In this document: positions 1 to 64,000 of the stretch, one piece after another
Position numbering within the stretch: the stretch's first letter is position 1
Layout of the letters: every line of letters begins with the position of its first letter
Assembly (NCBI GenBank): GCA_945860385.1
Contig: CAMAQD010000001.1
Location: 62,001 to 126,000, forward strand
DNA: 64,000 nucleotides
Source of the DNA: Flavobacterium psychrophilum
GTDB taxonomy: Bacteria > Bacteroidota > Bacteroidia > Flavobacteriales > Flavobacteriaceae
Reading direction: 5' to 3'
The notes under the pieces: generated by a model
Told to the model about the DNA's origin: nothing
The model's database searches: none
The model's input: the letters and a program-made list of their open reading frames with translations, nothing else
Translations under genes and position numbers: made by a program

Positions 1-174
1 AGGTTCAGACTTCTTAGTGTCTGCAGCAGAATCATTACTGACGGATTGAAGTTCTAAAATTTGGCTAATTAACGCCTCTTTTTTTACACCGTTAAATTTT
101 ATTGTTTTAGCTGCTTTAGCTATTTCTTGAAGCTCGGAAAGCTTCATTTCTTTTAATGCAGAAATGTCAAACAT
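1..174 (-). CDS. rho: Transcription termination factor Rho, N-terminal part (cut by window edge)
   Basis: The reverse strand from an ATG at 174 reads in frame to the window edge for 58 codons, beginning MFDISALKEMKLSELQEIAK. This is the Rho N-terminal SAP-like helical segment (LKEMKLSELQEIAK...KEALISQILE) found at the start of Rho in Bacteroidota, where a long variable insert follows before the RNA-binding domain. The last visible residues (SNDSAADTKKSEP) already look like the polar start of that insert. Rho is the hexameric RNA helicase of factor-dependent termination. The catalytic domains lie outside the window, so the name rests on the N-terminus only. Confidence 0.85.
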   Translation of the reverse strand, partial: MFDISALKEMKLSELQEIAKAAKTIKFNGVKKEALISQILELQSVSNDSAADTKKSEP

Positions 175-328
175 AAATGTTCTGTGAGTTTAAATAATTT
201 GGGAATACTATAAAAGTGTGTAGTAAAATTTGATTTTGAATTGACCGAAGAATGAAGTACTTACGGATTTGTTATGCAATATTACGAATAAATTTTAATC
301 TACAATAGTATTTATTAAAAAGAAAATA

Positions 329-336
329 TATTTTTG
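329..336 (+). promoter_or_regulatory. Putative -7 promoter box (TATTTTTG) of the DUF4293 gene
   Basis: TATTTTTG matches the Bacteroidota -7 pattern TANNTTTG and ends 17 bases before the ATG at 354. It overlaps the upstream GTG at 336, which argues against that GTG as start. No convincing -33 TTG is seen at the right distance. Confidence 0.4.
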
Positions 337-353
337 TGAAACAATTTAAGACA

Positions 354-767
354 ATGTTACAAAGAATTCAAACCATTTATTTACTTCTAGCCTTTGTTGC
401 TACTGGAGTTTTACCATTTTTTATTCCGCTTTGGACAATGGCTGATGGCAAAGAGTATGTATTTATGCAAAATCAGGTGTATGTTGCACTTCTTGGATTA
501 AGCACAACATTGACCTTGGTGAGTATTGTTTCGTATAAAAAAAGACAAAATCAATTTGTAATGGGCAGATTGAATATAATTTTAAATTTAATTTTATTAG
601 GCTTGTTTGTTTATCGTTCGCTAAATGTATCTGGAGAAACCCCAGCGGTTTCTGAGAAAGGTATTGGGATGTTTCTGCCGATTGTTGCTATCGTGTTGTT
701 AGTCTTAGCTAACAAGGCCATCAAAAAGGACGAAGATCTTGTAAAATCTGTGGATAGATTGAGATAA
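354..767 (+). CDS. DUF4293 family membrane protein
   Basis: This encodes a 137-residue integral membrane protein beginning MLQRIQTIYLLLAFVATG. That start is typical of the DUF4293 family, which occurs next to rho in Flavobacteriia. About four hydrophobic segments are visible (roughly residues 7-27, 42-60, 70-88 and 108-123), followed by a charged tail (KKDEDLVKSVDRLR). The frame stays open upstream to a GTG at 336, but a -7 promoter box covers that codon and family members begin at MLQRIQ, so ATG 354 is chosen. It is divergent from rho across a 179-base gap and is followed by a strong terminator. Function is unknown. Confidence 0.8.
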   Translation: MLQRIQTIYLLLAFVATGVLPFFIPLWTMADGKEYVFMQNQVYVALLGLSTTLTLVSIVSYKKRQNQFVMGRLNIILNLILLGLFVYRSLNVSGETPAVSEKGIGMFLPIVAIVLLVLANKAIKKDEDLVKSVDRLR

Positions 768-797
768 TCCTATAAACTTAGTTTATTAGTGCGAAGG

Positions 798-827
798 AAA
801 CCCGAATGTAACAGTTCGGGTTTTTTT
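798..827 (+). terminator. Intrinsic terminator after the DUF4293 gene
   Basis: A perfect 9-bp stem (AAACCCGAA / TTCGGGTTT) with an 8-base loop is followed by seven T residues, 30 bases after the stop codon at 767. Confidence 0.85.
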
Positions 828-881
828 GTGGGAATATCTAAAGCTGACTAAATATTGAGACTCAAGACTGAAAATGAACAC

Positions 882-1376
882 TTACTTCTTCCCTATCTCA
901 ATAATTTCCAAATCTTTTATTTTATCACCATCAATCACAAAACGCAACATCGTTCTCACTTGATGAAAACCACTTTTTCCAGCAGCACCGGGATTCATAT
1001 GTAAAAGATTATTTTTCTTGTCGAAAATCACTTTTAGAATATGCGAATGGCCACAAATAAATAACTTTGGTGGATTGGCAGTCATTTCAGCTTTAATATT
1101 GGGATTGTATTTTCCGGGATAACCTCCAATATGAGTAATCCAAACATCGACACCTTCACACATAAATCGGTTGTGTAATGGGAATTCCATTCGAGCTTTA
1201 TCGTCGTCAATATTACCGTAAACAGCTCGTAATGGTTTGAGTTTTTTTATGGTATCGGTCACAATCAAATCGCCAATATCGCCAGCGTGCCACACTTCGT
1301 CAGCTTGTGCGACATATTTTAAAATCGTGTCGTCAATATGACTGTGGGTATCGGATAGAAGGAGGATTTTTTTCAA
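882..1376 (-). CDS. YfcE/MJ0936-type metallophosphoesterase
   Basis: This 164-residue calcineurin-like phosphoesterase carries the metal-binding motifs in order: LLLSDTHSH (residues 4-12), WHAGDIGD, YGNID, THIGGYPG and ICGHSHI near the C-terminus. The family hydrolyses phosphodiesters with two metal ions; its physiological substrate is often unknown. The frame is open to 1583, but the extra 69 residues are non-homologous and low-complexity. The family begins (M)KKILLLSDTHS, which corresponds to a TTG codon at 1376, so TTG 1376 is the preferred start. The gene is divergent from truA. Confidence 0.8.
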   Translation of the reverse strand: MKKILLLSDTHSHIDDTILKYVAQADEVWHAGDIGDLIVTDTIKKLKPLRAVYGNIDDDKARMEFPLHNRFMCEGVDVWITHIGGYPGKYNPNIKAEMTANPPKLFICGHSHILKVIFDKKNNLLHMNPGAAGKSGFHQVRTMLRFVIDGDKIKDLEIIEIGKK

Positions 1377-1566
1377 AACAGTTTTTTTAGGAGCTTTTTC
1401 CAGCTTTCCATTGCAATCTTTTTTGTTTTTAAAGTAAAACAAAAAAGGATTTTCATTACAATCTGGGCTAGGATTTTGTGGTAAAAATAACCATTCGAAT
1501 TCCAAATAAAAAATCAAATATAAACTTAAATAAACTTTGCCCCTTCGTAGCAAAAAAATTAATAAG

Positions 1567-1574
1567 TATCTTTG
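1567..1574 (+). promoter_or_regulatory. Putative -7 promoter box (TATCTTTG) of truA
   Basis: TATCTTTGC fits TANNTTTG(C) and ends 19 bases before the TTG start of truA at 1594. A TTTG at 1536-1539 lies 27 bases upstream, longer than the usual 17-23 spacing. The box sits inside the open frame upstream of truA, which supports the shorter truA call. Confidence 0.45.
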
Positions 1575-1593
1575 CAGCTTCAAAAGAAATCAC

Positions 1594-2328
1594 TTGAGGT
1601 ATTTTATAAAACTGGCATACAACGGAACCAATTATCACGGGTGGCAGTGCCAGCCCAATGCCACTTCAGTGCAGGAAACATTGAGTAAAGCAATTTCAGT
1701 TGTATTGAACGCAGAAATTAATTTAATGGGCGCAGGACGCACCGATACTGGTGTTCATGCCAAGGAAATGTTTGCCCACTTTGATTTTGAAACTCCATTC
1801 GAGATTCAAAGTTTAATACACAAACTCAATTCCTATTTACCAAAAGACATTGTGATTTATGATATTATTCCCGTTCACGAGGAGGCTCATGCAAGATTTG
1901 ACGCTACAAAACGAACTTACGAGTATCATATTAATTCTTTTAAAGATGCCTTTTTGCAAAACGGAAGCTGGTATTATCACCAAAAATTAGACCTCGATTT
2001 GATGAATGAAGCCTCAAAATTATTGTTCAATCATACTGATTTTCAATGTTTTTCTAAAGTAAATACCGATGTAAACACCTTCGATTGTACTATTTTTGAA
2101 GCCCATTGGCAACAAGAGAATGATAAATTGGTTTTTACTATTTCTGCCAATCGTTTTCTAAGAAATATGGTTCGAGCTATTGTGGGAACTATAGTTTATG
2201 TAGGTTTGCACAAAATTACATTAGAAGATTTCAACAACATTATAGCAAGTAAAAACCGAAGTGAAGCGGGATTTTCAGTCCCCGCACATGGATTATACTT
2301 GACAAAAATTGATTATAACTATTTATAG
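1594..2328 (+). CDS. truA: tRNA pseudouridine(38-40) synthase TruA
   Basis: This 244-residue protein converts uridines 38-40 of the tRNA anticodon arm to pseudouridine. Visible family motifs are RYFIKLAYNGTNYHGWQ at the N-terminus, the catalytic segment GAGRTDTGVHA (Asp in RTD is the nucleophile), and FLRNMVRAIVGT plus SEAGFSVPAHGLYL near the C-terminus. The start is a TTG at 1594 giving (M)RYFIKLAYNG, as in homologues. The open frame extends to a TTG at 1537, but a -7 promoter box lies within that extension. The ABC exporter gene follows 32 bases downstream, so the two are probably co-transcribed. Confidence 0.93.
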   Translation: MRYFIKLAYNGTNYHGWQCQPNATSVQETLSKAISVVLNAEINLMGAGRTDTGVHAKEMFAHFDFETPFEIQSLIHKLNSYLPKDIVIYDIIPVHEEAHARFDATKRTYEYHINSFKDAFLQNGSWYYHQKLDLDLMNEASKLLFNHTDFQCFSKVNTDVNTFDCTIFEAHWQQENDKLVFTISANRFLRNMVRAIVGTIVYVGLHKITLEDFNNIIASKNRSEAGFSVPAHGLYLTKIDYNYL

Positions 2329-2360
2329 CAGATTGCTTCGCAAACTCGCAACAACAAAAA

Positions 2361-4115
2361 ATGAAAGCAAAAGCATTCGATACCCGATTATTCAAAAGAA
2401 TATTAAAATATACAAAACCCTATCAATCACGATTTAATTTCGTGGTGGCTTTTGCCATTTCCTTATCGGTTTTCGCGGCCTTACGCCCCTATTTATTAAA
2501 ACAAACCGTTGATGGCTACATAAAAACCCACGATCAATTCGGACTTTTACTATATGTAAGTCTAATGGGATTTGTTTTATTATTGGAAGTATTCTCGCAA
2601 TTTTTCTTCGTGTATTGGGCCAACTGGCTTGGGCAAGATATTGTAAAAGACATTCGAAATAAAATGTTCAAGCACATTCTAAGTTTCAAAATGAAATATT
2701 TTGATAATGTGCCTGTCGGTCAATTGGTAACGCGTTCCGTTTCGGATATTGAGGCCATTGCACGTATTTTTAGTCAAGGATTATTTATGATAATAAGTGA
2801 CTTGATGAAAATGATTGTGGTGCTCGCTTTTATGTTCTACATGAATTGGAAACTCACTTGGATAGTAATTGTTGCGATGCCAATTTTAGTTTTCTTTACT
2901 CGAATTTTTCAAAAGAAAATGCAAGTAGCTTTCGAAGAAGTTCGTACTCAAATTGCCAATTTGAACTCCTTTGTGCAGGAACGAGTGACCGGAATGAAAA
3001 TTGTACAACTATTTCATAGAGAAGATATTGAATTCGAAAAATTCAAAACTATCAATCAAAAACACAATAAAGCTTGGATAAAAACCATTTTATACAACTC
3101 CATCTTCTTCCCTATTGCCGATATTATTTCTTCATTAACACTAGGTTTTGTAGTGCTTTACGGAGGATTTAATATCATAAATGGAGATGATTTTACCACT
3201 TTTGGAGATTTGTTTTCTTACACCATGTTTATTGCAATGCTTTTCAATCCCTTGCGTCAAATTGCAGATAAATTCAACGAGATGCAACTCGGAATGATTG
3301 CCGCCAATCGTGTTTTTGACATTCTCGATACGCAAGACCAAATTCAAGATACAGGAACTATTGAAGCACCAGTATTTAATGGAAGCATACAATTCAAGGA
3401 TGTTCATTTTGGTTACATCGCCGAAGAATATGTGATAAAAGGCATTGATCTGAATGTTAAAGCAGGCGAAACCATTGCCATAGTTGGAGCAACAGGAGCA
3501 GGAAAATCGACGATTATCAATTTGCTAAACCGTTTTTATGAAATCAATAGCGGAACTATTTGTATCGATGGTCAAAACATCGAAAATTATACTTTGAGCT
3601 CTTTGCGAAAGCAAATTGCGGTGGTTTTACAAGACGTATTTCTTTTCGCTGATACCATTTTCAATAACATTACGCTAAACAATCCCGATATTTCCCGTGA
3701 ACAGGTTTTGGCTGCGGCCAAAAAAATCGGCGTACATAAATTCATCAAGAGTTTACCAGATAATTATGATTTTGATGTAAAGGAACGTGGCGTAATGTTA
3801 TCATCGGGACAACGCCAACTTATTGCTTTTCTTCGGGCTTATGTAAGTAATCCGAGCATTCTGATTTTGGATGAAGCCACATCGTCAATCGATACATATT
3901 CAGAGGAATTGATTCAAAAAGCGACCGAAACGATTACCAAAGGAAGAACTTCTATCGTAATTGCCCATCGCCTGGCCACCATTCTCAAAGCCGACAAAAT
4001 TGTGGTAATGGACAAAGGCTTAATTGTCGAGCAAGGAACGCATCAGGAATTATTAGAAAAATCAGGCGGTTATTACAAAAACTTGTATGATTCGCAGTTT
4101 GTAACTGAAATTTAA
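2361..4115 (+). CDS. ABC exporter, fused membrane and ATPase domains (MdlB/MsbA-like)
   Basis: This 584-residue half-transporter would act as a homodimer or heterodimer in the inner membrane. Residues about 20-310 form the six-helix ABC exporter membrane domain. The ATPase domain carries Walker A GATGAGKS (376-383), the Q-loop at VVLQDVFLF, an ABC signature read as LSSGQ (480-484) instead of LSGGQ, Walker B ILILDE (500-505) and the H-loop His536. The family exports lipids, peptides or drugs; substrate cannot be assigned here. It follows truA by 32 bases. The Ser-for-Gly change in the signature is common in this subfamily and need not impair activity. Confidence 0.9.
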   Translation: MKAKAFDTRLFKRILKYTKPYQSRFNFVVAFAISLSVFAALRPYLLKQTVDGYIKTHDQFGLLLYVSLMGFVLLLEVFSQFFFVYWANWLGQDIVKDIRNKMFKHILSFKMKYFDNVPVGQLVTRSVSDIEAIARIFSQGLFMIISDLMKMIVVLAFMFYMNWKLTWIVIVAMPILVFFTRIFQKKMQVAFEEVRTQIANLNSFVQERVTGMKIVQLFHREDIEFEKFKTINQKHNKAWIKTILYNSIFFPIADIISSLTLGFVVLYGGFNIINGDDFTTFGDLFSYTMFIAMLFNPLRQIADKFNEMQLGMIAANRVFDILDTQDQIQDTGTIEAPVFNGSIQFKDVHFGYIAEEYVIKGIDLNVKAGETIAIVGATGAGKSTIINLLNRFYEINSGTICIDGQNIENYTLSSLRKQIAVVLQDVFLFADTIFNNITLNNPDISREQVLAAAKKIGVHKFIKSLPDNYDFDVKERGVMLSSGQRQLIAFLRAYVSNPSILILDEATSSIDTYSEELIQKATETITKGRTSIVIAHRLATILKADKIVVMDKGLIVEQGTHQELLEKSGGYYKNLYDSQFVTEI

Positions 4116-4225
4116 TTCTATTTTTAGAAGCATTTTCCAGCTATAATTAGCAATTTACAAAAACCCTTGGATTTTAAAAGAACCATTATCATTTTTAGAA
4201 ATAAACACATAAACATACAAAACAC

Positions 4226-4257
4226 TTGAAGTTTTTTAAAATAAATCCTTAATTTTG
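4226..4257 (+). promoter_or_regulatory. Promoter of the lpdA leader (TTG-N21-TAATTTTG)
   Basis: TTG at 4226-4228 and TAATTTTG at 4250-4257 are separated by 21 bases, matching the Bacteroidota -33/-7 pattern. Transcription would start near 4264, leaving a leader of about 135 bases before lpdA that contains the duplicated micro-ORFs. Confidence 0.55.
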
Positions 4258-4286
4258 CAAACTGAAATTAATTAGGAAAAAACATA

Positions 4287-4373
4287 AAAATGACACGAGC
4301 TTTTGCGACTGCATTTTGTATAAAAAATAAATAAACACGAACAAAATGACACGAGCTTTTGCGACTGCATTTT
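4287..4373 (+). repeat. 31-bp direct repeat in the lpdA leader (two copies, period 56)
   Basis: Positions 4287-4317 and 4343-4373 are identical over 31 bases. Each copy includes an ATG and the coding start of a micro-ORF. The A-rich spacer after copy 1 resembles the A-rich stretch after copy 2 that leads into the lpdA ATG, as if the whole start-codon module were duplicated. Confidence 0.9.
4290..4334 (+). other. Candidate micro-ORF 1 in the lpdA leader (14 codons)
   Basis: ATG at 4290 opens a 14-codon frame reading MTRAFATAFCIKNK before a TAA. The first nine residues equal those of micro-ORF 2. It could be a leader peptide, or only a by-product of the repeat; translation is not shown by sequence alone. 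Confidence 0.3.
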
Positions 4374-4381
4374 TACAATAA
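4346..4381 (+). other. Candidate micro-ORF 2 in the lpdA leader (11 codons)
   Basis: ATG at 4346 opens an 11-codon frame reading MTRAFATAFLQ before TAA at 4379-4381, ending 18 bases before the lpdA ATG. Nine identical residues with micro-ORF 1 in the same leader make a regulatory leader peptide possible. This remains inference. Confidence 0.3.
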
Positions 4382-4399
4382 CAAAATAAATACGAAAAA

Positions 4400-5788
4400 A
4401 TGAAATACGATATTATTGTTTTAGGAAGTGGCCCAGGCGGATATGTAACTGCCATCAGAGCATCACAATTAGGCTTTAAAGTGGCCGTAATCGAAAAAGA
4501 AAACCTTGGCGGAGTTTGTTTGAATTGGGGCTGTATTCCAACGAAGGCTTTGCTAAAATCAGCTCAGGTTTTTGATTATTTAAAACACGCTTCCGATTAT
4601 GGTATAACGGTTTCATCCTTTGATAAAGATTTCCCAGCTGTTGTACAACGAAGCCGTTCGGTTGCCGACGGAATGAGCAAAGGTGTACAATTCTTAATGA
4701 AAAAAAATAAAATAGACGTTATTGATGGTTTTGGAAAAGTTAAACCAGGAAAAAAATTAGATGTTACGGATGCAGCCGGAAAAGTAACTGAATATTCAGC
4801 TGATCACATCATTATTGCGACTGGTGCTCGTTCACGCGAATTGCCAAACTTGCCACAAGACGGTGTAAAAGTAATAGGATATCGCCAAGCTATGACATTG
4901 CCAACACAACCAAAATCGATGATTATTGTGGGGTCTGGAGCAATTGGAGTAGAATTTGCCCATTTTTACAATGCCATGGGAACAGATGTTACCATTGTTG
5001 AATTTATGCCCAATATTGTTCCTGTTGAAGATGAAGATATTTCGAAACAAATGGAACGTTCAATGAAAAAAGCAGGTGTAAAAATCATGACTAACTCTTC
5101 GGTAGAGAAAATTGATGTTTCAGGAAAAGGGGTAAAAGCTTTTGTAAAAACAGCTAAAGGAGAAGAAGTTTTGGAAGCCGATATTTTATTGTCAGCTGTT
5201 GGAATTAAAACCAACATCGAAAACATAGGATTAGAAGAAGTAGGAATTGCTGTCGACAGAGACAAAATCCTGGTAAACGCTTACAACGAAACCAATATTC
5301 CTGGATATTACGCCATCGGCGATGTAACTCCAGGACAAGCATTGGCACACGTTGCTTCTGCCGAAGGAATTAACTGTGTAGAAAAAATTGCTGGTCTTCA
5401 CGTTGATCCAATCGATTACGGAAACGTTCCGGGTTGTACTTATGCAACACCAGAAATTGCTTCTGTAGGGTTGACAGAAAAACAAGCGAAAGAAAAAGGA
5501 TACGAATTGAAAATTGGAAAATTCCCATTCTCGGCCTCAGGAAAAGCGAAAGCCGCAGGCACTCCCGATGGTTTTGTAAAAGTAATTTTTGATGCTAAAT
5601 ACGGCGAATGGTTGGGTTGTCATATGATTGGTGCAGGTGTTACCGATATGATTGCCGAAGCAGTTGTAGCCAGAAAATTAGAAACAACAGGTCACGAAAT
5701 CCTAAAATCAATCCATCCTCACCCAACAATGAGTGAAGCGGTTATGGAAGCCGTTGCTGATGCTTATGGCGAAGTGATTCACCTTTAG
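4400..5788 (+). CDS. lpdA: Dihydrolipoyl dehydrogenase (E3)
   Basis: This 462-residue flavoprotein reoxidises dihydrolipoamide with NAD+ in the pyruvate, 2-oxoglutarate and branched-chain dehydrogenase complexes and in glycine cleavage. It shows the N-terminal FAD dinucleotide fold GSGPGG (9-14), the redox disulfide in GGVCLNWGCIP (Cys40 and Cys45), the NAD-binding IVGSGAIGVEFA region, the second FAD contact in YYAIGDV, and the C-terminal catalytic pair in HPHPTMSE (His441, Glu446). Length and all catalytic residues are normal. It stands alone behind a leader with duplicated micro-ORFs and is followed by a terminator. Confidence 0.96.
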   Translation: MKYDIIVLGSGPGGYVTAIRASQLGFKVAVIEKENLGGVCLNWGCIPTKALLKSAQVFDYLKHASDYGITVSSFDKDFPAVVQRSRSVADGMSKGVQFLMKKNKIDVIDGFGKVKPGKKLDVTDAAGKVTEYSADHIIIATGARSRELPNLPQDGVKVIGYRQAMTLPTQPKSMIIVGSGAIGVEFAHFYNAMGTDVTIVEFMPNIVPVEDEDISKQMERSMKKAGVKIMTNSSVEKIDVSGKGVKAFVKTAKGEEVLEADILLSAVGIKTNIENIGLEEVGIAVDRDKILVNAYNETNIPGYYAIGDVTPGQALAHVASAEGINCVEKIAGLHVDPIDYGNVPGCTYATPEIASVGLTEKQAKEKGYELKIGKFPFSASGKAKAAGTPDGFVKVIFDAKYGEWLGCHMIGAGVTDMIAEAVVARKLETTGHEILKSIHPHPTMSEAVMEAVADAYGEVIHL

Positions 5789-5827
5789 AATTCAGATTGT
5801 ATAATTTAGATTGTAGATTTTTACAGG

Positions 5828-5858
5828 AATCCGTTTTGTGAAAGCAAAGCGGATTTTT
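5828..5858 (+). terminator. Intrinsic terminator after lpdA
   Basis: An 11-bp stem with one G-U pair (AATCCGTTTTG / CAAAGCGGATT) and a 6-base loop is followed by five T residues. The 28-base hairpin is identical to the one after the histidine kinase at 9793-9820. Confidence 0.85.
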
Positions 5859-5861
5859 CTT

Positions 5862-6216
5862 TAAAACGATTTCCTTGTTACTGTTCTTTTTGAAAAATAT
5901 CTTTTTCAGCTTTTGACTAAAGGAATAGTTAAAGCTTTTTTTATAATGACAAGAGTTATTCTGTTCATTGTATTTGAAATAACGAAATCAAAGAAATTAA
6001 AACATAAATATTCCTTAAAAAAGTCATCTAAAAAAACACGAAAAACTTTTCCGAACAGTACTATTTAAAGCAATAAAACTAATAGTTAATACTTAAAGCA
6101 ATCCGATTATTCAGTACATTTGAGTACAGTTAGAAACCGTACTTTACATCACCACTTTTTCGAACTTTAAACAAACAAAAATTATTCCCCCAAAGATTAA
6201 TTTAGTAAAACCTACA
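5862..6216. other. Intergenic region upstream of the hybrid histidine kinase
   Basis: About 355 AT-rich bases without a supported gene. The only signal I can point to is a TACATTTG -7 box (6115-6122). No structured RNA, repeat or small ORF of convincing quality is visible. Confidence 0.6.
6115..6122 (+). promoter_or_regulatory. Putative -7 promoter box (TACATTTG) of the hybrid kinase
   Basis: TACATTTG matches TANNTTTG and would start transcription about 90 bases before the ATG at 6217. No good -33 TTG is found at the usual spacing, so this is tentative. Confidence 0.3.
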
Positions 6217-9200
6217 ATGAATAACGATAGTAAAACCAAAGAAGAGCTTGTAAAACAATTACTGGATTTACAACAAAAGTACGACGCAATTTTAGATTTA
6301 TACAAAAAAGAAATTAGTTTGGATAATGCGGATAGCGGATCCTCAACTATCCTTGTTAAACTTTCAAAAGATCAAACTTTAGACCTCATTCAAAAGTTAG
6401 AATTGGAACACGAAGAACTATTATTATTGAAAGAGGAAACTAAAAAATTCCAATTTCTTTCCAATGAAATATTAGTCTTGCTGAACAGCAATCTTAGTCT
6501 GAAGAAAGTAATTGATGCTGTGCTGAAATTAATTCATAAGGAACTAAAATTTTCAGCCATTGGAATCTGCCTTCAAATAGAGGATGATTTACCTTATTTT
6601 TATCAAATCGGTTTTTCTGAAAGTTGTGTATCGACGGGAAATTCGCTCAATGCAAATCAAGAAATGATGTGCAAAAATAACGAAGGAAGCCTCAAGCTGC
6701 AATGTGGCTGTTCCTTTGCTGTTTTCGGTAAACTAAACGCTGAAAATTTCACTCAGACCGCCACAGGAAGTTACATTACTTGTAACTCTTTCCTTACAGC
6801 ACCAATATTAACAGAAGAAGAGTTCGAATTACAGCAAAGAAATACTTGTATTCATTTAAAATCTGGTTCTGTTGCCATCATTCCTATTACGGTAAACGAG
6901 AAAATTGTGGGTACATTACAACTCAACAAAAAGGAAGAGAATGCTTTTACAATTGAGAATATCCGTTTTTTTGAAGGTATTTGTTCCAACATTGGCATTA
7001 CTCTCATGCGCAAACAAGCGGAGCAAATAGTAAAAGAAAGTGAAAAAAAATACAGAAGCTTAATTAAAAATATGCCTGATGGTGTATATAAAAGCACTGA
7101 AGAGGGCAGATTTATTGAGGTGAATCAAGCTATGGTCAAAATGCTGGGTTATGATTGTACAGAAGATTTATTGGCCGTAGATATAAAAAAACAAATGTAC
7201 TTCGACGTGGCTGATCGTGAGAGCGCAAAACTTCAAGAAGAAGAAAAAGAACTTGGGGTTTATAGGTTAAGAAAAAAGGATGATTCTGAACTTTGGGTAG
7301 AAGATCACGGATGTTTGACTTTTGACAAATCCAAGAATATTCTTTTTCATGAAGGAATAGTTCGGGACATTACCGAAAGGGTGTTGGTTGAAGAAAAACT
7401 AAAAGAAAGCGAAAATAAATTGCAAGGAATGATTGCCGGAAGTCCTGATTTAGTTTGGCTGAAGGATAAAAATGGTGTATATCTCGAATGCAACGAACGT
7501 TTCGAACAATTCTCAGGTATTAAAAGAACAAATCTCATCGGAAAAACGGACTATGCTTTTTTTGATAAAGAATTAGCTGATTTTTTTAGAAAAAACGACA
7601 AATTAGCTATCGAAGCTGAAAAATCGACGATGAACGAGGAGAATTTAACCTTTGCTAACGATGGCCACTTTGAGTTGACAGAAACCATAAAAACCCCACT
7701 TTATAACAGTAAAGGTGAAGTTGTAGGAGTTATGGGAATCGGTAGGGACATCACTCAGCGGAAACGACAAGAGCGAGCATTGCAAGAGAGTGAAATGCGA
7801 TTTAAAACTATTTTTAATGAAACTCCTATGGGGATAGCGCTCATCGATTCCGTGGATGGTCACTTTTATGAAGTCAACCCGATGTATGCCCAAATTGTTG
7901 GGAGAACCATTGAACAAATGACTGCTACTAACTGGATGGCCATTACACATCCCGAAGATATTCAGGAGGATTTGGATAATATGGCATTGATGAATTCGGG
8001 AAAAACTTCAGGATACCAAATGACAAAACGCTATCTGAAACCGGATGGCGCAATTGTTTGGGTCAACTTGACCGTCACTCCGATCTCGATTACCAAAGAA
8101 ATACACTCCAAACACCTTTGCATGGTCGAAGATATCACCGAAAGCAGACACGCTGAAGAACAACTTCGCAAACTTTCGCAAGCCGTAGAACAAAGTCCGG
8201 TAAGTATTGCAATTACAGATCCTAATGGTAACATCGAATATGCAAATCCAAAGTTTTTAGAAAAAACGGGATATAGCCGAGAAGAAATCATTGGACAAAA
8301 CCCTAGAATATTAAAATCAGGACACACAACAAAAGAAGAATATAAACTGTTATGGGAAACAATCAATAATGGAAATGACTGGCGCGGTGAGTTTCTTAAC
8401 AAAAGAAAAAACGGCGAACTTTACTGGGAATCTGCAAGTATTTCTCCCATAACCAACGGCAAAGGAGATATTACGCATTTTATTGCCATAAAAGAAGAAA
8501 TCACCTATCGAAAAGAAACAGCCCTTTTACTGCAAGAAAAAAATAATAAAATTGAAGCTCAAAACGATCAATACAAATACTTGAACGAAGAATTAGTAAT
8601 TGCCAAAAATCATGCGGAAGAAAGTGATAAATTAAAAACATCCTTTCTAGCAAATATGAGTCATGAAATACGTACTCCTATGAATGGTATTTTAGGTTTT
8701 GCTGGATTACTAAAAGACCCAATGTTATCTGGTGATGAACAGAAAAAATATATCGATATTATAGAAAAAAGTGGTGCTAGGATGCTTAATATTATAAACG
8801 ATATTATCGATATTTCAAAAATAGAATCCGGACTTATGAAGCTAAAAATGACGGAATCCAACATAAATGACCAAATAGATTACATCTTTACATTCTTTAA
8901 ACCAGAGGTAGAAATCAAAGGAATGAAGTTGTCTTGCTTGAAAAGTTTGACATCTATTGATTCAATTATTAGAACAGATCGTGAAAAAGTATTTGCAATC
9001 CTTATCAATCTGGTTAAAAATGCCGTAAAATATTCCAATGAAGGCATAATAGAATTTGGATACCTGAAAAAAGGGGATTATCTTGAGTTTTTTGTCAGCG
9101 ATACAGGTATCGGAATTCCAAAAAGTAGACAAAAAGCAGTATTTGAGCGTTTTATACAAGCCGATATTGATGATAAAATGGCTGTTCAAGGAGCAGGATT

Positions 9201-9735
9201 AGGTTTGTCTATTTCGAAAGCTTTTATAGAAATGCTTGGCGGAAAAATTTGGCTAGAGAGTAAACTAGGCAAAGGAAGTACTTTTTATTTTACCATTCCT
9301 TATGATAAAAGTGTTGAAGAAAAAACGAAAAATGAAAATATTGCCATTGACTCTGGAATAGTTAATCATCTAAAAAAATTAAAAATCCTAATTGCTGAAG
9401 ATGATGAAATATCAAAATTGTTCATAAATAAAGTGGTTCAACCTTTTAGTAAAGAAACACTAAATGTATCTGATGGAGAAGCAGCCGTTGCCGCCTGCAA
9501 CAATAATCCGGATATTGATTTAGTATTGATGGATATAAAAATGCCTATTATGGATGGCTACTATGCTACCAATGAAATTCGCCAATTCAATAAAAAGGTA
9601 ATCATTATTGCACAATCAGCCTATGGACTTAGCAGTGATATACGAAAAGCTATCTATGTTGGATGTAATGATCATATTTCGAAACCCATAGATAAACACG
9701 AATTTTTAATTTTGTTACAAAAACATTTTACCTAA
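6217..9735 (+). CDS. Hybrid sensor histidine kinase with GAF, four PAS domains and a receiver
   Basis: This 1172-residue soluble sensor has no visible membrane segment. Order of domains: a short coiled region (1-80), a GAF-like domain (about 85-265) rich in Cys (Cys163 and Cys165 in LQCGCSF), four PAS/PAC units (about 270-390, 396-515, 522-642 and 648-765), a coiled linker, a HisKA domain with H-box SHEIRTP (phospho-acceptor His816), an HATPase with N-box Asn935 and DTGIGIP (962-968), and a C-terminal receiver with acidic pocket EDD (1061-1063), phospho-acceptor Asp1106 and Lys1156. It is flanked by non-coding DNA and terminators, so it is monocistronic; no partner regulator or HPt protein lies nearby. 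The signal sensed is unknown. Confidence 0.93.
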   Translation: MNNDSKTKEELVKQLLDLQQKYDAILDLYKKEISLDNADSGSSTILVKLSKDQTLDLIQKLELEHEELLLLKEETKKFQFLSNEILVLLNSNLSLKKVIDAVLKLIHKELKFSAIGICLQIEDDLPYFYQIGFSESCVSTGNSLNANQEMMCKNNEGSLKLQCGCSFAVFGKLNAENFTQTATGSYITCNSFLTAPILTEEEFELQQRNTCIHLKSGSVAIIPITVNEKIVGTLQLNKKEENAFTIENIRFFEGICSNIGITLMRKQAEQIVKESEKKYRSLIKNMPDGVYKSTEEGRFIEVNQAMVKMLGYDCTEDLLAVDIKKQMYFDVADRESAKLQEEEKELGVYRLRKKDDSELWVEDHGCLTFDKSKNILFHEGIVRDITERVLVEEKLKESENKLQGMIAGSPDLVWLKDKNGVYLECNERFEQFSGIKRTNLIGKTDYAFFDKELADFFRKNDKLAIEAEKSTMNEENLTFANDGHFELTETIKTPLYNSKGEVVGVMGIGRDITQRKRQERALQESEMRFKTIFNETPMGIALIDSVDGHFYEVNPMYAQIVGRTIEQMTATNWMAITHPEDIQEDLDNMALMNSGKTSGYQMTKRYLKPDGAIVWVNLTVTPISITKEIHSKHLCMVEDITESRHAEEQLRKLSQAVEQSPVSIAITDPNGNIEYANPKFLEKTGYSREEIIGQNPRILKSGHTTKEEYKLLWETINNGNDWRGEFLNKRKNGELYWESASISPITNGKGDITHFIAIKEEITYRKETALLLQEKNNKIEAQNDQYKYLNEELVIAKNHAEESDKLKTSFLANMSHEIRTPMNGILGFAGLLKDPMLSGDEQKKYIDIIEKSGARMLNIINDIIDISKIESGLMKLKMTESNINDQIDYIFTFFKPEVEIKGMKLSCLKSLTSIDSIIRTDREKVFAILINLVKNAVKYSNEGIIEFGYLKKGDYLEFFVSDTGIGIPKSRQKAVFERFIQADIDDKMAVQGAGLGLSISKAFIEMLGGKIWLESKLGKGSTFYFTIPYDKSVEEKTKNENIAIDSGIVNHLKKLKILIAEDDEISKLFINKVVQPFSKETLNVSDGEAAVAACNNNPDIDLVLMDIKMPIMDGYYATNEIRQFNKKVIIIAQSAYGLSSDIRKAIYVGCNDHISKPIDKHEFLILLQKHFT

Positions 9736-9792
9736 AATTAGTTTATTATTACAAGGTTGATACCAATTTTTTGGAAAAAGAATTAGAATAAT

Positions 9793-9821
9793 AATCCGTT
9801 TTGTGAAAGCAAAGCGGATTA
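9793..9821 (+). terminator. Terminator-like hairpin after the hybrid kinase
   Basis: The 28 bases 9793-9820 repeat exactly the lpdA terminator stem-loop. The arms extend by a further A-T pair, but the downstream T tract is poor (TTATTTAG), so termination may be weaker. Confidence 0.6.
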
Positions 9822-9840
9822 TTTAGTACAAAAAAAAATC

Positions 9841-10146
9841 TTATGCCATAAACAATGCGTTCTTTTGATAGTTGAATAAAACTAAATCGTAAGGAACCAA
9901 CTTAGGAGCAATTTTTTCAGTCGAAGCATCAAATGTAATCCCATTGTGCTTTCTGAACAAATAAATTTCTTTTAGACAATTGGATAAACTCTGATGAATC
10001 GATGTCGTAAAAGTGGGCAATTGCTTGTTTCCCACCAATAAATCAATTTGGTAATTAGAACTGCTTTTCGAAAGATTATTTCCAATAATTCTGATTGTAA
10101 ATGTGGTCGGAATTCCATTTTGTTTTCCTTGATACTGTACTACCAT
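9841..10146 (-). CDS. Conserved small protein of unknown function
   Basis: A 101-residue frame beginning MVVQYQGKQNGIPTTFTIRIIG. It has no signal peptide, membrane segment or recognised motif. Composition is that of a small soluble alpha/beta protein, with mixed charged and hydrophobic residues and no low-complexity. I do not recognise a named family. It is transcribed away from the oxygenase gene across a 243-base gap and converges on the kinase terminator. I accept it as a gene because codon use looks like its neighbours and no other frame there is better. Confidence 0.6.
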   Translation of the reverse strand: MVVQYQGKQNGIPTTFTIRIIGNNLSKSSSNYQIDLLVGNKQLPTFTTSIHQSLSNCLKEIYLFRKHNGITFDASTEKIAPKLVPYDLVLFNYQKNALFMA

Positions 10147-10339
10147 ACTTAATAAAATTAGATGTTGTTAAATTTAAATTTATAGTTCCAACTTCAAGAT
10201 GAGTTGAATTTAATATTATACGTTGAAAAATTAAGAAAACTGTAAAATACACTGCCTTAAATTATCAATATAACAAAGCTAATAAATAAAATAGTTTTGA
10301 ACCCTAATTAAGTTTATAAAAATTTCATAAAATATTTTC

Positions 10340-10347
10340 TATTTTTG
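10340..10347 (+). promoter_or_regulatory. Putative -7 promoter box (TATTTTTG) of the oxygenase gene
   Basis: TATTTTTGC matches TANNTTTG(C) and overlaps an upstream TTG codon (10345), ruling that codon out as start. Transcription would begin about 35 bases before the ATG at 10390. Confidence 0.45.
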
Positions 10348-10389
10348 CTACGAAAAGCTAAAGCTTATTCAATAATTAAAATTGACAAT

Positions 10390-11340
10390 ATGCAAAACAT
10401 TCCTAGTGTTGACTTGCGTGATTTCCTTTCGGTTGATCCGAAACGTAAACAAAAATTTGTAAATGAAATCGGAAGTGCTTTTGAAGAAATTGGATTCGTA
10501 GCCTTAAAAGGGCATTTTCTTGACGACCAATTAGTCGAAGAATTGTATGGCGAAATAAGAAACTTTTTCGATTTGCCTTTAGAAACTAAACATAATTACG
10601 AAATTCCAGGTATTGGAGGTCAAAGAGGCTATGTTTCTTTTGGAAAAGAACATGCCAAAGGCCGAAAAGAAGGCGATTTGAAAGAGTTTTGGCACTTTGG
10701 CCAATATGTTGAAAAAGATTCCAAATACGCCGCGGAATATCCCGATAATGTAGAAGTAAAAGAATTACCACGTTTTAACATTGTAGGAAAAGAAGCCTAC
10801 CAAATGCTCGAGAAAACAGGCGTTTATGTATTGAGAGCTTTGGCTATACACTTGGGTTTAAATGAGTTTTATTTCGATGAATATGCCAAAGAAGGCAACT
10901 CTATTTTGCGCCCCATTCATTATCCACCCATCACTTCTGAACCTGAAAACGCGATTCGTGCCGCAGCTCACGGTGACATCAATTTGATTACCCTTTTGAT
11001 GGGTGCGCAAGGTCGTGGATTGCAAGTACAAAATCACGATGGCGAATGGATTGATGCCATTGCTCAACCTGATGAATTGGTGATTAATGTTGGTGATATG
11101 TTGTCGCGTCACACCAACAATAAATTGAAATCAACCATTCATCAAGTGGTGAATCCTCCTAGGGAATTATGGGGAACATCTCGTTATTCTATACCATTTT
11201 TTATGCATCCCGTAAGTGAGATGAAACTAAATTGTTTAGAAAATTGCATCGATGCCGAAAATCCGCAGCAATTTGAAGACATCACTGCCGGAGAATATTT
11301 ATACGAAAGATTAGTAGATTTAGGTTTAATCAAAAAATAA
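10390..11340 (+). CDS. Isopenicillin N synthase family Fe(II)/2-oxoglutarate-type oxygenase
   Basis: This 316-residue double-stranded beta-helix oxygenase has the iron ligands HGD (His194, Asp196) and distal His251 (STIHQVV). The co-substrate carboxylate-binding pair is RYS (Arg265 and Ser267). The N-terminal non-haem dioxygenase segment (IPSVDLRDFLS...FEEIGFVALKGH) is also intact. The family ranges from antibiotic and plant hormone synthesis to amino-acid or flavonoid oxidation; the substrate here cannot be told. No biosynthetic cluster surrounds it and a terminator follows, so it is a single-gene unit. The upstream in-frame TTG at 10345 is part of a promoter box. Confidence 0.85.
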   Translation: MQNIPSVDLRDFLSVDPKRKQKFVNEIGSAFEEIGFVALKGHFLDDQLVEELYGEIRNFFDLPLETKHNYEIPGIGGQRGYVSFGKEHAKGRKEGDLKEFWHFGQYVEKDSKYAAEYPDNVEVKELPRFNIVGKEAYQMLEKTGVYVLRALAIHLGLNEFYFDEYAKEGNSILRPIHYPPITSEPENAIRAAAHGDINLITLLMGAQGRGLQVQNHDGEWIDAIAQPDELVINVGDMLSRHTNNKLKSTIHQVVNPPRELWGTSRYSIPFFMHPVSEMKLNCLENCIDAENPQQFEDITAGEYLYERLVDLGLIKK

Positions 11341-11361
11341 TTTATAACTTTATAAGATAAG

Positions 11362-11393
11362 AAAGACATTGAGTTTACTTGATGTCTTTTTAG
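11362..11393 (+). terminator. Intrinsic terminator after the oxygenase gene
   Basis: AAAGACATTGAG pairs with CTTGATGTCTTT (with G-U pairs) around a short loop, and T residues follow, about 25 bases after the stop. Confidence 0.6.
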
Positions 11394-11411
11394 TTTTCTT
11401 AAAATTTAAAT

Positions 11412-11741
11412 ATGGATTTACACGAACAATTAAAAAATCTATTTCCTGACCATATCGAATCGGAACCTGAGGAATTTCTAGAAGAAGAGCACGAGCTTTT
11501 TATTCAAAAAGAACCTGTGATTTGCAAATTCGAAAAGCGAAAAGGAAAAGCCACTACCATAATCGAAGGTTACGAAGGAACGGACGAGGACTTTAAAATC
11601 TTAGCCAAAGAAATCAAAACCAAATTAAGTGTTGGAGGAACTTTTAAAGACAATTCTATAATCATTCAAGGAGATTATCGGGACAAAATTATGCAAATGC
11701 TCAAAGAGAAAGGATTTAAAGTAAAACGCGTTGGAGGGTAA
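11412..11741 (+). CDS. SUI1/YciH-family translation initiation factor homologue
   Basis: A 109-residue protein with an acidic N-terminal stretch (EEFLEEEHEL) followed by the compact SUI1/eIF1 fold: KFEKRKGKATTIIEGYEG, then LAKEIKTKLSVGGT, SIIIQGDYRDKIMQML and a final basic GFKVKRVGG. YciH-type bacterial homologues of eIF1 are thought to influence start-site fidelity; the role is not essential in Escherichia coli. The family assignment is firm from the GYEG and KLSVGGT motifs, but the function in this organism is inferred. Confidence 0.88.
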   Translation: MDLHEQLKNLFPDHIESEPEEFLEEEHELFIQKEPVICKFEKRKGKATTIIEGYEGTDEDFKILAKEIKTKLSVGGTFKDNSIIIQGDYRDKIMQMLKEKGFKVKRVGG

Positions 11742-11788
11742 TTTTAAGAATGCAGATTTCAGATTAAAAACAATAATACTAATAATTA

Positions 11789-11832
11789 GCCTGGTGTGCT
11801 TTGCGAAAACTTTGCGCCTTTGCGATAAAAAA
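11789..11832 (+). repeat. TTTGCG-type intergenic repeat before the nucleoside phosphorylase gene
   Basis: The sense strand contains CTTTGCGAAAACTTTGCG followed by CCTTTGCG and AAAA, ending a few bases before the ATG at 11839. Related copies lie in sense orientation just before ung (14143-14184) and kdsB (33984-34013). Confidence 0.7.
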
Positions 11833-11838
11833 TAAACA

Positions 11839-12705
11839 ATGATAAAATCATCAGAATTGATACTCAATCCAGACGGAAGTGTGTATCATTTAAACTTACA
11901 ACCCGAACATATTGCGCAAGACATCATCTTTGTAGGGGATCAAAATCGTGTCGAAAAAATCACGCAATTCTTCGACAGCATCGAATTTTCAACACAAAAA
12001 CGAGAATTTAAAACCCAAACCGGTCTTTTCAAAGGCAAACGAATCACCGTAATGTCAACCGGAATTGGTCCAGACAATATTGATATTGTAATGAACGAAT
12101 TGGATGCCTTGGTCAACATCGATTTAAAAACTAGAACACCAAGAGAAAAGCTAACATCATTAAATATTATCAGAATTGGAACTTCAGGTTCCTTACAAGC
12201 TGATATTCCTGTGGATAGTTTCGTGATGGGAAAATTCGGATTGGGCTTAGACAATATGCTTCGCTCCTACTTGATTGATGACGTTTCTGAAATTGAAATG
12301 GAAGATGCTTTTATCAAACACACCGATTGGGATATGAGAAAAGGACGTCCGTACGTAATTTCTTGTTCCGAAAAACTGGAAAAACGTTTGGAGAGCAGTC
12401 GAATATTCAAAGGAATTACAGGAACCGCTGGAGGTTTTTATGGTCCTCAAGGTCGGGTTTTACGTTTGAATATTCAAGACGAAAATCTAAATTCCAAGAT
12501 GGACAGCTTCAATTTTAATGGAACACGAATGACCAATCTCGAAATGGAAACGGGTGCCATTTATGGACTTGGAAAACTTCTCGGGCACAATTGTTTATCA
12601 TTAAACGCCATCATTGCCAATCGTGCCAACGGTACCTTTAGCGAAGATCCATACAAAGCTGTTGATGAATTGATTGCATATGCTTTGGGGAAATTAGCGA
12701 TGTAA
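11839..12705 (+). CDS. Nucleoside phosphorylase (PNP/UDP family)
   Basis: This 288-residue enzyme belongs to the trimeric/hexameric PNP_UDP fold, which cleaves nucleosides with phosphate to give base and ribose 1-phosphate. Visible motifs are the early FVGDQNRV (phosphate-binding segment, like the GDP.R of uridine phosphorylases), STGIGPDN, the IRIGTSGSLQ phosphate loop, and TNLEMETGAIY, where Glu and Met contact the ribose. The architecture resembles uridine phosphorylase more than purine nucleoside phosphorylase, but base preference is not settled by motifs. It is preceded by a TTTGCG repeat element. Confidence 0.88.
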   Translation: MIKSSELILNPDGSVYHLNLQPEHIAQDIIFVGDQNRVEKITQFFDSIEFSTQKREFKTQTGLFKGKRITVMSTGIGPDNIDIVMNELDALVNIDLKTRTPREKLTSLNIIRIGTSGSLQADIPVDSFVMGKFGLGLDNMLRSYLIDDVSEIEMEDAFIKHTDWDMRKGRPYVISCSEKLEKRLESSRIFKGITGTAGGFYGPQGRVLRLNIQDENLNSKMDSFNFNGTRMTNLEMETGAIYGLGKLLGHNCLSLNAIIANRANGTFSEDPYKAVDELIAYALGKLAM

Positions 12706-12735
12706 AAAAATCTTAGAAGTTGTAATCTAAAATTT

Positions 12736-12942
12736 ATGAAAAAAGAATTTTGTTGTGAATCAATGAAATATCATATTGAATATAAATGTGATATTCATAA
12801 AGATCTTTTTGAGTGCCCTGATAAAATCATTAATTATTCGAAAAAACAAAATATTTATGGAATTATAATTCACGATGGAGGTAATTCTTTTATAGAAATT
12901 GAGTTTTGTCCTTGGTGTGGTAAAAAATTTGAAAACAAATGA
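12736..12942 (+). CDS. Small Cys-rich protein with CPWCGKKF tail (DUF6980-like)
   Basis: A 68-residue protein with an N-terminal CCESMKYHIEYKCDIH and a C-terminal FCPWCGKKF, giving paired Cys that could bind zinc. The CCE...CPWCG layout resembles small DUF6980-type proteins; that match is from memory and tentative. Its TGA stop overlaps the ATG of the next gene (ATGA at 12939-12942), so the two are translationally coupled. Function is unknown. Confidence 0.65.
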   Translation: MKKEFCCESMKYHIEYKCDIHKDLFECPDKIINYSKKQNIYGIIIHDGGNSFIEIEFCPWCGKKFENK

Positions 12943-13463
12943 ATTTAATACTCGAAACTGACAGACTAATTCTTCGTCAACTAAAGCTTTCTGATGCAGA
13001 AGCTTTTTTTGCAATGGATAATAATCCAAAAGTTCACCTATATTTATGGAATAAACCCGTTCAAAAAATAGAGGAAACTATTGAAATCATCGAATTTGTC
13101 AGAAAACAATATGTTGAAAATGGCATAGGAAGATTTGCAATGATTTCGAAAGAAACCAATGAATTTATAGGTTGGGCTGGACTAAAATTCAATACTGAAA
13201 CGGTAAATAACAAAGTCAATTTTTACGACATTGGGTATCGATTGGACGAAAAATTTTGGGCAAAAGGATATGCCAGCGAAGCTTCATTTACCTGGTTGAA
13301 ATATGCTTTCGAAACATTGAATATAAAAACTGTGGAAGCTGCTGCGCATACCGAAAATGCAGCTTCGAATAGAATTCTTCAAAAGATTGGAATGCAAATG
13401 ACCGAACAATACCTCGAAGATGGTGTTTCCTGGAATTGGTATCAATTGGAAAACAGCTACTAA
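12939..13463 (+). CDS. GNAT N-acetyltransferase (RimJ/RimL-like)
   Basis: A 174-residue acetyltransferase starting LETDRLILRQLKLSDAEAFF, the typical opening of RimJ/RimL-type GNATs. It has the acetyl-CoA site region DIGYRLDEKFWAKGYASEA (motif A, R/Q-x-x-G-x-G/A variant) and AAAHTENAASNRILQKIGM (motif B). RimJ/RimL homologues acetylate N-termini of ribosomal proteins, but most family members act on other amines, so the substrate is open. Start overlaps the stop of the small Cys-rich gene by four bases. It converges on ung with a 3-base gap. Confidence 0.88.
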   Translation: MNLILETDRLILRQLKLSDAEAFFAMDNNPKVHLYLWNKPVQKIEETIEIIEFVRKQYVENGIGRFAMISKETNEFIGWAGLKFNTETVNNKVNFYDIGYRLDEKFWAKGYASEASFTWLKYAFETLNIKTVEAAAHTENAASNRILQKIGMQMTEQYLEDGVSWNWYQLENSY

Positions 13464-13466
13464 GTT

Positions 13467-14135
13467 TTACCAATCAATTCCCCTTTTCCCTTTTAATTTT
13501 AAATATTCATTAGTTTGGCTAAAATGTTTGTTTCCGAACCATTTCCCTTGATTGGCGCTCATTGGCGAAGGATGACCTGATTCTAAAACGAGATGTTTGG
13601 TTCGGTCAATTCTAGCGCCTTTCTTTTTTGCAAAACTTCCCCAAAGCAGGAAAACTACATTTTGCTTTTCAGCTGAAATTTTTTGGATAACTGCATCAGT
13701 GAAAGCATCCCATTTTAAGTGTTTGTGACTGTTTGGACTGTCAATTCGAACTGAAAGAGCAGCATTCAAAAGCAAAACGCCTTGCTTTGCCCAATGTTCT
13801 AAATTACCGGAAGTAGGCAAAAAAACAGTTCCAAAATCATCATTCAACTCCCTGAAAATATTGCGCAAAGAAGGTGGAATCCTAATGCTATCGTTAACCG
13901 AAAAGCACAAACCATTTGCTTCATTATTGCCGTGATACGGGTCTTGACCAATAATAACCACTTTTAAATCCTCGAACGAACAATGGTCGAAAGCTGCGAA
14001 AATTAATTCCTTTGGAGGAAAACAAGTGTGATTCTGGTATTCTTCATCGACAGCTTTCATCAAATCCTTGAAATACGGTTTCTGGATTTCGTCTGCTAAA
14101 ATAGTTTGCCAAGAAGGATTGAGTTTGGGTTGCAT
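13467..14135 (-). CDS. ung: Uracil-DNA glycosylase
   Basis: This 222-residue family 1 UDG excises uracil from DNA to start base excision repair. It has the water-activating motif GQDPYHG (Asp65), the uracil-binding Asn in LLLNAALSV, and the minor-groove loop HPSPMSA (His188), with normal length. Start MQPKLNPSWQTIL is the only reasonable ATG. Immediately upstream, in sense orientation, lies a TTTGCG-type repeat (14143-14184). The gene is divergent from mutS2. Confidence 0.96.
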   Translation of the reverse strand: MQPKLNPSWQTILADEIQKPYFKDLMKAVDEEYQNHTCFPPKELIFAAFDHCSFEDLKVVIIGQDPYHGNNEANGLCFSVNDSIRIPPSLRNIFRELNDDFGTVFLPTSGNLEHWAKQGVLLLNAALSVRIDSPNSHKHLKWDAFTDAVIQKISAEKQNVVFLLWGSFAKKKGARIDRTKHLVLESGHPSPMSANQGKWFGNKHFSQTNEYLKLKGKRGIDW

Positions 14136-14142
14136 AAATATA

Positions 14143-14184
14143 TTTTACCGCAAAGTTCGTAAAGTTTTCGCAAAGTGCACCAAG
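14143..14184 (-). repeat. TTTGCG-type intergenic repeat before ung
   Basis: On the reverse strand the sequence reads CTTTGCGAAAACTTT, then ACGAACTTTGCGG and AAAATA, ending about 8 bases before the ung ATG. Fifteen bases are identical to the copy at 11789-11832. Confidence 0.7.
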
Positions 14185-14212
14185 AAAATGGTTTTTGACT
14201 TTATTACTTTGT

Positions 14213-14252
14213 AACTTTGAACCTTTGAACCTTTGAACCTTTGAACCTTTGA
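14213..14252 (+). repeat. Tandem octamer ACCTTTGA upstream of mutS2
   Basis: One variant (AACTTTGA, 14213-14220) and four perfect ACCTTTGA units (14221-14252) lie in tandem, 23 bases before the mutS2 ATG. The first unit overlaps a TAACTTTG match to the -7 promoter pattern (14212-14219), so copy number could alter promoter spacing. Confidence 0.9.
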
Positions 14253-14274
14253 CATTAGACTTTCAGCATATAAA

Positions 14275-16440
14275 ATGATATCCATTACAGAAAAAACACT
14301 TCAAGATTTACAATTTCCAACTGTTCTCGAAACGCTTTCGGCGATTTGCAACACTGATATTGGTAAACAAAAAGCACTCGAAATCACACCCTTCAAAGAC
14401 AAGGAAACTTTAATGGAGGCTTTAATGCAAACATCTGAATATGTTTCTTCTTTCCAGAATAACAACGCCATTCCCAATCACGGATTTGATGCCATCACGT
14501 ATGAAATCAAATTCTTGGCCATAGAAGACAGTTTTCTGGAAGTGGGTGGATTCCGAAAAATTGCAACCATATCCGAAACCACGAATTTTATGTTGAATTA
14601 TTTCAAGAAATTCGATGACTACTACCCAAATCTAAATGCAAAAGCATCTAAAATTGAAATAACGAAAGACATTAGTTATCTCATTGATGTTGTGGTTGAC
14701 AAATATGGCGAGATAAAAGACAATGCATCTCCGGATTTATTAAATATTCGACGAGAAATGAATTCCGTTCGGGGTAAAGTGAACCAAAGTTTTGGCGTGG
14801 CTTTAACCCAATACAATTCCCTTGGCTATTTAGACGATATCAGAGAAAGTTTTGTTCAAAATCGTAGGGTTTTGGCTGTTTTGGCAATGTATCGACGAAA
14901 GGTAAAAGGGTCAATTCTGGGCAGTTCCAAAACGGGAAGCATCGCTTACATTGAACCGGAAACGACCTTGAAATATTCGCGTGAATTGAGCAATTTAGAA
15001 TATGAGGAAAAAGAGGAAATCACTCGAATCCTAAAACAATTATCCAATCAAATTCGTCCGTTTCTGCCATTGCTTATCCAATACCAAGATTTCTTGAGCG
15101 ATATTGACGTGATTGCTGCCAAAGCAAAATATGCCAGTAGAATCAATGGAATATTGCCAACCATTACAGAAGGTCGAAGATTGTATTTTAGAGATGCCTT
15201 CCACCCTATTTTGTATTTGAATAACAAACAAAAAGACGCAATTACCCATCCTCAGACTTTTGAATTAAATCAGGAAAAAAGAATTATAGTAATTTCCGGA
15301 CCCAATGCAGGAGGGAAAACCATTTCGCTGAAAACCGTCGGATTACTGCAATTAATGTTGCAATCTGGAATGTTGATTCCTGTTCACGAACGCAGTGAAA
15401 CCTTTCTATTCGATAGGATTTTAACTGATATTGGAGACAACCAATCTATTGAAAACCATTTGAGTACCTACAGTTACCGACTGAAGAATATGAACTACTT
15501 CCTGAAGAAATGCAACAAGAAAACCATGTTCTTGATTGATGAATTTGGTACGGGTTCCGATCCGGAATTAGGAGGTGCTTTGGCTGAAATTTTCTTGGAA
15601 GAATTCTACCATCGAGAAGCTTTTGGGATTATAACCACACATTATTCGAATCTAAAGATACTGGCAAACGAATTGCCTTTTGCCATTAATGCCAATATGT
15701 TGTTTGATGAAAAAACCTTGGAACCATTGTATAAATTGGTTTTAGGTCAAGCAGGAAGTTCATTTACGTTTGAAGTAGCCTTGAAAAACGGAATTCCGTA
15801 TAGCTTAATTAATCGAGCAAAAAAGAAAATCGAAGTCGGAAAAGTGCGTTTTGACAAAACCATTGCCACGCTGCAAAAAGAGCGTTCGAAGATGGAAAAA
15901 ACTTCGCAAATACTCAAGGAAGAAGAAACGAAAGCGCGTGAAGAAGGCAAGAAAATGGAAACCATCAACGTAAAAATCAAACAAAAACTGGAAAGCTATC
16001 AGGAATTGTATGACAGCAACCAAAAAACGATTTATATTGGTCAGAAAATAGAAGATATTGCCCAAAAATATTTTAATAATAAAAACAAAAAAGACCTTAT
16101 TGGAGAGTTTTTGAAAATCATCGAAATCGAAAACTCGAAACGAATAAAAGCCACACCAAAAGAAATTAAGGCTATTGTTGAAAAGAAAAAAGAGGTCGTC
16201 AAAGAAATTGAAGTTAAAGTCGAGGAAATCAGGGTTGCCAAAAAAGAAAAGAAACTAAAACCTGTTATCGAAAAACCCAAGCCAATCCTAAAACTAGGCG
16301 ATCGAGTAAGAATGTTTGACGGTAAAGCCGTGGGAAGTATCGATAACATTGAAAAAAACAAAGCCACTGTGAATTACGGAATGTTTACATCGAAAGTGAG
16401 TTTAGATCTATTGGAATTAGTTGAAGCCGTAAAGAAATAA
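14275..16440 (+). CDS. mutS2: MutS2-family ATPase lacking a Smr domain
   Basis: A 721-residue MutS2-like protein: core/lever domain (about 1-330), ABC-type ATPase with Walker A GPNAGGKT (342-349) and Walker B FLIDEFGTGSDP (from 419), then a long charged coiled coil (about 510-660) and a C-terminal KOW-like beta segment (LGDRVRMFDGKAVGSID, about 674-715). Typical MutS2 proteins of about 780 residues end in a Smr endonuclease domain, which is absent here. MutS2 is linked in Bacillus to collided-ribosome rescue and elsewhere to recombination control. It is followed 6 bases later by the DCC-protein gene. Confidence 0.9.
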   Translation: MISITEKTLQDLQFPTVLETLSAICNTDIGKQKALEITPFKDKETLMEALMQTSEYVSSFQNNNAIPNHGFDAITYEIKFLAIEDSFLEVGGFRKIATISETTNFMLNYFKKFDDYYPNLNAKASKIEITKDISYLIDVVVDKYGEIKDNASPDLLNIRREMNSVRGKVNQSFGVALTQYNSLGYLDDIRESFVQNRRVLAVLAMYRRKVKGSILGSSKTGSIAYIEPETTLKYSRELSNLEYEEKEEITRILKQLSNQIRPFLPLLIQYQDFLSDIDVIAAKAKYASRINGILPTITEGRRLYFRDAFHPILYLNNKQKDAITHPQTFELNQEKRIIVISGPNAGGKTISLKTVGLLQLMLQSGMLIPVHERSETFLFDRILTDIGDNQSIENHLSTYSYRLKNMNYFLKKCNKKTMFLIDEFGTGSDPELGGALAEIFLEEFYHREAFGIITTHYSNLKILANELPFAINANMLFDEKTLEPLYKLVLGQAGSSFTFEVALKNGIPYSLINRAKKKIEVGKVRFDKTIATLQKERSKMEKTSQILKEEETKAREEGKKMETINVKIKQKLESYQELYDSNQKTIYIGQKIEDIAQKYFNNKNKKDLIGEFLKIIEIENSKRIKATPKEIKAIVEKKKEVVKEIEVKVEEIRVAKKEKKLKPVIEKPKPILKLGDRVRMFDGKAVGSIDNIEKNKATVNYGMFTSKVSLDLLELVEAVKK

Positions 16441-16446
16441 ATAATT

Positions 16447-16863
16447 ATGCTAAACCTTCCTCCTAACAAAAAAATAATCCTTTTTGACGGCCTTTGTAAT
16501 TTGTGCGATGCGGCCGTTCAGTTTGTTATAAAACACGACAAGAAAGATGTGTTTCGGTTTGTGGCTTTGCAATCGGAATTGGGTCAGGAAATTTTAAAAC
16601 ATATTGGAATTAATCCAATGAATATTGATAGTATTATACTGTACGAACCCGGAGTTGCTTATTATTATAAATCACAAGCCGCACTTCAAATTGCAAAAAA
16701 TCTAGGTGGAATTTTCCATTTTGGATCTATTTTTAGGATTATTCCCATTGGAGTAAGCAATCAACTTTATGATTACATTGCTAAAAACCGTTATAAATGG
16801 TATGGCAAAAAAGAAAGTTGCTTGTTGCCTACGAAAGAATTACAGTCAAAATTTTTGGAATAA
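16447..16863 (+). CDS. DCC family (DUF393) thiol-disulfide oxidoreductase-like protein
   Basis: A 138-residue protein opening with IILFDGLCNLCDAAVQF, the DxxCxxC signature that names the DCC family, followed by RFVALQSELGQ and a C-terminal ANNY-type segment. The two Cys suggest a redox role, which is largely unproven in this family. It starts 6 bases after mutS2 and probably shares its transcript. Confidence 0.85.
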   Translation: MLNLPPNKKIILFDGLCNLCDAAVQFVIKHDKKDVFRFVALQSELGQEILKHIGINPMNIDSIILYEPGVAYYYKSQAALQIAKNLGGIFHFGSIFRIIPIGVSNQLYDYIAKNRYKWYGKKESCLLPTKELQSKFLE

Positions 16864-16911
16864 ATACAAATTATTATGATATTTATCATAAAATTTATTT
16901 TGCAAGAATTA

Positions 16912-16919
16912 TATATTTG
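16912..16919 (+). promoter_or_regulatory. Putative -7 promoter box (TATATTTG) of the 41-residue membrane protein
   Basis: TATATTTG matches TANNTTTG and ends 17 bases before the ATG at 16937. No -33 element is seen at the expected spacing. Confidence 0.4.
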
Positions 16920-16936
16920 GTAAAAAAATAAGAATC

Positions 16937-17062
16937 ATGAAAGACACAACACTTTTTTCTTGGAATAATGGTACTATTATTATGGTAGTCGTCTTCAGTT
17001 TAGTAATTATAGGAATTGTTTCAGCTGTTATTATTATGATGAATTCCGATAAAAAGAAATAA
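16937..17062 (+). CDS. Small single-span membrane protein (41 residues)
   Basis: ATG at 16937 opens a 41-residue frame beginning MKDTTLFSWNNGT, followed by one hydrophobic helix (about residues 14-35, rich in Ile and Val) and a basic tail NSDKKK. The layout, with a short polar outside, one helix and Lys-rich inside, is that of a bona fide bacterial small membrane protein. It has its own -7 box and sits between the DCC gene and the ettA terminator. Function unknown. Confidence 0.55.
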   Translation: MKDTTLFSWNNGTIIMVVVFSLVIIGIVSAVIIMMNSDKKK

Positions 17063-17070
17063 TTTTCAAA

Positions 17071-17096
17071 AAAAAGAGGATGCTCAGCATCCTCTT
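17071..17096 (-). terminator. Intrinsic terminator of ettA
   Basis: A perfect 10-bp stem (AAGAGGATGC / GCATCCTCTT) with a 3-base loop. On the reverse strand it is followed by a run of T residues, 20 bases past the ettA stop. On the forward strand the T tract is poor, so it mainly serves ettA. Confidence 0.85.
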
Positions 17097-17115
17097 ATAA
17101 TTTAAAATTAGAAAT

Positions 17116-18810
17116 TTAACTTCTAATCAACTTTCTGTATTTCAATCGTTTCGGAGTTAAATCTCCACCTAAACGTTTCTTTTTATTTTCTTCATATTCT
17201 GAGAATCCACCTTCAAAATAATAGACTTCGGAATTTCCTTCGAAAGCTAGAATATGTGTGCAAATTCTATCCAAAAACCATCTGTCGTGCGAAATTACAA
17301 CAGCACAACCTGCGAAATTTTCTAAACCTTCTTCCAAAGCCCGAAGCGTGTTGATGTCCAAATCATTCGTTGGCTCATCCAATAAAAGTACGTTCCCTTC
17401 TTCTTTCAAAGTCATGGCAAGATGCAAACGATTTCTTTCTCCACCTGAAAGCATGGAAACTTTCTTATTTTGTTCTCCTCCACCAAAATTGAAACGCGAT
17501 AAGTAAGCACGAGAATTTACTTGACGTCCGCCCATCATAATCAATTCCTGACCATCGGCAAAGTTTTCCCAAATCGATTTGTTTACATCTATATTCGAAT
17601 GCGCTTGATCTACATAAGCGATTTTAACAGTGTCGCCAATTAAAAACTCGCCGGCATCTGGTTTTTCTTCGCCCATAATCATTTTGAAAATGGTCGATTT
17701 ACCAGCACCATTTGGTCCTATAATTCCAACAATTCCCGCCTGTGGCAATGTAAAATTCAAGTTGTCATACAATAATTTATCTCCAAAAGCTTTGGCAACA
17801 TTTTTAGCTTCAATGACATTGGTTCCTAACCTTGGTCCATTTGGAATATAAATTTCTAATTTTTCGTCCAATTGTTTTTGGTCTTCATTCAAGAGTTTAT
17901 CGTAATTCTGCAAACGCGCTTTTTGCTTGGTTTGACGCCCTTTGGCACCTTGACGAACCCAGTCCAACTCACGTTCTAAGTTTTTTCTGCGTTTCGAAGC
18001 TACTTTTTCTTCCAAAGCCATTCGACCTGATTTTTGTTCCAACCAAGAAGAATAGTTTCCTTTCCAGGGAATCCCTTCACCTCTATCCAATTCCAAAATC
18101 CAACCGGCAACATTATCTAAGAAATACCTGTCGTGAGTTACAGCAATTACAGTTCCGGCATATTGTGCCAAATGTTGCTCTAACCATAAAACAGATTCAG
18201 CATCCAAGTGATTCGTTGGCTCATCCAAAAGTAATACGTCTGGCTGTTGCAACAACAAACGGCATAATGCCACACGACGACGTTCACCTCCAGATAAATT
18301 TTTAATTGGGGTATCACCATCTGGAGTACGCAACGCATCCATAGCAATTTCTAGTTTGGTGTCGATTTCCCAAGCGCCCAGAGCATCAATTTTATCCTGC
18401 AAAGCGGCTTGACGATCCATCAATTTGTCCATTTTATCAGCATCTTCATAGTTTTCAGGAAGACCAAATAAATCGTTTATTTTATTGTATTCATCCAAAA
18501 CGGCCATTGTTTCGGCAACTCCTTCCTGAACAATTTCGAGAACAGTTTTTGTTTCGTCTAATTGTGGATCTTGTTCCAAATATCCAACAGTGTAACCCGG
18601 TTGAAAAACGACATCGCCTTGATAATTTTTATCAACTCCGGCTATAATCTTCAATAAGGATGATTTTCCAGAACCATTTAGTCCTAAAATTCCAATTTTT
18701 GCTCCGTAGAAGAAACTCAAATAAATATTTTTAAGAACCGGTTTATCCGCTCCTTGATAGGTTTTACTCAATTTTTGCATTGAGAAAATTACTTTTTTAT
18801 CGTCAGCCAT
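17116..18810 (-). CDS. ettA: Energy-dependent translational throttle protein EttA
   Basis: A 564-residue ABC-F protein with two ATPase domains. The first has GLNGSGKSS (Walker A, 43-51), LSGGERRRVAL and LLLDEPTNHLD. The linker has the Arg/Lys-rich stretch (KSGRMALEEKVASKRRKNLERELDWV) that contacts the ribosome. The second domain has GPNGAGKST, MLSGGERNRLHLAM and LLLDEPTNDLD. EttA binds the ribosomal E site and couples the first peptide bond to the ATP/ADP ratio. The EttA-like length and linker separate it from Uup or antibiotic-resistance ABC-F types. The small membrane protein gene and holA lie upstream on the same strand. Confidence 0.93.
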   Translation of the reverse strand: MADDKKVIFSMQKLSKTYQGADKPVLKNIYLSFFYGAKIGILGLNGSGKSSLLKIIAGVDKNYQGDVVFQPGYTVGYLEQDPQLDETKTVLEIVQEGVAETMAVLDEYNKINDLFGLPENYEDADKMDKLMDRQAALQDKIDALGAWEIDTKLEIAMDALRTPDGDTPIKNLSGGERRRVALCRLLLQQPDVLLLDEPTNHLDAESVLWLEQHLAQYAGTVIAVTHDRYFLDNVAGWILELDRGEGIPWKGNYSSWLEQKSGRMALEEKVASKRRKNLERELDWVRQGAKGRQTKQKARLQNYDKLLNEDQKQLDEKLEIYIPNGPRLGTNVIEAKNVAKAFGDKLLYDNLNFTLPQAGIVGIIGPNGAGKSTIFKMIMGEEKPDAGEFLIGDTVKIAYVDQAHSNIDVNKSIWENFADGQELIMMGGRQVNSRAYLSRFNFGGGEQNKKVSMLSGGERNRLHLAMTLKEEGNVLLLDEPTNDLDINTLRALEEGLENFAGCAVVISHDRWFLDRICTHILAFEGNSEVYYFEGGFSEYEENKKKRLGGDLTPKRLKYRKLIRS

Positions 18811-18860
18811 TTTTATATTTTAAAAAATTATTGCCATCGTAATTGGCATTGATTATTTTA

Positions 18861-19043
18861 TTAAACTCTTCCTTTCAGAGAATTAAAAACCCAAGCATTA
18901 GCCAAGAAACCCAAGCCAACAGCAGCAAATCCCCATCCTGAAACATCTCTATATTTAAAAGCTCCTAGTCCAATTAATAACAATCCCATTAGAATCATTA
19001 TCAAGGTAGCCCATCCTAAAATAGTGTTTTTATTCATTCCCAT
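18861..19043 (-). CDS. CAL67264-type small membrane protein
   Basis: A 60-residue protein (MGMNKNTILGWATLIMILMG...) with two hydrophobic helices separated by a short YRDVSGWG loop. It matches the small CAL67264 membrane family, which is confined to Flavobacteriia as far as I recall. A second ATG two codons in is an alternative start. It lies between holA and ettA on the same strand. Function unknown. Confidence 0.75.
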   Translation of the reverse strand: MGMNKNTILGWATLIMILMGLLLIGLGAFKYRDVSGWGFAAVGLGFLANAWVFNSLKGRV

Positions 19044-19095
19044 AATTATTGTTGTTTTTTATTTTAGAAGTGCAAATATCGCAAATTTTTCTCCG

Positions 19096-20100
19096 CTAAT
19101 TAAATATTTTAAAAAGCATTTCCTTCAACAAATCCGATTGTGGCAAAGCATTCGCTCCAACTCCTTTGCTTTTAACATCAATATCCCGCAACGAACCCAC
19201 AATCTGGCTCACTTTTCGCATAGGATAATTTTTGAGTGCGATATCGTAATCCTTCAGAAAAAATGGATTAACTCCCAATACTTTGGCGACGTTATTAGGG
19301 TTTTTGTCTTTCAATCCGTGGTATTTTAGCAGTTGAACAAAGAAGCTAAACACTAAACTTGTTGTCACAACCATCGGATTGTCTTTTGGGTTTTGGGCAA
19401 AATTATCGGCGATAGTGTAGGCTTTCAATTGGTTTTTATCACCAATAGCTTTTCGCAGTTCGAATACATTAAAATCCTTGCTGAAACCTATATTTTCTTC
19501 GATATGCTGCGGCGTTATTGTGCTGCCTTTCGGCAAAATGATTTGCAGTTTCTCCAATTCATTATTGATCTTACTTAAATCAGTTCCTAGAAATTCCACC
19601 AACATCGCATTGGCTTTGGGTTCAATAGAATATTTTTTTCCTGCCAAAATCCGTTTGATCCAATCCCCAACTTGATTTTCATACAGTTTTTTGCTTTCGT
19701 AAACGACACCATTTTTGGCTAAAAGTTTGGTTACTTTTTTCCTTTTATCCAAGGTTTTGTATTTGTAACAAATAACCAAAACGGTCGAAGGCATTGGGTT
19801 TTCGGCATAACTTTCGATTTTATCAATGGTTCTTGACAAATCCTGAGCTTCCTTTACAATCACTACTTGACGCTCGGCCATCATCGGATAACGTTTGGCA
19901 GTCGAAACTATATCTTCTATTGTAACATCACGTCCATATAAAACCGTTTGATTAAAGCCTTTCTCCTCTTCGGACAAAACATTACTTTCAATATAATCTG
20001 ATAATTTATCGATGTAATAAGACTCTTCTCCCATCAAAAAATAGATGGGTTTAATATTACCTGCCTTGATGTCGTTAACTATTTTTAAAACTTCGTCCAT
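19096..20100 (-). CDS. holA: DNA polymerase III subunit delta
   Basis: A 334-residue clamp-loader subunit that opens the beta clamp. The HolA pattern is clear: N-terminal KPIYFLMGEESYYIDKLSDYI, the RYPMMAERQVVIVKEAQDL segment, VLVICYKYKTLDKRKK, then the C-terminal collar (ISQIVGSLRDIDVKSKG...DLLKEMLFKI). No functional Walker A is expected in delta. Its start is preceded by GATTGCAGAT-type repeats. Partner gene dnaX is elsewhere in this window (41345). Confidence 0.93.
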   Translation of the reverse strand: MDEVLKIVNDIKAGNIKPIYFLMGEESYYIDKLSDYIESNVLSEEEKGFNQTVLYGRDVTIEDIVSTAKRYPMMAERQVVIVKEAQDLSRTIDKIESYAENPMPSTVLVICYKYKTLDKRKKVTKLLAKNGVVYESKKLYENQVGDWIKRILAGKKYSIEPKANAMLVEFLGTDLSKINNELEKLQIILPKGSTITPQHIEENIGFSKDFNVFELRKAIGDKNQLKAYTIADNFAQNPKDNPMVVTTSLVFSFFVQLLKYHGLKDKNPNNVAKVLGVNPFFLKDYDIALKNYPMRKVSQIVGSLRDIDVKSKGVGANALPQSDLLKEMLFKIFN

Positions 20101-20104
20101 TTGT

Positions 20105-20140
20105 TAGATTGCAGATTTTAGATTGCAGATTTCAGATTTG
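20105..20140 (-). repeat. GATTGCAGAT-type low-complexity repeat upstream of holA
   Basis: The forward strand carries TAGATTGCAGATTT twice plus TTCAGATTT variants directly upstream of the holA ATG. The same word family recurs near 5793-5820, 11749-11766 and inside dnaX (42483-42545). Confidence 0.6.
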
Positions 20141-20167
20141 AAAACTGGAAACTTTAAACTTATTTAA

Positions 20168-20175
20168 TACTTTTG
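20168..20175 (+). promoter_or_regulatory. Putative -7 promoter box (TACTTTTG) of the HsdR_N-like gene
   Basis: TACTTTTGC matches TANNTTTG(C) but ends only 4 bases before the ATG at 20180, so if used the mRNA would be nearly or fully leaderless. Confidence 0.4.
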
Positions 20176-20179
20176 CTTG

Positions 20180-20641
20180 ATGCAGCAACTCAATTTTCCA
20201 TCTTATTCTTTTCGTTTCAAAAATAGCGAAAATAAAGTGTCTATTTTCGACGAAATCAGGAAAAGATTTATCATTCTCACTCCCGAAGAATGGGTTCGCC
20301 AACACGTAGTTCGTTTTTTATTGGAAGAAAAAAAATATCCAAAATCATTAATCAACGTCGAAAAAGTTTTAAATGTCAACGGATTACGAAAAAGATACGA
20401 TATTGTGGTTTTCAATCCCGATGGTTCCATCTTTGTTTTAGTGGAATGTAAAGCACCTGAAATTAAAACTGCTCAAGCGACTTTCGATCAAATTGCACGT
20501 TACAATATGACTCTGAAAGCTCAATATTTGATGGTGACCAACGGTCATAATCACTACTTTTGCCTGATGGATTTTGAAAATGAAAAATATGAGTTTTTGA
20601 GAGAATTGCCGGATTATGAATTGAAAAACACAAAGATTTAA
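20180..20641 (+). CDS. Stand-alone type I restriction R-subunit N-terminal (HsdR_N) nuclease domain protein
   Basis: A 153-residue protein made only of the HsdR_N fold: LTPEEWVRQHVVRFLLEE followed by the PD-(D/E)XK core KRYDIVVF...VLVECKAPE, with catalytic Asp74, Glu89 and Lys91 all present. In type I restriction this domain cuts DNA, but the motor, HsdM and HsdS are absent here. Stand-alone copies are frequent in Flavobacteriia, and their role is unknown. ATG 20180 is preferred over the TTG one codon earlier. The glycosyltransferase gene starts one base after its stop, so the two are coupled. Confidence 0.85.
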   Translation: MQQLNFPSYSFRFKNSENKVSIFDEIRKRFIILTPEEWVRQHVVRFLLEEKKYPKSLINVEKVLNVNGLRKRYDIVVFNPDGSIFVLVECKAPEIKTAQATFDQIARYNMTLKAQYLMVTNGHNHYFCLMDFENEKYEFLRELPDYELKNTKI

Positions 20642-20642
20642 A

Positions 20643-21647
20643 ATGAAAATAGCAGTTGTAATCCTCAATTGGAATGGAACAAAATTATTGGAACAATTTT
20701 TACCATCCATTGTAAAATATTCTCCCGAAGCCGATATTTATGTTGCCGATAATGCTTCGAACGATGATTCTGTTGCTTTTGTAAAAGCTAATTTTCCAAC
20801 GGTAAAAATCGTGGTAAACGAGAGTAATTTTGGCTTTGCCCAAGGTTACAATGAAGCTTTAAAACACATTGATTCCGAGATTTTTGCATTAGTAAATTCG
20901 GATATTGAAGTGACGGAGAACTGGCTAAAACCCATAATCGAAACTTTCGAAAACGAACCTAAAACAGCTATAATCCAACCAAAAATTTTAGATTTCAAAC
21001 GCAAAGAATACTTTGAATATGCTGGAGCTGCCGGCGGATTTATGGATAAATATGCCTACATGTTTTGTCGTGGACGCATTTTTGAAACTTTGGAAAAAGA
21101 CAACGGACAATATGACGACAACTGCGAAATATTTTGGGCTTCGGGTGCTTGTTTCTTTATCAGAAGTTCCGTTTACAAAGAGTTGAATGGTTTCGATGCT
21201 GATTTTTTTGCGCATCAGGAAGAGATTGATTTGTGTTGGCGCGCTTTTAATAAAGGACATAGTATTAAATACAATTCACAATCAGTAGTATTTCACGTAG
21301 GCGGAGCAACTTTGCAACAAGGAAATCCAATGAAAACCTTTTTGAATTTTAGAAATTCATTATTGATGATGGTGAAAAACTTACCCAAAAATCAATTGAT
21401 TGCAGTATTTTTTGTCCGCCTCATTTTAGACGGAATAGCTGGAATGCAATTTCTTTTTCAGGGAAAAGTAAAACATTTTTTAGCAGTTTTAAGGGCTCAT
21501 TTTTCATTTTACCGTCTTTTTTCCAGTACTTACAAGAAAAGAGATCTTATTCAATCTGAAAATTACTATAAAACTAAAAGTATTGTTAATCTTTATTTCA
21601 TTAAGAAAATTAAAGTATTTAATACTATATTTGTTACTAATAAATAG
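20643..21647 (+). CDS. Glycosyltransferase family 2 protein
   Basis: A 334-residue GT-A fold enzyme: VVILNWNGTKLLEQFLPSI (nucleotide-sugar site start), the Asp pair in VADNASNDDS, NESNFGFAQGYNEA, the metal-binding DxD-like NSDIEV, then FWASGACFFIRSSVY and the acidic EEIDLCWRA (catalytic base region). The sequence pattern is that of rhamnosyl/galactofuranosyl-like transferases, such as WbbL, acting on envelope glycans; the sugar is not assignable. A C-terminal hydrophobic stretch (about 255-275) could tether it to the membrane. It begins one base after the HsdR_N-like gene. Confidence 0.88.
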   Translation: MKIAVVILNWNGTKLLEQFLPSIVKYSPEADIYVADNASNDDSVAFVKANFPTVKIVVNESNFGFAQGYNEALKHIDSEIFALVNSDIEVTENWLKPIIETFENEPKTAIIQPKILDFKRKEYFEYAGAAGGFMDKYAYMFCRGRIFETLEKDNGQYDDNCEIFWASGACFFIRSSVYKELNGFDADFFAHQEEIDLCWRAFNKGHSIKYNSQSVVFHVGGATLQQGNPMKTFLNFRNSLLMMVKNLPKNQLIAVFFVRLILDGIAGMQFLFQGKVKHFLAVLRAHFSFYRLFSSTYKKRDLIQSENYYKTKSIVNLYFIKKIKVFNTIFVTNK

Positions 21648-21691
21648 TAAAACTAACTTTGTAATTCACGTTTAATTAAATTTAATCATCT

Positions 21692-22525
21692 ATGAAAAAA
21701 ATTGTAATTGCCTTATCATTCTTTATGCTTCTAACTTCTTGTGTTTCTAAGAAACAATACGCTGCATTAGAAGCCAAAAACAAAGAAACTCAAGATTTAT
21801 TGAACACTTGTACCGTAAAATTGAATACTTGTTTGGAAGAAAAAGCAGGTCTCAAAGCTAGTGTTGATGGATTAAAAGATCAAAATCAACTTTTAATTTC
21901 TCAGTCAAAAGATATGACTGTTTTAACAACAAAAGGAGCTCAAAATATCGAAAAAGCCTTAGAATCAATCAAAGAAAAAGATTTGAAAATCAGCAGAATG
22001 CAAGATGCTTTAACCAAGAAAGACAGTGTTACACTTGCTGTTGTAACCAGTTTAAAAGCGTCAGTTGGAATATCCGACCCAGATATTGAAATCAATGTTG
22101 AAAAAGGCGTTGTATTTATACAAATCGCTGATAAATTATTATTTAAAAGTGGAAGTTATGATGTAACTGACAAAGCAAAATCGGTTTTGGCTAAAGTAGC
22201 TAAAGTGGTAAACGACAAACCAGATTTTGAATGTATGGTTGAAGGCAACACTGATAATGTCCCTTACAATGGAAGTGGAATTTTATTAGACAACTGGGAT
22301 TTAAGTGTGAAACGTTCGACTTCTATAATTCGAGTATTAGCAGGTGATTTAGGAGTAAACCCAGCACAATTAATTGCAGCAGGAAGAAGTTCTTATACTC
22401 CATTAGTGACAAATGATACTGCAGAAAACAGAGCAAAAAACAGAAGAACCCGTATCGTTGTATTACCAAAAATCGACCAATTCTATGAAATGGTGGAAAA
22501 AGAAATGAAGAAACAACAACCGTAA
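21692..22525 (+). CDS. OmpA-family lipoprotein with coiled coil
   Basis: A 277-residue lipoprotein: signal peptide with lipobox LLTSC (lipidated Cys17), a coiled-coil region (about 22-110, repeats of KETQ/LEEK), then an OmpA peptidoglycan-binding domain (about 125-265) with LLFKSGSYDVT, VEGNTDNVPYNG and AAGRSSYTPLVTNDTAENRAKNRRTRIVVL. The Asp and Arg that hold diaminopimelate (TDN...NRRTRI) are present. It likely anchors the outer membrane to peptidoglycan. The gene stands alone and ends in a terminator. Confidence 0.9.
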   Translation: MKKIVIALSFFMLLTSCVSKKQYAALEAKNKETQDLLNTCTVKLNTCLEEKAGLKASVDGLKDQNQLLISQSKDMTVLTTKGAQNIEKALESIKEKDLKISRMQDALTKKDSVTLAVVTSLKASVGISDPDIEINVEKGVVFIQIADKLLFKSGSYDVTDKAKSVLAKVAKVVNDKPDFECMVEGNTDNVPYNGSGILLDNWDLSVKRSTSIIRVLAGDLGVNPAQLIAAGRSSYTPLVTNDTAENRAKNRRTRIVVLPKIDQFYEMVEKEMKKQQP

Positions 22526-22574
22526 AAACGTTGGACAGTATTCAATGGATAGTGTTCAGGTAGGTTTAAAATAA

Positions 22575-22606
22575 AAAACGTCTCGATTTCTCGAGACGTT
22601 TTTCGT
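22575..22606. terminator. Bidirectional terminator between the OmpA lipoprotein and DinB genes
   Basis: A perfect 11-bp stem (AAACGTCTCGA / TCGAGACGTTT) with a 4-base loop, flanked by six A on one side and five T on the other, so it can stop both converging genes. Confidence 0.9.
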
Positions 22607-22655
22607 TTATAGTGTTTTATAATTGTAAATGTAAATTAATTCGGATTGAATATTA

Positions 22656-23171
22656 TTACAAATACCGTTCTTCAAAAACTCTTTGATGATGTTTCATATG
22701 TCCTATTATTAAAAAACCTATAGCTCTAACTGAAATGGTGTGATTGGATGCAATTCCTAATCTTGTCAGTTGTTCATCTGAAAAACTTTTGAACAACAAT
22801 AAATTAGAATGTCTTACTGCAGAAAATTCGGTTAATAATTCCTGAACACTTCTACGATTAGCATTTGTATTTTCTACATAATCATTTTCATCAAATCCCG
22901 GCAATGGCGTTTTGTCATTTCTGGAAATTCGTAAAGCACGATAACCAAAAATTCTTTCGGAATCGATAATGTGCTGAATAATATCTTTGATGGTCCATTT
23001 GCCTTCGGCGTACTTGTAATCAAATTTGTCCATTGGAATATTCTGAACAAACTTGATGAAATCATGTAAACTGATTTCTAATTCTTCAAATAAATTAACA
23101 TCATCAAGTGCTTTGATGTAAGTAGCGACAAATTCAGAATATTCATTTACGGGCAGTTGATTTAAGTTCAT
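22656..23171 (-). CDS. DinB family protein
   Basis: A 171-residue four-helix protein of the DinB/YfiT fold. The probable metal ligands are the His in KDIIQHIIDSER and the pair in HMKHHQRVFEERYL. Many family members are thiol-dependent transferases (bacillithiol or similar), others are unassigned, so no reaction is claimed. It lies 18 bases downstream of ppc on the same strand. Confidence 0.85.
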   Translation of the reverse strand: MNLNQLPVNEYSEFVATYIKALDDVNLFEELEISLHDFIKFVQNIPMDKFDYKYAEGKWTIKDIIQHIIDSERIFGYRALRISRNDKTPLPGFDENDYVENTNANRRSVQELLTEFSAVRHSNLLLFKSFSDEQLTRLGIASNHTISVRAIGFLIIGHMKHHQRVFEERYL

Positions 23172-23189
23172 AAAAATAATTTAAAAATT

Positions 23190-25775
23190 TTAAGCCGAGT
23201 TTCTACTAGCGTTTGTATTTCCAAATAGAGAACGAGTCACAATTTTTTCATACGTTTGAATCAAATCTAAATCTGGGTTTTGCTCTTTGTTCAATTCATT
23301 AATTCTCAATAAAGCATATTGCTGTATTGTCAACAAAGGCAATACTATACGCTCTCTTATTTCAATCGAAGCTTTTCCATCAGGATAATTTTCCATTAAC
23401 TCTTTATGTCCAGCAATTTTTAATAATAAACGTTTAGTTTCTAAAAATTCATCGTATATAATTTGCCAAAAAGCCCCAAACACCGGGTCCTTTTTCATGT
23501 AAGAAGTTAAAGGGAAAAATGATTTTGCCAATGACATCATACTGTTTTCTAGCAAGGTTCTAAAAAATAAGGAATCATTGTATAAATTCTGAACTTTATC
23601 CCAATTGTTTGTATCTTCAAAATGTTTTAATGCAGAACCAACTCCGAAAAATCCAGGTACATTTTGCTTTAATTGACTCCAGGAACCTACAAATGGGATG
23701 GCTCTTAAATCTGCAAAATCAAGATGTTCTGATTTGCTTCTTTTTGACGGTCGGCTTCCGATATTGGTTTTAGCATAATATTTCAAAGTACTCATTTGCT
23801 CCAAATATGGAATAAATTTTGGATGATTCTTGAAACTCAAATATTTTTCATAACCCAAATCAGCTAATTGATCTAATATTTCTTTTTCATTATCCGATAA
23901 AATATTTTTTTGCTTATTAAACACCTGATTTGTTGCTCCGGCACTTAATAAATTTTCTAAATTATAACGGCAAGAATCTAAAGTTCCAAAATTGGAACTA
24001 ATGGTTTGCCCTTGAACCGTAATCTGAATCTCATTGTTTTCGATATTCGGACCTAAAGAAGCATAAAATTTATGCGTTTTTCCTCCTCCACGAGCAGGCG
24101 GGCCGCCACGTCCATCAAAGAACAGCGCTTTAATTCCGTATTTTCTCGACATTGCTGTCAATTCCTCTTTGGCTTTATAAATACTCCAATTCGCCATTAA
24201 ATAACCACCATCTTTTGTGCCGTCAGAAAAACCAAGCATAATGGTTTGTTTCATATTCCTGGAGGCTAAATGCGCCATATAAATTGGATTGGTATATAAT
24301 TTCTCCATAATTACATACGCATTCTGCAAATCGTCAACTGATTCGAATAGTGGAATTATATCAACAGTAGGATTCTCCCAATTGTTTAATTTGAAAAGCG
24401 CAAACGTTTCCATAACATTCAATGCACTTTCATTATTGCTTATGATGTAACGATTGGCACCAAATTCACCGTTATTTTGTTGAATTTGCCTGATTGCCTG
24501 AATGGACTCGATTGTCGATTTAGTAATGTCATTTTCAAATACATTCGAATCAAGATTTCCTTTAACGGTAGACAATACTTTAATTTTTTCAATTTCAGTC
24601 AATTCAAAATAATTAGGCGGAAAAACTTCGGAATTTATATTTAAATAATAGCGCACAACATCTTGAAATACAGCATTATGTATTTTACTGTTTTGGCGAA
24701 TATCTAAAGAAGCAAAATGAAAACCAAATAAATTTACTTTAATAAGAAGTGCTTCTAATTCATCTAAATATAAAGATTGATTTCGCTCTATTAATATGAT
24801 TCTAATTTTATTTAATTGAGACTTAAACTCCTCCAAAGTGATAAAAATTTCTCCTTTTGAATAAAACACAGAACGATACAATTTGTTTTCAAGTTCCGCA
24901 ACAAGAACATTTACTCCAGAAAATGTTAGCTTTCTTTTTAAATTTCTCATTTCACGATAGTAACATTTTAAAATGGATGTTCTTAATCTATCGGCTACTT
25001 TAAGTGTAATTTCTGTAGTTACAAAAGGATTTCCATCACGATCACCACCTGGCCAAAAACCAAGTTTTATAATTTGATTTTGTATTGAACTTCCGTGTAA
25101 AATATTTTTTTGAAGGTAATGTACTATTTCCCCGGCAGTTTCGTAAAACACATTTTCAAGATACCATATCAAACTTACGGCTTCATCAAAAGGGTTCGGC
25201 TTTTCAGCTTGAATAAAAGGTGTTTTTCCTAACTGAGCTAACAATTGTTTAATTACGAGCAAATCATTTTTACGAATGGCTTCAGTCAAATCATTGATAA
25301 TCCCTAGAACAGCACCAGGATAAAATTGAGTCGGATGAGCTGTTAGAACCGGACGAACATTGAAATTTTCTAAAAAGGAAATCAAGTCCACTTCTTTATC
25401 TTGAGCTGATGCTTTTTCTTTAATATCCCGCAAAGAGCCTCTTCCTTCCATGTTATTCACTACAGAAAATGCAGCATCTTCAATAGCATCAAAAAGTACA
25501 ATTTGACGTTCTATATATTGAATGAAACGAAACATCAAATCGATTTTTTCAGATTCTGAAGCACCACTAAGGTATTTTTGAGCAAATAAATCTAAAATTT
25601 CTTTCGGTGTTTCTTGTCTTTTAAAACCGCTATCACAACCATCTGTAAATAATGGAAGTAAGGCTCCGGTATTATTTATTGAATCAAATGGTAATGTAAT
25701 AAAAACACTATTATAAATGTGATATTTAGAAAGAACCTCTTCATTGAATCGTTCAATTTTAGGATGCGTGTACAT
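23190..25775 (-). CDS. ppc: Phosphoenolpyruvate carboxylase
   Basis: An 861-residue enzyme that adds bicarbonate to PEP to give oxaloacetate, replenishing the TCA cycle. Catalytic His147 lies in VLTAHPTQ, GGDRDGNPFVT is intact, GFSDGTKDGG corresponds to the usual GYSDSxKDxG, and the mobile-loop motif reads FFDGRGGPPARGGG (Arg556 region) instead of the common FHGRGGSxGRGGGP. The C-terminus ends NTNASRNSA, unlike the conserved NTG end of Escherichia coli PEPC, so the terminal active-site contact may differ. Flavobacterial PEPCs are divergent, so I regard it as functional. Confidence 0.92.
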   Translation of the reverse strand: MYTHPKIERFNEEVLSKYHIYNSVFITLPFDSINNTGALLPLFTDGCDSGFKRQETPKEILDLFAQKYLSGASESEKIDLMFRFIQYIERQIVLFDAIEDAAFSVVNNMEGRGSLRDIKEKASAQDKEVDLISFLENFNVRPVLTAHPTQFYPGAVLGIINDLTEAIRKNDLLVIKQLLAQLGKTPFIQAEKPNPFDEAVSLIWYLENVFYETAGEIVHYLQKNILHGSSIQNQIIKLGFWPGGDRDGNPFVTTEITLKVADRLRTSILKCYYREMRNLKRKLTFSGVNVLVAELENKLYRSVFYSKGEIFITLEEFKSQLNKIRIILIERNQSLYLDELEALLIKVNLFGFHFASLDIRQNSKIHNAVFQDVVRYYLNINSEVFPPNYFELTEIEKIKVLSTVKGNLDSNVFENDITKSTIESIQAIRQIQQNNGEFGANRYIISNNESALNVMETFALFKLNNWENPTVDIIPLFESVDDLQNAYVIMEKLYTNPIYMAHLASRNMKQTIMLGFSDGTKDGGYLMANWSIYKAKEELTAMSRKYGIKALFFDGRGGPPARGGGKTHKFYASLGPNIENNEIQITVQGQTISSNFGTLDSCRYNLENLLSAGATNQVFNKQKNILSDNEKEILDQLADLGYEKYLSFKNHPKFIPYLEQMSTLKYYAKTNIGSRPSKRSKSEHLDFADLRAIPFVGSWSQLKQNVPGFFGVGSALKHFEDTNNWDKVQNLYNDSLFFRTLLENSMMSLAKSFFPLTSYMKKDPVFGAFWQIIYDEFLETKRLLLKIAGHKELMENYPDGKASIEIRERIVLPLLTIQQYALLRINELNKEQNPDLDLIQTYEKIVTRSLFGNTNASRNSA

Positions 25776-25872
25776 AATTGGTGGATTAGTTATCGTTGGA
25801 ATAAATAGATGTTAAAAAAAGAAACCCCAAGAATTCACTTGAGGTTATATTATTTAATAGCGTTCAAATGAA

Positions 25873-26352
25873 TTATATATCTTTAAATATAGTATGCATT
25901 AAACGTTTCTTATCATTGATGCTTTCTTCTAGAGAAATCATTGTTTCAGTTCTGTAAACGCCATCAATATCATCAATCATAAAGATGACATCTTTAGCAT
26001 GTTTTGTGTCTTTAGCTCTAATTTTACAGAAAATATTAAATTTACCCGTAGTTACAGAAGCGACTGTCACGAAAGGAATTTCGTTTATACGTTGCAAAAC
26101 AAATTTGGTTTGTGAAGTGTTGTTCAGAAAAACTCCAACATAAGCGATGAAAGAATACCCCAACTTATCATAATCCAATACTAACGAAGAACCCATTATT
26201 ATTTCGGCATCTTCCATTTTCTTAACTCGAACGTGAACCGTTCCAGCCGAAATCAGTAATTTTTTTGCAATATCTGTAAAAGGAATTCTGGTGTTGTCAA
26301 TCAACATATCCAAAATTTGGTGGTCTACTTCATCTAAACGAAACTTACTCAT
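25873..26352 (-). CDS. Lrp/AsnC family transcriptional regulator
   Basis: A 159-residue regulator with an N-terminal winged HTH (LDEVDHQILDMLIDNTRIPFTDIAKKLLISAGTVHVRVKKME) and a C-terminal RAM effector-binding domain (about 70-140; FVTVASVTTGKFNIFCKIRAKD). Such proteins form octamers and respond to amino acids or related ligands. It lies 39 bases downstream of the M14 peptidase gene and 97 bases upstream of ppc on the same strand, suggesting amino-acid or carbon-flow sensing; targets are not known. Confidence 0.9.
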   Translation of the reverse strand: MSKFRLDEVDHQILDMLIDNTRIPFTDIAKKLLISAGTVHVRVKKMEDAEIIMGSSLVLDYDKLGYSFIAYVGVFLNNTSQTKFVLQRINEIPFVTVASVTTGKFNIFCKIRAKDTKHAKDVIFMIDDIDGVYRTETMISLEESINDKKRLMHTIFKDI

Positions 26353-26391
26353 AATTCAATAATTTAATATTTATAACTACAATTACAAACT

Positions 26392-27546
26392 TTAAATATT
26401 CATTAACCCATTAACAAACTTTATATCGTTATCTAAATAAAAGTTAGCTTTCTGATTTAATTTTGGAAAATTATCACTTTCATCGTGATAAAGGGCTCCT
26501 TTTGCATCAAATTCAAAATGCCCAAAATAATTATCCAAGTCACTTATATGAACAATATAAGCATTAAAACAAATTTGATTGTTAATTAATTCTTCTTTGT
26601 ATTGTGCAGCAAAATTCGTGATTATTTCGATACCATCATAATTTATTTTGATATTTTTATATAAAAAATCATAAAAAACTACTTTATTTTGAGGAATACT
26701 CAAATATTTATCAATTTCATTGTTAACTAAATCGTTTTCGCTAAGTATTTTAAAACTCGAAATCAAAGAAACAAAAACATATTTTCTAGTTTCCTCTCTC
26801 CTGTAATCTTTCGGAAAATGACCAGCCTCAAATAATATTGTAGGAACGCCCAAAAATTGAAAAGTATCCCCAATACAATTTATGTTGAAAGCATCATCAA
26901 ATCGCCCAATTTGTCCCGGAATATAGATTTGTAAAATATCATTTATGCGAGAAATTAAATTAATTGCCTTTAATCTTGTTTCGTTAATTTCTCTCTCTTC
27001 ATTGTAGGCTGGAGCCAAAAAAGACATTGTAGCAGGTTTACCCGTGTTCCCTACCCCAAAAATGGTACGTTGATCGTGAAGATTGAAGCAAAAATCAGGT
27101 TCAAAATTTTCGAAAACTTCTCGTAAAACCCTACTTTCTGGTTGCGATAACTCTTTTGAATCGCGGTTCAAATCAACTTTGTTCGCATTTTCGCGGGTGT
27201 ATAATTTGGCGCCATCAGGATTCAACATCGGAATGGCGCAAAAAGTAAATGTTTTAAGTAACTTTCTGGCCAACTCTGAACCACTATTCAAGACGTTTAA
27301 AAAATCAATTAAGGCTTTTGTGGTAGTACTTTCGTTTCCGTGCATTTGCGACCAAAATAATATTTTGATTTTTCCAGTACCAATTTGAAACTTATAAATT
27401 GGTATTTCAAGCACCGATTTTCCAATAATTTCTAATTGATTATTTGTGTTTAATTTTTGTAAAATAGGATAAATATTATCCAACGTTATATAACGACCTT
27501 CAATTGATGACTCTTTATTTTTACTGTATAATTGTTCTAAATTCAT
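26392..27546 (-). CDS. M14 family zinc carboxypeptidase
   Basis: A 384-residue peptidase. Zinc ligands are His69 and Glu72 (MHGNEST) and His157 (FNLHDQR). PMLNPDG and VDLNRDS bind the C-terminal carboxylate, and a Glu240 (ILFEAGHFP) sits where M14 peptidases place the general base. No signal peptide is seen, so it acts in the cytoplasm. M14 enzymes cleave C-terminal residues, and some subfamilies act on murein peptides or glutamylated peptides; I cannot place the subfamily. It precedes the Lrp regulator by 39 bases. Confidence 0.85.
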   Translation of the reverse strand: MNLEQLYSKNKESSIEGRYITLDNIYPILQKLNTNNQLEIIGKSVLEIPIYKFQIGTGKIKILFWSQMHGNESTTTKALIDFLNVLNSGSELARKLLKTFTFCAIPMLNPDGAKLYTRENANKVDLNRDSKELSQPESRVLREVFENFEPDFCFNLHDQRTIFGVGNTGKPATMSFLAPAYNEEREINETRLKAINLISRINDILQIYIPGQIGRFDDAFNINCIGDTFQFLGVPTILFEAGHFPKDYRREETRKYVFVSLISSFKILSENDLVNNEIDKYLSIPQNKVVFYDFLYKNIKINYDGIEIITNFAAQYKEELINNQICFNAYIVHISDLDNYFGHFEFDAKGALYHDESDNFPKLNQKANFYLDNDIKFVNGLMNI

Positions 27547-27564
27547 AGTTATATTTTTGTTTTA

Positions 27565-27591
27565 CAAAAGTAAACATCTTTAAATTAACAA
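27565..27591 (-). promoter_or_regulatory. Promoter of the M14 peptidase gene (TTG-N16-TACTTTTG)
   Basis: On the reverse strand TTG (27591-27589) is followed after 16 bases by TACTTTTG (27572-27565), 18 bases before the ATG at 27546. Spacing is one base short of the usual range. Confidence 0.5.
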
Positions 27592-27796
27592 TTGTAACCC
27601 CTTAAATAAACATTTAATTTATTATTGTAAACAAATTTAGCATTGATTATTAAAGCTGATTCAATGAAGAAATTGACAAATGTATTAAAAAATATAATTG
27701 ATATTTAATTAATATACAATCAGTACTTTATATAATTTTACTTAATTTATAAGTTAAAATAAAATTATCTTTTTTTGGCAATTTACATCTGTAATA
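27592..27796. other. AT-rich divergent intergenic region
   Basis: About 200 bases of very AT-rich DNA between the divergent promoters of the M14 peptidase and XRE regulator genes. No gene, repeat or RNA structure is visible. Confidence 0.6.
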
Positions 27797-27827
27797 TTGG
27801 TTCGTTGGTCGTTTTTAATTACATTTG
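27797..27827 (+). promoter_or_regulatory. Promoter of the XRE regulator gene (TTG-N20-TACATTTG)
   Basis: TTG at 27797-27799 and TACATTTG at 27820-27827 are separated by 20 bases, an excellent fit to the Bacteroidota pattern. Start of transcription would lie about 25 bases before the ATG at 27858. Confidence 0.6.
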
Positions 27828-27857
27828 TAACATCAAAGATTTTAAATACTATTTACA

Positions 27858-28337
27858 ATGGTAAACACTGACGATTTCATAAAAAGACTAGAATATATTC
27901 TGGATTTTTACAGCCTGAATGCCTCTTCATTTGCGGATAAAATAGGCGTGCAACGTTCGAGTTTGTCCCACCTGCTTTCTGGCAGAAACAAACCAAGTTT
28001 GGATTTTATTCTAAAAATTATGGATGTTTTTCCCGAGGTGGATTTGTATTGGATTTTAAACGGTAAGGGTACTTTTCCAAAATCGGAAATAGAAAATGAA
28101 GCAAATAAAGCTTCACCTACTCCAATTTTAATACAACCCATTGTTGAAACTAAAATTGAAAAGCAAACTGATTTGTTCTCTGAAAAAAATGCAAATGCAA
28201 AAAATCAGAAAGAAGAAAATCTTTCGAATCTTTTTTCAAATTCAAAAACAACTTCGGGAAATGTCAAGGATGGGGAAATTGAGCGAATAGTAGTTTTCTA
28301 CACTAATGGAACTTTTAAAACTTATTCGTCTGAATAA
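27858..28337 (+). CDS. XRE-family helix-turn-helix regulator
   Basis: A 159-residue protein: N-terminal HTH (about 5-65, LNASSFADKIGVQRSSLSHLLSGRNKPSLDFILKIMDVFPEVDLYWIL) and a long polar tail with a final short conserved EIERIVVFYTNGTFKTY. This domain order is common in Flavobacteriia. The strong promoter immediately upstream suggests constitutive or autoregulated expression; ligand and targets are unknown. Confidence 0.9.
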   Translation: MVNTDDFIKRLEYILDFYSLNASSFADKIGVQRSSLSHLLSGRNKPSLDFILKIMDVFPEVDLYWILNGKGTFPKSEIENEANKASPTPILIQPIVETKIEKQTDLFSEKNANAKNQKEENLSNLFSNSKTTSGNVKDGEIERIVVFYTNGTFKTYSSE

Positions 28338-28345
28338 ATTATGTT

Positions 28346-28897
28346 TTATGAAGAAAAACCACTTTTAGGAATTTTGCCAACTACTCCTTTAAAATGATTT
28401 AATAAAATTTTTAGATCTTCTTCGTAATTTGAAGTAGTGTAAAAGGGTTTTCCAAAACTTACCGACTTTTTCCCATAATCGAAAGCTACAGGAATTATTG
28501 GAACATTTGCCTTCGAGGCTATGTAATAAAATCCAGTTCTGAGTTCGCTGATTTTTTTTCTGGTTCCTTCAGGTGAAATGGCTAATCTGAATTCGTCGTG
28601 GTTTTCAAATATTCTGGCAATAGCTTCTACTTTATTTAAATTCCCTACTCTATCAATAGGCGCTCCTCCCATCCATCGGAAATAGTATCCAAATGGAAAT
28701 CGAAATAATTCTTTTTTTCCAATGAAATTCATTTCCATCTCCATAATTCCTCTAGTAAATATTCCCAAGTAGAAATCATGCCAACTAGTGTGTGGAAGAA
28801 CCATCAGAACGCATTTTTTGATGCTTTCATCAATTGTGCCCTCAATTTTCCACTTCATCAATTTGAAGAAAATAAATTTGTAGAACCTTTTTTTCAT
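28346..28897 (-). CDS. PlsC-like 1-acyl-glycerol-3-phosphate acyltransferase
   Basis: A 183-residue acyltransferase with the catalytic HX4D (His36 to Asp41 in PHTSWHDF), the glycerol-phosphate binding SPEGTR (Glu110 to Arg113), and GGAPIDR. It is shorter than typical PlsC and lacks strong membrane helices. Close relatives are often named lysophospholipid acyltransferase; it could alternatively acylate an aminolipid. It is divergent from the spermidine-synthase-like gene, whose promoter lies between them. Confidence 0.8.
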   Translation of the reverse strand: MKKRFYKFIFFKLMKWKIEGTIDESIKKCVLMVLPHTSWHDFYLGIFTRGIMEMEMNFIGKKELFRFPFGYYFRWMGGAPIDRVGNLNKVEAIARIFENHDEFRLAISPEGTRKKISELRTGFYYIASKANVPIIPVAFDYGKKSVSFGKPFYTTSNYEEDLKILLNHFKGVVGKIPKSGFSS

Positions 28898-28909
28898 TTA
28901 GAATCTATT

Positions 28910-28942
28910 TTTGGTAAAATTAGCATTATTCCTGTATTTTTG
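28910..28942 (+). promoter_or_regulatory. Promoter of the spermidine-synthase-like gene (TTTG-N21-TATTTTTG)
   Basis: TTTG at 28910-28913 and TATTTTTG at 28935-28942 with a 21-base spacer, 15 bases before the ATG at 28958. This argues against the longer open frame from 28778. Confidence 0.6.
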
Positions 28943-28957
28943 ATAAAAATTCTTAAA

Positions 28958-29620
28958 ATGCTCAAAAAACTCTTTAGCTACCTAATTCCAATCACCATTT
29001 TTAAAGAAGATTCAGCTTTTAGTAAAAGCTTGGAAGTGACCTGGACAAACGGAAAATTAGTTTTAGATAGTAAAAATACCAATTATTCGTATGGAAATTT
29101 GCAACGCATTCTAAGAATAGGCCTGAAAAATATTGGTTTCAAAAAAATTGAATCGATGGATTCTATTCTTGTACTTGGTGTTGCTGGTGGCAGTGTAATT
29201 CGGACCTTGGTAGATGAAATAAATTTTAAAGGAAAAATTACAGGAGTTGAAATTGATAAGTCTGTTATTGAAATTGCCAATACTTATTTTCATCTTAACG
29301 ACATTCCTAATCTTGAAATAATTATCGATGATGCCTCAAAATATGTGCTGAAAACTAATTCAAAATATGACTTAATAGTAATTGACGTATTTCAAGATTC
29401 AAAAATGCCAGATTTTCTGTTTGAATTCTTTTTTATTACCCGAATTTGCTTTTTATTGAAATCCAAAGGTGTCATACTTTTCAATACAATGATGTTGAAT
29501 GCCAAGCAAAAACAACTCAATACTGACTATGTCAAAAATTTTGATGCTAAAAAATATACAGTATCAAAAATTATTCAAACCGATGAAACCAATGAATTGA
29601 TTTTAATTGAAAGTAAATAA
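28958..29620 (+). CDS. Spermidine synthase-like protein (Rossmann methyltransferase fold)
   Basis: A 220-residue protein with the nucleotide-binding ILVLGVAGGSVIRTL, the acidic loop GVEIDKSVIEIA, and DLIVIDVFQDSKMPDF (second half of the active site). These motifs are shared by polyamine aminopropyltransferases and related fused methyltransferase-like proteins. The N-terminal beta-domain of true SpeE is much reduced, so aminopropyl transfer is uncertain. Start ATG 28958 is supported by the promoter; the open frame reaching back to 28778 covers the divergent acyltransferase gene and is unlikely to be coding. Confidence 0.75.
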   Translation: MLKKLFSYLIPITIFKEDSAFSKSLEVTWTNGKLVLDSKNTNYSYGNLQRILRIGLKNIGFKKIESMDSILVLGVAGGSVIRTLVDEINFKGKITGVEIDKSVIEIANTYFHLNDIPNLEIIIDDASKYVLKTNSKYDLIVIDVFQDSKMPDFLFEFFFITRICFLLKSKGVILFNTMMLNAKQKQLNTDYVKNFDAKKYTVSKIIQTDETNELILIESK

Positions 29621-29690
29621 TAATCGTGTTTTGTACTAAAAGTTGAGCATATTTTTCGTAAATTAGAAGGACTATTCAAACCTTGTAATT

Positions 29691-30401
29691 ATGAAAGCGA
29701 TTTTAAAGAAATTGTTTCTAGGAAATTTGTCCAAAATTCCAAAACCTGAATATAATCCTGTACAAAAGCGAATCTTAAATATTAAAGCTATTTGGAACAA
29801 TCACCATCAGGACGACAACGGAATAGAAAAATTAGTGCGTTTGTTTCTTTCTTTTTCCCAATTGCTTTTTCCGGGAGTTTATATCAAATATTTGGCGTAT
29901 TTAAAAGGGTATGAATATCGTGATTTAGCTTTAGATTTCTATGTTTTACTTAAAGTTGCCTTTCCGCTAGTTATATTGATTAATCATTGGCAAAGCTATC
30001 ATTTTGTGATTTGGATAATGATTTATGTGTTATTAGAAACAATTTTATACATTCCCACCCTGATTTTTGCTTCGGATATGTTTTCGAAACCACGTTCTTA
30101 CAAAAGGTCGATGTTATTGCTTTTTCTCAATTATATCGAAATTATATTTTCGTTTGGAGTTTTGTATTCCTGCGGAAATTATTTAAACAAACCCTTCAAT
30201 CATTGGTTTGACGCTATTTATTTCAGCACAATCAATTCAGCTTCTATTGGATATGGGGACTATTTTCCGGTTACCACCATTGGAAAAGTATTGGCGACAG
30301 CCCAAGCCTTTTTATTTTTACTTTTTGTGGTATTGTTCTTGAATTTTTTTACAGCAAAAATAAAAGTTAAAGGCTATTTTGATGTTGAAAATGAATCCTA
30401 A
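29691..30401 (+). CDS. Potassium channel family protein with a two-helix pore domain
   Basis: A 236-residue membrane protein with an N-terminal cytosolic stretch, three or four hydrophobic helices (about 92-112, 118-135, 143-163 and 204-224) and the selectivity filter SIGYGDY preceded by NHWFDAIYFSTINSA, the classic pore helix. GYGD marks potassium selectivity. It probably forms a tetramer in the inner membrane. No RCK/TrkA-N domain follows, so gating control is not apparent. It ends before a bidirectional terminator. Confidence 0.85.
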   Translation: MKAILKKLFLGNLSKIPKPEYNPVQKRILNIKAIWNNHHQDDNGIEKLVRLFLSFSQLLFPGVYIKYLAYLKGYEYRDLALDFYVLLKVAFPLVILINHWQSYHFVIWIMIYVLLETILYIPTLIFASDMFSKPRSYKRSMLLLFLNYIEIIFSFGVLYSCGNYLNKPFNHWFDAIYFSTINSASIGYGDYFPVTTIGKVLATAQAFLFLLFVVLFLNFFTAKIKVKGYFDVENES

Positions 30402-30433
30402 ATAAAACTTTAATAAAGTGAAAATATATCCAT

Positions 30434-30461
30434 AAAAAAAGGGAACCTAATCCCTTTTTTC
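30434..30461. terminator. Bidirectional terminator between the potassium channel and M16 genes
   Basis: A 10-bp stem (AAAAAAGGGA / TCCCTTTTTT) with a 6-base loop; A tract on one side and T tract on the other serve both convergent genes. Confidence 0.85.
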
Positions 30462-30464
30462 TAT

Positions 30465-31862
30465 TTAATTTTTGTTTTTAATGTCATCCGTTATTTGGAC
30501 TTCAGTGACTTTGCCATATTTTTCGACTACCTTTTTAATATCTGCCGATTTTCCAATTACTACAAATTGCAACTTATCTTTAGGATAATATTTGGCGATA
30601 ATTTTATTGGCTTTTGCCAAATCCAATCCATCTACATTTTTTTCAAAATTATCTATAAAGGATTTATCAAAATTATACCAAATCATTTGCGACAATAAAC
30701 TAGCCAATTGTTGATTGGTTTCATAACCTGGTGGAAACTGCCCTTTTACATAGTTTTTGGCAGAATTCAATGATTTTTCGTCAATTCCATTGGAATGCAA
30801 TTTATTTAGCACTTCCAAAGTTTTATCAATGGCAGCTTCTGTAGTTTTTGAATCTGTAAAAGTGCTGATAAAAAAAGAGCCCCCGTTTTTTAAGGTTCTA
30901 AATCGGCTACCTGCGCCGTAAGTTAAGCCTGTATTAACTCTAAGTTCATCGTTGAGCATTGATGTAAAACGACCTCCAAAAAGTGTATTAACCACTTCGA
31001 TAGCTACAAAATCAGGATTATTTCGGCTAATTCCTGGCGATCCGATGTAATAAGTAGCTTCATTGGCATCTTCTTTATTTACCAATAATACTCGGTTTTC
31101 AGTAGGAAGTACTATTGATTTAGCTGCCAAATTTTCTTTTTCAACTGATGTTTTTTCCCAACCCGAAAATAACTTGGTCAACGTAGTTTTCATCTCTTTG
31201 CTAACAAAATCACCAACGATACAAATAGCAGCATCGTTAGGGTTATAATTTGAATTGTAGAAATCTTTTACCTCTTTAACAGTCAATTTGCTAACTGTTG
31301 CATTATTTCCGTTGATTACATTTCCGTAAACGTGATTTCCGAATAAAAGAGTGTCAAAATATGGCCCAATTACAGACCTTGGACTTTCTTTTTGCTGCTC
31401 TAAAGAAACTAACAGTCGACTTTTCTCTTTCTCAAATTCAGTGGCATCAAAAACGGGATTGAGAAGTATTTCCGTGATAATCGCCAAAACTTTGTCTTTG
31501 TCTTTCGATGCAAAATTAGAGTTTAAACCTGAAAATTCTTTTGTAGCATAAGTATCAACATTGGCTCCTATAAAATCAAGTTCTTCGTCTAGTTTAGCTT
31601 TTGGAAAATTTTTGGTTCCGTGTTTTAAAGCTGTGGCTGTCAATGAAGCCAAACCTGCTTTGTCATAATCATAAATTGCACCTGCCGAAAGTATTGCCGA
31701 AACACTAATAATAGGCACATCGTGTTGTTCCATCAAGGAAATGGTGAGACCATTTGGCAATTTAAAAGTAGTATAATTGGGTACTTTAAAACTCTGAGCC
31801 GATAGGTTTAAACTGGCAACCAGGAGGCACAATATCGTGATTTTTTGTTTTATTCCTTTCAT
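30465..31862 (-). CDS. M16 family peptidase homologue without HxxEH (inactive partner)
   Basis: A 465-residue exported protein: signal peptide ending LNLSAQ, two M16 domains (about 35-240 and 250-450). The place where M16 enzymes carry HxxEH reads GLASLTATALKHGTKN, so the zinc site is lost. The R/Y-type substrate motif of non-catalytic M16 halves is retained (GLTYGAGSRF). With the neighbouring active subunit it probably makes a heterodimer like the bacterial ancestors of mitochondrial processing peptidase. ATG 31862 gives a clean signal peptide. The ATG at 31880 would overlap the upstream stop codon. Confidence 0.85.
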   Translation of the reverse strand: MKGIKQKITILCLLVASLNLSAQSFKVPNYTTFKLPNGLTISLMEQHDVPIISVSAILSAGAIYDYDKAGLASLTATALKHGTKNFPKAKLDEELDFIGANVDTYATKEFSGLNSNFASKDKDKVLAIITEILLNPVFDATEFEKEKSRLLVSLEQQKESPRSVIGPYFDTLLFGNHVYGNVINGNNATVSKLTVKEVKDFYNSNYNPNDAAICIVGDFVSKEMKTTLTKLFSGWEKTSVEKENLAAKSIVLPTENRVLLVNKEDANEATYYIGSPGISRNNPDFVAIEVVNTLFGGRFTSMLNDELRVNTGLTYGAGSRFRTLKNGGSFFISTFTDSKTTEAAIDKTLEVLNKLHSNGIDEKSLNSAKNYVKGQFPPGYETNQQLASLLSQMIWYNFDKSFIDNFEKNVDGLDLAKANKIIAKYYPKDKLQFVVIGKSADIKKVVEKYGKVTEVQITDDIKNKN

Positions 31863-31866
31863 AATT

Positions 31867-33180
31867 TTATTCTTCAACATTCGTTTTTAATATACCTACC
31901 GTTCTGTTACTTTTAATCAAATATTTTTTGGCAACTCGCTGAACTTCGGCAACAGTTACTTTATTATAATTGGCTGGAGCGTCAAACATTTTTCGATAAT
32001 CTCCAAAAAACACTTCGTAAGTTCCTATATTATTTGACTTTCCGTTAATGGTTTCGACTTGACCATAAAACTCCATTAATTTCTGATTCTTAATTTTTTG
32101 GAGTTCCTTCTCGCTAATTCCGTCTTTTTTAATCTTTTCGATTTCTGTGTAAATTCCTTCTTCTAAATCCTTTTCTTTCACCTCTTTATTGGCAACAGCA
32201 TACACATTGAAAAGATTGGGGTCAAAAGTATCTCCAAAATCAGTAAAAACCTGTGTTGCCAATTCTTTTTGGTCAACAAGTGCCGAATATAATCTAGAAG
32301 AATTTCCACTTGAAAGTATGGAACTCAAAATATTCAATGCATAATAATCTTCACTTTTAGATTCCGGAGTTTTATAACCAATCATAAAATAAGGTGTTGC
32401 CACCTCTTTTTTTACAATAATCCTTCTCTCTCCGGTTTGAGGTGGCTCTACAATGTGAACTTTAGGAGGAGCAGGTTGAGCGGGAATGGGTTCTAAATAT
32501 TTCTTGGCCAATTCCCTCACTTTATCTAATTTTACTGCACCTGAAACTACTACAACACAATTGTTTGGAGCATAATAAGTTTTAAAATAGCGCTCTAAAT
32601 CTTGTTGCGTCCAGTTTTTCATATCATCTTCATACCCAATTACTGGCCAATGATAAGGATGTTCCTGAAAAGCGGTTGCTTGCATAGATTGTGACAAAAG
32701 TCTCCAGGGAGAGTTTTCGAGACCTGTTCTACGTTCGCTGAGGACAACACCTCTTTCGCTTTCGACAATTTTCGGGTCAATGCTTAAGCTCGAAATTCGG
32801 TCCCCTTCAAGGTCAAAAATAATTTCTGTTGAAGAAGCAGGAAACCAATCGGTGTAAACCGTAACATTTTCGGTTGTGTAGGCATTATTCGAACCACCGT
32901 TGAACTCCATTGTGCGGTCAAATTCTTTAGGTCCGTATTTCTTCGCTCCGTTGAACATCATATGCTCAAAAAAGTGAGAAAGTCCAGTGATTCCCTGATA
33001 TTCATTTCGGCTTCCTACTTTATAAAAAAAGTACATGTTAGCGTTGGGAATAGAGAAATCTTCAACAACCAGAAACTTCATTCCGTTGTTGAGAGTAAAC
33101 GTTTTTACATCATCGGCTTTCATTTGTGCTTGTCCTGTGAAAGCCAGTAAAAGTCCCAGATGGAAAATTATTTTTTTCAT
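31867..33180 (-). CDS. M16 family zinc metallopeptidase (catalytic subunit)
   Basis: A 437-residue exported peptidase with signal peptide MKKIIFHLGLLLAFTGQAQ and inverted zinc motif HFFEH (His69, Glu72, His73), with the distal Glu expected near NNAYTTENVTVY. Its gene stops 4 bases before the start of the inactive M16 homologue, so the two are co-expressed and likely pair. Function is periplasmic or envelope peptide degradation; precise substrate unknown. Confidence 0.9.
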   Translation of the reverse strand: MKKIIFHLGLLLAFTGQAQMKADDVKTFTLNNGMKFLVVEDFSIPNANMYFFYKVGSRNEYQGITGLSHFFEHMMFNGAKKYGPKEFDRTMEFNGGSNNAYTTENVTVYTDWFPASSTEIIFDLEGDRISSLSIDPKIVESERGVVLSERRTGLENSPWRLLSQSMQATAFQEHPYHWPVIGYEDDMKNWTQQDLERYFKTYYAPNNCVVVVSGAVKLDKVRELAKKYLEPIPAQPAPPKVHIVEPPQTGERRIIVKKEVATPYFMIGYKTPESKSEDYYALNILSSILSSGNSSRLYSALVDQKELATQVFTDFGDTFDPNLFNVYAVANKEVKEKDLEEGIYTEIEKIKKDGISEKELQKIKNQKLMEFYGQVETINGKSNNIGTYEVFFGDYRKMFDAPANYNKVTVAEVQRVAKKYLIKSNRTVGILKTNVEE

Positions 33181-33243
33181 AAATGATAAATTATTTTTGG
33201 TTAAAACTACTAAATCTTTCTTGAAGATTAAATTTTTATTTTT

Positions 33244-33969
33244 TTAAAACAATCTCCTCGCCTTCTCCAAGTCTTCCGGCGTGTCAATGCCAATACTCTT
33301 GTCAGCGGTTTCGATCATTTTGATGCGTTTTCCAAATTCGAGATACCGCAATTGCTCCAGTTTTTCAGAGGCTTCCAATGATTTCATTGGCAAATTGTAG
33401 AAATCCATCAAAGCTTGTTTCCTGAAAGCATAAATCCCGATGTGTTGCATATAGCGAACGCCCACGTTTTTCTCTCTTGGATACGGAATCACGGAACGGG
33501 AAAAATACAAGGCAAATCCGTTTTGATCTACCACCACTTTAACATTATTGGGATTGTTGATTTCGTTTTCCTCTGTAATTTCAAACATTAGGGAAGCCAA
33601 ATCCACTTTTTTGTCAATGTCGTTTCTATAAACTCCAATCAGTTTTTCTAAAGCTGCTGTGTTGATAAAAGGTTCGTCTCCTTGCACATTTACGACAATA
33701 TCCACATCCATATTTTCGACGGCTTCGGCAATTCTATCGCTTCCTGATTCGTGCTCTTTGATGCTCTTGATGGCTTTACCTCCATTTGAAACAATTTCGT
33801 CAAAAATTAAATCCGAATCTGTAACAACGAAAACATCATCAAAAAGATGGGATTGTTGTGCTGCTTCATAGGTTCTTAAAATCACGGCTTTTCCTCCCAA
33901 ATCCTGCATCAGTTTGGCAGGAAATCTAGTGGAAGCGTAACGTGCGGGAATGACGGCTATTATTTTCAT
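33244..33969 (-). CDS. kdsB: 3-deoxy-manno-octulosonate cytidylyltransferase
   Basis: A 241-residue enzyme that makes CMP-Kdo for lipopolysaccharide core synthesis. It shows [21 protein letters not shown] at the N-terminus (CTP loop), [20 protein letters not shown] (metal Asp) and [13 protein letters not shown], all diagnostic for KdsB. Length is normal. A TTTGCG-type repeat (33984-34013) lies in sense orientation 14 bases before the start. Confidence 0.94.
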
Positions 33970-33983
33970 TTTTCATTTTTTTA

Positions 33984-34013
33984 TTTTGCCACGAAGGCGC
34001 TAAGTCGCAAAGG
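33984..34013 (-). repeat. TTTGCG-type intergenic repeat before kdsB
   Basis: The reverse strand reads CCTTTGCGACTTAGCGCC followed by TTCGTGGCAAAA, ending 14 bases before the kdsB ATG. It is a diverged member of the set at 11789-11832 and 14143-14184, in the same orientation relative to the gene. Confidence 0.6.
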
Positions 34014-34018
34014 TTTTT

Positions 34019-34351
34019 TTAATATTTAAGACTGTTATGCGATGTAAAAATTTTTCCATTCCAAGGGTATTCACTACCTCTATCAATTGTAAAAGCTTTA
34101 ATAGTTAAAAGCATTGATATTATAAGAATAAACAAAATAATTCGTGAAATTAGAATACTGAAATTTAATGTTTTAATTAATACTACTACAAGAAAAATAA
34201 GCAAAATAATTAACCAAAGAATTTGAATGTAAAAGTAAAATAAGTCTCCAAGTCCCCAACCAAATGTCAAAACATTTCGCAACATAAGAGTTAGCACTGT
34301 TACAAAGAAAAAAATCGTTGAAATTAAAATTATTTTAAGCGTTTTTCCCAT
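34019..34351 (-). CDS. Hypothetical membrane protein
   Basis: A 110-residue frame with three hydrophobic segments (about 5-25, 38-62 and 68-88) and a polar C-terminus. I recognise no family. It lies between ygiD and kdsB on the same strand, 53 bases after ygiD. The extreme bias to Ile, Leu and Phe is normal for a small membrane protein in AT-rich DNA, so the gene call is moderate. Confidence 0.5.
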   Translation of the reverse strand: MGKTLKIILISTIFFFVTVLTLMLRNVLTFGWGLGDLFYFYIQILWLIILLIFLVVVLIKTLNFSILISRIILFILIISMLLTIKAFTIDRGSEYPWNGKIFTSHNSLKY

Positions 34352-34404
34352 TTTTATTTTTAAACATAATTAATCCCAAATATACCATTTTCCCACAAAA
34401 CCAA

Positions 34405-35235
34405 TTACATAATCTTCACCGAAGTCATACTCAAAGAACCCGCCACTAATTTGTCATTAAACAAACTCAGTTCTTCGGTTTTATTTTTCAGCCCTAAAGT
34501 ATAAATCAAGGGCAAATAATGGTCTGGCGTAGGAATCGCTATTTGCAATGCCTTGCTTTGTTTTTCGTAATCAATAAGCGGTTGGAAGTTACCGTCCAAT
34601 AAATAATTATTGACTGTTTCCCTGGCTTCAATCGCCCAATCGTAGCCATAATTGTCTTTGTCAAAATTAGGAAAATCTACCAATTGCAAATTATGAACTA
34701 TGTTACCGCTTCCGATAATCAAGATTCCTTTTCGGCGTAAATCGCTTAATTTCTTGGCCAATTCAAAATGATATTCCGGCGGTTTGGTGTAATCAATACT
34801 CAACTGAATTACAGGAACATTGGCTTCGGGATACAAGTGTTTAATTACACTCCAAGCTCCGTGATCCAAACCCCAATGTTCGTCCAGTTCCACTTCAATT
34901 GGCTTTAGTAATTCTTTAGTTTCAATAGCTAATTCCGGGCTTCCCGGAGCAGGATATTGCACCTCGAACAAGGCTTGCGGAAAACCACCAAAATCGTGAA
35001 TCGTTCTGGGCATTTCCATCGCGGTGACTTTGGTTCCATTGGTAAACCAATGCGCTGAAATACACAAAATGGCGCTGGGTTGTGGCAAAGTTTTGGCCAA
35101 ATTCCGAAAGCCGGTCACAAATTGGTTTTCCTCGATGGCGTTCATCGGACTTCCGTGTCCCAGAAATAAAACCGGCATTTTTTCGGTGTTTGAAAAAGTG
35201 CTTGATATTTTATGTAAGTCGGTTAATGTGTTCAT
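34405..35235 (-). CDS. ygiD: 4,5-DOPA dioxygenase extradiol (YgiD/LigB-like)
   Basis: A 276-residue class III extradiol dioxygenase homologue with VLFLGHGSPMNAI (His metal ligand), CISAHWF (second His), WGLDHGAWSVIKHLYP and IGSGNIVHNLQ. YgiD cleaves L-DOPA at the 4,5 position to betalamic acid precursor; bacterial physiological role is unclear. It is the third gene in a minus-strand run helicase - VOC - ygiD with 12-base gaps. Confidence 0.9.
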   Translation of the reverse strand: MNTLTDLHKISSTFSNTEKMPVLFLGHGSPMNAIEENQFVTGFRNLAKTLPQPSAILCISAHWFTNGTKVTAMEMPRTIHDFGGFPQALFEVQYPAPGSPELAIETKELLKPIEVELDEHWGLDHGAWSVIKHLYPEANVPVIQLSIDYTKPPEYHFELAKKLSDLRRKGILIIGSGNIVHNLQLVDFPNFDKDNYGYDWAIEARETVNNYLLDGNFQPLIDYEKQSKALQIAIPTPDHYLPLIYTLGLKNKTEELSLFNDKLVAGSLSMTSVKIM

Positions 35236-35247
35236 GCAGAATAAAAT

Positions 35248-35649
35248 TTATAATTTATTATCTGTTCGCTCTATCAAATCCCAAAGGTTGCCATAGATAT
35301 CTGCAAAAACAGCTACTTTTCCATACGCTTCCATTAATGGTTTTCTAATAATTTCAACTTGATTATTTAATAAATTTTGATAATCTCTTTCAAAGTTATC
35401 CGTATTTAAAAATAGAAAAACACGACCACCAGTTTGATTACCTACTCTTTCTAACTGTTCTTTATTTACCGCTTTTGCCAATAACAAACTAAATCCATGA
35501 GAACCTTTTGGCGCAACCAAAACCCATCGCTTTGTATCATTTAAAATTGTATCCTCAATTAAATCAAAATGCAATTTTTGAGTATAAAAAGCAATGGCCT
35601 CATCATAATCAGCAACAACTAAAGCTAAATGAGCTATTCTCTGTTTCAT
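35248..35649 (-). CDS. VOC (glyoxalase/dioxygenase superfamily) protein
   Basis: A 133-residue protein with the paired beta-alpha-beta-beta-beta motif of the vicinal oxygen chelate fold: IAHLALVVADYDEAIAFYTQKLHFDLIED at the start and VAVFADIYGNLWDLIE at the end. The first His and the last Glu are the usual metal ligands. No specific reaction can be named. It sits 12 bases from genes on both sides. Confidence 0.88.
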   Translation of the reverse strand: MKQRIAHLALVVADYDEAIAFYTQKLHFDLIEDTILNDTKRWVLVAPKGSHGFSLLLAKAVNKEQLERVGNQTGGRVFLFLNTDNFERDYQNLLNNQVEIIRKPLMEAYGKVAVFADIYGNLWDLIERTDNKL

Positions 35650-35661
35650 TATTTATAATAT

Positions 35662-37083
35662 TTATTCCACGAAATTCTCGTCCTTAAAACCTATCAAATA
35701 TAATTTATTTTTCGCTCTCGTCATTGCCGTATACAACCATCGAATGTAATCTCTGTTAATGCCGTCAGGCAAATACGGTTGTTCGATAAAAACTGTATTC
35801 CACTGCCCACCTTGCGATTTATGACAGGTAATTGCGTACGAAAACTTTACTTGCAGGCCGTTGAAATATTCGTTGGCTTTCACTTTTTGGAATTTTTGAA
35901 ACTTGGTTTCGCCTTCGTAATCTTTCAAGACTTCCTGATACAATCGGTTGGACTCTTCGTAAGTCAAGGACGGCGATTCGCTTTTTATAGTATCTAATAA
36001 TAAAACCGTTTCAAATGGTTTTTGATTGGGATAATCAATCATTCTAATTTTTACATTGGCAAATTTAAAACCATACAACTCCTTAATATTAAAGATTTCC
36101 AAAACCTCTATAATATCACCATTGGCAATAAAACCGGCTTCGTCGGAATCTTTTAGCCAGAAATAATTATTTTTTACGACCATCAAAAAATCGCCCGTGG
36201 ACAATTCGTTTTCTTTATCCAATATTTTCGAACGGATTTGCTCATTATATTGATTGGCCCGTTTATTTGAACGAACTATGAAAGCAGTATCTTCAATACT
36301 ATAATTGCTGTAAGCCGAATTAATCGCATCCTGAATGTCATAACCATCTGTTAAGCGAACAATATCCTTGAATTTTTGGAGGTCAAATTTGAATTCATCT
36401 ATAAAGGAATCCTTCAACAATTCCCGAAGTTCGGTGGCATTAAATAAAATTCCAGAGTTTTCTTCCTGACGCATTACTTCGTCCAATTCGATATGTTCGA
36501 CTTCTTTATTGTAATTCATTCCCAAAGTTTGAATGTCCAAAGCCGGACTAATATCCAAATTCACGGGCGGTAATTGGGCAGTATCTCCCAAAAGAATCAT
36601 CTTGCAATTGGTTCCAGAATAGACATAGGAAATCAAATCGTCGAGCAAAGAACCGTTTTCGTACAACTTGGAATCGGAATTCGTGTCGGAAATCATTGAA
36701 GCTTCATCAACTATAAAAATGGTGTTGGTGTGTTTGTTTTGTTGCAAAGTAAACGAGACTCCGCCACCCGAAGACTTCTTTGGAAAGTAGATTTTTTTGT
36801 GAATCGTGAAAGCCGGTTTGTTCGAATAATTGGCTATTACTTTAGCCGCACGACCTGTTGGCGCCAGCAAAACATATTTTTTGTTGATGTCAAGCAGATT
36901 GTTGACGATGGTCGAAATCACAGTTGTTTTTCCCGTTCCTGCATACCCTTTCAAAACGAAAATCGTGTTATTATCATTTTCGGTCAAGAAAATAGCGATT
37001 TTTTGGAAAAATATATCCTGTTTATACGTCGGTGTAAAAGGAAATTTTTTCTGTAAAAGACTATAAAACAAGGAGGAATTCAT
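35662..37083 (-). CDS. RecD-like SF1 DNA helicase
   Basis: A 473-residue helicase: Walker A GYAGTGKTT (motif I), FIVDEASMIS (Walker B, motif II), LGDTAQLPPV (motif III), the UvrD-like C-terminal motif V TCHKSQGGQWNTVFI and motif VI WLYTAMTRAKNKLYLIG. This is the Dda/RecD2 type of SF1B 5'-3' helicase. The frame is open to 37143, but the extra 20 residues look random and homologues begin near MNSSLFYSLL, so ATG 37083 is chosen. It probably heads the run with VOC and ygiD. Confidence 0.85.
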   Translation of the reverse strand: MNSSLFYSLLQKKFPFTPTYKQDIFFQKIAIFLTENDNNTIFVLKGYAGTGKTTVISTIVNNLLDINKKYVLLAPTGRAAKVIANYSNKPAFTIHKKIYFPKKSSGGGVSFTLQQNKHTNTIFIVDEASMISDTNSDSKLYENGSLLDDLISYVYSGTNCKMILLGDTAQLPPVNLDISPALDIQTLGMNYNKEVEHIELDEVMRQEENSGILFNATELRELLKDSFIDEFKFDLQKFKDIVRLTDGYDIQDAINSAYSNYSIEDTAFIVRSNKRANQYNEQIRSKILDKENELSTGDFLMVVKNNYFWLKDSDEAGFIANGDIIEVLEIFNIKELYGFKFANVKIRMIDYPNQKPFETVLLLDTIKSESPSLTYEESNRLYQEVLKDYEGETKFQKFQKVKANEYFNGLQVKFSYAITCHKSQGGQWNTVFIEQPYLPDGINRDYIRWLYTAMTRAKNKLYLIGFKDENFVE

Positions 37084-37171
37084 TCGAGGATGGTTGATAA
37101 AAATGAACTTCAAATATAAGAATGAAATTTGAAGCAAAGACATAAAATAGCATTAGAATAAAAAAAAATTG

Positions 37172-37179
37172 TAAGTTTG
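37172..37179 (+). promoter_or_regulatory. Putative -7 promoter box (TAAGTTTG) of the DUF3822 gene
   Basis: TAAGTTTGC matches TANNTTTG(C) and ends 5 bases before the ATG at 37185, a spacing that suggests a leaderless or nearly leaderless mRNA. Confidence 0.4.
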
Positions 37180-37184
37180 CAACT

Positions 37185-38003
37185 ATGTCCATTAACACTA
37201 CCATTACCGACAAAAAATACAGAAAACTCTCGCTTCAGGTTTCCCTGACCGGGCTTTCATTTTGTGTTGTTGATACATTGAATCACGAGGTACTTTCCGT
37301 GAATGAAGTCCATTTTGACACCTTTCACAAAGCCACGAAAATCGAAGAATTGTTTGCCGATGCTTTCAGGGACAACCCTGAATTAAAGGATTCTTATGAC
37401 GAGATATTGGTGATTCACAACAACAATCTTTCGACTTTTGTGCCAGAACCGCTTTTTGACGAAAACTTCTTGGGAAGTTATTTGCAGTACAATACGAAGG
37501 TTTTTGATACCGATTTTTTTGCTTTCGACGAAATATCGAATTACCAAATGAATGCGGTTTACATTCCTTACGTGAACATCAATAATTTTTTTATTGACCA
37601 ATTTGGTTCTTTCGATTACAAACACGCCAATAGTATTTTGGTTACCAAACTTTTGGATGCCTCCAAAAACAATGATGACAAAAAGATGATCGTGAATTTC
37701 AATCCCGGACATTTTGAAATTGTTGTGGTACAAAACCAAAAGTTGCTTTTGTTCAATTCTTTCGATTATCAAACGCCGGAAGATTTTCTGTACTATTTGC
37801 TTTTCACTGCCGAACAATTGAATATGAATCCTGAGAATTTCAAATTGGAATTATTAGGAACCATTGCCGAGGAAGACGATTTTTATCAATTGGCTTTCAA
37901 ATACATTCGAAATGTATCCTTGTTTGACGTATCGAATTTGCAGAAAAACAATTCCTTTTCAACTGCCCAAAATCAGAAACATTTTATTTTATTCCAATCG
38001 TGA
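37185..38003 (+). CDS. DUF3822 family protein
   Basis: A 272-residue protein, soluble and acidic in its N-terminal half. Its typical opening is (Y)RKLSLQVSLTGLSFCVVDTLNHEVLSVNEV, with the repeated pattern IVNFNPGHFEIVVVQNQKLLLFNSF in the second half. DUF3822 is a Bacteroidota family of unknown function. The stop overlaps the GTG start of rsmD (GTGA, 38000-38003), so the two proteins are translated together. Confidence 0.85.
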   Translation: MSINTTITDKKYRKLSLQVSLTGLSFCVVDTLNHEVLSVNEVHFDTFHKATKIEELFADAFRDNPELKDSYDEILVIHNNNLSTFVPEPLFDENFLGSYLQYNTKVFDTDFFAFDEISNYQMNAVYIPYVNINNFFIDQFGSFDYKHANSILVTKLLDASKNNDDKKMIVNFNPGHFEIVVVQNQKLLLFNSFDYQTPEDFLYYLLFTAEQLNMNPENFKLELLGTIAEEDDFYQLAFKYIRNVSLFDVSNLQKNNSFSTAQNQKHFILFQS

Positions 38004-38596
38004 GAATCATTTCAGGTAAATATAAAGGAAGACGTATTTTTCCACCCAAAGGACTTCCCGTTCGCCCCACAACCGATATGTCAAAAGAAGCATTATTCAA
38101 TGTTTTGAATAACCATTTCAGTTTTGAAGGCTTGAAAATACTGGATTTATTTGCCGGAACCGGAAATATCAGTTTCGAATTTGCTTCACGTGGCAGCACG
38201 CCAATCACTTCTGTCGATGCTGATTTTGGTTGCGTAAAATTCATCAAGCAAGTTGCAGCCGAATATGACTTTAATATTGCAGCCACCAAAAGTGATGTTT
38301 TCACGTTTTTGGAAAGAAACAAAGCCACTTACGACATCATTTTTGCAGATCCTCCTTATGCTTTGGATCAAAAAACCTTTGATAAAATTGTCTTGACCAT
38401 TTTTGAAAAAGAAGCACTCCAAGAAGACGGAATGATGATTATTGAACATTCCAAATACACGAAACTTGACCACTTGATTCATTTTTCGTTCAAGAAAAGT
38501 TATGGTGGTTCGATTTTTAGTTTTTTCGAAATTGGAAAATCCGCTGGGGAAGAGATCGATGATGAAGAGTTATTTTCGGATTCTGAAGAAGAATAG
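38000..38596 (+). CDS. rsmD: 16S rRNA (guanine(966)-N2)-methyltransferase RsmD
   Basis: A 198-residue SAM methyltransferase starting MRIISGKYKGRRIFPPKGLPVRPTTDMSKEALFN, the RsmD N-terminus, with motif I ILDLFAGTGNISFE and the catalytic DPPYAL (residues near 114). It methylates G966 of 16S rRNA in the ribosome P site region. Start is a GTG that overlaps the DUF3822 stop. The C-terminal tail is acidic (EEIDDEELFSDSEEE), beyond the conserved fold. Confidence 0.92.
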   Translation: MRIISGKYKGRRIFPPKGLPVRPTTDMSKEALFNVLNNHFSFEGLKILDLFAGTGNISFEFASRGSTPITSVDADFGCVKFIKQVAAEYDFNIAATKSDVFTFLERNKATYDIIFADPPYALDQKTFDKIVLTIFEKEALQEDGMMIIEHSKYTKLDHLIHFSFKKSYGGSIFSFFEIGKSAGEEIDDEELFSDSEEE

Positions 38597-38677
38597 GTTG
38601 TGCGTTTCTTACTTAAAAATACTTTACATCTGTTATTACGAATAATCACGAGAAACATCATTAGTTACTCTCATTAT

Positions 38678-38704
38678 GAGATTTCTTCGTTCCTCGCAAT
38701 GACA
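38678..38704 (-). repeat. CATTGCGAGGAACGAAG-type intergenic repeat, 3' of rnpB
   Basis: On the reverse strand the sequence reads TGTCATTGCGAGGAACGAAG followed by AAATCTC. I recall this kind of word as an interspersed intergenic repeat in several unrelated bacteria. Here it lies just downstream of the rnpB 3' end, between rnpB and rsmD. Confidence 0.6.
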
Positions 38705-38717
38705 AAAAAAATAAAAA

Positions 38718-39025
38718 AAGCAGACCTATAAGCCGGATTCTGTCCCCAATAAATTGGAGCCTTATCATTTATCTAGGCACGAAATTGCTCGCGTGCTCCA
38801 TCTTTCTACCCTTCGACAACGGGCGAGAACCCTTAAATGCCGATATACTTGAAATTTCACCGCATAGAGTTTACCTGGTTTCACTACAGCATTACCTGTA
38901 CATACTTTCTGTTGCACTTGTCCTAATTCCGATAAATCGGAACCGACGGGCGTTACCCGCTATGCTTCTCTGTGGTGTCCGGACTTTCCTCCCCCGACGA
39001 GCGGGGACGATAAGGCGGTCTGCTG
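38718..39025 (-). ncRNA. rnpB: RNase P RNA
   Basis: The reverse strand holds the conserved core of bacterial class A RNase P RNA: 5' AGCAGACC pairing with 3' GGTCTGCT (P1), GAGGAAAGTCCGGAC (CR I), CACAGAGAAGCATAG, ACGGGTAACGCCCGTC stem region, GTGAAACCAGGTAAACTC, and 3' ACAGAATCCGGCTTATAGG (CR V). About 308 bases. A run of T on the RNA strand follows the P1 3' arm. It processes tRNA 5' ends with RnpA. Ends are placed at P1 and could be off by a few bases. Confidence 0.95.
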
Positions 39026-39028
39026 TGC

Positions 39029-39057
39029 AAATCTAGTGTAATTAATTCGTTTACAAT
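39029..39057 (-). promoter_or_regulatory. rnpB promoter (TTG-N18-TAGATTTG)
   Basis: On the reverse strand TTG (39057-39055) is followed after 18 bases by TAGATTTG (39036-39029); the P1 helix of RNase P RNA starts 4 bases after the box, as expected for a start of transcription at the mature 5' end. Confidence 0.7.
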
Positions 39058-39193
39058 ATTAAATTCGAATAAGTGTTTAGTGCCAAAATCTACATTTAAA
39101 ATACTTAGAATTTTAAAACACTTATCCCTAATTATATAACTCAAAAGCAACTTTACTCCATTACTTTTATAATTGATCAATATTAGAAAAGTT

Positions 39194-39511
39194 ATGGAAA
39201 AGCGAATGTATCACTATGCAACAGTTTCAAAAGCATTAAAAGAATTAGAAGAAAAAGGATTTACAATAGATTTCAACATTCAGGAAAGCAAAATTATAAA
39301 CAATCCTGATGATTTTGAAATTGTACATATTTACCGTTATGAAGGACAAACTGATCCTGGAGATGAAGCTACGGTCTTTGGTATTAAATCAAGAACGGGT
39401 GAAAAAGGAGTTTTTGTGGCTGGTTTAGCTGCTTTTGCAGATAAAAGTGCGGCAATGGTTTTAAATGAATTAAGTATAAAAGGGCATAAAGACGAAACTG
39501 AATCCAGATAA
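39194..39511 (+). CDS. Small conserved flavobacterial protein (often misnamed phosphoribosylpyrophosphate synthetase)
   Basis: A 105-residue protein with [47 protein letters not shown] and [22 protein letters not shown]. This small family is common in Flavobacteriia and some database entries call it PRPP synthetase, but the true Prs fold (about 310 residues with a PRPP loop) is absent, so that name should not be believed. ATG 39194 is preferred over the ATG at 39173, as homologues begin near M(E)(K)xMYxYxTxSxAL; a further in-frame ATG lies four codons downstream. Confidence 0.7.
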
Positions 39512-39521
39512 TTTATTTAGA

Positions 39522-40592
39522 ATGGGACGTTTAAAATCAAAACTCGAAAAAATTGGGAGAGATCCTAAAATTACAGCCAAAGCTGTAGGATTACGCTATT
39601 CTATAAATACGACCACAGGTTATTTTCGACTAAAGAAAAATGATATTTTCGTTTTTCTTGATCAAAACAAAAAGATGGTTCGAGACAAACAGATTCTTGA
39701 AAGAATCAACAAATTAGTCATACTCCCAGCTTGGGAAATGGTATGGATATCACCCTATGAAAACGGACATCTTCAAGCTACGGGCATTGATGCTAAAGGA
39801 AGAAAACAATACCGATATCATACCCAATGGAATAAAATAAGAAATCAGTCCAAGTTTTATAAACTCCAAAGTTTTGCTAATGCTTTACCAGCAATACGAA
39901 AACAAGTAGATAAGGATTTGAACAGAAATGGACTTCCGTACGAAAAAGTGGTGGCTTTGGTAATTAAATTAATTGAATTAACTAACATCCGAATTGGAAA
40001 TGAAGCTTACAAAAAATTATATGGTTCCTTTGGGATAACTACATTACAAGATAAGCACGTTCGTTTTATAAATTCAAAAATCTATTTTGATTTTGTAGGA
40101 AAAAAAGGTGTCATACACAAAATGGGAATTAAAAGTAGAAAACTGGCTAATCTTGTAAAAAAATGCAAAGATATTCCTGGTCAAGATTTATTTCAATATT
40201 ATGATGAAAATGGAAGTCCTCATACCATTGGTTCAGCGGATGTCAATAACTATATAAAAGAGAATGCACAGGAAGATTTTACCGCAAAGGATTATCGAGC
40301 TTGGGCTGGAACAGTAAATGCTTTGACTGCTTTTCAAAATCTTACACCAGCAGAAAATCAAACTGATTGTAAACGCAAAATTATTGAAGTACTGGATGAT
40401 GTGGCTTCAAAATTAGGAAATACACGTGCCGTTTGCAAAAAATATTATGTGGATCCTACTGTAATTGCTGCTTTTGAGAAAGGCTCGATATGGAAATACA
40501 AACCCAATCCGAAGAATACAGACTTACTTCCTGAAGAAAGTACATTATTAGAATTACTACAAAATGAAACTATAAGTGAAGTTATTTGTTGA
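39522..40592 (+). CDS. DNA topoisomerase IB
   Basis: A 356-residue type IB topoisomerase of the poxvirus/bacterial type. N-terminal DNA-binding domain (about 1-125), then the catalytic domain with Arg157 in IELTNIRIGNEAY, a KKG Lys loop, Arg259 in DYRAWAGT and the nucleophile Tyr309 in CKKYYVDP. It relaxes positive and negative supercoils through a 3'-phosphotyrosine. It stands 10 bases after the small conserved gene, so they may share a transcript. Confidence 0.92.
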   Translation: MGRLKSKLEKIGRDPKITAKAVGLRYSINTTTGYFRLKKNDIFVFLDQNKKMVRDKQILERINKLVILPAWEMVWISPYENGHLQATGIDAKGRKQYRYHTQWNKIRNQSKFYKLQSFANALPAIRKQVDKDLNRNGLPYEKVVALVIKLIELTNIRIGNEAYKKLYGSFGITTLQDKHVRFINSKIYFDFVGKKGVIHKMGIKSRKLANLVKKCKDIPGQDLFQYYDENGSPHTIGSADVNNYIKENAQEDFTAKDYRAWAGTVNALTAFQNLTPAENQTDCKRKIIEVLDDVASKLGNTRAVCKKYYVDPTVIAAFEKGSIWKYKPNPKNTDLLPEESTLLELLQNETISEVIC

Positions 40593-40635
40593 TAATGATT
40601 AAAAAATGTTTAGTATTGTATATCAATATTGAATT

Positions 40636-41301
40636 ATGAAACTGCACAATCTATTCCTTTTAATTATTTTCTTTTTAAATATTAATAATTCATTTGCCTG
40701 TAAGTGTGTTGAATATGATAGAGAAAAAATGGTTGAATATGGTTTGCATAAATATGATATAGTATTTTATGGAGAACTAATAGAACGTGATACTATTAAT
40801 CAAACCTATAGTTTTAAAATCATAGAACTTTTCAAAGGAATTTTTATATCAAAGACTATTGAAGGTGTTTCTGAAGGAAGTGATTGTGGATTATTTCCAG
40901 ATAAAAAAGGATTATGGATTGTTTATGGAAATTTCAACGATGAGAATATAATATCCCTGAGTATGTGTTCACCAACACAATCACAAAATTTTGGCCCTGG
41001 TTGGCCTCCTCCTCCAGAATTTAAACGTGATAAATTTGGCAAAATCATTGAACCCACTGAAACAGATTTTAAAATCAACTACTTAGAATTCAAAATAGAA
41101 TCATTAAGAAGTTTTATTTATCAGTTAGAACAATTAAGAGCCTATAAATTATCTCAAAATAAAATCCCTAAAAATCAGAAAAACACATTATATGACAGAG
41201 GTCTGATCATTTCTTTGATTATCAATATGCTATTGTTTTCAATCCTTATTTTTATCTTGGTACAGAAAAGATTTTCTACAAATAAACAAATTACCAAATA
41301 A
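40636..41301 (+). CDS. Exported Cys-containing membrane-anchored protein of unknown function
   Basis: A 221-residue protein: signal peptide MKLHNLFLLIIFFLNINNSFA followed at once by CKCVEYDRE, an OB-like beta region (about 30-100, with DIVFYGEL...YSFKIIELFKG...SDCGLF), a polar central stretch and a C-terminal membrane helix (about 187-210). The exported CxC start plus TYSFKI/VFxGxL pattern is reminiscent of netrin/TIMP-like modules, only as a hint. Function unknown. Confidence 0.7.
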   Translation: MKLHNLFLLIIFFLNINNSFACKCVEYDREKMVEYGLHKYDIVFYGELIERDTINQTYSFKIIELFKGIFISKTIEGVSEGSDCGLFPDKKGLWIVYGNFNDENIISLSMCSPTQSQNFGPGWPPPPEFKRDKFGKIIEPTETDFKINYLEFKIESLRSFIYQLEQLRAYKLSQNKIPKNQKNTLYDRGLIISLIINMLLFSILIFILVQKRFSTNKQITK

Positions 41302-41319
41302 ATAAATCAACTAAAATCT

Positions 41320-41327
41320 TATATTTG
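41320..41327 (+). promoter_or_regulatory. Putative -7 promoter box (TATATTTG) of dnaX
   Basis: TATATTTGC matches TANNTTTG(C) and ends 17 bases before the ATG at 41345. A -33 TTG is not visible. Confidence 0.45.
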
Positions 41328-41344
41328 CTAACCAATAAAATTCT

Positions 41345-42430
41345 ATGGAACAATTTGTAGTATCGGCTCGTAAATATCGTCCACAAACCTTTAATGATGT
41401 TGTGGGACAAAAGGCTATTACCAATACTTTGTTGCACGCCATAGAAAGCAATCACTTGGCTTCTGCCCTATTGTTTACAGGTCCTCGAGGTGTTGGAAAA
41501 ACAACTTGCGCCCGAATTCTTGCCCGGAAAATCAACCAACCAGGTTATGACGACCCGAATGAAGATTTTGCTTTCAATGTTTTCGAATTGGATGCTGCTT
41601 CAAACAATTCTGTTGATGATATTAGGAATTTGATTGACCAAGTTCGAATTCCGCCACAAACTGGACAATACAAGGTTTACATTATTGATGAGGTTCATAT
41701 GTTGTCTTCGGCAGCTTTTAATGCGTTCTTGAAAACATTGGAAGAACCGCCAAAACACGCCATTTTTATATTGGCCACGACCGAAAAACACAAAATTATT
41801 CCGACGATCCTTTCTCGTTGCCAGATATTTGATTTCAAAAGAATTACCGTCAAAGATGCTAAAGAACATCTTGCGGAAGTGGCTTTTAGCCAAGGCGTAA
41901 ATTGCGAAGACGATGCTTTACATATTATTGCTCAAAAGGCCGATGGTGCAATGCGTGATGCTTTGTCAATTTTTGACAGAGTGGTTTCCTATTGTGGTAG
42001 TAACTTGACACGTCAAGCTGTTACCGAAAACCTGAATGTGCTGGATTATGAAACTTACATCACGGTCACCGATTTGATTTTAGAAAATAAAATCCCGGAA
42101 TTATTAATCACTTTCAATGATATTCTTTCCAAGGGATTTGATGCACATCATTTTGTTTCAGGATTGGCATCGCATTTTAGGGATTTATTGGTTTCAAAAA
42201 CTCCTTCGACATTATCCTTATTAGAAGTTGGCGAACAGGCCCAAAAATTATATGCTATCCAATGTCAAAAAGCATCACAGGATTTCTTGTTGAAAGGAAT
42301 TGAAATTGCAAATGACTGCGATTTGAAATACAAAGTGAGTCAAAACCAGCGACTGCTTGTTGAACTTTGCTTGATGCAACTAGCCTCCATCACCTTTGAT
42401 GGAGAAAAAAAAAAGTTGACCCATTTATAA
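41345..42430 (+). CDS. dnaX: DNA polymerase III gamma subunit (zero-frame product of dnaX)
   Basis: The zero frame encodes 361 residues: GPRGVGKTTCAR (Walker A), VYIIDEVHMLS (Walker B), ATTEKHKIIPTILSRC (sensor 1 and SRC motif), and the collar domain ending LVELCLMQLASITFDGEKKK. It then stops at TAA 42428-42430, five codons after a run of ten A. The Zn ribbon usual between Walker A and B in Escherichia coli DnaX is not evident. The end point lies at the domain III/IV border, which is where gamma ends in other bacteria. The tau-like remainder is open in the -1 frame (42412-43101). Programmed slippage or a sequence error could explain this. Confidence 0.9.
   Translation: MEQFVVSARKYRPQTFNDVVGQKAITNTLLHAIESNHLASALLFTGPRGVGKTTCARILARKINQPGYDDPNEDFAFNVFELDAASNNSVDDIRNLIDQVRIPPQTGQYKVYIIDEVHMLSSAAFNAFLKTLEEPPKHAIFILATTEKHKIIPTILSRCQIFDFKRITVKDAKEHLAEVAFSQGVNCEDDALHIIAQKADGAMRDALSIFDRVVSYCGSNLTRQAVTENLNVLDYETYITVTDLILENKIPELLITFNDILSKGFDAHHFVSGLASHFRDLLVSKTPSTLSLLEVGEQAQKLYAIQCQKASQDFLLKGIEIANDCDLKYKVSQNQRLLVELCLMQLASITFDGEKKKLTHL
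42385..42414 (+). promoter_or_regulatory. Candidate dnaX frameshift/slippage signal (hairpin plus A10)
   Basis: An 8-bp perfect stem CTCCATCA / TGATGGAG (42385-42392 and 42397-42404, 4-base loop) is followed directly by ten A (42405-42414) and then GTTGAC. Zero frame stops at 42428. The -1 frame has a stop just before the run (TGA 42397-42399) and is open downstream to 43101, so switching must happen within the A run. RNA polymerase slippage or ribosomal -1 shifting are both possible. Confidence 0.6.
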
Positions 42431-43101
42431 TTCCACCCACATATTTTAGGAGAACCGATTATTCTATTGTTGAAGCAAAACAGATTGCAGATAGCAGAAA
42501 GCAGTCGGCAGAAGTCAGTTTGCAGAATACAGAATTAAAGCCAGAAGTTGCTGAGCCAAAAATTGAAATTAGCAATTCTGATGTAGTTGGTTCAACTGAA
42601 ATCCAAAATCCAAAACCACCAACTACAAACCTTCCCGAAGGACCCAAATTTTCTGCATTGTCTCTTTCGAGTATTCGTGCCAAAAGAGAATTACTGGAAA
42701 GCACCAGAGGAATTGTAAAAGAAGAAGTTCATCTTCCTACAGAAGCTTTTAACGAAACCGATATGTTGTTGCAGTGGAGCAAATATGCACAACGTTTAGG
42801 GGATAGAGGTCATAAAATAATGGAATCCCTTTTGTTGATTGGTGACCCAAAATTAGAAGGCACAAAAATTACTCATGAATTGCCAAACGATAGTACAAAA
42901 ATTGAATTTGAATCTGAAAAATTCGAACTTTTGGGCTATTTAAGAGGTAAACTTCATAATCATGATATTACCATTGATGTTGTTGTGAATGAAAAAGTAG
43001 AAAATAAATTTGCATTTACACCTAAAGATAAATTCAATAGGTTGAACGAAATTAACCCAAATTTAGAGTTATTGAAAAAGACTTTTGATTTGGATATTTA
43101 A
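42412..43101 (+). CDS. dnaX: Tau-like C-terminal part of DnaX (reached by -1 frameshift)
   Basis: The -1 frame opens at the A run and continues as K-V-D-P-F-I-I-P-P-T-Y-F for 229 residues. It has a Pro/Glu-rich linker (KQIADSRKQSAEVSLQ...), then RAKRELL, LLQWSKYAQRLGDRGHKIMESLL and an ELL...LHNHDITIDVVVNE C-terminal domain like flavobacterial tau subunits. It has no plausible independent start: the first TTG at 42520 lies within the linker. Joined to residues 1-356 it gives 585 residues, a normal length for this group. It is therefore the C-terminus of DnaX, not a separate gene. Confidence 0.8.
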   Translation, partial: KVDPFIIPPTYFRRTDYSIVEAKQIADSRKQSAEVSLQNTELKPEVAEPKIEISNSDVVGSTEIQNPKPPTTNLPEGPKFSALSLSSIRAKRELLESTRGIVKEEVHLPTEAFNETDMLLQWSKYAQRLGDRGHKIMESLLLIGDPKLEGTKITHELPNDSTKIEFESEKFELLGYLRGKLHNHDITIDVVVNEKVENKFAFTPKDKFNRLNEINPNLELLKKTFDLDI

Positions 43102-43114
43102 AACTCAAAAAATT

Positions 43115-43165
43115 ACCGCAGATTCGCAGATTTTAAAATTGATTAAAAATCTGCGAATCTGCGGT
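43115..43165. terminator. 20-bp perfect inverted repeat between dnaX and ppx (bidirectional terminator)
   Basis: ACCGCAGATTCGCAGATTTT (43115-43134) pairs perfectly with 43146-43165 around an 11-base loop. Lying between convergent genes, it probably terminates both. The word CGCAGATT resembles intergenic repeats of this genus. Confidence 0.75.
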
Positions 43166-43193
43166 TTAAATTTTCTGTCTTTTGTCCATTTAA

Positions 43194-44123
43194 TTAAATT
43201 TTCCCGTAATACATTGCCTTTACAATTCCGTCTGAAAGTCCAATTTTTGGCACATAAATATTTCTGGCTCCGCTCCATTTCATAGCATTAAGATAGATTT
43301 GAGTCGCCGGGATAATTACGTCGGAACGGTCAGGATTCAAACTCAATTCGGAGATTCTTTGTTCGTAAGTCAATGAATTTAAAAAAGCATATTGGGAATT
43401 CAAATAGATGTAGGACAAGGGTTTATCTTGCAATTTACCCGACATTTTGAATAATTTATTAATGTTTCCACCAGAACCAATAAGGACAACTTCATCATAG
43501 TCTTTGGTATTCGTTTTAATCCATTTTTCCATTTCTTCCCAAACGATTTCGCTTACCATGTTATTCAAAAAACGAACGGTTCCCGCTTTAAATGATTTAG
43601 AAATCACGATTTTTCCGTTAGAAAATAAAGAAAATTCCGTGCTACCCCCACCAACATCTACATATAAATAAGTTTTGTCAAGCTTTAAGAGATGATGCAA
43701 ATCTGTCGAAGCGATAATAATGGCTTCTTTCTTTCCATCGATTATTTCAATCTCGATTCCTGCTTTTTCTTTTATAATTTCTACAACTTCCTGTCCGTTG
43801 TATGCTTCTCGCATTGCCGAAGTTGCCAAAGCTCTGTATTTTTCGACTTTATGTACTTTCATCAAAAGTCGGAAAGCTTTCATGGCATCAATCATTCGGT
43901 CAATATTTTCTTCCGAAATTTCGCCAACCGTGAAGGAATCTTGTCCCAAACGAATAGGTACACGAACCAAGGAGTTTTTGTTAAATTGTGACTCTTTGCC
44001 TTCCTGCTCCACAATATAAGTTATCAGTAAGCGCATTGCATTTGATCCAATATCAATTGCGGCGTATTTTTTTATCTTTAGAGTTTCCTCTTGTAATGGT
44101 TTACTCAAAGCTGGATTTAACAT
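43194..44123 (-). CDS. ppx: Ppx/GppA phosphatase family protein
   Basis: A 309-residue ASKHA-fold exopolyphosphatase/pppGpp hydrolase homologue: AAIDIGSNAMRLLI (phosphate-1), VYVDVGGGSTEFSLF (phosphate-2), and VLIGSGGNINKL (adenosine/phosphate loop). It lacks the C-terminal HD-like region of Escherichia coli Ppx, as is usual for short forms. It lies downstream of ppk1 in a polyphosphate cluster, so cleavage of polyphosphate is more likely than pppGpp hydrolysis. Confidence 0.88.
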   Translation of the reverse strand: MLNPALSKPLQEETLKIKKYAAIDIGSNAMRLLITYIVEQEGKESQFNKNSLVRVPIRLGQDSFTVGEISEENIDRMIDAMKAFRLLMKVHKVEKYRALATSAMREAYNGQEVVEIIKEKAGIEIEIIDGKKEAIIIASTDLHHLLKLDKTYLYVDVGGGSTEFSLFSNGKIVISKSFKAGTVRFLNNMVSEIVWEEMEKWIKTNTKDYDEVVLIGSGGNINKLFKMSGKLQDKPLSYIYLNSQYAFLNSLTYEQRISELSLNPDRSDVIIPATQIYLNAMKWSGARNIYVPKIGLSDGIVKAMYYGKI

Positions 44124-44158
44124 TAATTTTAATTTTCATTTTTTGGAACAGCTTCCTA

Positions 44159-46231
44159 TTAAACATTTCCGTTAATAACACCTACTTTATTCAGATGATA
44201 GTTGTAGGTTTCGAATTGAGCCCTAAAAACGGGTTCATATCCATTGCGAACTCTGTATTTATTGTCTAAATTTTCTGAATGATAACGAGCTTTCACGTTT
44301 CCTTTCCAACCTATATCAAAAATATCAATCAATTCTTTTTTAATTTTTTCGTCGTAAATAGGACAAGTTACTTCCACTCTGGCATCGAGATTTCTAGTCA
44401 TAAAATCCGCAGAAGAAATGTAAACTTCAGGGATTCCCTCGTTTCCGAAAATATAAATTCTAGAATGTTCAAGATAATTATCAACGATACTGATGGCTTC
44501 TATATTTTCGCTCATTCCTGGCAAACCGGGTATTAATGAACAAATTCCTCTAACCTCAAGTTGTATTTTTACACCGGCATTACTGGCTTCATATAATTTA
44601 TCAATCATTTCAAAATCAGATAAACTATTCATTTTCAATTTTATATAAGCTTCTTTGCCACTTAATGCATTGGTAATTTCTCTATCAATCATTTTATTGA
44701 AACGAGATCTGGTGTAATGTGGTGAAACTATTAAATGTTTGTACCTATAGAGCCTATAGTTAATTTCAAAAAATTCAAAAATTTTAGAAGCATCTTTAAG
44801 TATTTGTTGATGGCTTGTAAAAAGGGTTACATCGGTATAGATTTTGGCGGTTTGTTCGTTGAAATTTCCAGTAGAAATAAAACCGTAACGCTTTACCGAA
44901 TCTTCTTCAACTCTTTCGATAACACAAACTTTGGAATGTACTTTCAGCCCTTTTATGCCAAAAATAAGATTTATGCCTTCAGTTTGCATTTGTTCTGCGT
45001 AAGATATATTAGAAGCTTCATCGAAACGAGCCTGCAATTCGATCTGAACGGTAACTTTTTTGCCGTTTTTGGCAGCATTTATAAGAGAGCTAATTATTTG
45101 TGAATTTTTGGCTAATCGATACAAAGTAATTTTAATAGAAGTTACTTTGGGATCTAAAGCTGCTTCGCGCAAAAACTTGGTGAGATATGAAAATGACTGA
45201 TAAGGTGCATGAATCAAATAATCTTTTTTACTAATTTTCTCTAAAATACTTCCTTCGAGATTTAGTCCAGGAACAGGCAAAGGGTGATTTGTTGTGTACA
45301 ATAAATCATATCTTCTGAGGTTTGGGAACTTCATATAATCACGTCTATTGTGGTATTTTCCTCCCGGAATAATACTATCAGAAGAAATAATATGCATTTT
45401 ATCTAGAATAAATTTCAGCGTGTCTCTTCCGATTAATTCATCATAAATAAAACGAACAGGTTCGCCTATTCGTCTGTCTTTGACACTTGAAGCAATTTTT
45501 TCGAGCATACTTTTACTCAAATCACTATCCATTTCTAACTGAGCGTCACGAGTAATTTTGATCATGTGAGCCGAAACACTTTCGTAATCAAAAATATTGA
45601 AAATACTCCCCAAATTTTGTCTTATTACATCGTCAAGGAGAATTACATATTGTTTTTCATCATCCGATGGTAAGACAACGAATCGATTAATGGTATTAGG
45701 AATTTCAATCATTGCATAATGCACTTCAGCGTCTTTCTTCATTACCAATTTGACCGCTAAATAGCCTACAGAATCTTTCAATATAGGGAATTCGGCTAAA
45801 TCATTTAAAATTATGGTAATCAGTTCAGGACTTAATATTTGAATAAAAAAGTCTTTTAAAAACATTTCCTGCTTAGCCGATATATGATTTTCATCAATTA
45901 TAAATATATTTTCGGTTTCAAGTTTGGCCTCAATTGTATTTAAAATTCGTAAACTTTCGGTTTGCTGTTGAATAACAATTTCAGTAATTTCCTTTAATAA
46001 TTGTTGAGCGGTGATGCCTCCAAAAAGATTTTTGCCCGATATTCCAGACAAACTCAATCTTCTTATCGCAGCAAAACGAACCCTGAAAAATTCATCTAAA
46101 TTATTGGAAAAAATACCTAAAAAACGCAATCTTTCTAATAAGGGAACTGCATCATCAGCAGCCTCTTGCAGCACTCTTGCATTGAAATTTAACCAACTTT
46201 TTTCTCTTTCTATATATTTGTATTTATGCAC
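44159..46231 (-). CDS. ppk1: Polyphosphate kinase 1
   Basis: A 690-residue PPK1: N-terminal YIEREKSWLNFNARVLQEA, head and middle domains, and two PLD-like C-terminal domains with the autophosphorylated His432 in GLKVHSKVCVIER and second His589 in YLEHSRIYIFG. Gly/Asn motifs GNFNEQTAKIYTDV and DARVEVTCPI are present. It makes inorganic polyphosphate from ATP reversibly. It starts 5 bases after sixA and precedes ppx by 35 bases. Confidence 0.95.
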   Translation of the reverse strand: MHKYKYIEREKSWLNFNARVLQEAADDAVPLLERLRFLGIFSNNLDEFFRVRFAAIRRLSLSGISGKNLFGGITAQQLLKEITEIVIQQQTESLRILNTIEAKLETENIFIIDENHISAKQEMFLKDFFIQILSPELITIILNDLAEFPILKDSVGYLAVKLVMKKDAEVHYAMIEIPNTINRFVVLPSDDEKQYVILLDDVIRQNLGSIFNIFDYESVSAHMIKITRDAQLEMDSDLSKSMLEKIASSVKDRRIGEPVRFIYDELIGRDTLKFILDKMHIISSDSIIPGGKYHNRRDYMKFPNLRRYDLLYTTNHPLPVPGLNLEGSILEKISKKDYLIHAPYQSFSYLTKFLREAALDPKVTSIKITLYRLAKNSQIISSLINAAKNGKKVTVQIELQARFDEASNISYAEQMQTEGINLIFGIKGLKVHSKVCVIERVEEDSVKRYGFISTGNFNEQTAKIYTDVTLFTSHQQILKDASKIFEFFEINYRLYRYKHLIVSPHYTRSRFNKMIDREITNALSGKEAYIKLKMNSLSDFEMIDKLYEASNAGVKIQLEVRGICSLIPGLPGMSENIEAISIVDNYLEHSRIYIFGNEGIPEVYISSADFMTRNLDARVEVTCPIYDEKIKKELIDIFDIGWKGNVKARYHSENLDNKYRVRNGYEPVFRAQFETYNYHLNKVGVINGNV

Positions 46232-46236
46232 TCTTT

Positions 46237-46722
46237 TTATTTTAAATTCCTAGGGAATATTGTTTTTTTTGTTTTGCCTTTACGTAATTTTTCCCAATTA
46301 TCAGTTTCAAATTCCAACCAAACCAATCCTGATGTGGGCACATTATCTATGAAAATGTCTCCAAATTTATTAACAAAATTTGTAATTGCCTCATTATGCC
46401 CAAAAAGAATAACATTTTCGAAATCATTACCAATTGATTTGATAATCTCCTCCAGCTTATTTTCGTCAAAAGTATAAAGATCATCTCTAAAAACGATACT
46501 TTCAAAGGGATATAAAATAGTTTTGGCAAAAATTAATGCTGTCTCACGAGCTCTTTTTGCTGAGCTAGAATGTATAACAATAGTAGAAGGTAAAAATTTT
46601 ATACAATCGTTGGCGACCAAATGTGCATCATCAATTCCTCTTTGCTCTAAAGGCCTATTAATATCTTGGCAAGGATTGTTCCAGCTAGATTTTGCGTGTC
46701 GAATTAGAATTAGATTTTTCAT
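46237..46722 (-). CDS. sixA: SixA-like histidine phosphatase family protein
   Basis: A 161-residue phosphoglycerate-mutase-fold enzyme with catalytic LIRHAKSSW (Arg8, His9) and ILFGHNEAITN (second His). The family includes SixA, which removes phosphate from His-phosphotransfer proteins. It is the first gene of the sixA-ppk1-ppx run, so a link to polyphosphate or phosphohistidine turnover is plausible but unproven. Confidence 0.85.
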   Translation of the reverse strand: MKNLILIRHAKSSWNNPCQDINRPLEQRGIDDAHLVANDCIKFLPSTIVIHSSSAKRARETALIFAKTILYPFESIVFRDDLYTFDENKLEEIIKSIGNDFENVILFGHNEAITNFVNKFGDIFIDNVPTSGLVWLEFETDNWEKLRKGKTKKTIFPRNLK

Positions 46723-47298
46723 AGCATTTGAAGATAACGTTTTTATTCATTAACTCTATCATTTATTAAGATACAAAAAATAATTAAACATAGCAAGTTT
46801 ACTTTTTAGATAATTTGTTAAACATAATTGTTAAAATGATTATAATTTTAACAATTACATTCCTTTTGTACTACAACTTAATTTTAACACTTGTTCAATT
46901 AATAATATTATTTACATTAATTGTAATATAAAACTTATTTATACTCGCAATTATGCTTTTAAACCGCGTTTTTTTGCATTTAATCGATGTTTTTTGTTGA
47001 ACGTATTATATTTTAAATTAGATTTGAACTGTTAAATATTGTACTTCTGTTATTCCGTATACGGATTGTGATAAATTAATGAATAGAATTCACAATAATA
47101 TAACTAATATAAAAGTACAAGTAATTAAAAAATATTAGTAATTAATTAAGAGATAAATATAAATAAAATGTCGTTTCACCGAGTATTTAAGTAATTGGTG
47201 GAAAAAAAGTATAAAATCGACATATCATATTTAAATTAGCCTACTGAAACCTACTTATTTTGATAATTTAATAAAAAAAATGCCTAAAATTGAAGATT
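46723..47298. other. AT-rich intergenic region before the T9SS locus
   Basis: About 575 bases of very AT-rich DNA between divergent genes. The one structure I can point to is a 12-bp perfect inverted repeat AATTGTTAAAAT / ATTTTAACAATT (46826-46837 and 46845-46856, 7-base loop), which could be an operator. No clear TANNTTTG box for either flank and no small ORF of quality. Confidence 0.55.
46826..46856. repeat. 12-bp inverted repeat (possible operator)
   Basis: AATTGTTAAAAT and ATTTTAACAATT form perfect arms with a 7-base gap. In such AT-rich DNA a chance occurrence is possible, so a regulator site is only a suggestion. Confidence 0.35.
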
Positions 47299-47814
47299 AT
47301 GAAAACATTTTTACTATTATCCGTCGCTTTTTTAACCTTTTTACCTTTTAAAAGTGTTGCTCAAAATGGAAATTCTGTAACTCCAGCAATTAAGGAGATA
47401 AAAACATATATTTCTTCTTTGAAAACAGGAGATAAAAAAACAAAAGTGAGTGCCACTAATTCTCAATTTATCGAAAATCTTGTTTTTGGGGTACAACCAT
47501 CCATTTATTTAAATTCTGGAAATGAAAAAATATATGGAGATAAGCCTGTAAAATTATTTACCGATATTTCTTCCTTATCAAAAATAACTTCCTCCAATTT
47601 AGCCACAGATGCTATTGAAATTGTAGTTGTTAACATTAAAAATGCAACCGATTTGAATTCGAAAATCGACTTGGCTATTTTTTCAAACTTTACTACTCTA
47701 AAATATTTCTATGTGTTATCCAGTATAAATGCATCTGAACAGAACATTGCAAATATGTTTCTTAATTATAATAATCAATATAGCATTTTTTACAAAATTG
47801 AAATTGTAGAATAA
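47299..47814 (+). CDS. Exported hypothetical protein preceding the T9SS substrate
   Basis: A 171-residue protein with a clear signal peptide MKTFLLLSVAFLTFLPFKSVAQ, then a mature part with SLKTGDKKTKVSATNSQFIENL and IEIVVVNIKNATDLNSKIDLAIFSNF. ATG 47299 is chosen over the in-frame TTG at 47290. I do not recognise the family. It lies 28 bases before the large surface protein gene in the same direction, so it may be a periplasmic or outer-membrane accessory of that locus. Confidence 0.75.
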   Translation: MKTFLLLSVAFLTFLPFKSVAQNGNSVTPAIKEIKTYISSLKTGDKKTKVSATNSQFIENLVFGVQPSIYLNSGNEKIYGDKPVKLFTDISSLSKITSSNLATDAIEIVVVNIKNATDLNSKIDLAIFSNFTTLKYFYVLSSINASEQNIANMFLNYNNQYSIFYKIEIVE

Positions 47815-47842
47815 TTCTAAATTGATAAAAAAAATAATCATT

Positions 47843-50800
47843 ATGAAAAATATATACTTTAAATTGATGAATAATAATCTTCATTATTTAGTTTTATTGG
47901 TAGCATTTTTTATTGGGAATGTATTTACTGCTGATGCCCAAGTATTTAAAACTGCAACTCAAAGAACATCTAGTTATACTCCCGACAAGAAAATTTATAA
48001 TATTAAAGGAGATTTTACAATTATTGGAAATACCAATTTAACGTTGCAAAATTACGGAGACGACACTAATAACAGCCAGTCAATGGTTTATGTTGATATA
48101 GATGGTAATCCAAACACGTTGAATTCCTCATCAGCTACTTTAGCATTATCGACAGAAAATGGAGCAGATCCAGCTTGTTCAAAAATCATTTTTGCTGGCT
48201 TATATTGGACCGGAAGAGCGTCGGATTCAAATCCTAGTAATAATACATTTACAGTCACCAAGGGAAGTGTTACAAAAAATTATGACAAAACCAAAATTTC
48301 ATTAAAAGCCCCTGGACAATCTTCCTACACTACATTTACTGCAAATCCGAATGACATCTATTATCCGACAACTTCTCAAGGATATATGTATGCTGCCTAT
48401 GCAGAAGTAACCGATTATGTTCGTGCTAATGGCGTCGGAGCCTACACTGCAGCCGATATTGCATTAGTAGAAGGCAGCGGGGGTAGTACCGGATTCTACG
48501 GAGGTTGGTCGCTCATAGTAATCTATGAAAACACCAAAATGAAATATCGAGATGTAACCATTTTTGATGGATATTCTTATGTAGCGGGAAATGTAACTGC
48601 TAGTTTTGAACTGCCAGTTTCTGGATTTAATACCGTTCAAGCAGGTGCAGTAAATATGAAATTAGGACTAATTTCAGGTGAAGGAGATCGCGGCATCGCT
48701 GGTGATTATTTTCAAATTAAAAAACATAATGATGGAACTTTTATGAATTTAAGCCATTCCGGAAATTCAACTGGAAATTTCTTTAATTCATCCATTAATA
48801 CTGGTGGAAACACACGAAATCCGAATCTCTTAAATAATACTGGATTGGATGTAAGTATGTTCAATATTCCTAATACTAATAATGAAGTAATTACCCACAA
48901 TCAAACCTCTACCACATTCAAATTTGGTTCTACACAGGATACGTATATTATTTTTGCGATTGCTATGGCAGTAGATGCCTATACGCCCGTTGCTGAGGCA
49001 ATGTTAGCAGGATCTACTTTAAATGGTGTCCCTGTTAGTTCCATAACCTCTGTAGTACCTGGGGACGAAATTGGTATAAAAACCAATATATTCAACAAAG
49101 GAACTGAAGCTATAAATAATACAAAATTAGTTATTCCAATTCCATACATGGTAGATTTCGTGCCTGGAAGTTTAAGTAAGAATGTGAATTTCTCTCCATT
49201 TCCTTCACCCAATGATTACTATTTTGATCCTAGTTTAGGTCCAAAAGGTTCTATTGTTTATAATCTGGGAACATTGCCATTACCGACGAATCCTGATACA
49301 ATTCTTGCAGATTTTTCATTTAAAGTAAAAGTAACGACAGATTGTTCTATACTTAAAATTGCTGCTTGCGGACAATCTGTTTCTATTTCTGGAATGATTA
49401 GTGGTGCAGGTGAGATAACAGGAGTGCCCTTCAGCAACAAACCCTTTTATGTGGGGTATAACTCCTCGGGTAATTGTTTAGGTGAGCCCATATTGAATCC
49501 GCTTTATATACCCGTTAATGCTACAAATTACATCATACAAAATTGTGGAAATACCCCACCCATCAGAGATTTTGTATTTTGCAACCCTGGAGCAACAATT
49601 CCTATTACTGCTATAAATTCTGGTTTTCCTCCTGGATCTCGATTTTATAATTTAGCTGGAACCATAGAATATACTATTTCTAATCCATTTCCTGCAACTT
49701 CTGGATCTGTACAGTATTACGCGCTCCCTCCAGATGCTGCTGCCGAATGTAACTTCCCATTTACAATAACAGTTACGAACGTTAATACAACACCTGTAAC
49801 TGCACCAAATATAGAATATTGTAAAGGAGCTATTGCGATACCATTAACAGCAACTGCAACAGTAAATACACCTCCATACACGTTATACTATTTTACTTCT
49901 GAGACAGGAACTCCTCAATTATCTATAACCCCGTCAACGGCGACAGTAGGATCAATTACGTATTGGGTAGCTGAAGCTGCTTCAGGAACTTGTATTGGGC
50001 CTAAAGTCCCAATTGTAGTTAAAATCAATGACAATCCTGCTGCTCCAACTTGCGACGGTGAACAAACTGTTTGCGAGGCCACCCCAATTCAAACACTTAC
50101 TGCTACTGCAACGGGTGGAACAATTACTTGGTATACAGCTGCAACGGGTGGAACTTTAGTCGCTAATCCTATCCTGAATAGTGTGGGTACAATTACCTAC
50201 TATGCGGAAGCTTCAAATGGCAGTTGTAGTAGTTTGACTCGGACTCCTGTGAAATTAACAATTAATGCAGCTCCGGTAGCTCCTACTGTAACTGTAGTTA
50301 ATAATTGTGAAAGTTCTGTATTGACCGCTTCTAATTATACAGGAGACTTATTGTGGAGCAACAATGCTACAACAGCTTCGATAACAGTAACAGATTCAGC
50401 AACCTATACAGTAACACAAAAGAATAGCAACGGATGCATTAGCGCAGTAGGTTCAGGAACATCAGCCCCTACACCTAAACCTGTGAAACCAGCATTGGCT
50501 TGTTATGAGTCAGCTACTTTCAATACTTCTACTTGTGTTTGGGATGTAACGGGTACTCAACCTGTGAAACCAACATTGGCTTGTTATGAGTCTGCTACTT
50601 TCAATACTTCTACTTGTGTTTGGGATGTAACGGGAACGCAACCTGTGAAACCAGCATTGGCTTGTTATGAGTCTGCTATTTTCAATACTACTACTTGTGT
50701 TTGGGATGTAACAGGTACTCAACCTGTGAAACCAGCATTGGCTTGTTATGAATCAGCTACTTTCAATACTTCTACTTGTGTTTGGGATGTAACGGGAACT

Positions 50801-52816
50801 CAACCTGTGAAACCAGCATTGGCTTGTTATGAATCGGCTACTTTCAATACTTCTACTTGTGTTTGGGATGTGACAGGAACGCAACCTGTGAAACCAGCAT
50901 TGGCTTGTTATGAATCAGCGACTTTCAATACTACAACTTGTGTTTGGGATGTGACTGTCAACGGTACTATCCCTAATGCAAACGCTGGTCAGGATATAGC
51001 TGTCAACTGTTCTACACCAAGCACAACTTTATCCGCTTCTGGAGGAGTTTCGTATTCTTGGAGTCCTGCAGCAGGATTAAGTGCAATAAATATTGCAAAT
51101 CCTGTTGCCTCACCTGAAGTAACAACAACATATACAGTTATAGTTACATCTGAAAACGGATGTACTGCATCAGACTCTGTCGTAGTAACTGTCATTAACT
51201 TAATTGTTGCCAATGATGATGCTGGAACTCCTGTAAACGGATACACTGGTGGAGTTTCATTTACTAATGTATTATCAAATGATCTTTTAAATTGTAAGGC
51301 GATAATCCCAGATGATGTAACAACAAGTTTTGTTAGTTCAACCAATATTGGTATAACTTTAAATGGAACCAATGTAGTTGTGGCCGCAGGAACTCCTGCT
51401 GGAAATTACACCTTAATATATTCAATTTGTGAAAAACTAAATCCTACAAATTGTGATTCCGCTACAGTAACCATAACTGTAACCGCTCCTGCTATCATCG
51501 CTCAAGATGATGCTATCGCTGGCGGTAATGGTATGGATGGAAATCCAAACGCAGGTAATGTTTTAAACAATAATGGAAACGGAAATGATACTCTGAACGG
51601 AGTTAACGTGACTATTGGACAAGTAAATCTTACTGTAACAACGCCTGCAACCTCTATCGGTGGCGGTCCAGTTCCTTCTATTAATACTACAACCGGACAA
51701 ATCAGTGTTCCTGTTGGAACTCCTGCTGGAACATATACCGTTGTGTATCAAATTTGTGAGAAACTAAATCCAACAAATTGTGATTCCGCTACAGTAACCA
51801 TAACTGTAACCGCTCCTGCTATCATCGCTCAAGATGATACTATCGCTGGCGGTAATGGTGTGGCTGGAAATCCAAACGCAGGTAATGTTTTAAACAATAA
51901 TGGAAACGGAAACGATACTCTTAACGGAGTTAACGTGACTATTGGGCAAGTGAATCTTACTCTAATAACTCCTGCAACCTCTATCGGTGGCGGTCCAGTT
52001 CCTTCTATTAGTTCTACAACGGGACAAATTAGTGTGCCTACTGGAACTCCTGCTGGAACTTACACTATTGTGTACCAAATTTGTGAGAAACTAAATCCAA
52101 CTAATTGTGATTCCGCTACAGTAACCATAACTGTAACCGCTCCTGCTATCATCGCTCAAGATGATACTATCAATGGAGGAAATGGAGATGATGGAAATCC
52201 TAACGCAGGAAATGTTCTCAACAATAACGGAAACGGAAACGATACTCTTAACGGTGTGAATGTGACTATTGATCAAGTAAATCTTACAGTAGTAATCCCT
52301 GCTGTTGCTATAGGTAGCGCACCAGTTCCTGTTTTAGATCCTGCAACTGGACAAATTAGCGTTCCGGTTGGAACTCCTGCTGGAATCTATACAATAGTTT
52401 ATCAAATTTGTGAAAAACTAAATCCTACAAATTGTGATGCTGCTACTGTGACCATAACAGTTGAAACAGGTTTCGTATTGGATTGTGAAGCTATAGTTGT
52501 TCACAAAGCTTTGACACCAAACTGGGATGGTTTAAATGATATTCTAATTATAGATGGTGCAGGCGATACTAACTGTTATCCTTCTGGAATTGCTGTTGAA
52601 ATATACAATCGTTGGGGAGTATTAGTTTTCGAAACTACTAAATACAACAACACATCAAATTATTTTGATGGTTACTCTAAGGGACGAACTACTATAAGTA
52701 AATCTGATGGTTTGCCTACTGGAACTTATTTCTACATCTTAAATTACGAATCTGTCGATGGAAATGGAAATATCCAAATTAATAAAAAAGATGGTTTTAT
52801 ATACCTATCAAGATAA
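47843..52816 (+). CDS. Giant T9SS-secreted surface protein with type B sorting domain
   Basis: A 1657-residue protein: signal peptide ending FTADAQ, an N-terminal adhesin-like beta region (about 35-400), DUF11- and Ig-like segments (about 400-870, for example TATGGTITWYTAATGG), six 27-residue repeats (about 880-1040, ACYESATFNTSTCVWDVTGT type), an Ig-like segment, three 109-residue repeats (about 1215-1541), and a C-terminal type B sorting domain (about 1545-1657) with LTPNWDGLNDILII, VEIYNRWG, YFDGYSKG and GTYFYIL. The last domain (CHU_C, gliding-associated) directs type IX secretion. PorP/SprF and OmpA-like genes follow. ATG 47843 gives the signal peptide; the TTG at 47822 is less likely. 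Confidence 0.9.
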   Translation: MKNIYFKLMNNNLHYLVLLVAFFIGNVFTADAQVFKTATQRTSSYTPDKKIYNIKGDFTIIGNTNLTLQNYGDDTNNSQSMVYVDIDGNPNTLNSSSATLALSTENGADPACSKIIFAGLYWTGRASDSNPSNNTFTVTKGSVTKNYDKTKISLKAPGQSSYTTFTANPNDIYYPTTSQGYMYAAYAEVTDYVRANGVGAYTAADIALVEGSGGSTGFYGGWSLIVIYENTKMKYRDVTIFDGYSYVAGNVTASFELPVSGFNTVQAGAVNMKLGLISGEGDRGIAGDYFQIKKHNDGTFMNLSHSGNSTGNFFNSSINTGGNTRNPNLLNNTGLDVSMFNIPNTNNEVITHNQTSTTFKFGSTQDTYIIFAIAMAVDAYTPVAEAMLAGSTLNGVPVSSITSVVPGDEIGIKTNIFNKGTEAINNTKLVIPIPYMVDFVPGSLSKNVNFSPFPSPNDYYFDPSLGPKGSIVYNLGTLPLPTNPDTILADFSFKVKVTTDCSILKIAACGQSVSISGMISGAGEITGVPFSNKPFYVGYNSSGNCLGEPILNPLYIPVNATNYIIQNCGNTPPIRDFVFCNPGATIPITAINSGFPPGSRFYNLAGTIEYTISNPFPATSGSVQYYALPPDAAAECNFPFTITVTNVNTTPVTAPNIEYCKGAIAIPLTATATVNTPPYTLYYFTSETGTPQLSITPSTATVGSITYWVAEAASGTCIGPKVPIVVKINDNPAAPTCDGEQTVCEATPIQTLTATATGGTITWYTAATGGTLVANPILNSVGTITYYAEASNGSCSSLTRTPVKLTINAAPVAPTVTVVNNCESSVLTASNYTGDLLWSNNATTASITVTDSATYTVTQKNSNGCISAVGSGTSAPTPKPVKPALACYESATFNTSTCVWDVTGTQPVKPTLACYESATFNTSTCVWDVTGTQPVKPALACYESAIFNTTTCVWDVTGTQPVKPALACYESATFNTSTCVWDVTGTQPVKPALACYESATFNTSTCVWDVTGTQPVKPALACYESATFNTTTCVWDVTVNGTIPNANAGQDIAVNCSTPSTTLSASGGVSYSWSPAAGLSAINIANPVASPEVTTTYTVIVTSENGCTASDSVVVTVINLIVANDDAGTPVNGYTGGVSFTNVLSNDLLNCKAIIPDDVTTSFVSSTNIGITLNGTNVVVAAGTPAGNYTLIYSICEKLNPTNCDSATVTITVTAPAIIAQDDAIAGGNGMDGNPNAGNVLNNNGNGNDTLNGVNVTIGQVNLTVTTPATSIGGGPVPSINTTTGQISVPVGTPAGTYTVVYQICEKLNPTNCDSATVTITVTAPAIIAQDDTIAGGNGVAGNPNAGNVLNNNGNGNDTLNGVNVTIGQVNLTLITPATSIGGGPVPSISSTTGQISVPTGTPAGTYTIVYQICEKLNPTNCDSATVTITVTAPAIIAQDDTINGGNGDDGNPNAGNVLNNNGNGNDTLNGVNVTIDQVNLTVVIPAVAIGSAPVPVLDPATGQISVPVGTPAGIYTIVYQICEKLNPTNCDAATVTITVETGFVLDCEAIVVHKALTPNWDGLNDILIIDGAGDTNCYPSGIAVEIYNRWGVLVFETTKYNNTSNYFDGYSKGRTTISKSDGLPTGTYFYILNYESVDGNGNIQINKKDGFIYLSR
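50480..50957 (+). repeat. Six tandem 81-bp repeats inside the T9SS protein gene
   Basis: Units start at 50480, 50561, 50642, 50723, 50804 and 50885, each 81 bp (27 residues), and differ by only a few, mostly silent, bases. The last unit diverges after about 50957. Each unit carries two Cys (ACYES and STCVW). High DNA identity means recent duplication or gene conversion. Confidence 0.9.
51485..52461 (+). repeat. Three 327-bp tandem repeats inside the T9SS protein gene
   Basis: Units begin at 51485, 51812 and 52139 with an exact 327-bp (109-residue) period, starting APAIIAQDD. Units 1 and 2 are nearly identical in DNA; unit 3 is more diverged near its end. The preceding segment (about 51390-51484) already holds a partial copy of the unit end (CEKLNPTNCDSA). 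Confidence 0.9.
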
Positions 52817-52835
52817 ATCTAACTCAAATCTAACT

Positions 52836-52857
52836 CCCGGGTTGTAAAAAGCCCGGG
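52836..52857 (+). terminator. GC-rich hairpin between the T9SS protein and PorP/SprF genes
   Basis: CCCGGG at 52836-52841 and again at 52852-52857 can pair around a 10-base loop, followed by a short TTT. It looks like a weak terminator or processing site that would reduce, not abolish, read-through into the porP-like gene. Confidence 0.5.
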
Positions 52858-52873
52858 TTTAAACACAAACTAA

Positions 52874-53779
52874 ATGAAGACAAGATTACTATTATTCGCT
52901 TTGCTGTTTACAGGAATGGTAAGTTATGCCCAACAAGACGCACAATTTACACAGTATATGTACAACACAATCAATATCAATCCTGCCTATGCAGGATCGC
53001 GAGGAGCTATGAGTATATTTGCCCTGCATCGTACTCAATGGGTTGGACTAGAGGGTGCACCCGTTACCAATACAGTATCAATAAATACACCATTGAACGA
53101 ATCTAATTTAGGTTTGGGAGTGTCATTAATTAATGATAAAATTGGACCCACTACAGAAAATACTATTTCTGCTGATTTGTCTTATACTATACCCACTTCT
53201 GAAACTTGGAATTTGTCATTTGGTGTCAAAGCCACGGCCAATTTGTTTGATTTGGATGCAACCAAATTAACCAATGTCGTTCCTGATCCTAGTTTACAAA
53301 ATTATAGTAAATTCTCTCCGAATATTGGTGCTGGTATTTATTGGCATTCTGACAATGCATACATAGGCTTATCAATCCCTAATTTTATTGAAACACAGCG
53401 TTATGATGATAATGAAGTTAAGATATTTAAGGAAAGAATGAGTTATTACCTTATCGGTGGTTATGTGTTCGATTTAAGTGATACAGTTAAGTTTAAACCA
53501 GCGGTTTTGACCAAAATGATCGAAGGAGCGCCATTGCAAGTTGACGTTTCTGCAAACTTTATGTTTTATGACAAATTTATGCTTGGTGCATCTTACAGAT
53601 GGAGTGCTTCTTTGAGTGCTATGGTAGGTTTTCAAGTCTCTGATGGATTTTATGTTGGTTATGGGTATGATAAAGAAACTACTAATTTAGACAATTATAA
53701 TTCTGGGTCGCACGAAATATTCTTACGCTATGAATTGTTCAAAAACAATAATAAAATTACAACTCCAAGATTCTTCTAA
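52874..53779 (+). CDS. PorP/SprF family outer membrane protein
   Basis: A 301-residue protein with signal peptide MKTRLLLFALLFTGMVSYAQ and the family opening QDAQFTQYMYNTININPAYAGSRG, followed by beta-barrel repeats and a C-terminal FLRYELFKNNNK. SprF-type proteins act with the type IX system and are usually encoded next to type B sorting-domain substrates, which they help to anchor or export. That is exactly the arrangement here: 57 bases after the giant substrate. Confidence 0.93.
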   Translation: MKTRLLLFALLFTGMVSYAQQDAQFTQYMYNTININPAYAGSRGAMSIFALHRTQWVGLEGAPVTNTVSINTPLNESNLGLGVSLINDKIGPTTENTISADLSYTIPTSETWNLSFGVKATANLFDLDATKLTNVVPDPSLQNYSKFSPNIGAGIYWHSDNAYIGLSIPNFIETQRYDDNEVKIFKERMSYYLIGGYVFDLSDTVKFKPAVLTKMIEGAPLQVDVSANFMFYDKFMLGASYRWSASLSAMVGFQVSDGFYVGYGYDKETTNLDNYNSGSHEIFLRYELFKNNNKITTPRFF

Positions 53780-53790
53780 AAATAATTATT

Positions 53791-55728
53791 ATGAAAAATT
53801 TTATACTCCTTTACATAACAATAATAAGTGTGTTTTCATTTAATAGTTATGCACAGAAATCCAAAACAACTACTGCAGACAAAAAATACGATAGCTATGC
53901 TTATATAAAAGCAGTTAGCACGTATGAAAGAGTAGCCGAGAAAGGATACAAATCAGAAGATATGTTCCAAAAATTGGGAAATTCTTATTATTTCAACGGT
54001 GAATTGGATAAAGCAGCCAAATGGTATCAAGAATTGTTTACTATGAATCCCAATCAGGAATCTGAGTATTGTTATCGCTATGCCCAATCCTTAAAAGCCA
54101 TTGGACAAAACGATAAAGCCAACCAAATGCTGGAAATATTTAGCCAAAAAGCAGGTAACGACACAAGAGGAAAACTATTCAAAAAAAACAAAAACTATCT
54201 TGAACAAATCAAAGCCAACTCAGGAAGATACAAAATAGAAGATGCTGGAATCAACTCCAAATATTCCGATTACGGAAGTGCTTTTTATAACAATAAACTA
54301 GTTTTTAGTTCTTCTAGAGATACTGGAAGTTTAGGTCAAAGAAAACACACTTGGACAAATCAATATTTTACCAATTTATATGTTTCAGACTTGGGTGAAG
54401 AAATGACACCAGGAAAAGTTAACAAGTTTGGAGGCAAAATCAATTCCAAATTCAATGAATCTACTCCAATTTTTACCAAAGACGGGAAAACATTGTACTT
54501 TACCCGAAACAACTATCTTGATGGTAAAAAAGGAAAAGATGCCAACAAAGTGACCTTGGTAAAAATATATAAAGCTAGTTTTGAAAACGACAATTGGGAC
54601 AAAGTAACCGAATTGCCTTTTAACAGTGATTCTTACAGTACAGCCCATCCTACATTGAGTCCTGACGAAAAAACATTGTATTTTGCATCAGATATGCCGG
54701 GAACATTAGGCCAATCTGATTTATTTAAAGTTAAAATAAATGAGGATGGCAGCTATGGTACACCACAAAATTTAGGCAAAGAAATTAACACCGAAGGAAG
54801 AGAAACTTTCCCTCAGATTACTGACGAGAACGAACTCTATTTTGCCTCAGATGGTCATCCAGGATTGGGAGGTTTAGATGTTTTTGTAACCAAAATAGCC
54901 GCGGATGGAACATTAGGAGAAATTCAAAATGTTGGTGATGGAGTAAATTCTCCAAAAGATGATTTTGCATATTTAATAGACACCAAATCCAGAAGAGGTT
55001 TTGTCTCTTCTAATAGAGATGGAGGACAAGGATATGATGACATTTACAAATTTTTAGAAACCAGAAAACTAATCTGTCTACAAGAATTATACGGTAACGT
55101 AACGGATTTAAATACTTCTCAAATACTTCCTGACACCAAGATGAGCTTGTTTGACAGCGAATTCAAATTGATTAACACCGCCGTAACGGATGCTGAAGGA
55201 AATTACAAATTCGAGGTGGAATGTGGGAAAAATTATAATGTGAGAGCGGCAAAACCCGACTATATTACTAAGGAGCTAAAAATCGCAATTGCCAGAGAAA
55301 ACGGAAGAACCAATTTGAATTTTGCTTTAGAGAAAGAAGTATGTAAAGTAGCCGTTGGTGATGATTTGGGGAAATGTTTCGGAATCAAAATGATTTATTT
55401 TGACTTGGACAAATACAATATTAGAACTGAAGCTGCATTAGATTTAGAAAAAATATTAGATGTTATAAATCAAAATCCGACGATGAAACTCGATATTCGT
55501 TCGCATACCGATAGTCGTGCTTCATTCAAATACAATGAAGTTTTATCAGAGAACAGAGCAAAATCTACTATCAATTGGTTAGTAAAAAACGGAATAGATA
55601 CTAGCAGACTTACAGGAAGAGGTTATGGCGAAACACAATTGGTAAACCAATGCTCGGACGACGTAAAATGTACCGAAGAAGAGCACCAAATGAACAGACG
55701 TAGCGAATTTATCATTACCGCGTTATAG
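53791..55728 (+). CDS. OmpA-family protein with TPR and WD40-like (PD40) domains
   Basis: A 645-residue exported protein: signal peptide MKNFILLYITIISVFSFNSYAQ, TPR-like helices (about 30-115, YERVAEKGYKSEDMFQKLGNSYYFNG), PD40 propeller repeats (about 145-395; STPIFTKDGKTLYFTRN, AHPTLSPDEKTLYFASD), a CNA-B-like beta domain (about 410-495) and a C-terminal OmpA domain (about 530-645; IYFDLDKYNIR, DIRSHTDSRASFKYN, LSENRAKSTINWL). It likely binds peptidoglycan beside the SprF-like barrel, as in PorE-type T9SS components. It begins 11 bases after the porP-like gene. Confidence 0.92.
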   Translation: MKNFILLYITIISVFSFNSYAQKSKTTTADKKYDSYAYIKAVSTYERVAEKGYKSEDMFQKLGNSYYFNGELDKAAKWYQELFTMNPNQESEYCYRYAQSLKAIGQNDKANQMLEIFSQKAGNDTRGKLFKKNKNYLEQIKANSGRYKIEDAGINSKYSDYGSAFYNNKLVFSSSRDTGSLGQRKHTWTNQYFTNLYVSDLGEEMTPGKVNKFGGKINSKFNESTPIFTKDGKTLYFTRNNYLDGKKGKDANKVTLVKIYKASFENDNWDKVTELPFNSDSYSTAHPTLSPDEKTLYFASDMPGTLGQSDLFKVKINEDGSYGTPQNLGKEINTEGRETFPQITDENELYFASDGHPGLGGLDVFVTKIAADGTLGEIQNVGDGVNSPKDDFAYLIDTKSRRGFVSSNRDGGQGYDDIYKFLETRKLICLQELYGNVTDLNTSQILPDTKMSLFDSEFKLINTAVTDAEGNYKFEVECGKNYNVRAAKPDYITKELKIAIARENGRTNLNFALEKEVCKVAVGDDLGKCFGIKMIYFDLDKYNIRTEAALDLEKILDVINQNPTMKLDIRSHTDSRASFKYNEVLSENRAKSTINWLVKNGIDTSRLTGRGYGETQLVNQCSDDVKCTEEEHQMNRRSEFIITAL

Positions 55729-55753
55729 GTTTAGAGAAATAGATTTTCTTGAA

Positions 55754-55792
55754 AACAAACCCTTCGAAAATAAAATATTCGAGGGGTTTGTT
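55754..55792 (+). terminator. Terminator after the OmpA/PD40 gene
   Basis: A 15-bp stem with one G-U pair (AACAAACCCTTCGAA / TTCGAGGGGTTTGTT) and a 9-base loop, followed by GTTATTATT. It closes the T9SS operon. Confidence 0.75.
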
Positions 55793-55942
55793 GTTATTAT
55801 TAGAATCTGTAAACGTGATAAATACATTAGATATTAGTTCATAAATTCACGAATTATTCTTAACTTTATACAGAAAGATTTTAAGTTTAAACACTTATTT
55901 CATTTAAATTCTGAATATTAGATTTTATTAAAAGCAAGTGTT

Positions 55943-56731
55943 ATGAAAAACAATTTCATTTACCTAGCTATTTTAGTAAGTTTGTTTTCATTGTATTCTT
56001 ACGCTCAAAATGCAAGTACTTTTAAAATTAATAAAAAATTAGAAGTAGCTCAAAAAGAATCTGATACTTTCATTACTATTAACCCAACCCACATAAAAAC
56101 TATAAAATCGTACCACGTTAAAGAAAATATTAATCAAAAATTTGGCGGATACACAACGTCTTATGAGGTTTCTGATTTGAACTTAATCTGTTTTTATGAT
56201 TTGGGTCCAAACAATTCAAGAATTATAACTCCTCATTATGGAGTAGTAAGACAAATTCCTCTTAAAAAAATTAAACTCAATAAAAACCTTTTAAAATCAA
56301 CAAATCTATCTGATTTGGTACTAATTAACAAAACCAAAACAGAACCATTATCAACAAATATTACCATAGCGTGTCTCGATGAAGCAGAAAAAGAAGTTAT
56401 TGCTGAGGATAAGAATTCAAATAAATCCATTAATAGCGAAAAATATACCTACATACATATCATTAAAACCTATGAAAGAATCGCTGAAAAAGGGTGCAAG
56501 TCTGTAGAGATTTTTCAAAAATTAGGCGATGCCTTTTTTTTTGATGGTGATTATGTAAAAGCGGTAAAATGGTATGGCGAATTATTTAATATGACTACGG
56601 ATTTAGAATCTGAATATTTTGAACGATACGCCTATTCTTTGAGAGCAATCGGTAAAAAAGAAAAAGGAAATGAAATAATAAAATTACTCCAGCAACTATC
56701 TAGTTTAAAAAAAAATAAAACCTATTTATAA
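55943..56731 (+). CDS. Truncated OmpA/TPR paralogue lacking the PD40 and OmpA domains
   Basis: A 262-residue exported protein (signal MKNNFIYLAILVSLFSLYSYAQ) with a unique middle (about 25-165) and then a TPR-like region (about 170-250, YERIAEKGCKSVEIFQKLGDAFFFDGDYVKAVKWYGELF). That region matches the N-terminal TPR of the OmpA/PD40 protein encoded just upstream. It stops right there: no PD40 or OmpA part follows, and the next 15 bases lead to the convergent M1 gene. The middle segment is seen, as I recall, in longer flavobacterial OmpA paralogues. I infer a 3'-truncated relic or a short regulatory derivative. Confidence 0.75.
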   Translation: MKNNFIYLAILVSLFSLYSYAQNASTFKINKKLEVAQKESDTFITINPTHIKTIKSYHVKENINQKFGGYTTSYEVSDLNLICFYDLGPNNSRIITPHYGVVRQIPLKKIKLNKNLLKSTNLSDLVLINKTKTEPLSTNITIACLDEAEKEVIAEDKNSNKSINSEKYTYIHIIKTYERIAEKGCKSVEIFQKLGDAFFFDGDYVKAVKWYGELFNMTTDLESEYFERYAYSLRAIGKKEKGNEIIKLLQQLSSLKKNKTYL

Positions 56732-56746
56732 TCACACCAGAATCAA

Positions 56747-58738
56747 TTATTTGATTGATTTCCAAGAATTATTACTTTCATTACAGTCAGGAAAAACGTG
56801 ATCTGGATCAAGAACAACACTTTGAATTTCTTCGGTTGAATTGTATTTGAAAGTCCAATCCACATTTTTTTGCCAAATTTCCACTGGTAATTTAATTCGA
56901 CTAATTTTTCCACTCTTTGTTTTAATATCCAAAATAACTGGCATCGCCATTTTTTCAAAATTTTCAACGGTGATCAAAATTCCCAATTTCGGATTATTAT
57001 CCACATATTTTACTGAATTAATTCCTTGGTCTAATCGCCAATTATGGACAAACCAGCCTCTCCAAAACCAACTTAAATCTTCACCGGCAACATCTTCTAT
57101 TGTTCTAAAAAAATCATCAGGAGCAGGATGTTTGTATGCCCAACGTTCTACATAAGTTCTGAAAGCTGCATCAAATCGTTCTTTGCCTAAAATCTGTTCC
57201 CGCAAAATAACCAATCCAGTTCCTGGTTTTGAATACCCTAAAGTTCCAATATTTACCTCTTTCATATTATCTGGAGAACTCATTATAGTTTCAAGATTTG
57301 GACTAGTATATTTTTCAGACTCAAGGTGCAAATCGGTAACTTTACCTTTGTACTCACCTTTATTAAAATCTTCCGCGCTTAATGTATTTATGAAAGTATT
57401 AAATCCCTCATCCATCCAAGCAAATAAACGTTCGTTTGAACCCACAATCATGGGAAACCAAATATGCCCAAACTCGTGATCCGTAACACCCCATAAATCA
57501 GCATTCTTGGCTTTATAATCGCAAAAAACTATCCCGGGATATTCCATTCCACCTACTATCCCTGCAACATTTACTGCTGCTGGATAAGGATATTCAAACC
57601 ATTTTTGTGAATAATGTTCAATAGATGTTTTGGTATACTCTGTTGAACGACTCCACGCCCTATTTCCATTGCTTTCAATAGGATAAGCTGAAATTGCGAT
57701 TGATTTTTTTCCGCTTGGTAAATTTATTCTTGAAGCATCCAAAATAAATGCAGCCGATGAAGCCCAAGAAACATCGCGGGCATTTTTAATTTTAAAGCGC
57801 CAAGTTTTATTTGCCTTTGAAACAATATTGGAATTGTTTTTTACTTCTTCAGCGGAACGTATTACAACCGTTTGGTCACTTTTCGAGGCTTGTTCCCATC
57901 GTTTTTGTTGTTCAATTGAATAAACTTCTTTCGAGTTAACCAATTCGCCTGAGCAAACCACAAAATGATTGGATGGTGCTGTAATATTCACATCAAAATC
58001 GCCATATTCTAAATAAAATTCCGAAGCTCCGAGATAGGGATTAGTATTCCAGCCTTGAATGTCATCATACACGCACATCCTAGGGTACCATTGTGCTACA
58101 GTAAAAATTTTACCAAACATTGTTCCCAATATTCCCATCCGATCAGATCCTTCATTGGGAGAAATAAATGAAAAATCAATTTTTATTTTAACATTCCCTC
58201 CTTTTGAATTCAATTCCTGAGGAAGAAAAACCTGCATTCGGGTATCATTAATTAAATATTTAACCTCTTTTTCGGTAGAAACCCCTTTATTTGAAAATAA
58301 AATTTTTACTGATTTTATTTTAAAACCTCCATCAAAGATTTGCCCTTGCGCGCCATTTCTGCTTCCAGTTATAGGAATTACGGCAGTTCCACGAGAATCA
58401 TCTTTAAATAAATTTTGGTCTAAATGCATCCACAGAAAAGACATTTTGTCGGGACTATTATTAGTATACGAAATAATACCAGAGCCAGAAATTTCATTAT
58501 TTGCCTCATCTAATTTTACAGATAATTGATAATCAGCTCTATTTTGCCAATACTCAAATCCTGGTTGACCACTCGCTGAGCGCGTATTAGTTCCGTTTTT
58601 GGTATAAAAAAAAGGCGCAAAAGTTTCCTGATAATTGTATTTTGAAACCTGCTTTGTTGAATTTTGCTGTGACCAACTGCTCGCTATCACTAAAAGTAAA
58701 GCCAATTGAAGTAGGCTTGTGAAAGAATTATTTTTCAT
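56747..58738 (-). CDS. M1 family metallo-aminopeptidase
   Basis: A 663-residue exported peptidase (signal ending SSWSQ) with zinc motif HEFGH (His421, Glu422, His425) and third ligand Glu444 in WMDEGFNTF. The usual GAMEN exopeptidase motif reads GGMEY (about 396-400), as in gluzincin relatives that prefer larger substrates. The signal peptide indicates a periplasmic or surface enzyme. It converges on the truncated OmpA paralogue with a 15-base gap. Confidence 0.9.
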
Positions 58739-58911
58739 TATATAAATTTATGACCGCAAATTAATGAAAATAATGGTAGCAGTCAGATTGAACGTTATAT
58801 ATTAAGTAAAAATAAATCTTTATCAGAATTAGTACCTTTTTTATATCCAAATCTAAAATTATGAAATATATTTACAACTGAAAACAAATAATATTATAAA
58901 ATGCACCAATT

Positions 58912-59763
58912 TTGAAAACAACAATTTCAAATTCTATCTTAACGGCTCAAATAAAGCACTTGGGAGCTGAATTATTTTCTTTAAAAAGTATCCAAAACAA
59001 AGAATACATTTGGGAAGGAAATCCAATATTTTGGGGGAAACATTCTCCCATTTTGTTTCCAATAGTTGGCTCTTTAAAGAGTAACTCTTATTTATATAAT
59101 GAAAAAGAATATCCGTTAAACAGACACGGTTTCGCAAGAGATATAGAATTTGAATTAATTGAAAAAACAGATGAAAGTGCGACATTTTCTTTACTTTCGA
59201 CAACAGAAACAAAAAAAATATATCCTTTTGATTTTGAATTACAGATTCGTTATACATTAAATGATAACAAATTAAACATTGATTATATAGTTATTAATAA
59301 AAATGAAAGAACAATGCCGTTTTCTATTGGAGCACATCCAGCATTTGCTTTGCCAGGAAATTTTACGGAATATAGCCTTGAATTTCAGGAAGATGAAATT
59401 CTAAATTATCATCTTCTAGACGAAGGTTTAATTTCAAATACCATGAACCAACTTCAATTAAAAAACAAACAGCTTGATTTAAAATATCAATTGTTCGAAA
59501 AGGATGCTTTGGTATTTAAAACATTAAAATCAAAATCGATAACTATTTTAAAAAATGCAAATCCGTTATTGAAAGTTAATTTTAATGATTTTCCAAATCT
59601 AGGAATTTGGACAGTTGTTAATGCTCCTTTTATATGCATTGAACCCTGGTTTGGCTATTCGGACACTATTCATTCATCAGGGAATTTAATGGAAAAGGAA
59701 GGAATTCAACTTTTAGAAGCTAATCATAAAGTACAGTATAATTTTAATATCGAAATTTTATAA
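58912..59763 (+). CDS. Aldose 1-epimerase family protein
   Basis: A 283-residue galactose-mutarotase-like protein: LTAQIKHLGAELFSLKSIQNKEYIWEG, LNRHGFARDIEF (catalytic His region), MPFSIGAHPAFALP (second His), and FICIEPWFGYSDTIHSSG (Glu). The family interconverts sugar anomers or hexose-6-phosphates. Start is TTG 58912, because the nearer ATG (58901) is out of frame. The GNAT gene follows after 3 bases. Confidence 0.87.
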   Translation: MKTTISNSILTAQIKHLGAELFSLKSIQNKEYIWEGNPIFWGKHSPILFPIVGSLKSNSYLYNEKEYPLNRHGFARDIEFELIEKTDESATFSLLSTTETKKIYPFDFELQIRYTLNDNKLNIDYIVINKNERTMPFSIGAHPAFALPGNFTEYSLEFQEDEILNYHLLDEGLISNTMNQLQLKNKQLDLKYQLFEKDALVFKTLKSKSITILKNANPLLKVNFNDFPNLGIWTVVNAPFICIEPWFGYSDTIHSSGNLMEKEGIQLLEANHKVQYNFNIEIL

Positions 59764-59766
59764 AAT

Positions 59767-60318
59767 ATGTTGTTTAGAAATTTTAATCCATTCCCCAATT
59801 TAGAAACAGAGCGCTTATTATTGCGTCGTGTTGTTTTTGAAGACGTAGACGAAATATTTGCACTTCGGTCTGACAGAGAAGTTATGAAATATATTCCGAG
59901 ACCTTTGGTTAATAATGCAGAAGAGGCTTTGGTACATATCGCAATTATTGATGAAAAAATCGATACAAATGAAGGCATAAATTGGGCAATAACTTTAAAA
60001 GGAGATTGCAAACTAATAGGGGTTATTGGCCATTACAGAATAAAACCAGAGCATTTTCGGGCTGAAATTGGCTATATGCTGCTCCCAGAATATCAAGGAA
60101 AAGGCATCATATCTGAGGCTATAAAAGAAGTGGTGAATTATGGCTTTGAAGTGATGAAACTACACTCTATTGAAGCTATTATTGACCCTGAAAATTTTGC
60201 ATCGGAGAAAGTACTGCAAAAAAATGGTTTTGTTAAAGAAGCTCATCTGAAAGAAAACGAATATTATGAAGGAAGATTCCTTGATACTGTTATCTATTCG
60301 ATTTTAAATAAAAAATAA
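59767..60318 (+). CDS. GNAT N-acetyltransferase
   Basis: A 183-residue acetyltransferase of the RimJ/RimL group: LETERLLLRRVVFEDVDEIFALRS, motif A RAEIGYMLLPEYQGKGIISEA, and motif B EAIIDPENFASEKVLQKNGF. A better canonical QGKG acetyl-CoA loop than the paralogue at 12939. Substrate unknown. It begins 3 bases after the aldose epimerase gene and is surely co-transcribed. Confidence 0.88.
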   Translation: MLFRNFNPFPNLETERLLLRRVVFEDVDEIFALRSDREVMKYIPRPLVNNAEEALVHIAIIDEKIDTNEGINWAITLKGDCKLIGVIGHYRIKPEHFRAEIGYMLLPEYQGKGIISEAIKEVVNYGFEVMKLHSIEAIIDPENFASEKVLQKNGFVKEAHLKENEYYEGRFLDTVIYSILNKK

Positions 60319-60348
60319 ATTTCTAAAAATATTTAAATCTATTTCCTA

Positions 60349-60356
60349 TATATTTG
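60349..60356 (+). promoter_or_regulatory. Putative -7 promoter box (TATATTTG) of the DUF3575 gene
   Basis: TATATTTGCC matches TANNTTTG(C). It lies 51 bases before the ATG at 60408. Confidence 0.4.
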
Positions 60357-60407
60357 CCACCGAATCAAGTTGAAAATAGAATTAAACACGAGAAAACTTA
60401 GCAATTT

Positions 60408-60965
60408 ATGAAAAAACTGTTCATCATTATTTTTATTCTGTCTTCAATTTATTCTCAATCACAAACTTATATTAAAGCAAATGCTGCAACAGCTTTGCTA
60501 TTAATTCCTAATGTAGGAATAGAAACTAGTATTGGAAAAAAATTTACTTTTCAAGCTGACTTTATGGCCTCATTTTGGGAATCATTTAACGGCCATCATC
60601 CAATGAAATTTTATTCTTTAATTGCAGAAGTTCGCTATCATTTTCATGAAAAATACAATGGCTTTTATTTTGGAGGACACGCTGGAGCTGATCGATATAT
60701 GCTTCAAAAGTGGAACTATTGGGATTCTAATATGTACGAAGATGGTTTTGGATACAAATTTGGAGCAACAATTGGGTACGAGAAAAAACTAAGTGATAAA
60801 TTAATGTTAGATTTCTTTGTTGGAGGTGGTTGGCATCAAGGATACTATCATGGACTCTATAATGACGGAACGCCAGGTAGGTATGATAAAGCCGAAAATT
60901 GGAATATAAGCGGTGATTGGTTGCCATACAGAGGAGGAATTATGATTTCTTATCGCTTAAATTAG
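60408..60965 (+). CDS. DUF3575 outer membrane protein
   Basis: A 185-residue exported beta-barrel-like protein: signal MKKLFIIIFILSSIYSQSQ, NAATALLLIPNVGIETSIGKKFTFQADFMASFW (a hallmark of DUF3575), and aromatic strands to GGIMISYRLN with a terminal aromatic-containing beta strand. Role in the outer membrane unknown. It ends inside the convergent VF530 gene by 26 bases. Confidence 0.85.
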   Translation: MKKLFIIIFILSSIYSQSQTYIKANAATALLLIPNVGIETSIGKKFTFQADFMASFWESFNGHHPMKFYSLIAEVRYHFHEKYNGFYFGGHAGADRYMLQKWNYWDSNMYEDGFGYKFGATIGYEKKLSDKLMLDFFVGGGWHQGYYHGLYNDGTPGRYDKAENWNISGDWLPYRGGIMISYRLN

Positions 60966-61191
60966 TTTTAAATTTAGGAATTGCTCTTACATACAATTCC
61001 TCTACTTTTTTTCTTGCCCAATCCGTTTTTCTCAAAAATGTCAAGCTCGATTTTACACTTGGATTATCGGTAAAACATTTAATCTTTATCAATTCACCCA
61101 AAGTATCAAAACCATAATATTCGACAAGTTGCTCCAAAATTCTTTGAAGCGTAATTCCGTGAAGCGGATCTTTTGATTGTTGCTTTTCCAT
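60940..61191 (-). CDS. VF530 family (DUF2132) DNA-binding-like protein
   Basis: An 83-residue protein opening with DPLHGITLQRILEQLVEYYGFDTLGELIKIKCF and FLRKTDWARKKVEELYV, the compact VF530 fold. Basic and probably DNA-binding; no precise role is known. The C-terminal 26 bases overlap the end of the DUF3575 gene on the opposite strand. Confidence 0.88.
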   Translation of the reverse strand: MEKQQSKDPLHGITLQRILEQLVEYYGFDTLGELIKIKCFTDNPSVKSSLTFLRKTDWARKKVEELYVRAIPKFKTNLSDKKS

Positions 61192-61222
61192 ATTGCAAAT
61201 TTATGGCATTTTTATAGATTTC

Positions 61223-61254
61223 TTTGGTGTTTCGTCCATTTGTATCTACATTTG
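61223..61254 (+). promoter_or_regulatory. smpB promoter (TTTG-N20-TACATTTG)
   Basis: TTTG at 61223-61226 and TACATTTGC at 61247-61255 with a 20-base spacer, an excellent match. The box ends only 7 bases before the ATG at 61262, so the mRNA should be leaderless or nearly so. It also excludes the longer open frame from 61193. Confidence 0.65.
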
Positions 61255-61261
61255 CCTTCCG

Positions 61262-61714
61262 ATGCTAAAAACAATCAACATACTTAATAAAAGAGCCCGT
61301 TTCGACTATGAAATAATCGAAAAATTTACGGCTGGAATCGTTTTGGCTGGAACCGAAATAAAATCAATTCGGTTGGGAAAAGCCAATATCACCGAGAGTT
61401 TCTGCGAATTCAGTGGAACCGAACTTTTTGCCATCAACACTTATATTGAAGAATATGCTTTTGGCAACCAATTCAACCACAAAGCCAGAAGCGAACGTAA
61501 ACTCTTGTTGAATAAAAGAGAACTGAAAGGTTTGGCAAGAAGCGTTCAAGCCAAAGGTTTGACTATTGTTCCTTTGAAATTATTTACCAACGAAAAAGGA
61601 ATGGCAAAACTAGAAATTGGTCTTTGCAAAGGAAAAAAAACCTACGATAAACGCGAATCGCTTAAAGAACAAGATACTAAGCGAGATCTCGATAGAATAA
61701 AAAAATCTTTTTAG
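61262..61714 (+). CDS. smpB: SsrA-binding protein SmpB
   Basis: A 150-residue protein that delivers tmRNA to stalled ribosomes. It shows the full SmpB barrel: NKRARFDYEIIEKFTAGIVLAGTEIKSIR, ANITESFCEF, RKLLLNKRELKGLARSVQAKGLTIVPLKLF, and the C-terminal KGKKTYDKRESLKEQDTKRDLDR tail that folds in the mRNA channel. The open frame extends 23 codons upstream, but the promoter lies in that extension. The partner ssrA is not in this window. Confidence 0.94.
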   Translation: MLKTINILNKRARFDYEIIEKFTAGIVLAGTEIKSIRLGKANITESFCEFSGTELFAINTYIEEYAFGNQFNHKARSERKLLLNKRELKGLARSVQAKGLTIVPLKLFTNEKGMAKLEIGLCKGKKTYDKRESLKEQDTKRDLDRIKKSF

Positions 61715-61806
61715 ATTAAATTTTCATTTAATATTTTAGTTAAAAAAAGGATTTTCTGATTTTATTTATATTTTTACAATCAATTAATATCTAACAAAAT
61801 AAAATC

Positions 61807-62448
61807 ATGAAGAAATTTTTTATTGCAATGTCATTAGTTATGCTGGCAAGTTGCAGCAGCGGAACAGCAATTGTAAGCAGTTGGAAAGATCCTGAAACTA
61901 CCAATGCAAATACAGAATATAAAAAAATAATGGTGGTTGCATTAGTGAAAAATGAGGCCACCAGAAGGATTGTAGAAAATAGAATTACTTCTATAGGACC
62001 TAAATTTCATTCTTCCTATGCCATCATGAATGGCGCTAATTTAAATCTTACTAAAGATCAAAAATTAAAAATCCTTAAAGATGAAAATTTTGATGCTGTA
62101 GTTACAATGCGTTTAGTGGATACTGTGAAAGAAACCAATTATGTTCCCGGCACAAATACTTCAATATATTATGGCGGTTATGGCGGAATGTACGGCGGAT
62201 ATGGAGCTTATGGTGGTTTTGGTGGTTGGTACGGAATGTATTCTCCAGTATATTATGACCCAGGATACTATCAAGATACAACCTCATATTTGGTTGAAAC
62301 CAATGTTTTTTCATTAAAATCGGATAAACTTATTTGGACAGGAACAACAAAATCATCTAATGGTTCAGATATTGGTTTATTGGTTGATAGCATCATCGCT
62401 ACAGTAATGCAGGAAATGAAAAAAGATGGATTTGTTCCAAAAAAATAA
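61807..62448 (+). CDS. Gly/Tyr-rich lipoprotein (DUF4136-like)
   Basis: A 213-residue lipoprotein: signal with lipobox VMLASC (Cys16), a region SSWKDPETTNANTEYKKIMVVALVKNEATRRIVENRI (resembling DUF4136-like or CsgG-like lipoproteins), a Gly/Tyr-rich tract (about 118-150, GGYGGMYGGYG type) and a C-terminal beta region. Outer-membrane association is likely from the lipobox; function unknown. Confidence 0.75.
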   Translation: MKKFFIAMSLVMLASCSSGTAIVSSWKDPETTNANTEYKKIMVVALVKNEATRRIVENRITSIGPKFHSSYAIMNGANLNLTKDQKLKILKDENFDAVVTMRLVDTVKETNYVPGTNTSIYYGGYGGMYGGYGAYGGFGGWYGMYSPVYYDPGYYQDTTSYLVETNVFSLKSDKLIWTGTTKSSNGSDIGLLVDSIIATVMQEMKKDGFVPKK

Positions 62449-62531
62449 ATTATAAATCTTAAATAGATTTATTCAAGAAAAATAATACTTAAAATTTTAG
62501 GTATTATTTTTTTTATATAAAACAGTATGAC

Positions 62532-62539
62532 TAAATTTG
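62532..62539 (+). promoter_or_regulatory. Putative -7 promoter box (TAAATTTG) of the HTH-Fic gene
   Basis: TAAATTTG matches TANNTTTG, ends 27 bases before the ATG at 62567 and covers the upstream in-frame TTG at 62537, arguing against that start. Confidence 0.4.
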
Positions 62540-62566
62540 TCAAGACTAAATAAAACATTATTTATA

Positions 62567-63616
62567 ATGAAAACACTACTCAAAAATGCAAGAGAGCAAA
62601 AAGGATTAAAGACGAGAGAAGTGGCTCAACTTTTAGGAATCGACCAGGCATTAATCAGCAAATTCGAAAATGGTTCTAGAAAACCTACCAAAGATCAGGT
62701 TAAAAAATTAGCCTCTTTGTTAGAAATTGACTTCGAAACTTTAATGATAGCTTGGCTTAAAGAAAAAATACTTTACGAAATCGGACAAGATGAATTTGCC
62801 TTAAAAGCAATGAATATGGTTCGCGAAGAGATTGAAAGTAGCTATGTTGCTGCAAAAAAATCAATTTCAAAAAACTTATTGTCTATTCTTAATGATATAG
62901 ACGCTTTAAAAGCAAAATTGGATCAATTTCGTCAATTTGATAGTCATAGAATTACCCAAGCATTGGAACTAGAATATACTTTTGAAAGCAATCGCATCGA
63001 AGGAAATACAATGACGCTTCGTGAAACTGATTTGGTCATAAACGAAGGTTTGACCATTTCCGGAAAAAGTATGCGTGAACATCTAGAAGTCATTAATCAT
63101 CACGAAGCAATTGCGTATATCAAGCATTTGATAGAGAAAAACATTACTCTAAATGAGCGAGAAGTTTTGTCTATTCACAACTTGATTCTTCGTGGTATTA
63201 ATCCTGATGATGCCGGTCGTTACCGCCGTGTGCAAGTAATGCTTAAAGGAAGTTCTTTTACGCCACCACAACCTTTTATGGTTTCTAAAGAAATGGAAGA
63301 TTTTTTTATTTGGTTTGAAACCAATAAAAACAGTTTACATCCAATAGTTTTGGCTGCAGAACTTCACGAACGTTTGGTTACTATTCATCCCTTTATAGAT
63401 GGAAATGGCAGAACTTCACGTTTAATAATGAATTTAATTTTGATGCAAAATGGCTACGTAATTGCCAATATTAAAGGTGATTATGACTCCAGAATGCAAT
63501 ATTATAATGCTTTAGAGACCGCTCATACCAAAAACAACAAGGAAGATTTTCTTTTGTTTATCGCTCAAAACGAGAAAGATAGTTTAGCCCGTTATCTTGA
63601 AATCATTGGTCAATAA
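62567..63616 (+). CDS. HTH-Fic AMP-transferase with class II inhibitory motif
   Basis: A 349-residue protein: N-terminal XRE-type HTH (about 1-62, REQKGLKTREVAQLLGIDQALISKFENGSRKP), a linker coil, then a Fic domain with HPFIDGNGRTSR (His274, Asn280, Arg282, Arg286) and an upstream inhibitory helix SNRIEG (Ser141 to Gly146, Glu145 blocking ATP). Fic enzymes AMPylate or otherwise modify proteins. The inhibitory motif in the same chain makes it self-restrained (class II). Coupling to an HTH suggests it controls its own transcription or acts near DNA. It has its own -7 box and terminator. Confidence 0.92.
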   Translation: MKTLLKNAREQKGLKTREVAQLLGIDQALISKFENGSRKPTKDQVKKLASLLEIDFETLMIAWLKEKILYEIGQDEFALKAMNMVREEIESSYVAAKKSISKNLLSILNDIDALKAKLDQFRQFDSHRITQALELEYTFESNRIEGNTMTLRETDLVINEGLTISGKSMREHLEVINHHEAIAYIKHLIEKNITLNEREVLSIHNLILRGINPDDAGRYRRVQVMLKGSSFTPPQPFMVSKEMEDFFIWFETNKNSLHPIVLAAELHERLVTIHPFIDGNGRTSRLIMNLILMQNGYVIANIKGDYDSRMQYYNALETAHTKNNKEDFLLFIAQNEKDSLARYLEIIGQ

Positions 63617-63617
63617 A

Positions 63618-63652
63618 AAATCCCGCCTTTTTTTATAAACTGGACGGGATTT
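63618..63652. terminator. Terminator between HTH-Fic and pcm
   Basis: An 8-bp stem AAATCCCG / CGGGATTT around a 19-base loop that itself contains a T-rich stretch. It lies between convergent genes and may end both. Confidence 0.65.
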
Positions 63653-63655
63653 AAT

Positions 63656-64000
63656 TTAATTTCTATTTTCTAATAATGGCACAAATTTAAAATCTCCAAA
63701 CTCGTGTTTCTCAAACTGAGTCTCATTTTTTCGGATTAACAAAGTCATAATTTGTTTTTCTTCACCAAGCGGAATTACAAGCCTTCCTCCTATTTTTAGC
63801 TGTGCCATCAAAGCTTGCGGAATAATTGGCGCTCCAGCCGTAACAATTATGCTATCAAAAGGAGCGTGATTGGGTAAACCTTTATATCCATCACCAAAAG
63901 AAAGATGCTTTGGGCGAATTCCAATTCCTAATTTTGGCAATAAAGCCGAAGTTTGCTTGAATAATTCGTTTTGCCTTTCGACACTATAAACCTTTGCTCC
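63656..64000 (-). CDS. pcm: Protein-L-isoaspartate O-methyltransferase, C-terminal part (cut by window edge)
   Basis: The reverse frame is open to the window end, giving the last 114 residues: VYSVERQNELFKQ (SAM-binding acidic loop), LSFGDGYKGLPNHAPFDSIIVTAGAPIIPQALMAQLKIGGRLVIPLGEEKQIMTLL, the hallmark of PCMT. It repairs isoaspartyl damage in proteins. The N-terminal part with motif I lies beyond base 64000. Confidence 0.92.
   Translation of the reverse strand, partial: GAKVYSVERQNELFKQTSALLPKLGIGIRPKHLSFGDGYKGLPNHAPFDSIIVTAGAPIIPQALMAQLKIGGRLVIPLGEEKQIMTLLIRKNETQFEKHEFGDFKFVPLLENRN

Follow-up and report, generated by a model that had tools for sequence, protein, structure and literature searches.

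The dnaX gene described here lies in a 64,000-nucleotide window, the whole stretch of DNA that was analysed, of a Flavobacterium psychrophilum contig, and is divided between two reading frames at a run of ten A residues (Table 1). The zero-frame ORF carries PF13177 and PF22608 above the Pfam cut-off, scores 377.8 bits against TIGR02397 (cut-off 250), and around the run reads GGA GAA AAA AAA AAG TTG ACC CAT TTA TAA. It closes at codon 361, as the first-pass annotation had stated; the annotation's description of this stop as lying five codons past the run needs a small correction, the stop being the fifth codon after the one that contains the last A. The same annotation was right about the perfect 8-bp hairpin whose last stem base immediately precedes the run, about the A_AAA_AAG heptamer contained in the site, about the -1 frame, which is shut by a TGA and is then open from the run to position 43101, and about the joining of the two frames by a run of 8 or 11 A. 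A second TGA, which closes the +1 frame shortly after the run, was absent from it.

Table 1. Features of the dnaX locus, in window coordinates
Feature	Position	Strand	Remarks
dnaX zero-frame ORF, gamma-type product, 361 aa	41345..42430	+	ATG 41345, stop TAA 42428-42430
8-bp RNA hairpin CTCCATCA/TGATGGAG, loop CCTT	42385..42404	+	final base immediately precedes A run
TGA closing -1 frame upstream of A run	42397..42399	+	sequence reading
A10 run, proposed slippage site	42405..42414	+	next base G
A_AAA_AAG, zero-frame phase, site for rival ribosomal shift	42409..42415	+	sequence reading
tau C-terminal part, -1 frame, 228 codons and TAA 43099-43101	42415..43101	+	NF011531 match, codon-position differences
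TGA closing +1 frame (A9 mRNA) shortly after run	42417..42419	+	sequence reading

The two pieces of the gene are matched in order by the DnaX profile NF011531 (614 positions), with profile positions 1-370 corresponding to zero-frame residues 1-357 (607 bits) and positions 409-613 to tail residues 20-228 (78.3 bits, E 5.7e-22); taken singly, both pieces fall short of the profile cut-off of 685. The tail has no Pfam match, and its differences from 29 other loci fall at codon positions 1, 2 and 3 in the numbers 1882, 1629 and 3273. Judged by the profile match and this codon-position pattern, the -1 frame tail is a genuine tau C-terminus, in agreement with the first-pass annotation. A separate start for the tail was considered and rejected, since at 144 of 147 Flavobacterium-clade loci no ATG, GTG or TTG occurs in the tau frame within 10 codons of the run. 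The motif I-[IVL]-[PTSI] stands right behind the run at 137 of the 147 loci, the remaining 10 having VIP or LIP.

Other features of the window can be recorded briefly. Two terminator-like stems (CTGCGAATCTGCGG) lie on opposite strands at 43116-43164, between dnaX and a convergent Ppx/GppA-family gene. An ORF at 55943-56731 has no Pfam match and contains T9 (56534) and A9 (56707) runs, which could slip too, and the minus strand has Rfam matches to the Flavo-1 RNA (1393-1473) and bacterial RNase P RNA (38713-39026).

Alignment of close relatives, the check that the first-pass annotation had proposed, gives a consistent picture of the run. In the set made up of the window and its 80 best matches (out of at least 591), the run is A10 in 76 of 81 loci, A9 in two and A11 in three, and the zero frame ends at codon 357-361 in 76 of 81. 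The outcome that the annotation had named as refuting its reading, a continuous frame with a broken run in all relatives, is not what the relatives have, as only five loci are continuous (596-607 codons) and all five retain A10. Among the matches listed, two Flavobacterium genomes are 98% identical to the window in the N-terminal part of dnaX, and both have the identical A10. Six metagenome bins among these matches (L014, L022, L031, L033, L041 and L053) have a dnaX 90-93% identical to that of this Flavobacterium under the titles Rhizobium, Chitinophaga, Sphingobacterium or Bdellovibrio, which look wrong.

The wider comparison comprises 224 dnaX genes sampled at three levels, the genus Flavobacterium, the order and the phylum; they form 87 clusters at 80% identity. 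GATGGAG followed by exactly ten A occurs in 283 of 348 Flavobacterium genomes (matches not checked per site); of the 65 genomes without the pattern, 59 had a dnaX match and 56 loci were read. In the order sample 88 of 99 genomes had a match and 87 loci were read, one partial match being left out, and in the phylum sample 116 of 118 had a match, of which 13 were already in the set, 57 gave new loci that were read, and 46 were left out. The sequence of L244 ends before the run, L081-L088 were excluded from the counts as duplicates or off-target, and the 147 clade loci include one pair, L077 and L255, identical over 1000 nt.

Runs were sought only within codons 335-410, where at least eight A residues stand in a row at 201 of the 224 Bacteroidota loci (70 of 87 clusters), and none of that length was found at the other 23 (L191, L193, L196, L197, L203, L205, L206 and L208-L210 among them). 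Of the 201 runs, 144 are A10, 35 A9, 15 A11 and 4 A12, with A8, A13 and A14 found once each. A run at this place is more common than chance would give: elsewhere in the dnaX coding sequence, runs of at least nine A number 0 in 145,491 bases of 87 Flavobacterium-cluster loci, all of which carry the run, and 23 in 336,673 bases of all 201 run-bearing loci. The tau frame at these 201 loci is frame 0 in 79, -1 in 117 and +1 in 5. Because the run is kept while the tau frame varies, the run is the constant of the system and the default product is what changes.

The hairpin in front of the run is more stable than its composition or its peptide would lead one to expect. A 43-nt segment of the window folds at -11.6 kcal/mol (z -3.85, with 0 of 200 shuffles equally stable). 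A stem of -4 kcal/mol or lower ends 0-1 nt from the run at 122 of the 147 Flavobacterium-clade loci. These divide into 87 from the general sample (92 loci) and 35 from the 55 loci selected because they lack the usual 3' arm; the gap is 0 nt in 109 of the 122 and 1 nt in 13. Counted by stem class, 10 of 18 have an abutting stem, as against 6.5% of control positions, and 8 of 18 do not, although binomial and Fisher values on such classes are too strong because the classes share ancestry. Mean hairpin stability over 23 representatives, hand-picked from the stem classes plus variants, peaks where the segment ends -2 to +1 from the start of the run.

Codon choice across the hairpin is constrained to match. 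Among 339 eight-codon windows, the one at codons 347-354 is under the strongest constraint (86 of 87 Flavobacterium-cluster genes, ungapped), and the preferred codons for Ala, Ile and Ser (TCT or TCC in 84 of 86 cases for Ser) supply exactly the pairing bases. Where Ile is replaced by Val (GTC), Asp is GAC in place of GAT (L241, L242, L248, L249); ATT is paired with AAT in L095 and L252-L254, or kept with GAT as a G-U pair in L042, L055, L072 and L074. The stem has been rebuilt as CGTCTTTA/TGAAGGCG in L257, L258, L265 and others, and as GGC-TCAT/ATGA-GCC in L260-L264 and others, and it is lost in L255, L276, L280, L283-L289, L292 and L293. Over all 94 distinct sequences, 23 cells are changed on both sides with pairing kept, as against 7.2 +- 2.3 in shuffles, and the covariation score is 0.160 as against 0.114 shuffled and at most 0.078 when slid, shuffle controls that are too strong because related sequences share ancestry; one base pair is the source of most of the double changes, and two of five covariation measures on the 94 sequences have no excess over shuffles. 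On 82 of the 94 the corresponding values are 20 vs 4.7 +- 1.9 and 0.186 vs 0.124, but 7 of the 12 sequences omitted there come from the hairpin-less group, and the figures for all 94 are preferred.

A phylum-wide hairpin was rejected, as stems abutting the run are hardly more frequent than chance would give once the Flavobacterium cluster is set aside (best 5% of positions in 7 of 69 clusters). On the sequences compared, the hairpin is thus a feature of the clade and not of the phylum. Strong single stems occur elsewhere: L148 (Flavobacteriales, G028) has a 14-pair hairpin of -25.0 kcal/mol, unrelated in sequence to that of Flavobacterium and adjoining only A8, which may represent the same design arisen independently, and others are found in L151, L126 and L133.

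We consider it probable that transcriptional slippage is programmed at this site, acting on A10 and, in the Flavobacterium clade, raised or tuned by the hairpin. RNA polymerase would slip on the run to give dnaX mRNAs with differing run lengths. The A10 and A9 mRNAs would yield a short gamma-type protein, because stops shut both frames within five codons, and A11 or A8 mRNAs, with one A more or two fewer than A10, would join the frames and yield tau. Gamma would thus be the default product and tau that of slipped mRNA, which is the division of labour that the first-pass annotation had put forward and which is the best-supported reading of the locus. The RNA-DNA hybrid of RNA polymerase spans 9-10 bp (PMC5009743). 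With the RNA end at the ninth or tenth A, the hybrid would consist of A throughout and could realign, and the nascent hairpin could close directly behind it, a geometry like that of an intrinsic terminator with A replacing U. Slippage itself would not need the hairpin, since 8 of the 18 clade classes are without it and its frequency outside the Flavobacterium cluster is near chance. What the sequences themselves show is the anatomy of the site and how it is conserved, the homology of the tail, the placing of the stops, and the constrained codons and covariation at the hairpin. That the slip takes place during transcription, in what ratio it would divide the products, and how the hairpin would act, we infer from the sequence, which is compatible with a hairpin that favours either insertion or deletion.

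One alternative is that tau arises by -1 ribosomal frameshifting at A_AAA_AAG, with the roles of the two Escherichia coli products reversed and the longer run incidental. The heptamer is in phase, Lys at position 357 is encoded by AAG in 81 of 83 cases (14% expected), a preference that a ribosomal shift would favour, and reversed ribosomal shifting is described for dnaX of a few bacteria (PMC5009743). Six A would suffice for such a shift, however, and the run has at least nine, and a ribosome at the site would probably cover the adjoining 5' hairpin. Furthermore, in 52 of 70 clusters the +1 frame closes no more than five codons from the run, as against 22.1 expected from the same genes (0 of 100000 simulations), and both non-tau frames are closed within six codons at 163 of 200 loci, as against 16% by chance. 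Nor is there a downstream stimulator of the E. coli kind: in structure percentiles, where low values mean structure, the 50 nt downstream of the run stand at 0.98 in the window, and the mean is 0.79 for the Flavobacterium cluster and 0.52 for 69 clusters. Tau lies in the +1 frame at 5 of 201 loci (7 of 147 in the clade), beyond the reach of a -1 shift, but these few could be errors in run length. Differing shift directions among homologues have been taken as a mark of transcriptional realignment (PMC3711429); together with the excess of +1 stops, irrelevant to a -1 ribosomal shift, and the lack of downstream structure, they favour slippage. The A9 loci are weakened as proof against a ribosomal shift, because no more than 2 of the 7 GATGGAG-A9 hits in the 348 genus genomes lie at dnaX. 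For Flavobacterium johnsoniae, poor shifting at the prfB motif and rare use of Shine-Dalgarno sequences have been reported (PMC12421855). Taken together, this evidence makes ribosomal frameshifting an unlikely source of tau.

Slippage on A10 could also be real and the hairpin have another role, such as making RNA polymerase pause but not slip, stabilising the mRNA, or re-forming behind the ribosome. Many Bacteroidota runs have no abutting hairpin, and neither do some groups within the clade (L276, L280, L283-L288; L292, L293), yet the stem stays 0-1 nt from the run through changes in sequence and register, and we regard a separate role as unlikely. It is highly improbable that the hairpin is a by-product of codon bias and the peptide ASITFDGEKKK, well conserved in the clade as that peptide is, given that only 0.3% of synonymous shuffles match the window hairpin in stability, that Ala is GCC in 73 of 78 cases and Ile ATC in 81 of 86 (26% and 22% expected), and that the stem carries paired changes on both sides. 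The occurrence of A9, A11 or A12 at 17 of 147 clade loci might suggest a contingency locus, with phase variation by changes of DNA length, but A10 stands at the other 130, and tau is expected to be necessary in every cell, which makes this scarcely credible. Homopolymers are prone to sequencing error, and the first-pass annotation had kept a base error in the run as its alternative; the same A10 and split in independent genomes, with a conserved tail, contradict it, and for the clade error or pseudogene formation is refuted as the cause of the split, leaving it next to no probability in the window.

The site can be compared with several known systems. A 2013 survey with GeneTack (PMC3711429) called the two-ORF dnaX a novel organisation and proposed a transcriptional mechanism; 9 of its 17 two-ORF genes have 10 A at the junction. 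As in that type, gamma is here the zero-frame product and tau would follow from -1 recoding at a poly-A junction, with the N-terminal ORF and the tail in another frame meeting at one conserved place, and the difference is that the accessible text of the survey mentions no hairpin for dnaX. In Thermus thermophilus, slippage on an A run yields gamma and tau, and both other frames are closed by nearby stops (PMC1088944, PMC5009743); the present locus likewise has a run of at least nine A and nearby stops in both non-tau frames, but the Thermus run is of 9 and tau is the zero-frame product there. An RNA hairpin directly 5' of a slippery run, in terminator-like geometry, is found in a Roseiflexus IS transposase, where it is reported as needed for slippage, although that is a mobile element with a T5C5 run that loses one C (PMC5009743); a predicted hairpin occupies the corresponding position here. 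The insertion sequence IS1447 similarly has a nine-A run behind a predicted stem-loop, with slippage measured there in both directions, but two A residues of its run lie inside the stem, whose role was left unsettled (PMC6211511). E. coli dnaX shares the in-phase A_AAA_AAG and the common N-terminus of gamma and tau (PMC5009743, PMC3711429), but has tau as the default product, a downstream hairpin and an upstream Shine-Dalgarno stimulator; here a GGAG (42401-42404) upstream of the heptamer doubles as part of the 3' arm of the stem.

The reversal with respect to E. coli, which the first-pass annotation had pointed out, is supported but is not new, as the arrangement and the slippage mechanism were both proposed in 2013 (PMC3711429). 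The new part appears to be the hairpin, which the annotation had described without interpreting it and which evolution keeps rebuilding before the A run: no description of it, or of its covariation, was found for dnaX in the open-licence literature searched, in which hairpin-stimulated slippage is otherwise described solely for insertion sequences. There is also a consequence for annotation, as RefSeq recorded a programmed frameshift for 0 of the 17 two-ORF dnaX genes of the 2013 survey (PMC3711429). The clade contains natural variants in which the stem is kept, re-paired, shifted or lost, and these offer a ready series on the effect of a hairpin on RNA polymerase realignment. Tentatively, and with slightly more doubt than conviction, we suggest that this terminator-like module of hairpin and homopolymer in an essential gene could be a slippage switch that sets the amount of tau, is rebuilt by compensatory evolution as the protein drifts, and makes the gamma:tau ratio depend on the conditions of transcription, for example the ATP level. 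If so, a housekeeping replication gene would be using hairpin-stimulated slippage across a genus-level clade, and the composition of the replisome would be set during transcription.
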